Positions 1 through 22,214 of a stretch of DNA of 22,214 nucleotides are shown one piece after another; position 1 is the first letter of the stretch, and each line of letters begins with the position of its first letter. The DNA is from a virus. A program made the position numbers and the translations under genes. Location: positions 1 to 22,214 of the IMG/VR virus record IMGVR_UViG_3300022934_004096; one strand, given 5' to 3'. Under the pieces are notes generated by a model. It saw nothing but the letters and a program-made list of their open reading frames with translations. It did not search any database and was not told the origin of the DNA.

Positions 1-1720
1 ACCACAACGTCTGCCAGTTCGGGGCAAACAACGGGAAATCTCTACCGCCGTAGTAATATCGGTAGGTTGAAGGCACGTAATCATTGATTACGCTTATGTA
101 GTCGCTAAGCCAACGTTCCCAGATGGGGTTTTTAGACCAACCGCCGATCCGGAAGTAAGCGCAATGTCCAGCACTCCAATCGAATTGTTGCTCCGGAGAC
201 TCGGCATCAGCCAAACCACAAGCGAAAGCAATACTGTTGTCTGCGAGTAAATATCCGTTCCCGTGGTAGGGGAAATAGCGAACTGCGCCTCGAAGCCCAA
301 CAATGCCTAAATGAGTCCAACTCTGATTCGGATCTGAAAAGTCAGATCGACGAGACATTCGGAAAGCAAAACAATGCCACTGCGTGTACGTTTGTGGGCT
401 TGCATCTTTGGCTTTCCAAATCGCGTCTGTACTGGAACCTAATGCTGCCGTATTACCCCAACCGTGGAGGTACACATAGTCAGCACTTCTCATTAAGTAC
501 AATCTTTGGTACAACACGGCTGCGCCAAGGTTGATTAACATGCCCGTGTTTTGAGCAAAATCCTCATTACCCGTCGCATAGTACGAGTAGATGATGCTGT
601 CGCCACCATGGACAAACACAAAGCTGCCGCCTGCGTCCCCCACTCCAACCATGTCGTAAAAACGCCTATCACCACCATAATCGCCGGGTTGTCCGTAGTA
701 TCCGACGATTTCTAGTGACTTTGGCGTACCGATTTCCCGCCACGTAGCCCCACGGTCTCCGGAACCACAAAACCCGAAGTACCATTTTGCTTCATCGGCA
801 TCGAATTCAGTCCAAACGATTCGGATATATCCTGCACTTTCGGCAACCCGAAGACAAAAGGGCCGAAACGAACGATCAATAAACCTCGAAATGATTCGAG
901 AAGCAACCAACGACCAGTTCAAACCATCGTCGCTGTGGTAGACATCAATATCATCGCTGACTCGGACGATTAAGCGCATCGCCCCGTCAGGCAAAACCAC
1001 CACGCCCAAACTGCAAAGCGGATCTGCATGATTATCGATGGATTGGACTCGGAAAGTCGCATATGACCAATCGCCATCGTCCGAACCGGAATCAGGATTT
1101 GCCCCTTCCCATCGGGAATCTGCATATCGATATGCAACCTGAACTTTGTTTGAATCGCTGCTGCTCGCAGAACCCAACGAGCAATAAATAAACTCCCGTC
1201 GGAGAATCGGATTATAGCAACCCGTTAACCCGTAGCCGTTTATGTTTGTCGGGCTTCCAGTTCTGTCTTCTGCGAAGATCGAGTCTTCTGAATGCCAACG
1301 CCTATCGTCTGGTTCACCCCTGTAGTTGGTACTACTCGGGTTATCGGGTACGTTGCCTGCGGTGTATGACGTTGTCTCGGATTCATCAGAGAACTTCCAG
1401 ACCCATCGGCTCCCATCGGCCATACCACCGGAGCCAACGATCAAAACGTCCTGTTTGTCTAACCGTCGAGCAGGTGAACCTTCAATCAAGTTCGAAGGTT
1501 GGGGCGCACCCGAAGACGATACGGTTCCCGCCCCTTCATTTGTTGAATTAGGAACACCCGGCCCAGGAATTAACCCAGCTTCGCCGCGAGTTCTCACGCT
1601 ATCGCCAAACGTAGCCGCGAGCGTCCCATCAGTCAGAGTCGTTGAAACCAGTTTTTGCCGGTCTTCAAGTGTTCTGTCCGGAAGGATGACAAAAGCTTTG
1701 GGGTCGCCTCTGTAAGCCAT
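1..1720 (-). CDS. Tail-tip or fibre protein with Asp-box (BNR-like) motifs, 3' end outside window
   Basis: This frame is open from an ATG at 1720 to the left window edge: 573 codons with no stop, so the C-terminus is missing. The ATG overlaps the tape-measure stop (TGATG), and GGAG lies 6 bases upstream of it, which suggests translational coupling. Residues 1-90 are Gly/Ser/Pro-rich and may be a linker or virion anchor. From about residue 90 on the protein is rich in aromatic and beta-prone stretches. Asp-box motifs are visible at S263-DDGLN-W269 and S320-GDRGAT-W327, with a weaker third one (SDPNQSW) near 462-468. Asp-boxes mark beta-propeller sialidases and other glycan-binding or glycan-cleaving proteins. 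I see no clear catalytic triad. Its place right after the tape measure fits a tail-tip, receptor-binding or depolymerase protein. A distal tail protein is the main alternative. The structural-protein call is firm; the propeller call is moderate. Confidence 0.75.
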   Translation of the reverse strand, partial: MAYRGDPKAFVILPDRTLEDRQKLVSTTLTDGTLAATFGDSVRTRGEAGLIPGPGVPNSTNEGAGTVSSSGAPQPSNLIEGSPARRLDKQDVLIVGSGGMADGSRWVWKFSDESETTSYTAGNVPDNPSSTNYRGEPDDRRWHSEDSIFAEDRTGSPTNINGYGLTGCYNPILRREFIYCSLGSASSSDSNKVQVAYRYADSRWEGANPDSGSDDGDWSYATFRVQSIDNHADPLCSLGVVVLPDGAMRLIVRVSDDIDVYHSDDGLNWSLVASRIISRFIDRSFRPFCLRVAESAGYIRIVWTEFDADEAKWYFGFCGSGDRGATWREIGTPKSLEIVGYYGQPGDYGGDRRFYDMVGVGDAGGSFVFVHGGDSIIYSYYATGNEDFAQNTGMLINLGAAVLYQRLYLMRSADYVYLHGWGNTAALGSSTDAIWKAKDASPQTYTQWHCFAFRMSRRSDFSDPNQSWTHLGIVGLRGAVRYFPYHGNGYLLADNSIAFACGLADAESPEQQFDWSAGHCAYFRIGGWSKNPIWERWLSDYISVINDYVPSTYRYYYGGRDFPLFAPNWQTLW

Positions 1721-4700
1721 CAATCTCTCCCGTAACGGTTAAACCTGCCCCGTTCGAATCCCACTGTAACACCCGAGGCTTTCTTTAGTTTTCTTTCTAG
1801 CTTTGGAGCATGGCCCCGGTCCATGGCTGTGACAGTAACCGCGTCTAACAACCGCCCTTCCGCCATGATTGCAATATCGATGGGGGCTCCGCCTCCCATC
1901 GTTGAGATTCCGGGGGTTGCTTGGTTTGCGCTCGGGCCAACAGGCGCAGCCATGCGACGGCGGTTTTCCTGGGCGGAAATAATCGCTTCGCCTTTGTGTA
2001 CGGTAACAAGGCGGTTGGACGGAATGTAGTCGATCCCGGAGTACGCATTGAGACCGACGAAACCCGCTAATTTGTCAACGTAATCTCCAATCATTCCTCC
2101 AGTACCTTCCCCGTCTTTTCCGCTGCCTTGGAAAATGTTCTTGATACCCTTGAATGCTCTACTGAATATGTCTTTGAAAATCTGAACAAGCTCTTCGAAA
2201 GCTTCCCTTAAACCCTTGAAAATTGCTTTGATTATCTCAAGTCCGATTTGCGGAAGCTTGAAGATGACTTCTTCCACCAAGGCTTTGACCAAGGCGACAG
2301 CAATTTCCGGAATTCTGGTTATGATTTCAACGAAGATTCTTGGAATCGCAACAATAACTGCGGTGATGATTTCATCAATGCTGTTGACGAATGCCAGGAT
2401 AATATCGGGAATTGCTCCAATGATTGCGGAAATCACATCAGGAAGCATCCCGATGATTGCTCCGATCAAATCCGGAAGCAATTCAATTATGCTTGCTATG
2501 AGAAGTGGAAGTTGTTCCACCAATGTTGTTGCTAAAGACAATATTCCTTCAACAATAGCCATTACGATTGTTGGAAGGTTGTCGATGAAAGCTTTGATGA
2601 TTTTGGGTACGGCCTTGACCAGAGCCTTCACAATGTTATCGACGCCGCTAATCAATGCTTCAATGACGTCGGGAAGCGCGGCAACCAACGCGTCGATAAT
2701 GTCAGGCAATACCCGTACAATATTAGCGACGCCTTCTGTGATTACCCGAATCACTTCTGGCAGTGCTCGTACAATGGCATTGATCACCATTGGGAGCGCA
2801 TCAATCAAAGCTTGAATCAGTACATCGAGGGCATCCAACAACTCGCGCAGAAGTTCGGGAAGTGCTCTGCGAACAAAATGCACGAAGATATTCGCTAAAT
2901 GCGGAATTGCATCTGCGACCCCTTCAATGAGAAGGGGAATGCCTTCCACCAATACGTTGATTAGCCTTGGAAGCTCATTTGATACACGCTCGGCCAGAAT
3001 CGGAATGGCCTCCGATACCCGTTCGAACATCGCTGGCAATTTGTCAGCCAATGCATCCAGCATTGACGGCAGAGCCACGATTAGTTGTTCGGTGAATCGA
3101 GCCGCACCGAGGATTAAATCCTTAACGAATGCTCTCGCTGCTTCTGCGGCATCGAAAGCTGACAAAGCAACAAATGCATTCTCGTATTCTTGTGCAGTGA
3201 TGGACCCACGAGCTAACGCTTCATCGATCTCCAAAATCGCTGCTTCAGCTTCATTAGCTGAATCGATGACGGCTGACATTCCATCTTGGATGGAGAAAGT
3301 AAAACCGCCAGTCATAAACGAGAAAACGTCTTTGATGGCTCCGACCGTCTTTTTGACGACCTTCTGAATGGTTCCAGAAACCGTTTCAGCGATGGACGTC
3401 GCCGTGTCGGCAACACCCTTCAGAGCTTCAAGAGAAGCCTTCTGCCTTTCTTTGGAAGTCTTCTTCTCTAACTCTGCAATCTTTCTGTTGTAGTGCGCTG
3501 TAATCTTGGCTTTTTCTTCTTCCGAAGCTTCTGCGTAATCAACAAGTTTGTCGGCAAGTTGTTGTTCCAACCTTGCTCGCTGCCGAAGCATATCGGCTTG
3601 CTCGCGGAGAAATTTTGCCAGTTTCTTGTTCTTCGTCTTCGAAGCACGATCTTCCAACGCCGCAGATTGTTCGGTTTCGAAGTTGGTTAACTCGATGATT
3701 TCCCTGGTAATTTTCTCTTTTTCTTTCAACGCCCTCTGATCGAACAACTCATTGATTCTTGCTTTTTGAGCTTCCGTTGCTTCGGAATGCTCTGCAAGCA
3801 TTTTCATCCGATCGATTTCAATCTTCATCAAGCGAGCGCCGCGCGCAGTGGCAGCTTCAATCGCCATATTTTCGATTTGTTGCTCGATAGCTTGGAAGAT
3901 GGCTCGCCGTGCCATCTGCCTTTCCAACTCATGCCGAGCTTCAATATCCGAAATCGCTTGTTGTCTTTTCGCAACAACAACGAGGTATGGAACAGTGCCG
4001 GCTTGATACAGGGCTAGTTCGTCATCGAAAGATCTCTTTGCTTCTTCCAACTCTTTCTTGTAAGCGGCTTCTGTGATAGCTGCCGCATCGTCTCTGAATC
4101 TGTTTCTCGCTTCAATCAGGGCTTCAGCCTGTTCGCGCATGAATTCAGACGTTTCTTTCGCCTCCCGATTCCGGAACGTATCGAGAATTTGTTGTTCAGT
4201 TTCAGCCCGTTGGCGAAGCAAATCGGCCCTTGCTTGGCTGTTTTCTGCGAGTAACGCAAGTTCATCGGCATATGCTTTTCGCGTTGCTGCGATGGCGTTC
4301 TCAAATTCAATGCGAATGAGTTCGGCTTCGTCTGCTCGCGACTTGCGAAGTTCATTTGCCGCTTTCTCTTGAGCTTTGATTCGCTTCTTTTGAGCATTCT
4401 CAAACTCGCGCGCAGCTTCTTGCGACTGGCGAGCCAACTCCTCTGCATCTCGTTGTTCATCACGGGAGATTTTCTTACGTTCAATCGAACGCCTATGATT
4501 TTCGGCTGCAATTGCATTTGCGAACGTCTGGAATCTTTGTTGAAGATCCCTTTCTTTCTTGTACGCATCGTCCCGGTACACTGAAAGTTCTTGGTATGAA
4601 TCGGCAACTCTCTTTAGTTGTCCCGTCACAGTGTCTTTGATGAAGAACCCGGAGCCATGTTCATCAACGTCTTCGAAAGCATGAGCAAGTTCTGTAGCTT

Positions 4701-6642
4701 TTTGGCTAGCCTGATCGGCTTGGACTTGGAACGTTCCCAACCGTTCCATCATCTTCGCCATAGCTTTTTGAGAACCATCGACGCCCTGTTCGGCCAATTC
4801 AAAGGCGTCTGCAACACTCATCACGATTTCATTTCCGTCAAACAATGCTCGGAAATGAGTACCAGCCGCAGTGCCGGCAGCGATTTCATGCGCCGTTAAC
4901 GAACGAACGTTCTCAATAGTCTTTTCAAGTGACCTGTTTAGCTTGCCCTGCGTAGCAAGCCGGTCTTCCATGATTCGAAGGAAGATTTGATTTGCGTTTT
5001 GTTCTGATTGCGCCCTCTCCAACAGAACTTTTCGCCGGTACTCGTCGCGTTCTGCTAGCTTGTCTTGTGTTAACGCAAACCTTTCTGTTACTTCGGAAGC
5101 TTCGCGCGTCAGGTAAATGTAACCGCCAATGGTTGCGACAAAAGCTCCGAGGGCTAACACAAGGGCATAAATACCACCGGTTGCTGTAGTGATCGTTCCA
5201 GCTAAAGCTGCGATTGCACCGGACAGACCGGTGACTCCAACCTTCATGCCAACAACTGTGGCAATCGCTAACTTAACAGAAACAACGAATTGTTGGACTT
5301 TGATCGCAACGAATGTCGCAGCGATTAAAACACCAACCTTCTCCAGCAGAGGCAACATGGTGGATAAGATAGAAACAACTCTACTTAAACCATCTACAAA
5401 GTTAACAAAAGTATTTGCGATCTGAATCCGGTTCGATTCCAACCACTCCGTAATTGACTCTAAAATAGAACCGAAAGAATCGGCCATATTGTCGCTTTCT
5501 TTGTTGAAAACAAAAGCGGTGTGTTGAATGACTTTCGAAAGGGTCGTTAACAATTTCTTGAGTGGTTCAGCGTAAGTCATAAATACGCTCAACATCAATT
5601 CTTCGAGAGCCGAGATAACGATTTGGAACTGTGATTTCACAGTGTCCAACATCATTTCATACGTTTCTTCTGCGCTTCCAGCAGAGTTTTCGAGTGCATC
5701 CAACAATTCAAAATAGTTGGCTTGCCCGTCTCGGAATTGCTCCGCAATGCTTGAAATATTCGCACCAGCGCGAACACCGAAGACGTCCATCATATCTGAT
5801 GCTTTCAGCCCAGCATCAGCGACGGTTTGCATGATTTCCCCGAAAGTATGAAGTTCCGGGTTAATGTCTTTCTGCGTTAGCCCGTACCGGGCTAGTGCTC
5901 GTTCCCCCTTTGCTGTTACTTTCGCGGCTTGACTCATTGCCATGCGAAAGTTTGTTCCAGCCATCGATCCTTCAAGACCGAGGTTACGGAACTGCGCAAC
6001 TGCCGCCGTCGTCTCTTCGAGCGACATACCAAATGCAGCACCGACAGAGCCCGCGTATTTCATGGCTTCCGTCAAACTGCTCATGTCGAAAAGTGAGGCT
6101 CGAAGCGTTTCGTTAAACACATCGGCTACGCGATTCGACTCGCTGCTGTGCATGTTGAACTGTGCCATTGTCGCGGCCAACAACGACGTGCTTTGGGACA
6201 TTTCAGCCCCAGCAGCACCAGCCAACATGAGTGCGGGTCCACTCACGTCCATGATTTCGTTTGTACGAAGACCCGCACGCGCAAGGTCCTGCATTGCATC
6301 GGCAGCTTGCGTTGCCGTGTATTGGGTGCTCGCGCCTAATTCTCTCGCTTTCTTCGTAAGTGCTTCTAATCCATTTACGCCATCCACCGCAACGGCAGCG
6401 ACTTTTGTAATGGATTGTTCGAAATCAGCGCCAACCAAAGTCGACTTGACACCGAACGCAGTAATCGCGGCATTCGCCGCCATGAAACTGCCAACGAGAA
6501 CTTTCTGAATACTGTTCCCGAATTTGTTGATTCGGTTGTTGAACTTGAGGAGATTGCTTTCTGCGTTTTCGACAGCCTTTGAAAACTGCGCATCTTGAAG
6601 GAGCAACTGGATTGTCAGTTTGCCGATATTCTGGTTAGCCAT
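1720..6642 (-). CDS. Tape measure protein, 1640 residues
   Basis: The tape measure sets tail length and fills the tail tube, and is ejected before DNA. The ATG at 6642 has GGAG 5 bases upstream. Residues about 60-250 carry the TP901-type tape-measure core (TATQAADAMQDLARAG, then SLTEAMKYAGS and GLEGSMAGTNFRMA). Residues about 427-511 hold Gly/Ala-rich hydrophobic segments able to cross a membrane. Residues about 675-1065 are long charged coiled coils rich in Lys, Glu, Arg and Ala. Residues about 1190-1470 are proline-punctuated hydrophobic repeats. Near the C-terminus DYIPSNRLVTVHKGEAIIS matches the conserved DYVP...HKGE signature seen at the end of many tape measures, followed by a basic tail. 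I see no peptidoglycan hydrolase domain. It follows the two chaperone frames, which normally act on it. Confidence 0.96.
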   Translation of the reverse strand: MANQNIGKLTIQLLLQDAQFSKAVENAESNLLKFNNRINKFGNSIQKVLVGSFMAANAAITAFGVKSTLVGADFEQSITKVAAVAVDGVNGLEALTKKARELGASTQYTATQAADAMQDLARAGLRTNEIMDVSGPALMLAGAAGAEMSQSTSLLAATMAQFNMHSSESNRVADVFNETLRASLFDMSSLTEAMKYAGSVGAAFGMSLEETTAAVAQFRNLGLEGSMAGTNFRMAMSQAAKVTAKGERALARYGLTQKDINPELHTFGEIMQTVADAGLKASDMMDVFGVRAGANISSIAEQFRDGQANYFELLDALENSAGSAEETYEMMLDTVKSQFQIVISALEELMLSVFMTYAEPLKKLLTTLSKVIQHTAFVFNKESDNMADSFGSILESITEWLESNRIQIANTFVNFVDGLSRVVSILSTMLPLLEKVGVLIAATFVAIKVQQFVVSVKLAIATVVGMKVGVTGLSGAIAALAGTITTATGGIYALVLALGAFVATIGGYIYLTREASEVTERFALTQDKLAERDEYRRKVLLERAQSEQNANQIFLRIMEDRLATQGKLNRSLEKTIENVRSLTAHEIAAGTAAGTHFRALFDGNEIVMSVADAFELAEQGVDGSQKAMAKMMERLGTFQVQADQASQKATELAHAFEDVDEHGSGFFIKDTVTGQLKRVADSYQELSVYRDDAYKKERDLQQRFQTFANAIAAENHRRSIERKKISRDEQRDAEELARQSQEAAREFENAQKKRIKAQEKAANELRKSRADEAELIRIEFENAIAATRKAYADELALLAENSQARADLLRQRAETEQQILDTFRNREAKETSEFMREQAEALIEARNRFRDDAAAITEAAYKKELEEAKRSFDDELALYQAGTVPYLVVVAKRQQAISDIEARHELERQMARRAIFQAIEQQIENMAIEAATARGARLMKIEIDRMKMLAEHSEATEAQKARINELFDQRALKEKEKITREIIELTNFETEQSAALEDRASKTKNKKLAKFLREQADMLRQRARLEQQLADKLVDYAEASEEEKAKITAHYNRKIAELEKKTSKERQKASLEALKGVADTATSIAETVSGTIQKVVKKTVGAIKDVFSFMTGGFTFSIQDGMSAVIDSANEAEAAILEIDEALARGSITAQEYENAFVALSAFDAAEAARAFVKDLILGAARFTEQLIVALPSMLDALADKLPAMFERVSEAIPILAERVSNELPRLINVLVEGIPLLIEGVADAIPHLANIFVHFVRRALPELLRELLDALDVLIQALIDALPMVINAIVRALPEVIRVITEGVANIVRVLPDIIDALVAALPDVIEALISGVDNIVKALVKAVPKIIKAFIDNLPTIVMAIVEGILSLATTLVEQLPLLIASIIELLPDLIGAIIGMLPDVISAIIGAIPDIILAFVNSIDEIITAVIVAIPRIFVEIITRIPEIAVALVKALVEEVIFKLPQIGLEIIKAIFKGLREAFEELVQIFKDIFSRAFKGIKNIFQGSGKDGEGTGGMIGDYVDKLAGFVGLNAYSGIDYIPSNRLVTVHKGEAIISAQENRRRMAAPVGPSANQATPGISTMGGGAPIDIAIMAEGRLLDAVTVTAMDRGHAPKLERKLKKASGVTVGFERGRFNRYGRD
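2230..3075 (-). repeat. Proline-punctuated hydrophobic repeat block in the tape measure gene
   Basis: This coding segment, residues about 1190-1470, repeats a unit of the form ALPDVIxALIxGV many times, with Pro recurring roughly every 11 or 22 residues (for example LLPDLIGAIIGMLPDVISAI). The repeats are amphipathic or fully hydrophobic and diverged, so at DNA level they show only as recurring gg-aat-gc-tc patterns. The block creates long open frames on the plus strand, which are shadows. Periodic repeats are known in tape measures and relate to tail length and tube symmetry. Confidence 0.8.
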
Positions 6643-6678
6643 CGTTACTCCATTTGGGCTAGCTACATTCTATCTTAT

Positions 6679-7023
6679 TTAGATAGTTTCAACACCGAAG
6701 CCAGCAGCAGAAATGTTGAACATCATCTCTGCATCTTTCGACTCCTCATTTTTATCCTTCTTATCTTTCGATATTCGGGATTTTTTATATTTGCTTCCAA
6801 GTGCGCCCAGCACCGGCTCTGCTACCAAATTGATCATGCTGACTTTATGCATCAACACGCATTCGGAAGCAAAACCGATCTGATCCCAAGTCAAATCAAG
6901 AACTTGGTCCATTGTCCATCCAGAAGAAAACAAAGAACCAAACATTTCCTTGATCTGAACCGTTACATCGCCCCGCCCAGAGCCGTCATCGCGCTCCCGG
7001 TTCTCTTCGCGAGGCGAACGAAC
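6679..7023 (-). CDS. Tail assembly chaperone, -1 frame extension (lambda T-like)
   Basis: This frame holds the second tail assembly chaperone segment. The -1 frame is open without a stop from the slippery heptamer at 7023-7029 through the end of the G-like gene and on to the TAG at 6679. The segment reads VRSPREENRERDDG and continues through QIKEMFGSLFSSGWTM to the C-terminus. A fusion made by slippage would have 141 residues of G plus about 114 from this frame, 255 in all. An ATG at 6945 would give a free 88-residue protein, but the open upstream frame and the lambda G/GT precedent make expression by frameshift more likely. The Trp-rich WTMDQVLDLTWDQIGF stretch and the lysine-rich middle fit the T domains of siphophages. 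GT-type proteins bind the tape measure and recruit tail tube subunits. Confidence 0.8.
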   Translation of the reverse strand, partial: VRSPREENRERDDGSGRGDVTVQIKEMFGSLFSSGWTMDQVLDLTWDQIGFASECVLMHKVSMINLVAEPVLGALGSKYKKSRISKDKKDKNEESKDAEMMFNISAAGFGVETI

Positions 7024-7445
7024 AAAGGGGCAATTGCTGCCACCAATTCTTCGATGGCGAACAGATCCGAAGCATCAATCACATCGATGCCAGCTTTGTT
7101 GCCGTTCTCAAGGGCTGCGTTGTATGCCTGGGGGTGAGCCGTCATAAACATGCGAGCCAACGCATCGACGACTTGTGGGTCTTGAGCCAAATTCAGAAGA
7201 ATGCCGACGATGCCCAAAGCTCCAGTGACATTCATATCGATATTCACTGCCGGCAACGATTTTACTTCATCGATTAACCGCATAATCTCAATTTGCTTCC
7301 GAGCACTTACGCTGCCAGAAACAATGTGCTCCTCGCCCGTTACGTCAGTAATCACAACGGATTTGACTGGAACAAGAGTTTCAATAAGCTTTTTGAGATC
7401 CAACTCTTCTTCGTTTTGATTCACTTCGACCTGGTTTTCAGACAT
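6963..7445 (-). CDS. Tail assembly chaperone (lambda G-like)
   Basis: This 160-residue protein has an acidic N-terminus (SENQVEVNQNEEELDLKKL) and an alpha-helical middle. It sits between the tail tube gene and the tape measure gene, the fixed place of the G-type tail chaperone in siphophages. The ATG at 7445 has GGAGG just upstream. The first stop is at 6963, but the slippery heptamer near codon 140 allows a longer G-T fusion. Chaperones of this kind coat the tape measure and are absent from the finished virion. Family identity is inferred mainly from position, size and the frameshift, as sequence conservation is low. Confidence 0.85.
   Translation of the reverse strand: MSENQVEVNQNEEELDLKKLIETLVPVKSVVITDVTGEEHIVSGSVSARKQIEIMRLIDEVKSLPAVNIDMNVTGALGIVGILLNLAQDPQVVDALARMFMTAHPQAYNAALENGNKAGIDVIDASDLFAIEELVAAIAPLFVRLAKRTGSAMTALGGAM
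7023..7029 (-). promoter_or_regulatory. Programmed -1 ribosomal frameshift site CCCTTTG
   Basis: On the minus strand the zero-frame codons 140-141 of the G-like gene are CCT TTG, preceded by C, giving the heptamer C CCT TTG (X XXY YYZ). A tandem slip by -1 re-pairs on CCC TTT. The -1 frame is open from there to 6679. Both codons slip onto near-cognate pairs as in known -1 sites, although the final G is not the most efficient base. I did not fold the downstream RNA to look for a stimulatory structure. Confidence 0.75.
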
Positions 7446-7446
7446 T

Positions 7447-7462
7447 GCACCTCCAAGGCGTC
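7447..7462 (-). promoter_or_regulatory. Copy 4 of recurrent leader element GACGCC-N4-AGGTGC
   Basis: On the minus strand this reads GACGCCTTGGAGGTGC directly ahead of the ATG of the G-like chaperone, and its AGG forms part of the ribosome binding site. The CGCC and GGTG halves can pair in a 4-base stem (one G-U pair). Related copies lie at 8121-8136, 12598-12613 and 20765-20779. Function unknown. Confidence 0.4.
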
Positions 7463-7478
7463 TGCGTCATGGTAACAC

Positions 7479-7513
7479 AAAAAAGCACCAGACCCCAACG
7501 AGGAGTCTGGTGC
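7479..7513 (-). terminator. Rho-independent terminator behind the tail tube gene
   Basis: On the minus strand GCACCAGACTCC pairs with GGGGTCTGGTGC across a 5-base loop (stem arms 7502-7513 and 7485-7496, one G-U pair), followed at once by six T residues (7479-7484). It lies 18 bases past the tail tube stop. It probably lowers transcription of chaperone and tape measure genes compared with the abundant tube protein. Confidence 0.9.
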
Positions 7514-7530
7514 AATGAGACTAGCTTTAA

Positions 7531-8085
7531 TTACGCAGTAACGCGAACGAACTTGATCAGTTGGCTGCGGTAATCAAGCGAACTTCCGGCCCAATCGGTG
7601 CTGACCCGCTGGCACTTGAACGCCGCCGGGAACTGATGCTCGTCAGAACCAAGCGGAGCAGAAAGGCCAGCCTCGGCGACAACCTTCCAAGCATACACAT
7701 TCATCGTGTTGCCAGTAACAGCCATCGCATGCTCGATGTGGAGAGCATAGCTGGTCGTGAGCGGGTCGCCACCGAAACTGAAAGTGTCCGAACCACCACC
7801 GCTGGTAGTTTGGCCGGCTCCCAGAATCGCGGCGAAGTTATCGAAGTTCCACTCAATCGAAGTGAAGTTGATCATCACACCTTGAGTCTGACTGAAGGTG
7901 TACTCGATCAGCTTCGGGTTACCCTGCATGATGTCCCGACGTTCGCTGGAAACCTCAATGGTGACGCCATCTTCGGTGATGAATCCAACGTCAGTCGAAG
8001 GGGTAGATCCGGCTGCGCCAAGGTAAACTTTGGCAGGTCCGAAAGAGATATTATTGGTGCTACCTGATGGAATGTTTAAAGGCAT
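7531..8085 (-). CDS. Major tail tube protein
   Basis: This 184-residue protein should polymerise into the tail tube. Its start, PLNIPSGSTNNISFGPAKVYLG, followed by GFITEDGVTIEVSSERRDI and the beta-rich remainder, matches the pattern of siphophage tube proteins: an N-terminal arm, a strand that describes the deformation of the entry (FITEDGV), then a beta-sandwich. It is followed immediately by a strong terminator and then by the chaperone frames, the usual tail tube gene position. The ATG at 8085 has GAG 8 bases upstream. The 70-base gap ahead of it holds one copy of the recurrent leader element. Confidence 0.88.
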   Translation of the reverse strand: MPLNIPSGSTNNISFGPAKVYLGAAGSTPSTDVGFITEDGVTIEVSSERRDIMQGNPKLIEYTFSQTQGVMINFTSIEWNFDNFAAILGAGQTTSGGGSDTFSFGGDPLTTSYALHIEHAMAVTGNTMNVYAWKVVAEAGLSAPLGSDEHQFPAAFKCQRVSTDWAGSSLDYRSQLIKFVRVTA

Positions 8086-8120
8086 TGGTCAACTCTTTGG
8101 GTTTGATATGCTTTCCAGTA

Positions 8121-8136
8121 GCACCTTAACGGCGTC
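8121..8136 (-). promoter_or_regulatory. Copy 3 of recurrent leader element GACGCC-N4-AGGTGC
   Basis: The minus strand reads GACGCCGTTAAGGTGC in the 70-base gap ahead of the tail tube gene, about 36 bases from its ATG. It is thus too far away to serve as that gene's Shine-Dalgarno sequence. CGCC can pair with GGTG in a short stem. I see no convincing promoter in the rest of this gap. Confidence 0.4.
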
Positions 8137-8155
8137 TGGTGAGACTGTACCATCA

Positions 8156-8467
8156 CTATAACTTTTCTTCAACGTATTCCAAAGCATTCAATTCGCCGCA
8201 ACCCCGACAAACTACACGAATTGAACCACCTGCGCCTAACCGAACATATGAAACGAAATCACGGTAACGAATTCGAAGTTCATCTACTGTTTCGTCATAA
8301 AGTCCAAGTCGAATTTTGCATTTGGAACATTTCCAAATCACGTCGCAAGGCGAGTGTTCTTCTTGTTCAACCGGCGAAGAGGTGGCAGGGAGGCTTTTGA
8401 CCAAAATGTTGAGGTCTTTTTCGATCCCGCGAACTTGCCGTTCTAACCTTTCAATCCGCTCAATCAT
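8156..8467 (-). CDS. Coiled-coil plus zinc-ribbon protein
   Basis: From the ATG at 8467 this is 103 residues. Residues 1-25 form a heptad-like helix (MIERIERLERQVRGIEKDLNIL). A zinc-ribbon pattern follows: C47-SK-C50 and C87-RG-C90, with LRIRYRDF between the two pairs. The general layout, C-x2-C, short loop, C-x2-C-G-x2-N, recalls the Com/zinc-finger translational regulators of Mu-like phages, but with an insert. The resemblance is from memory and is weak. I chose the ATG at 8467 because GAG lies 6 bases upstream and it overlaps the end of the upstream gene only slightly. A GTG at 8497 would add 10 residues and overlap by 38 bases. The gene sits between tail terminator and tail tube genes, where no zinc protein is normally expected. 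Confidence 0.7.
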   Translation of the reverse strand: MIERIERLERQVRGIEKDLNILVKSLPATSSPVEQEEHSPCDVIWKCSKCKIRLGLYDETVDELRIRYRDFVSYVRLGAGGSIRVVCRGCGELNALEYVEEKL

Positions 8468-8651
8468 TTGCGACTCGTAGATTGATCTTTTTACCACAAC
8501 CAGAGCAAGTGACCTTTACAACCATCGTCATTCGCAGTTCTTCGGCAGGCACCAAACGAACACCTGTCGGCAATTTGGTTAGATTGTTTCCACAACCACA
8601 TGTAATGTTTGTGGAGCGGTTACCAAAAGGTCGTGTCTGTTGAGTATTCAT
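8460..8651 (-). CDS. Small zinc-ribbon protein, 63 residues
   Basis: The protein has cysteines C18-x-C20 and C49-x2-C52, with the second pair in CSGCGKK, spaced like a four-cysteine zinc ribbon. It starts 6 bases after the tail terminator-like gene and overlaps the next zinc-ribbon gene, so the two are probably translated together. Both may nucleate a regulator, an assembly factor or a small virion component. I recognise no specific family. The C-x-C first knuckle is less usual than C-x2-C. Confidence 0.65.
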   Translation of the reverse strand: MNTQQTRPFGNRSTNITCGCGNNLTKLPTGVRLVPAEELRMTMVVKVTCSGCGKKINLRVAND

Positions 8652-8657
8652 TTCAAG

Positions 8658-9071
8658 TTATCCCGCAGCTTGAGCAATCCATGTTCCTCGGGCATACCAT
8701 GCAATTAACCTATCATTGAATCCTGTTCTCGGTCTATCCGATTCATAACAATAACCCGCTGTTGCTACGTTCGGATCGTACAACCGTTCACTGCATAACG
8801 CGTCAAATGCCGCTGCGTATACGTCGAGTGTTTCACCAAAACTATACTTTGAATACGAATATAAGTGAACAACCTGTTCTTGCTTTGCTTTATTCGACAT
8901 TGCAAAACCGCCCTGTGGGGCGAGAATCAAAACAGGCATATCGATCGTTGTTTGTGAGGCATCAAAACGATGCGATGTCATCACTCGTGAACCGACGAGA
9001 TTGGTAACTAACGAATTCGCAAGAAGCGTGTTTCGCATGAGTTGAACAACGTTGATTGTCGAAGTCGCCAT
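8658..9071 (-). CDS. Tail terminator / tail completion protein (DUF3168-like)
   Basis: This 137-residue protein has an N-terminal helix followed by LVTNLVGSRVMTSHRFD and PVLILAPQGG. That is the layout of small tail-completion proteins (lambda gpU, SPP1 gp17, DUF3168 type), whose start reads as a helix, then LVG-x-R, then a beta strand. Such proteins cap the tail tube at the head-proximal end and stop polymerisation. The position, between the gp10-like gene and the tail tube gene (with two small genes intervening), supports this. The ribosome binding site is weak. Family membership is inferred, not proven. Confidence 0.65.
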   Translation of the reverse strand: MATSTINVVQLMRNTLLANSLVTNLVGSRVMTSHRFDASQTTIDMPVLILAPQGGFAMSNKAKQEQVVHLYSYSKYSFGETLDVYAAAFDALCSERLYDPNVATAGYCYESDRPRTGFNDRLIAWYARGTWIAQAAG

Positions 9072-9085
9072 TAGTTATCCAATGT

Positions 9086-9565
9086 TTACCGCACCTTGAG
9101 TACGCGGTTCCTGTAAGTAGAAGCTAATACTTTTTGAAGCTTTTTTTGTACTTGTTTTTGTTGGACTGTTTGATTTAGCGTATCGCGACCCAACATGACG
9201 CTCGTTCCTTGAATCACAGCTTCCGCCACCAAACCACTCACAGAGATTTGGTAGTCAACCGATTTCCTTGTGTGGACAACTTCGCCTTTCAAGGTTCGAA
9301 GGATACTTCCACCACCTTGATCGTGTACCAACCAAGGTCGTTGACTGTGAACCAAAATGCGTCCGTGCCTGACTGCATACGGGTGATCTAAAGCCGTTAA
9401 TTGATCTTGAGTATATGTGTGGTCTGAAAGGTTCTTTCGGATTGCTTTCAGAGCAACATCACCGGCAGCATCAATAGCTGCATGTGCAGCCATCCGGTTT
9501 GTTTTGATAAGCCGTTTGAACGTCTGGAGCGTGATGCGTAAATCTTTCGAGTCCACGCGATACAT
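9086..9565 (-). CDS. HK97 gp10-like neck / tail completion protein
   Basis: This basic 159-residue protein resembles gp10-like proteins: an N-terminal helical part (DLRITLQTFKRLIKTNRMAA and ALKAIRKNLSDHTYT), then DHPYAVRHG and LVHDQGG, then beta strands, and a basic C-terminal helix (QVQKKLQKVLASTYRNRVLKVR). The helix-DHPYA-beta layout is typical of HK97 gp10 and related neck proteins that sit at the head-tail junction. The ATG at 9565 has GGTGG a few bases upstream. It follows a 106-base non-coding gap that holds a strong hairpin. Confidence 0.75.
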   Translation of the reverse strand: MYRVDSKDLRITLQTFKRLIKTNRMAAHAAIDAAGDVALKAIRKNLSDHTYTQDQLTALDHPYAVRHGRILVHSQRPWLVHDQGGGSILRTLKGEVVHTRKSVDYQISVSGLVAEAVIQGTSVMLGRDTLNQTVQQKQVQKKLQKVLASTYRNRVLKVR

Positions 9566-9620
9566 GATGCCACCATAAGCCTAGATTAATCAGAATGGCC
9601 CACAGAAACGATTTTACACG

Positions 9621-9651
9621 GGTCGCCGGGGCACGTCACCCCGGAACGACC
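9621..9651 (-). promoter_or_regulatory. Strong GC-rich hairpin in the gap ahead of the gp10-like gene
   Basis: On the minus strand GGTCG-TT-CCGGGG pairs with CCCCGG-CGACC around a 7-base loop (TGACGTG), with only a 2-base bulge: 11 base pairs. No U-tract follows, so it is not a standard intrinsic terminator. It lies within the gap 9566-9671 between the glycosyltransferase stop and the gp10-like start. It might be an RNA stability or processing element, an attenuator, or a site for a protein. No other gene is visible in this gap. Confidence 0.5.
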
Positions 9652-9671
9652 ACGCGCCCCCAGAACGTCGT

Positions 9672-12587
9672 CTAGGGTTGTTCTTCGTGCCCATCTGTCG
9701 GAGCCGGAATCAACCCATCTTCGATCATTTGGTAGACCATTTCATCGGGCAGTGAGAATGAAGGAAGTTCAATGTCCGGAAGGGTCGTATTCCCAACACG
9801 GCTTTGAACTGTCAAATGCCCGAATGCTTCAACCACCCGGACAACTTCTTCCTGCCATGGATGCTTCTTCGTTGTTCGTTTTGCGCTTTCAACCAACAAT
9901 GCTTTCGCCAATCGAAGGTGATGAACTCCCAATTCCTTGAAGGCCAAGTAGCTTTCGCCGGCACATGCAACGCCGCGCTCGTAGCATTCTTGAGCTTTGC
10001 CGAGGTTCCCGTCGTTCGCGAATTGAAGGCCGAGCGAAACCCAAGCACCAGAATTGTGTGGGTTGTCTTCGAGTTCTTTCACCAACATGCGCCGGTACTT
10101 GTTCAACTTTCCTTCAAGCTTGTCGTCTTCGACCGTAAGTCCGAAATGATTGCAAGTGAACGGCGCGTATCGAAGCATAGGATGCACTCCGTTCTTGCGG
10201 AGCGTTTTGACCGCTGCATCGAATCCCTCGTGGACCCGTGAGTTCATGCGCATGATTCCGGACGCATCCAACCGAGTAATCCGAAGACTTTCACTCATGG
10301 ATGCGGGTGCGCCTCGCAGGAAGTTCCGGAATCTGAACATCCAACCCCATCCGTCACTCGTTTCGACCATGGAACGAATGCAACGCAGGCTAACAGTTGG
10401 TTCACCTTGGAACCGTTCATCTGCGTCTTGAAACCAAGCCCAATCAACGCCTTGAGTCTGCAATTGATTCAATGCTGCATTCCGACACTCCGACAAGTCA
10501 TCGTCGAACTCTGAATGGACCCAAATCACGTCGTAAAGTTTCGCAAACGCAGCCAACGTGCGTCCGGGTCCAGTCTCGGGCCATTCGTTTTCCGGAATAT
10601 CCAACTCATCAACGTTGGAGTCCAACCAATGCTTATCTTCGTCAGACCATTCGCCGGTCCAAACTAAAACCATCGCATCGGACATCGAGTAAGAATCATT
10701 CAGCCACATTGCAACGTCTTCCGGACTTTCACCGGAATGAGTAAGCATGTAAAAGCCGATGCGATTGTGGGGAACGTAGGGGCGTAGCTTCATCCCTTCT
10801 TCGGCAACAATGTGACTGTAATCATTGCCTCCAACTAGAACCGCGTCGGGATTCGGATCGATCTTTGAGTACCAAGCATATTTGTTCGTACGTTGTGAAC
10901 TATGCATGTACCCGAAGTGGCGAAATCGAATGTTTGCTACTCGGCGAGAGCCATTGCCGGAATCTGGGCAATTACCGCAGTGAAGTCCCTTTTCAGTTCC
11001 CGCAATGATCTTCCGAGGGTTCGCTTTGTTGACTCGCCAAAGCCGGGTTCCGCTCATACCACCCGAATAGCTTCCGCCATCACCCCAAGGTCGATCAACG
11101 CGAATCATCCGAGGGCTTTCCCAATGATTCAACCAACCGAACTCGAAACCATCCACCAAGGGATCTGGGTGATTGAATAACCGCTCGAAATGATACCTTG
11201 TTACTTGGTCTTCAATGACTTCGTCGTGATCGATGGACAACAACCAGTCGGCATCCATCTGAATTCCGAGTTCAATGGCTCGATTCCTTTCATCGCGCTC
11301 ATTCCAAAACCCTTCCCAACATTCAACGGAAACATCGGGCTCGAAACCAACCAACTTTGAGATGGACTTGATCCAGTCCATCGTTGCATTCGCAACTTCG
11401 GTTGAATTCGCATTCGAGCAAGATCGAAGCCAAGCAATATCGTAGTCCTGCAAACTCCCGTGCATCTGGTTCCAATCGCTTCCGGATTGGATTTCGAGCG
11501 GATTATTCGTAAGCAAAACCGCGATGCCGTCGCTGACGGAACAAGCTTTCGCAATCGAATTCCTCCAATAATGGAGGTCTTGAACCGTACGAATAGCAAC
11601 TCGGTAAATGCTAATCATGCGGTTTGACCCCGTCTTTTTCCACTTCCGGTAGTAATTCTCCCGGTTACGCATACCGCGCATCATTTCCGGAAAAGCACGA
11701 TCGAAAGTTTGGTGCCCGAGGTGTCCGATGAAAACTCCGCGAGCAACCGCTAACCGCCAACCTGCCATCATTACTCGGTGGCAAAGATCATTGTCTTCGT
11801 AACCAGCAATCGGGTAATTATCCGCATCGAACATCGGGCCGTTATTCCCTTCCAGCCAAATGTCGAGTAAACAATCACGGCGGATCATCATGCAGAATCC
11901 GCTTAAAAAGTTGCATGTAAGGTTTAACGTATCCGGATTCTGCGTGTGCCAAACCGCAGCGGCACTATCGTAAAGGTCTTGGTCCTTCACGGTAGGGGTC
12001 ATTTGATCGTGACCAAACTTCAACTGCATCGCTTGTTTCAACACGTCTTCATCCAATGCGACTTGTTGAATACCTGCGACTTGATTGCTGCACGGGCCAA
12101 TCATTCCGATTTTCCCATACAACTTCCGATCTCTGACGGGGCGACTCCCCAACTTGCCATCGACCACAACCGGCGGCTCCGTACACAACGAAATGTCATC
12201 GCTGTTGATTGCGACTAAAAGCTTCGTCAACCAACCCGGCGTAACTCGCAGGTCATCGTTGAAAATGAGCACATATTCGGGCAAACCACCAGATTGAATC
12301 GCAGCGCGAAGACCGATATTGATAGCACCGCCGAATCCGCGAAGCCCGTCCTCGACGTGCATATCGAGGGTTACCCCGTTTGGGCATGCAGCCCGCAAGA
12401 CGCGAAGGGCTTGAATGCTTTTCGCCGCGTTCTCAACCGAATCAGGGTTGATGGAAACCATGATACGAGTTCTGGCAGGCACGCGATTCACAAGCAAATG
12501 CATGCTTGGAAGAAGCACCGAAGGGTCTGCAACGGTAGGCACAACGATAAGCGTATCGTTGTTACTATCAAAAGTAACCGAGTTCAT
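9672..12587 (-). CDS. Three-module glycosyltransferase with TPR-like C-terminus, 971 residues
   Basis: This is a multi-domain GT-A (family 2-like) glycosyltransferase. Module 1, residues 1-320: FNDDLRV at 109-115 is a metal/nucleotide-sugar DXD-type site, and GYEDNDLCHRVMMAGW at 262-277 is the acceptor-side ED-x-DLC motif typical of GT2 enzymes. Module 2, about 325-590: LLSIDHDEVIED near 449-460 is a second DxD-type site. Module 3, about 605-840: FQDADER at 719-725 is a third, followed by SRVHEGF at 783-789, the RxHE motif of SunS-like GT2 enzymes. Residues about 840-900 (NPHNSGAWVSLGLQFANDGNLGKAQECYERG) look like a TPR repeat. There is no signal peptide or membrane segment, so it should act in the cytoplasm. 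AGGAG lies 5 bases ahead of the ATG. Which sugar and acceptor are used is unknown; virion proteins are the natural guess. Confidence 0.88.
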   Translation of the reverse strand: MNSVTFDSNNDTLIVVPTVADPSVLLPSMHLLVNRVPARTRIMVSINPDSVENAAKSIQALRVLRAACPNGVTLDMHVEDGLRGFGGAINIGLRAAIQSGGLPEYVLIFNDDLRVTPGWLTKLLVAINSDDISLCTEPPVVVDGKLGSRPVRDRKLYGKIGMIGPCSNQVAGIQQVALDEDVLKQAMQLKFGHDQMTPTVKDQDLYDSAAAVWHTQNPDTLNLTCNFLSGFCMMIRRDCLLDIWLEGNNGPMFDADNYPIAGYEDNDLCHRVMMAGWRLAVARGVFIGHLGHQTFDRAFPEMMRGMRNRENYYRKWKKTGSNRMISIYRVAIRTVQDLHYWRNSIAKACSVSDGIAVLLTNNPLEIQSGSDWNQMHGSLQDYDIAWLRSCSNANSTEVANATMDWIKSISKLVGFEPDVSVECWEGFWNERDERNRAIELGIQMDADWLLSIDHDEVIEDQVTRYHFERLFNHPDPLVDGFEFGWLNHWESPRMIRVDRPWGDGGSYSGGMSGTRLWRVNKANPRKIIAGTEKGLHCGNCPDSGNGSRRVANIRFRHFGYMHSSQRTNKYAWYSKIDPNPDAVLVGGNDYSHIVAEEGMKLRPYVPHNRIGFYMLTHSGESPEDVAMWLNDSYSMSDAMVLVWTGEWSDEDKHWLDSNVDELDIPENEWPETGPGRTLAAFAKLYDVIWVHSEFDDDLSECRNAALNQLQTQGVDWAWFQDADERFQGEPTVSLRCIRSMVETSDGWGWMFRFRNFLRGAPASMSESLRITRLDASGIMRMNSRVHEGFDAAVKTLRKNGVHPMLRYAPFTCNHFGLTVEDDKLEGKLNKYRRMLVKELEDNPHNSGAWVSLGLQFANDGNLGKAQECYERGVACAGESYLAFKELGVHHLRLAKALLVESAKRTTKKHPWQEEVVRVVEAFGHLTVQSRVGNTTLPDIELPSFSLPDEMVYQMIEDGLIPAPTDGHEEQP

Positions 12588-12597
12588 TTTTTCTCCT

Positions 12598-12613
12598 GCG
12601 CCTGTTTGGCGTC
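12598..12613 (-). promoter_or_regulatory. Copy 2 of recurrent leader element GACGCC-N4-AGGCGC
   Basis: The minus strand reads GACGCCAAACAGGCGC, starting inside the stop codon of the previous gene and ending just ahead of the AGGAG ribosome binding site of the glycosyltransferase. CGCC pairs with GGCG around a 5-base loop. Confidence 0.4.
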
Positions 12614-13268
12614 ATTCTGATTGAGAAGAGTCTCGCCTTGTCACAACGATTTCCCAAAAACGCGGTAAGTAACCGCCGAATCGGATCGGAACGCTCCGCA
12701 CGAACCATTCCGAAGCATCAATTTCATCTACAAAAATGTCCCCGATCCGGGGATACCAAGTTTCATCATAATTGATGTATAACCTTGCCTGTTCCTGCTC
12801 GGACATGCTCGGCCATTCACCACGATACGGACGCTGACCGGGTCCGCTCGAAGTACCACCGCGATCAATAAACCCGGGCCAACCCGTCTTCAAAGTGGTT
12901 TGCATGTGTTGGATTGAACCGTCAGGACCAATTGATTTCACTTTGATTGTTGGAACTGTTGATTCATCGCTAAAACCCGTCGTGGTAACACTCGAAACGG
13001 ACACAAACCTTTTTGAAGTGGATTTGAAACCATTGTTGGTAAAAGTCAGAGTTTCCGATCCTGCACCCGTATTACCGGGCGAAGTAACCACAGTCCCCGT
13101 GAACGTAATGCTTCCCGTACCATCAGAACCGCCAGAGACTTGTACTTGAAGGCAAGTTTCTCTTTGAAGCGCATAATCCAATGACATCGTGTCCTGCGCG
13201 GTTGCGTTTAGCAGAACCGACAGGTTTCTGACAACCGTATAGAAACTATTCGGACTGCTGAATATCAC
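12612..13268 (-). CDS. Unknown virion protein, possible head-closure (stopper) protein
   Basis: From a GTG at 13268 this is 218 residues. I chose this start because GAGG lies 9 bases upstream; a TTG at 13277 would be only one base from that GAGG. The gene overlaps the previous one by 23 bases. Residues about 40-115 form a Gly/Ser/Thr-rich beta domain (GGSDGTGSITFTGTVV, SETLTFTNNG, RFVSVSSVTTTGFSDES) like carbohydrate-binding or Ig-like virion folds. The C-terminal part (PRIGDIFVDEIDASEWFVRSV then FWEIVVTRRD) resembles the beta-barrel layout of head-tail joining (stopper) proteins, in which a GDI/V-type loop is followed by a WxVxxV strand. It lies between the connector and gp10-like genes, where a stopper should be. 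The identification is tentative. Confidence 0.55.
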   Translation of the reverse strand: MIFSSPNSFYTVVRNLSVLLNATAQDTMSLDYALQRETCLQVQVSGGSDGTGSITFTGTVVTSPGNTGAGSETLTFTNNGFKSTSKRFVSVSSVTTTGFSDESTVPTIKVKSIGPDGSIQHMQTTLKTGWPGFIDRGGTSSGPGQRPYRGEWPSMSEQEQARLYINYDETWYPRIGDIFVDEIDASEWFVRSVPIRFGGYLPRFWEIVVTRRDSSQSE

Positions 13269-13785
13269 TTTCTTCAACCTCTACATCAGTTTCGATGCTT
13301 GCCGAAGTGGGTGTTTCTTCCGGATGCTTTACGGGTTCAATTGGGTAAGGAGACCGGTGAATGTACTCGACAACGGAAGGTTTATTTCCCGCTTCCCAAG
13401 CCGCTTCGATGGTGGATTCCCACTCGTCAACTTCCCCGACACCGACCACAGTGTAAATGCTTCTCCGAAGCGGATCAGAGTCAATGACAGCCACCGCCCT
13501 GATCTCGCTCTTCGTAAGTTCTCGGAACGAAACAACGACTACAACAGAACCAACCGCAGACGAAATGATTTTGCTGTTCGAAGCTGAATCAGGTCCAAAT
13601 CCAATAATCGTCAACCCATTATCGTAGCTTGTAAGCACTTTTTTGCTTGGGCAACAAGTCACCCGGGCATTGCCAAACGGGGAAGATGCTTCTTTCGCAA
13701 TGACATCATCACATCGGCTGAAGCCAGGGAATGAAGCACTTGATAAATTCAGCGCAATTCCGATCGTTCTTCGATTATGCCTCAT
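13246..13785 (-). CDS. Hypothetical protein, 179 residues
   Basis: I do not recognise this protein. The ATG at 13785 overlaps the upstream stop (TAATG), so translation is coupled. The middle is beta-rich and hydrophobic (KIISSAVGSVVVVVSF, IYTVVGVGEV). The last 40 residues are acidic and unstructured-looking (PVKHPEETPTSASIETDVEV). The pattern of a compact beta domain plus acidic tail is seen in small phage virion or assembly proteins. It overlaps the next gene by 23 bases. It could be part of the neck or an accessory factor of the sugar cassette; nothing in the sequence decides this. Confidence 0.7.
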   Translation of the reverse strand: MRHNRRTIGIALNLSSASFPGFSRCDDVIAKEASSPFGNARVTCCPSKKVLTSYDNGLTIIGFGPDSASNSKIISSAVGSVVVVVSFRELTKSEIRAVAVIDSDPLRRSIYTVVGVGEVDEWESTIEAAWEAGNKPSVVEYIHRSPYPIEPVKHPEETPTSASIETDVEVEESDIQQSE

Positions 13786-14447
13786 TAATCCCTCCGATAC
13801 GGCGTTGTGATTGTAATCACGTTCTGCTCGCGTTGGCGTAACTTCGGCTTCTTGGCTTCAGCCTTCCGTTCTTTCTTAATGATTTTAACAGGTTCCGGGA
13901 GGAAACGATTGTTGCTTTGTTCTAGCACCAAACCTTCGAGGTCAACATTCTCGATAATTTCAGTTGTTATCCTTTCACACAAACCAACATAGCGATTTTG
14001 TTTATACGATTCTTCGGATTCCCAAAGGTCTTGAGAGGTAGACACATCGTAAGGCAAACCTTCTGCGCGTAGCCGGCGCATCCACCGCCTATGCGTTGAT
14101 TCGCCAACATTGTTCGGGAACAAAGGGTTCTGAACAACAACCAACAAGTCGGAAATCATGTTGAGTGTTGTTGTCGATTCGTGAATCAACCGAGCATAAA
14201 CTTTTGGAGGAATTGTACTGAACCTTCCGAGCCAAACGATGGAAATGACTTCGGTGTCGTCAGGAATAGCTGAAAACAATGAACTTCCTGTTCTGATCGC
14301 ATCATCAAGAACAAAAGATTCAGTGATTCGCGGGATCGGAAGCACGCTTATCGTCATACCTTTCCCACGGAGGCAATCAGCAATGTTGAAAGCGAGAGGA
14401 AACCCCTTCCATCCCGGCGAATCGGTGTAAACAGCTAACGTTTTCAT
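13785..14447 (-). CDS. Hypothetical Rossmann-like protein, possible glycosyltransferase relative
   Basis: From the ATG at 14447 (220 residues), which overlaps the epimerase stop as ATGA, the protein starts MKTLAVYTDSPGWKGFPLAF, a beta-loop-alpha opening. It continues through NIADCLRGKGMTISVLPIPR and then VISIVWLGRFSTIPPKVYARL. This resembles the N-terminal half of a GT-B fold (beta, GF.LA..IA..L...G, beta), but I see no nucleotide-sugar binding C-terminal half. The C-terminal 45 residues are strongly basic (KIIKKERKAEAKKPKLRQREQ). An upstream-extended reading from 14609 would lie inside the epimerase gene and is rejected. Position right behind the epimerase hints at sugar metabolism. That link is inference. 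Confidence 0.7.
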   Translation of the reverse strand: MKTLAVYTDSPGWKGFPLAFNIADCLRGKGMTISVLPIPRITESFVLDDAIRTGSSLFSAIPDDTEVISIVWLGRFSTIPPKVYARLIHESTTTLNMISDLLVVVQNPLFPNNVGESTHRRWMRRLRAEGLPYDVSTSQDLWESEESYKQNRYVGLCERITTEIIENVDLEGLVLEQSNNRFLPEPVKIIKKERKAEAKKPKLRQREQNVITITTPYRRD

Positions 14448-15538
14448 CGAATGAGACCCTTTTCCACAAGCTTGTTGTGGGCTTCTTGTGTTTTGTTTTC
14501 GGGACGCTGTTGCTTTGCCCATTGCACCAAATCTGCAAGGCCAACTTCCGGAGTACGTGGTTTCCAATCCGGCAGATAACCACGTAACCGGCGGTTGTCC
14601 GAGTAACAATGCCGAATATCACCTACTCGGTATTTGTTGACCACATTTGGGAGCAGATTTGAACCATGAAGTTTGATTAACGTCTGTGCAAGTTCAAGGA
14701 TGGTGGTTTGTTTTCCAGTACCAACATTGAAAACACCAACAATGTCGTCTTCGGTAGCCATTCGAACTACCGCCTCTGCCACGTCCTCAACATGAATGAA
14801 ATCCCTTGACTGGCCCCCGTCTTCGTAAATACGGGGGGCTTCGCCGTTCAAAATCATGGAGTTGAATATCGCAGCGACACCCGTGTATGGGTTGGACATT
14901 TGCTGCCGGGGGCCGTAAACGTTGAAAAACCGGGGGACTACAACAGGAATGTTGTTTTGTTCCCCGATCATTATCGACATATCTTCCTGATCTCTTTTCG
15001 TTTGAGCATATACGGATTGAATATCGAACTCTTTCCACTCTGGAGTTGCTTTCGGCGTCAAAGAATTGAATTCCCAATTTCTGGCTTTGAGATTCTCTTC
15101 TGAACGAACTCCCGGATAACGAAAGGAATTGTCTTCGCAGACATACAACCCTTCTCCGTAAGAACTCATTGAACCGGCAACAACAACTTTTTTGGGCTTG
15201 GAATCCGACTCAATGATGGTTTGCCAAAGCGAAGCCGTCCCCAGCGTGTTGCTTTTCACGTAATGAACTGGTTCATATGCGCTCTCACCAACCCCTACAG
15301 CAGCGGCGAGGTGAATCACTACTTCGCAACCACTCAACGCTTCTGCGAGCGACTCTTGGTCTAATACATCGCCTCGAATCTTGTGGACGTCAGGGTTCAA
15401 GTAGTCAGGCCAATCATTCGATGGATGAACATCAGGCAACAAGCAATCGTACACAACCGGCTCAAACCCACGTTCGAGCAGTAAATCCACCACGAACGAG
15501 CCAATGAACCCGGCTCCGCCAGTAACCAAAACCTTCAT
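14444..15538 (-). CDS. NAD-dependent sugar epimerase/dehydratase (extended SDR)
   Basis: This 364-residue enzyme should bind NAD and act on a nucleotide sugar such as UDP- or dTDP-hexose (4-epimerase or 4,6-dehydratase type). The Rossmann TGGAGFIG motif is at residues 6-13, HLAAAVG at 76-82, the catalytic serine region GSMSSYG at 122-128, and the YxxxK pair at Y177/K181. RFFNVYGPRQ at 203-212 and the substrate-loop DFIHVEDVAEAV are classic for the family. All key residues are present and the length is usual or slightly long. It lies 21 bases after the phosphoesterase stop, with a GAGAG-type ribosome binding site, and is coupled to the next gene by ATGA. It probably supplies a modified sugar donor for the downstream glycosyltransferase. 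The exact substrate cannot be read from sequence. Confidence 0.93.
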   Translation of the reverse strand: MKVLVTGGAGFIGSFVVDLLLERGFEPVVYDCLLPDVHPSNDWPDYLNPDVHKIRGDVLDQESLAEALSGCEVVIHLAAAVGVGESAYEPVHYVKSNTLGTASLWQTIIESDSKPKKVVVAGSMSSYGEGLYVCEDNSFRYPGVRSEENLKARNWEFNSLTPKATPEWKEFDIQSVYAQTKRDQEDMSIMIGEQNNIPVVVPRFFNVYGPRQQMSNPYTGVAAIFNSMILNGEAPRIYEDGGQSRDFIHVEDVAEAVVRMATEDDIVGVFNVGTGKQTTILELAQTLIKLHGSNLLPNVVNKYRVGDIRHCYSDNRRLRGYLPDWKPRTPEVGLADLVQWAKQQRPENKTQEAHNKLVEKGLIR

Positions 15539-15559
15539 TTTTCACTCTCTACTGTTCTT

Positions 15560-16627
15560 TCAATGTTGGGAACGTAACCAAGTCAAATAATCACAACCTG
15601 TTTCCAAATCCCAAAAAACACTAATTCTACCCGGTCCATCCGAAAACGGATTGATCACGACTAAAGCTGATTCACCATACGTTTGTTCAAAGAAACCTTT
15701 CTCTTTCGCATACGAGTCATTTCGTTTGTAACCACGAACCCGCAGTGCATGAGTAATCCGTGCATGCCGTTGTTCGGTCGTCAGAATGCCCCACTGATGC
15801 AAATGACCAGCAGTGAGCAAATGGCATCGCCCGTCCAACATAGCCTCTTTGTGAGGTCCGTGCGTGGGATGATACCACGACCTTCCAGAAAAATCGTGGC
15901 GCAAAATCCAAACAACAGGTTCTAACTCCTGATCTTCCCACTTGATTGTTACGCGCAATTCATCGGGAGCATAACATTTGACTCCGCATTTCTGCGTGAG
16001 CCAAGCCATCGGGTCAACACCCGGCCCATGTGCCCAAGCATCATGGTTTCCACCAACAATAGCAATCCATTGAAGTTGATCGAGAAACCATTCCGAAAGC
16101 CGCCATCCGTCTTCGGCCTTTACACTGGTTTTCGAATACAACCGGGCGAGTCGACCAACCCAATTATCTTGCATATCACCTACACAAGCCGCCAATACGC
16201 CTTCGGTTTCTTGAGCTAATTTGATGTGATCGAAGAGTGTATCCCAATCACAACCCTCGTTATCAACATGAGGGTCGCCAAAAATCATAATCCCAACTGG
16301 CTTCGACTCTAACCGAACGACTTTTTTATGCTTTGTTACTTTGTTTTTCTTTTTCCTGCTTACTTCAACACGTTGAGCAACAAGTTGTTCGATTGGTTCT
16401 TCTTCGGTGACTTCATCCTCAATCACCATGTCAATCAAATTGCTTCTTCGCGTTTGCTCACCAATTTTGAGTTTTTCCAGAGCCATACGCATAGCCCACG
16501 CAGAGACGGGCTCACCAATCAACTCTGAAATGTGTTCTGCACATCGTCGTCTACCAAGCCCTTCCGCTACTAAAGACTCAATCACATCAGAATAATTGGC
16601 AATGAGATAATCGCTTGTGATCGACAT
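15560..16627 (-). CDS. Calcineurin-like metallophosphoesterase with N-terminal helical domain
   Basis: From the ATG at 16627 the protein has 355 residues. All metal-binding blocks of the family are present: GDPH (117-120), GD (150-151), GNHD (193-196), H244 and GHLH (274-277). The first 55 residues (YSDVIESLVAEGLGRRRCAE, then HISELIGEPVSAWAMRMALE) look like a helix-turn-helix or small helical domain. A charged Lys-rich linker (SRKKKNKVTKHKKV) follows. I chose the ATG at 16627 with GAGG 6 bases upstream. A TTG at 16639 is less likely. The substrate is unknown: nucleic acid ends, nucleotides, cyclic nucleotides and sugar phosphates are all possible. It precedes the epimerase gene and overlaps no virion function that I recognise. 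The fold call is firm. Confidence 0.93.
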   Translation of the reverse strand: MSITSDYLIANYSDVIESLVAEGLGRRRCAEHISELIGEPVSAWAMRMALEKLKIGEQTRRSNLIDMVIEDEVTEEEPIEQLVAQRVEVSRKKKNKVTKHKKVVRLESKPVGIMIFGDPHVDNEGCDWDTLFDHIKLAQETEGVLAACVGDMQDNWVGRLARLYSKTSVKAEDGWRLSEWFLDQLQWIAIVGGNHDAWAHGPGVDPMAWLTQKCGVKCYAPDELRVTIKWEDQELEPVVWILRHDFSGRSWYHPTHGPHKEAMLDGRCHLLTAGHLHQWGILTTEQRHARITHALRVRGYKRNDSYAKEKGFFEQTYGESALVVINPFSDGPGRISVFWDLETGCDYLTWLRSQH

Positions 16628-16635
16628 AATTCCCC

Positions 16636-16869
16636 TCAAGACTCGATAAAGCTTTTGGAAACAACCGTTGCACCGTGGTTCTCACAAATGTCGTCCACGA
16701 TTCGATCACACAAATCTTCGCCAAGAACGACGAGAACGACCGCACACCTTTGATGGTCGTTAGCGGACAACGAAGCAAAACCGATGGGTTTATTCGCACG
16801 CAAACACTCGGTCAACGCTACGCTAGCACCGTAACTGACTGCATCAATCCACGATTGAATATGTTTCAT
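16636..16869 (-). CDS. Hypothetical small protein, 77 residues
   Basis: I recognise no family. The ATG at 16869 has GAGGAG 8 bases upstream; a GTG at 16875 would place it too close. The sequence is mixed alpha/beta with QSWIDAVSYGASVALTECLR and VVLVVLGEDLCDRIVDDICE, and has three cysteines. It starts 66 bases after the connector gene and its stop lies just past the upstream TTG of the phosphoesterase gene, so the two are tightly linked. The good ribosome binding site supports expression. Confidence 0.65.
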   Translation of the reverse strand: MKHIQSWIDAVSYGASVALTECLRANKPIGFASLSANDHQRCAVVLVVLGEDLCDRIVDDICENHGATVVSKSFIES

Positions 16870-16935
16870 CGTCACTACTCCTCAAAAGCTCGAATAAACC
16901 GTGTTCCGAGCAACAATTGAGACGCAGGACGCAAA

Positions 16936-17487
16936 CTATGATCGAGCGAAGACTCGCGTATACTTTCCAAGAATTCTTCGAACAATCATAGAATATTGGC
17001 CGTTTCCAAGGTAATAAACATAGCCGCCCATACGCTCGGAACGGAATCCCGAGTGGCGACCTTCATTTACCATTTGGACTGCAATCAAAGTTGTTGCCAT
17101 AGCAATATCATTGGGAACAGAAGAAAACCCGGCGGTATAACAGACTTCAATATTTTGTCTGCCCGTGGGGAAATAAGCACCATCATTGATCAACCGAAGA
17201 GAACCATACTCGGTCGTATAATAGTTTGAACTTGCTTCCAAAGCGCCGCCGATCGTAAGTGCAGCGACGTTAACAACAGGGCGGTAAGTTAAAGCAACCT
17301 CGCGTTGCCCTAACAAATCCATATCCAACTTTTCATTCACCGTGATAACGGCCGTAGTCGTTAAACCAAGGTGACCAAGAACAACGTCTTCCGCAGCAGC
17401 AACGCATAAATCAATGACTGCGTCCTGATACGTAATCCCAGCAGGGATATTGAGAACAGTTTTGACGTTGTTCCGGCTCGTTAGCAT
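16936..17487 (-). CDS. Head-tail connector (HK97 gp6 / Phage_connect_1 type)
   Basis: This 183-residue protein should bind below the portal and join head to neck. It starts MLTSRNNVKTVLNIPAGITYQDAVIDLCVAAAEDVV, a helix of the form used by gp6-type connectors to pack in the ring, followed by a beta insertion (REVALTYRPVVNVAALTIGG, LRLINDGAYFPTGRQNIEVCYTAGFSSVP) and a C-terminal helix rich in hydrophobic residues (NDIAMATTLIAVQMVNEGRH). The FYTAGF-like CYTAGFSSVP turn followed by NDI...A..L is characteristic. The ATG follows the upstream stop directly (TAGATG), which couples the two genes. Confidence 0.85.
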   Translation of the reverse strand: MLTSRNNVKTVLNIPAGITYQDAVIDLCVAAAEDVVLGHLGLTTTAVITVNEKLDMDLLGQREVALTYRPVVNVAALTIGGALEASSNYYTTEYGSLRLINDGAYFPTGRQNIEVCYTAGFSSVPNDIAMATTLIAVQMVNEGRHSGFRSERMGGYVYYLGNGQYSMIVRRILGKYTRVFARS

Positions 17488-17796
17488 CTATCGCTTCCGC
17501 CCACGACCACGACGGGTTTTCGGCTTTTCAACAACCTCTTCGGCAACCTCAACCGATTGCCTGTAAGAAGCAGTGAAATCAACCCAACCCCGTTTCCTTA
17601 ATGCGTTGAATGCATGCTGCGAATTCACAAACAACGTTGTACGAGCCACTCCATCACCATGAGTGATGTTGTAACTGTGAAGCGTTTCGTCGTATGTCGG
17701 AATCACTTGCTTCATTTCCGGATTCCATTTGTCTTTACAAAGGACAAAATTGTAAGAATCTGCATTTGGAGCAATCGTAGGAGCAATGCCACTCAT
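17488..17796 (-). CDS. Small protein with basic C-terminus, 102 residues
   Basis: I recognise no family. I chose the ATG at 17796 because GAGG sits 5 bases upstream; a GTG at 17814 would add six residues. The body is SYNFVLCKDKWNPEMKQVIP, then NSQHAFNALRKRGWVDFTAS. The last 18 residues are very basic (KPKTRRGRGRKR), so the tail may bind DNA, RNA or an acidic protein. The spot between capsid and connector often holds small capsid-associated or decoration proteins. It begins 27 bases past the hairpin of the capsid terminator. Confidence 0.65.
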   Translation of the reverse strand: MSGIAPTIAPNADSYNFVLCKDKWNPEMKQVIPTYDETLHSYNITHGDGVARTTLFVNSQHAFNALRKRGWVDFTASYRQSVEVAEEVVEKPKTRRGRGRKR

Positions 17797-17822
17797 TTCA
17801 ACCTCGTTAATCACTTGTACAA

Positions 17823-17866
17823 TAACACAAAAGCCCGGTCAACTGGCTGAATAGTTGACCGGGCTT
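17823..17866 (-). terminator. Rho-independent terminator behind the major capsid gene
   Basis: A perfect 14-base-pair stem (AAGCCCGGTCAACT, 17831-17844, with its complement at 17853-17866) encloses an 8-base loop; on the minus strand it is followed by TTTTGTGTTA. It lies 17 bases after the capsid stop. The tail TTTTGTGTTA is shared with the other strong terminator at 7479-7513. Confidence 0.9.
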
Positions 17867-17883
17867 GATCAGTGTCGATCGAA

Positions 17884-18897
17884 TTACGACGTGCTCAACC
17901 CGATAAGCAGGGAGCCGCCGCGAGTGTTCGCGTGGACGTAAGCACCGTCCCAGAACATATCGAACTGATCGAATTGCGAATCCGTCTTCGAGAGCGGCAT
18001 CACAGTCGTAGGAGTAAGCTCCTCGATGTAGCAGTAACGCTTGTTGAGGACGGCGAGGGCAGTCGAGGTTCCCCCGTCAAACGTCAGAAGCGAAGAACCG
18101 CCGGAAGCCGGTTGAAGCGTGTCGGGCATTGCCGTGGACACGATAAGCGGAATCCCATCGTAGGTGCGAACCCGGAAACCGGCAGCAATCTCGGTCATAT
18201 TCGAGAACTGCTGGTCAGCCTGGAGCGCAGCGTTGACCTTCCGAAGACCCGCGAACGAGCCAACAATCACAAGGTCGGAACGCATCGCCGAACCCTTGAC
18301 CTTGTCAATCGCCTCGTCGAGAGAAGCGAGCGAAAGACTCGTGCCAGCGGCGGCATCCGTCAGACCGACAACGGCACTGCTGCCGATGTTGGACATGAGG
18401 GTAAGCAAGCCGTTGATCTGGTTCGCATTCGCGTTGCTGTCACCGGAGATAAGTCCGGATTCAAGCGCAGCGGCGAAATCCTCGGCCTTGCCGGTCATTT
18501 CCTGGGCGAGAGCATCGCCGTAAGAACGACCGATCGCCTGGAGCTTCCGCGTGACCTTGCCACGGGTCGCAAGCGTCTGGTACGTGAACGAAGTTTGGGC
18601 GTACGACCCGCTCTCTTCGGTGAGAGAACCGGTGTCTGCGACCCATTCTGCGCCCGTAGTACCCGCCGAACGACGGTTGATGTATGCCTTGTCTCCCGAA
18701 CCCGGGTAACGGTCGAGAACCGACTGTAGACCGAACTCACGGATCGTAAGCATCTGGACAACGCGGTTGATGAAGGTCTGGATAAGGACCGACCCGGCGT
18801 TGCTGACGTTGATAGCGCGCTCGAAAGCTTCCCGTTTCGCCGGATCAGCAGATCCGAGCCAAGTGGGGCCGCCATACTGGTTCCAATCGATAGACAT
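17884..18897 (-). CDS. Major capsid protein (HK97 fold)
   Basis: This 337-residue protein should form the capsid shell. It is highly ordered along the HK97 pattern: a helical N-terminal segment, LIQTFINRVVQMLTIREFGL, a hairpin with AYINRRSAGTTGAEWVADTGSL, then TEESGSYAQTSFTYQTLATRG (the spine region), an Ala-rich A domain, and RVRTYDGIPLIVSTAMPD, a PVV-like strand used in HK97-fold capsids. It lies behind the protease/scaffold gene and is followed by a strong terminator, and it uses more G- or C-ending codons than its neighbours, as expected for the most abundant protein. The ATG at 18897 has AGGGG just upstream, overlapping the previous stop. Confidence 0.95.
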   Translation of the reverse strand: MSIDWNQYGGPTWLGSADPAKREAFERAINVSNAGSVLIQTFINRVVQMLTIREFGLQSVLDRYPGSGDKAYINRRSAGTTGAEWVADTGSLTEESGSYAQTSFTYQTLATRGKVTRKLQAIGRSYGDALAQEMTGKAEDFAAALESGLISGDSNANANQINGLLTLMSNIGSSAVVGLTDAAAGTSLSLASLDEAIDKVKGSAMRSDLVIVGSFAGLRKVNAALQADQQFSNMTEIAAGFRVRTYDGIPLIVSTAMPDTLQPASGGSSLLTFDGGTSTALAVLNKRYCYIEELTPTTVMPLSKTDSQFDQFDMFWDGAYVHANTRGGSLLIGLSTS

Positions 18898-18906
18898 CGT
18901 TTTCCC

Positions 18907-19359
18907 CTAGCCCCAACGAGGAGCAATGTTTTGGTTGCCAAGGAAACCGTCATACTCTGCTGCACAAAGCACATCGGTTAACATGCGAATAAGAGTAGAG
19001 CGATCAGTGGTCTGATCGAGCGACTCACCACTGTTTTGAACAACCGTTGCAGCCACAGTGGGAGCGTCGGTCTTCGCCCGCTCGGCGAGTCCAGCGAGAG
19101 CAGTAACACCAGCTTTTCCTTCCGGAGCGTACGGCATCGTAGCGCGCCCGACCCGAACGGGGCGAGAAGCAAGCGTTTGAATCTGCTTTTGGGCAGCCTC
19201 AAGCTGGGTTCGAAGTTGCTGAATCTCGGTATCGTCAGAGGTCGCCGTCGGTGCGTTGTCAACCGAAGTCCGGTTTTCGACAGCGTCCAGCCGTGCGGCA
19301 ATGCCTCCAACCGACGCCTCGATCATCGAGCGGATTGCGTCAAGATCGTCCTTTGTCAT
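18907..19359 (-). CDS. Possible nested scaffold protein from internal start, 150 residues
   Basis: An in-frame ATG at 19359 (residue 463 of the fused protease) has GAGG at 19368-19371, 8 bases upstream, a good ribosome binding site inside a gene. The product would be 150 residues, beginning MTKDDLDAIRSMIEASVGG, followed by a heptad coiled coil and a C-terminal basic and acidic stretch. Nested scaffold starts of this type are known in lambda (C and Nu3) and related phages. Expression here is inferred from the sequence only. Confidence 0.55.
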   Translation of the reverse strand: MTKDDLDAIRSMIEASVGGIAARLDAVENRTSVDNAPTATSDDTEIQQLRTQLEAAQKQIQTLASRPVRVGRATMPYAPEGKAGVTALAGLAERAKTDAPTVAATVVQNSGESLDQTTDRSTLIRMLTDVLCAAEYDGFLGNQNIAPRWG

Positions 19360-20745
19360 GGATTGGTCCTCGGTGGGGGTGTTATTTGGAGCACCTTTTT
19401 CGGCGTCGTCCCAAGTGTTGCATGTTTCACTAACTTGTGCAAGACCCACCAATGAATTTGAACTATCGATAATTGATAATTCTTTCAGTGGTGGAACCTG
19501 TTTATCGAACTTCTCATAATACTTAACAAGGTGATCGTAAACCGATTGCCGGTCTTCTTCGGGAATATCTACGCCGCCGCGCGCACCATTCAGCGCCGCC
19601 AGAGCAGCGGAAACTCCTCTCCAGACTGCGTGAAGCCGATCATCGATAAACAGGGCAATGGGTAATTTGTAACCTGCTTTTGTTTCGGCATTCTCGGGAT
19701 CAAACCAAACATGTGCTCGTTTATACCGATCCCAATCATCGTCCCCTAAAACAAGGTTAGATGCTTCGGTGCTCCAATCCCATTCGGTATCGATTGGCGC
19801 GAGAGGAAGGTCAGCGAATTCAACAGCGCCGCGAGTGTCTTCCGGCCCGTCTTCGACCATCTCTTTTTCTTCTTCTTCATGGCCAGCCATTTCTTCTTCG
19901 TGCTTTGCCATCTCTTCTTCATCGTCGTGCTTTGCCATCTCTTCTTCATCGTCGTGCTTCGACTTTTCATCGTCGTGATACGACTCTTCTTCCATCTCGC
20001 CTTCATGGTGTTTGGCGAACTCAACAACGAAAGAGTCTTCTTTCTCTTCGACAGAAACGATATGGCGCTCGTCTTCTGTCTTGATGGCACCTTCAATCAT
20101 GCTGCGCAGCGCAAGATTGTATGAATCTGGATTCGCAGGAGCGCGAGTGATGGCGATGTGGTCAAGGTCAACTTGTTCCACAACCATTCGCTCAACATTC
20201 CCATCTGAATCTTCGAGAACACGAACGTTGAGGAACCAACCACCAATTGACTGGCCGATAGGTTCGCCACGGCTCAAACGACGGCTTAATTCTTTCGCTA
20301 ACGGCTCGTCACGATACAACACCGAATCCAGAACCAGGGTATATCCCTGCTCCGAATCATTTGCCGCTTGAACGACATCAGACTTTACGACTTTCGCCCG
20401 AACAGTCCGACCGATAACTTCATCCCACTCAACAGCGCGATTTCCGTTGTTGTGGCGCGGGAGAATCGGTAGCCCTTTCTGCATTTGATCGCTCATGGAA
20501 TCCAAAGCCGTTCGGCTCATTTCCGTTCCATAGTGATCAACTGAAGTCGAAGAAGCAACGCCGCTGATTAACAATTCAGAGCTTTCATTCACTTCTTCTT
20601 CGGAAGAATGTTCGCTTCGGCTTACGCTCGACGGTTTGATGGGAAGGCCACTGAATGGAAACCTTCCACGGAAAAACCGCTCTTTCTTCCCATTATCAAG
20701 CGAAACAGTTTCATCTAACTTCATCGTATCAGTAGCGCGGCTCAT
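18907..20745 (-). CDS. Prohead protease fused to acidic linker, second domain and scaffold, 612 residues
   Basis: Residues about 50-215 form an HK97-type (U35) prohead protease: SGVASSTSVDHYGTEMSRTALDS, then LPRHNN with the catalytic His98, GQSIGGW with Ser166, and DHIAITRAPANPDSY. The protease cuts scaffold and capsid ends during maturation. Residues about 250-300 are an acidic linker of HDDEEEMAK repeats. Residues 310-415 (YKRAHVWFDPENAETKAGYK to DHLVKYYEKF) make a domain found next to such proteases in many phages. Residues 463-612 (MTKDDLDAIRSMIEA, then QLRTQLEAAQKQIQTLASRP) are a coiled-coil scaffold-like part. Separate protease and scaffold genes are more usual; fusion as in lambda C/Nu3 is known. 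The ATG at 20745 has GGAG 5 bases upstream. Confidence 0.9.
   Translation of the reverse strand: MSRATDTMKLDETVSLDNGKKERFFRGRFPFSGLPIKPSSVSRSEHSSEEEVNESSELLISGVASSTSVDHYGTEMSRTALDSMSDQMQKGLPILPRHNNGNRAVEWDEVIGRTVRAKVVKSDVVQAANDSEQGYTLVLDSVLYRDEPLAKELSRRLSRGEPIGQSIGGWFLNVRVLEDSDGNVERMVVEQVDLDHIAITRAPANPDSYNLALRSMIEGAIKTEDERHIVSVEEKEDSFVVEFAKHHEGEMEEESYHDDEKSKHDDEEEMAKHDDEEEMAKHEEEMAGHEEEEKEMVEDGPEDTRGAVEFADLPLAPIDTEWDWSTEASNLVLGDDDWDRYKRAHVWFDPENAETKAGYKLPIALFIDDRLHAVWRGVSAALAALNGARGGVDIPEEDRQSVYDHLVKYYEKFDKQVPPLKELSIIDSSNSLVGLAQVSETCNTWDDAEKGAPNNTPTEDQSMTKDDLDAIRSMIEASVGGIAARLDAVENRTSVDNAPTATSDDTEIQQLRTQLEAAQKQIQTLASRPVRVGRATMPYAPEGKAGVTALAGLAERAKTDAPTVAATVVQNSGESLDQTTDRSTLIRMLTDVLCAAEYDGFLGNQNIAPRWG
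19901..19975 (-). repeat. 27-base tandem repeat in the protease linker
   Basis: Two exact copies of a 27-base unit occur at 19901-19927 and 19928-19954, followed by a shorter diverged copy at 19955-19975. They encode the acidic HDDEEEMAK units of the linker. The short, mostly exact copies may vary in number between relatives. Confidence 0.85.
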
Positions 20746-20764
20746 GTGTTCTCCAAAGGTGCTC

Positions 20765-20779
20765 GCGCCTGATGGCGTC
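20765..20779 (-). promoter_or_regulatory. Copy 1 of recurrent leader element GACGCC-N3-AGGCGC
   Basis: The minus strand reads GACGCCATCAGGCGC, 12 bases downstream of the -10 box of the candidate promoter and 20 bases ahead of the protease ATG. It would lie in the 5' leader of the transcript. CGCC pairs with GGCG around a 4-base loop. Confidence 0.4.
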
Positions 20780-20790
20780 TTTTAATCACG

Positions 20791-20817
20791 TTAATAGTTT
20801 GCACCGTATAATGTCAA
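20791..20817 (-). promoter_or_regulatory. Candidate sigma70-like promoter ahead of the protease/scaffold gene
   Basis: In the 106-base gap after the MuF-like gene the minus strand has TTGACA (20812-20817), a perfect -35 box, and TATTAA (20791-20796) 15 bases further on as a -10 box. The spacing is short of the usual 17. The gap is more A+T-rich than the flanking genes. No repressor site is obvious. Confidence 0.5.
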
Positions 20818-20851
20818 TTTGAAAACTTACTACTAATGTGGAATTCAAAAG

Positions 20852-22214
20852 CTACATGCGATTGACTTCATCAGCAGGCCAGTAAACAAGCACACAACGA
20901 CAACGAGCCCGACATTCCGTATCTCCGCCTGGAAAATGTCGGAGGTCAGCAAGTCGCTGTAACCCTTTTTCTGCTTCGACGGCGCAAGTGTTGCACGTAC
21001 GCTCATCGAACAAACTAATCCATTCGACCCACCAATTTGAGGAGTCGGGAGCAGAACGGAGCGACTCGGCTAACGATTCATTCGCCAATTCGTTGAGCTT
21101 TCCTGCCCAATTCGCAACCCGGCTTCTGTTCGCTCCAAAAGCCGCTGATGCAGCCGTCAATACCTCGGAAACAGAAGCTCCTGGCTTCAATTTCGGAAGC
21201 TTGATTTGGGCAGAAGTTCCTTTTACGGATGAACCATCCGTCTCAAAGTCCGAACGACCAGAGATGGAAATCGCATCAATGACTGCAACCAATCGATCTC
21301 GGATATTCGAAAGCAAACCGTTCGAGGTAACCAAATACCCCATCGCAGTTTCATGGAACAAAGCGGACCTTTGTTGATTGGCATTGACTTTGAAACCAAC
21401 AAACTCGGAAGCCGCGCGCTCCCCAATTTTGTTTGCCGTGTCATAGTACGGTTTCGTTGACATCGCCCATCGTTGAGCGAAATCTGAAATCGCATCGCGC
21501 ACCCGATTCTTCAACTCGAATGCGGATTCTTCAGTCATTCCCGTCGCGGAGTACGACGATGCAAACAATGCGATGACTTGAGCTTCCGTTTCCTGCATCA
21601 TGTAGGAAACATCATCCGTATACGACAAAATGGCTTTCGATAAAGCCGGTAAATCCAACGTCCGAACGTCTGCAAAACGCTCACCAGTGATCCATGCTTC
21701 CGGCATGGTTCTACCTTGACTTCGGCTTGCATCAACCTTCGCCATTTGCTCTCGCACAAGGTCTTTCATGTACTTTTCGCCGCGTGAGCCAACGGTGTAC
21801 CATTTGATTTGAGCGACAACGCCGGCAAGTCGAAAATCCTTGAAATGGCGTGAACTCCATGCTTCCCGGAGTCGAACCGCCTTCTCTTCGGTTTCCGTTT
21901 CAACAACGCCACCCCTGGCAACCACGGGCTTCAATCGCCGGTACTGCGTGTTGCCGAGGATATTACCGCCCTTTTTCCAAATCTCCGGGTATTCCAACCT
22001 CAATTTCTCTGCGAAATCAGGATCGAATACCTCGAAATTCGAGTTGCGAAGCGAAACTTTGAGGTCATCGCCATCGAACGGGAAATTTGTAGGGTCTGTG
22101 TCGCCAACAGCCCGTTCCAACCTTTCAATAAAAGGAGGCTCTTTATCGAAATCCAGATAAAGTTGTTTGATGATGTTGTAGATTCTTACTTGTTCATCTA
22201 CCGGAACTCGGCTC
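20852..22214 (-). CDS. Head morphogenesis protein (MuF / SPP1 gp7-like), 5' end outside window
   Basis: The frame is open to the right window edge, giving 453 visible residues. A TTG at 22120 is inside the frame and is not the start. The C-terminus (WWVEWISLFDERTCNTCAVE, then GGDTECRARCRCVLVYWP) carries the DERTC-x2-C ... C-x-C pattern of MuF/SPP1 gp7 proteins, minor head proteins that bind the portal and enter the host with DNA. The N-terminal part (EYPEIWKKGGNILGNTQYRR to RLREAWSSRHFKDFRLAGVV) is a conserved-looking domain I recall near MuF or portal genes but cannot name. The stop is TAG at 20852. The portal gene would be expected upstream, outside the window. Confidence 0.8.
   Translation of the reverse strand, partial: SRVPVDEQVRIYNIIKQLYLDFDKEPPFIERLERAVGDTDPTNFPFDGDDLKVSLRNSNFEVFDPDFAEKLRLEYPEIWKKGGNILGNTQYRRLKPVVARGGVVETETEEKAVRLREAWSSRHFKDFRLAGVVAQIKWYTVGSRGEKYMKDLVREQMAKVDASRSQGRTMPEAWITGERFADVRTLDLPALSKAILSYTDDVSYMMQETEAQVIALFASSYSATGMTEESAFELKNRVRDAISDFAQRWAMSTKPYYDTANKIGERAASEFVGFKVNANQQRSALFHETAMGYLVTSNGLLSNIRDRLVAVIDAISISGRSDFETDGSSVKGTSAQIKLPKLKPGASVSEVLTAASAAFGANRSRVANWAGKLNELANESLAESLRSAPDSSNWWVEWISLFDERTCNTCAVEAEKGLQRLADLRHFPGGDTECRARCRCVLVYWPADEVNRM

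Follow-up and report, generated by a model that had tools for sequence, protein, structure and literature searches.

A predicted three-module glycosyltransferase with a TPR-like tail encoded in the structural operon of an uncultured phage family

Among the described systems that come closest to the protein reported here are the S-glycosyltransferases SunS and ThuS (TIGR04195; PDB 7msp, 7msn, 7msk), which are alike in their GT-A fold and helical C-terminal part but differ in that SunS has one glycosyltransferase (GT) module and a small bacteriocin peptide as substrate, whereas here three modules are found in a structural operon. GmaR of Listeria, a flagellin GlcNAc transferase (PDB 22ao), is likewise built from a GT domain followed by TPR and is matched by the profile of our module 3 (E 7e-9), but its single GT is joined to a long TPR/antirepressor part. 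The protein glycosylated by GmaR is flagellin, which its TPR has been proposed to recognise or bind (PMC9638930). Single chains with GT-A modules in tandem are known from the chondroitin polymerase K4CP, heparosan synthase 2 and LARGE1, but these are alternating polymerases with two modules and no TPR tail and show only 9–13% identity. In viruses, A111/114R of the chlorovirus PBCV-1 is described as having three GT domains of about 300 aa each and has been assigned to capsid-glycan synthesis (PMC7826918); it differs in coming from a eukaryotic algal virus, the abstract mentions no TPR, and the likeness is one of described domain build. Phage virion glycosylation is documented for few groups. 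In mycobacteriophages of the Che8 type, phage-encoded GTs probably decorate the capsid and tail tube proteins (PMC11256854 and PMC12619734, both citing Freeman 2023); they are separate genes, which in Maravista lie close to the 3' genome end. Finally, BFVD holds multi-GT-A proteins of giant viruses and of uncultured Caudovirales, for example the uncharacterised A0A6J5LLV3 (1443 aa), whose fold matches ours over 877 columns (E 5.2e-24) at a sequence identity of 13%. A viral three-GT polypeptide for a capsid glycan, mycobacteriophage virion glycosylation and multi-GT-A phage proteins are thus already known, and the judgement of an earlier note, made from the sequence alone, that the present protein is an unusual build for a phage has to be tempered. 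For this architecture in a phage structural operon no description was found in the literature searched (partial coverage).

Here we describe such a protein, with three GT-A modules, conserved sites, a conserved place in the morphogenesis operon and a linked decay of modules 1 and 2 among its relatives. The window, i.e. the whole stretch of DNA that was analysed, is a virus record of 22,214 bases with a late operon on the minus strand, in which tail genes at low coordinates are followed by tape measure, tail, neck, head-tail, capsid and protease-like genes. The GT gene and its neighbours are as follows.

7531..8085, minus strand: probable major tail protein (MTP), same operon (phrog_117 3.4e-4; phrog_2175, Ig domain, 2.1e-10)
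9086..9565, minus strand: conserved downstream neighbour, probably neck/tail completion as inferred from position; directly after the GT in all relatives sequenced there
9672..12587, minus strand: three-module glycosyltransferase with TPR-like tail (P0001), 971 aa; intact ORF, orthologs, AlphaFold pLDDT 84.8
12612..13277, minus strand: conserved upstream neighbour of the GT, probably head-tail joining as judged from position; syntenic homologs in nearly all relatives
14444..15538, minus strand: NAD-dependent nucleotide-sugar epimerase/dehydratase, likely donor supply (PF01370 1.8e-43; galE-like, below the equivalog cut-off)
17884..18897, minus strand: major capsid protein (MCP), same operon (phrog_212 2.3e-19)

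The GT reading frame comprises 971 codons with an ATG start, no internal stops and an AGGAG ribosome-binding site 5 nt ahead of the ATG, and is a genuine intact gene. Common to the group is the gene order MCP, g17488, head-tail adaptor, usually an NAD sugar epimerase, g12612, GT, g9086, g8658 and MTP, and the order around the GT is maintained down to 56% MCP identity. Most relatives have an epimerase homolog upstream of the GT, the counterparts elsewhere in the family being more 4,6-dehydratase-like (contig L008) or RmlD-like (L011); it is absent beside the GT gene in L021 and L038, both with preserved or nearly preserved modules. A clean link between the epimerase and an intact module 1 was considered and rejected, as module 1 is intact in L021 even though no epimerase lies next to its GT gene. 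At the GT locus no bacteriocin biosynthetic context was found, the neighbours being phage structural genes. The context is consistent with an enzyme that is expressed late and acts on virion components, using a sugar produced locally, and the operon position fits virion modification without proving it.

Direct searches with the 971-aa protein gave no relatives in 50,697 records of isolated phages, nor did a single-sequence search of IMG/VR, and the capsid protein had no tblastn match among isolated phages. Relatives were reached via the capsid protein (15 contigs) and then by a profile scan with the family alignment. Nearly all capsid-found contigs that reach far enough carry a syntenic GT ortholog, and the profile scan raises the orthologs to about 16 distinct uncultured phage contigs with 25–50% identity to the 971-aa protein, the copy number being one in each of ten contigs tested. 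No relative was detected in 84,980 prokaryote genomes by a pattern-based scan with two short peptides, which could miss distant relatives. As far as the searched collections show, the GT family is a family of uncultured phages; its GT and capsid trees are poorly resolved. The pattern WFQDADE led to a single contig, L017, whose two GT genes are not fused and match module 2 weakly. The only distant capsid relative in prokaryote genomes, L041, lies on a Dehalococcoidia MAG contig and shows 30% identity, without synteny and without the GT, and no host is assigned from it.

All motifs listed in the earlier note, NDD at 110–112, EDNDLC at 264–269, SIDHDE at 451–456, FQDADE at 719–724 and RVHE at 784–787, are present in the translation at these residues. 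As about 4% of composition-shuffled versions of the 971-aa protein also contain two or more DxDE motifs, motifs alone are weak evidence, and it is their conservation across the aligned homologs that is decisive for the putative sites. The predicted modules and motifs are the following.

11637..12587, minus strand: module 1, aa 1–317, GT2/GT-A (Pfam PF13641 3.2e-11; fold)
12252..12260, minus strand: module 1 NDD, aa 110–112; NDD in 12 of 15 rows, HDD in L009, SDK in L013, NND in L038
11781..11798, minus strand: module 1 EDNDLC, aa 264–269; [ED]DND in 13 of 15 rows, HDND in L013, QVDD in L009
10770..11636, minus strand: module 2, aa 318–606, divergent GT-A and paralog of module 3 (AlphaFold of the module alone, Foldseek to SunS, hhalign)
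11220..11231, minus strand: module 2 DHDE, aa 453–456; the two Asp unchanged in all 17 rows
10971..10985, minus strand: module 2 LHCGN loop, aa 535–539; HCG in all 12 sequenced rows with preserved module 1, lost in L009, L013, L011 and L012
10128..10769, minus strand: module 3, aa 607–820, SunS/GmaR-like GT-A (family profile matches SunS 3e-9, GmaR 7e-9, ThuS 4e-5)
10416..10427, minus strand: module 3 DADE, aa 721–724; DxDE invariant in 16 of 16 rows
10227..10235, minus strand: module 3 VHE, aa 785–787; HE invariant in 16 of 16 rows
9813..10127, minus strand: TPR-like helical tail, aa 821–925 (DSSP helices 821–841, 846–858, 862–874, 881–904 and 912–925; profile matches consensus TPR)

The full-length AlphaFold model (17-row alignment; mean pLDDT 84.8, pTM 0.83), in which the inter-domain placement is itself uncertain, shows three regions with the alternating strands and helices of the GT-A fold, followed by the TPR-like helical tail, and in each module the acidic motif comes right after a core strand (strand 105–109 and NDD110; 448–453 and DHD453; 716–719 and DAD721). 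A Foldseek search of the whole model against the PDB gave as top hits enzymes with two GT-A modules (K4CP 4.6e-12, heparosan synthase 2, LARGE1) as well as SunS/ThuS (1.8e-11). The Foldseek TM-scores are modest (0.40–0.57). The proposed architecture of three GT-A modules and a TPR-like tail in one polypeptide is therefore borne out by the model and by Foldseek; a second or third region lacking the GT-A fold, the outcome named beforehand as speaking against it, did not occur, and module 2 on its own came out nearest to SunS.

As the best whole-model matches, K4CP and heparosan synthase 2, are two-GT-A polymerases, we also considered a polymerase of the chondroitin/heparosan synthase kind, in which two GT-A modules alternate on a repeating polymer and the third primes on a protein, and an obligate pair of this kind would fit the way in which modules 1 and 2 decay together (see below). 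With these enzymes, however, the identity is 11–13%, a common module arrangement was not found (rmsd 14–21 Å over about 600 columns, TM 0.14–0.21 by query length), and modules 1 and 2 have no detectable profile relation to each other (probability 0.5%), which makes such a polymerase improbable.

A GT2 profile is matched directly by module 1 only and by modules 2 and 3 via homologs. The relative L038 ties the modules together, as it matches Pfam PF00535 in three stretches (1.6e-36), Glyco_tranf_2_4, TPR and the SunS family TIGR04195 (3e-12). Judged by its PF13641 match, module 1 is an ordinary general GT2 and differs from modules 2 and 3, as had been supposed; its GT-A fold is supported by strand order and Pfam. 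The narrower assignment to a rhamnosyl or galactosyl type could not be established, with TIGR01556 rhamnosyltransferase at 0.019, mycofactocin MftF at 8e-4 and galactosyltransferase GalT1 at 0.007. Purifying selection acts on module 1 in relatives that retain it (dN 0.14, dS 1.09, dN/dS 0.13 for the pair L002/L004).

Module 3 and the tail are, according to the profiles, SunS/GmaR-like, and for SunS homology and a common fold are indicated by both the module 3 profile (3e-9) and the structure (1.8e-11). In this protein alone module 3 is barely detected by Pfam and the TPR stays under the Pfam cut-off, but the family profile matches consensus TPR strongly. The tail extends over about 2–3 helix pairs in the model and is no long TPR array. 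The SunS equivalog TIGR04195 is not matched by the 971-aa protein; only L038 matches it, with 46 bits vs a cut-off of 350. These assignments also bear on a role at the host surface, in which each module would add one sugar to a cell-envelope acceptor and the modified glycan or glycolipid would serve receptor masking or superinfection exclusion. Module 1 does resemble the GT2 of cell-surface polysaccharides (PF13641, PF00535, weak TIGR01556), and GTs of temperate phages can alter the host serotype, as discussed in PMC12619734. We regard such a role as unlikely, since the module 3 profile points to protein/peptide GTs, the gene lies inside the late structural operon and not with early or lysogeny genes, and inspection of the 971-aa sequence by eye revealed no evident hydrophobic membrane segment.

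Module 2 is the least certain region of the three-module model. In this protein it has no Pfam match and no significant match to a solved GT (best 0.17, PDB sequences). Folded alone by AlphaFold it reaches a pLDDT of 90.3 and a pTM of 0.89, and Foldseek finds SunS as its best PDB match (E 7.5e-7, TM 0.40), with further GT-A enzymes and the structurally similar nucleotidyltransferases ranking next. An hhalign comparison of its profile with that of module 3 (E 2.4e-6) brings the DxD motifs into register and identifies module 2 as a diverged paralog. The idea that modules 2 and 3 are both SunS-type consequently holds for module 3 by profile and for module 2 by fold and paralogy, but not by a significant sequence match of module 2 to any solved GT.

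D453, D455 and E459 of module 2 are invariant across 17 homologs, and so are R702, N703, D721, D723, E724, H786 and E787 in all 16 rows covering module 3, whose RN, DxDE and HE are thus intact in every sequenced row. This argues against a GT-derived virion component, located for instance in the neck, that binds carbohydrate or serves as a scaffold but is no longer catalytic. The location of the gene between joining and tail-completion genes and the loss of the module 1 acidic motif in some relatives would suit such a component, but no positions of the family are more constant than the presumed catalytic residues in modules 2 and 3, and a gene for a nucleotide-sugar enzyme adjoins, so that we give this explanation little credence.

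The relatives differ in what has become of module 1, which is degraded in L009 (HDD, QVDD) and in L013 (SDK), whereas L011 and L012 lack it and encode a two-module protein of about 600 aa with modules 2 and 3 (L011:15601-17409 and L012:8517-10322). Exactly these four contigs have a module 2 without LHCGN and without the His of RHFGY, the DxD of module 2 still being present in the decayed lineages. We used ratios of amino-acid identity because synonymous sites are saturated for dN/dS in L011/L012. The identity ratio of the module 2 core to the module 3 core is 1.04–1.61 in all 55 pairs of intact orthologs, i.e. module 2 is more conserved, vs 0.75 for L009-L013 and 0.66 for L011-L012, where it is less conserved. 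From this shared decay, seen in two independent lineages, modules 1 and 2 appear to be functionally coupled, and module 3 with the tail appears to be a self-sufficient core. Inactivity of one module, raised as a possibility in the earlier note, is not apparent in the present protein, in which all three sites are intact, but finds a counterpart in the two related lineages with a decayed or missing module 1. With module 1 intact, degraded or deleted, these natural versions would offer a compact system to test the coupling of GT modules. The g8658 homologs of L011 and L012 lie within far longer ORFs of about 577 aa. The phage of L009 also carries two paralogous, unassigned ORFs of GT-like look upstream of the protease gene, L009:914-1756 and L009:3817-4782, which start with MYKNKKIYAVYR and MYKGKKIYVVYR; neither has an NCBIfam match, and the second has no PHROG match.

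Taking these results together, we lean slightly towards a cytoplasmic Leloir-type three-module GT that is made late and puts a short glycan on at least one virion protein, with module 3 and the TPR priming and modules 2 and 1 extending. The GT would be expressed together with the structural genes and act in the cytoplasm with nucleotide sugars, supplied in part by the neighbouring epimerase. By analogy to SunS or GmaR, the TPR-like tail might grip a phage structural protein, to which module 3 would add the first sugar, and modules 2 and then 1 would add further ones; the activity itself, the protein target, the sugars and the order of the steps are what we infer. A Ser/Thr-rich acceptor tail was not evident by eye at the C-termini of the capsid and tail proteins. 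Glycosylation of modified bases in the phage DNA, which virus-encoded GTs perform in other phages (cited in PMC12619734), seems very improbable here, as no hydroxymethylase of the thymidylate-synthase type was found in ten related records, which reach up to 76 kb and may be incomplete (control recovered); the same records gave no Tet_JBP match, but there the control was not recovered either.

Beyond a late GT that modifies the virion, a more far-reaching and rather doubtful proposal is that of a sugar assembly line on one polypeptide, encoded by an uncultured phage family within its structural operon, in which a SunS/GmaR-like module with its TPR grip would prime a virion protein and two evolution-linked GT-A modules would extend to a defined glycan, so that virion glycosylation would be built into assembly. 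If true, virion glycosylation would be a heritable part of particle assembly in a broad group of uncultured phages.

Further genes were noted in the operon of the window. On the minus strand at 18907-20745 lies a gene for a 612-aa protease/scaffold-like protein with the low-complexity acidic stretch HDDEEEMAKHDDEEEMAKHEEE and no PHROG match. The ORF after the epimerase gene (13785-14609, minus strand) overlaps the epimerase 3' end by about 110–165 bases, depending on the start codon, and has no Pfam or PHROG match and no homolog in related loci. Between the connector genes and the epimerase, at 15560-16639 on the minus strand, a metallophosphoesterase-like protein is encoded (GDPHVD, GDMQDNW, GNHDAW, GHLH), which matches the DNA repair exonuclease family phrog_7339 with 2.5e-32.
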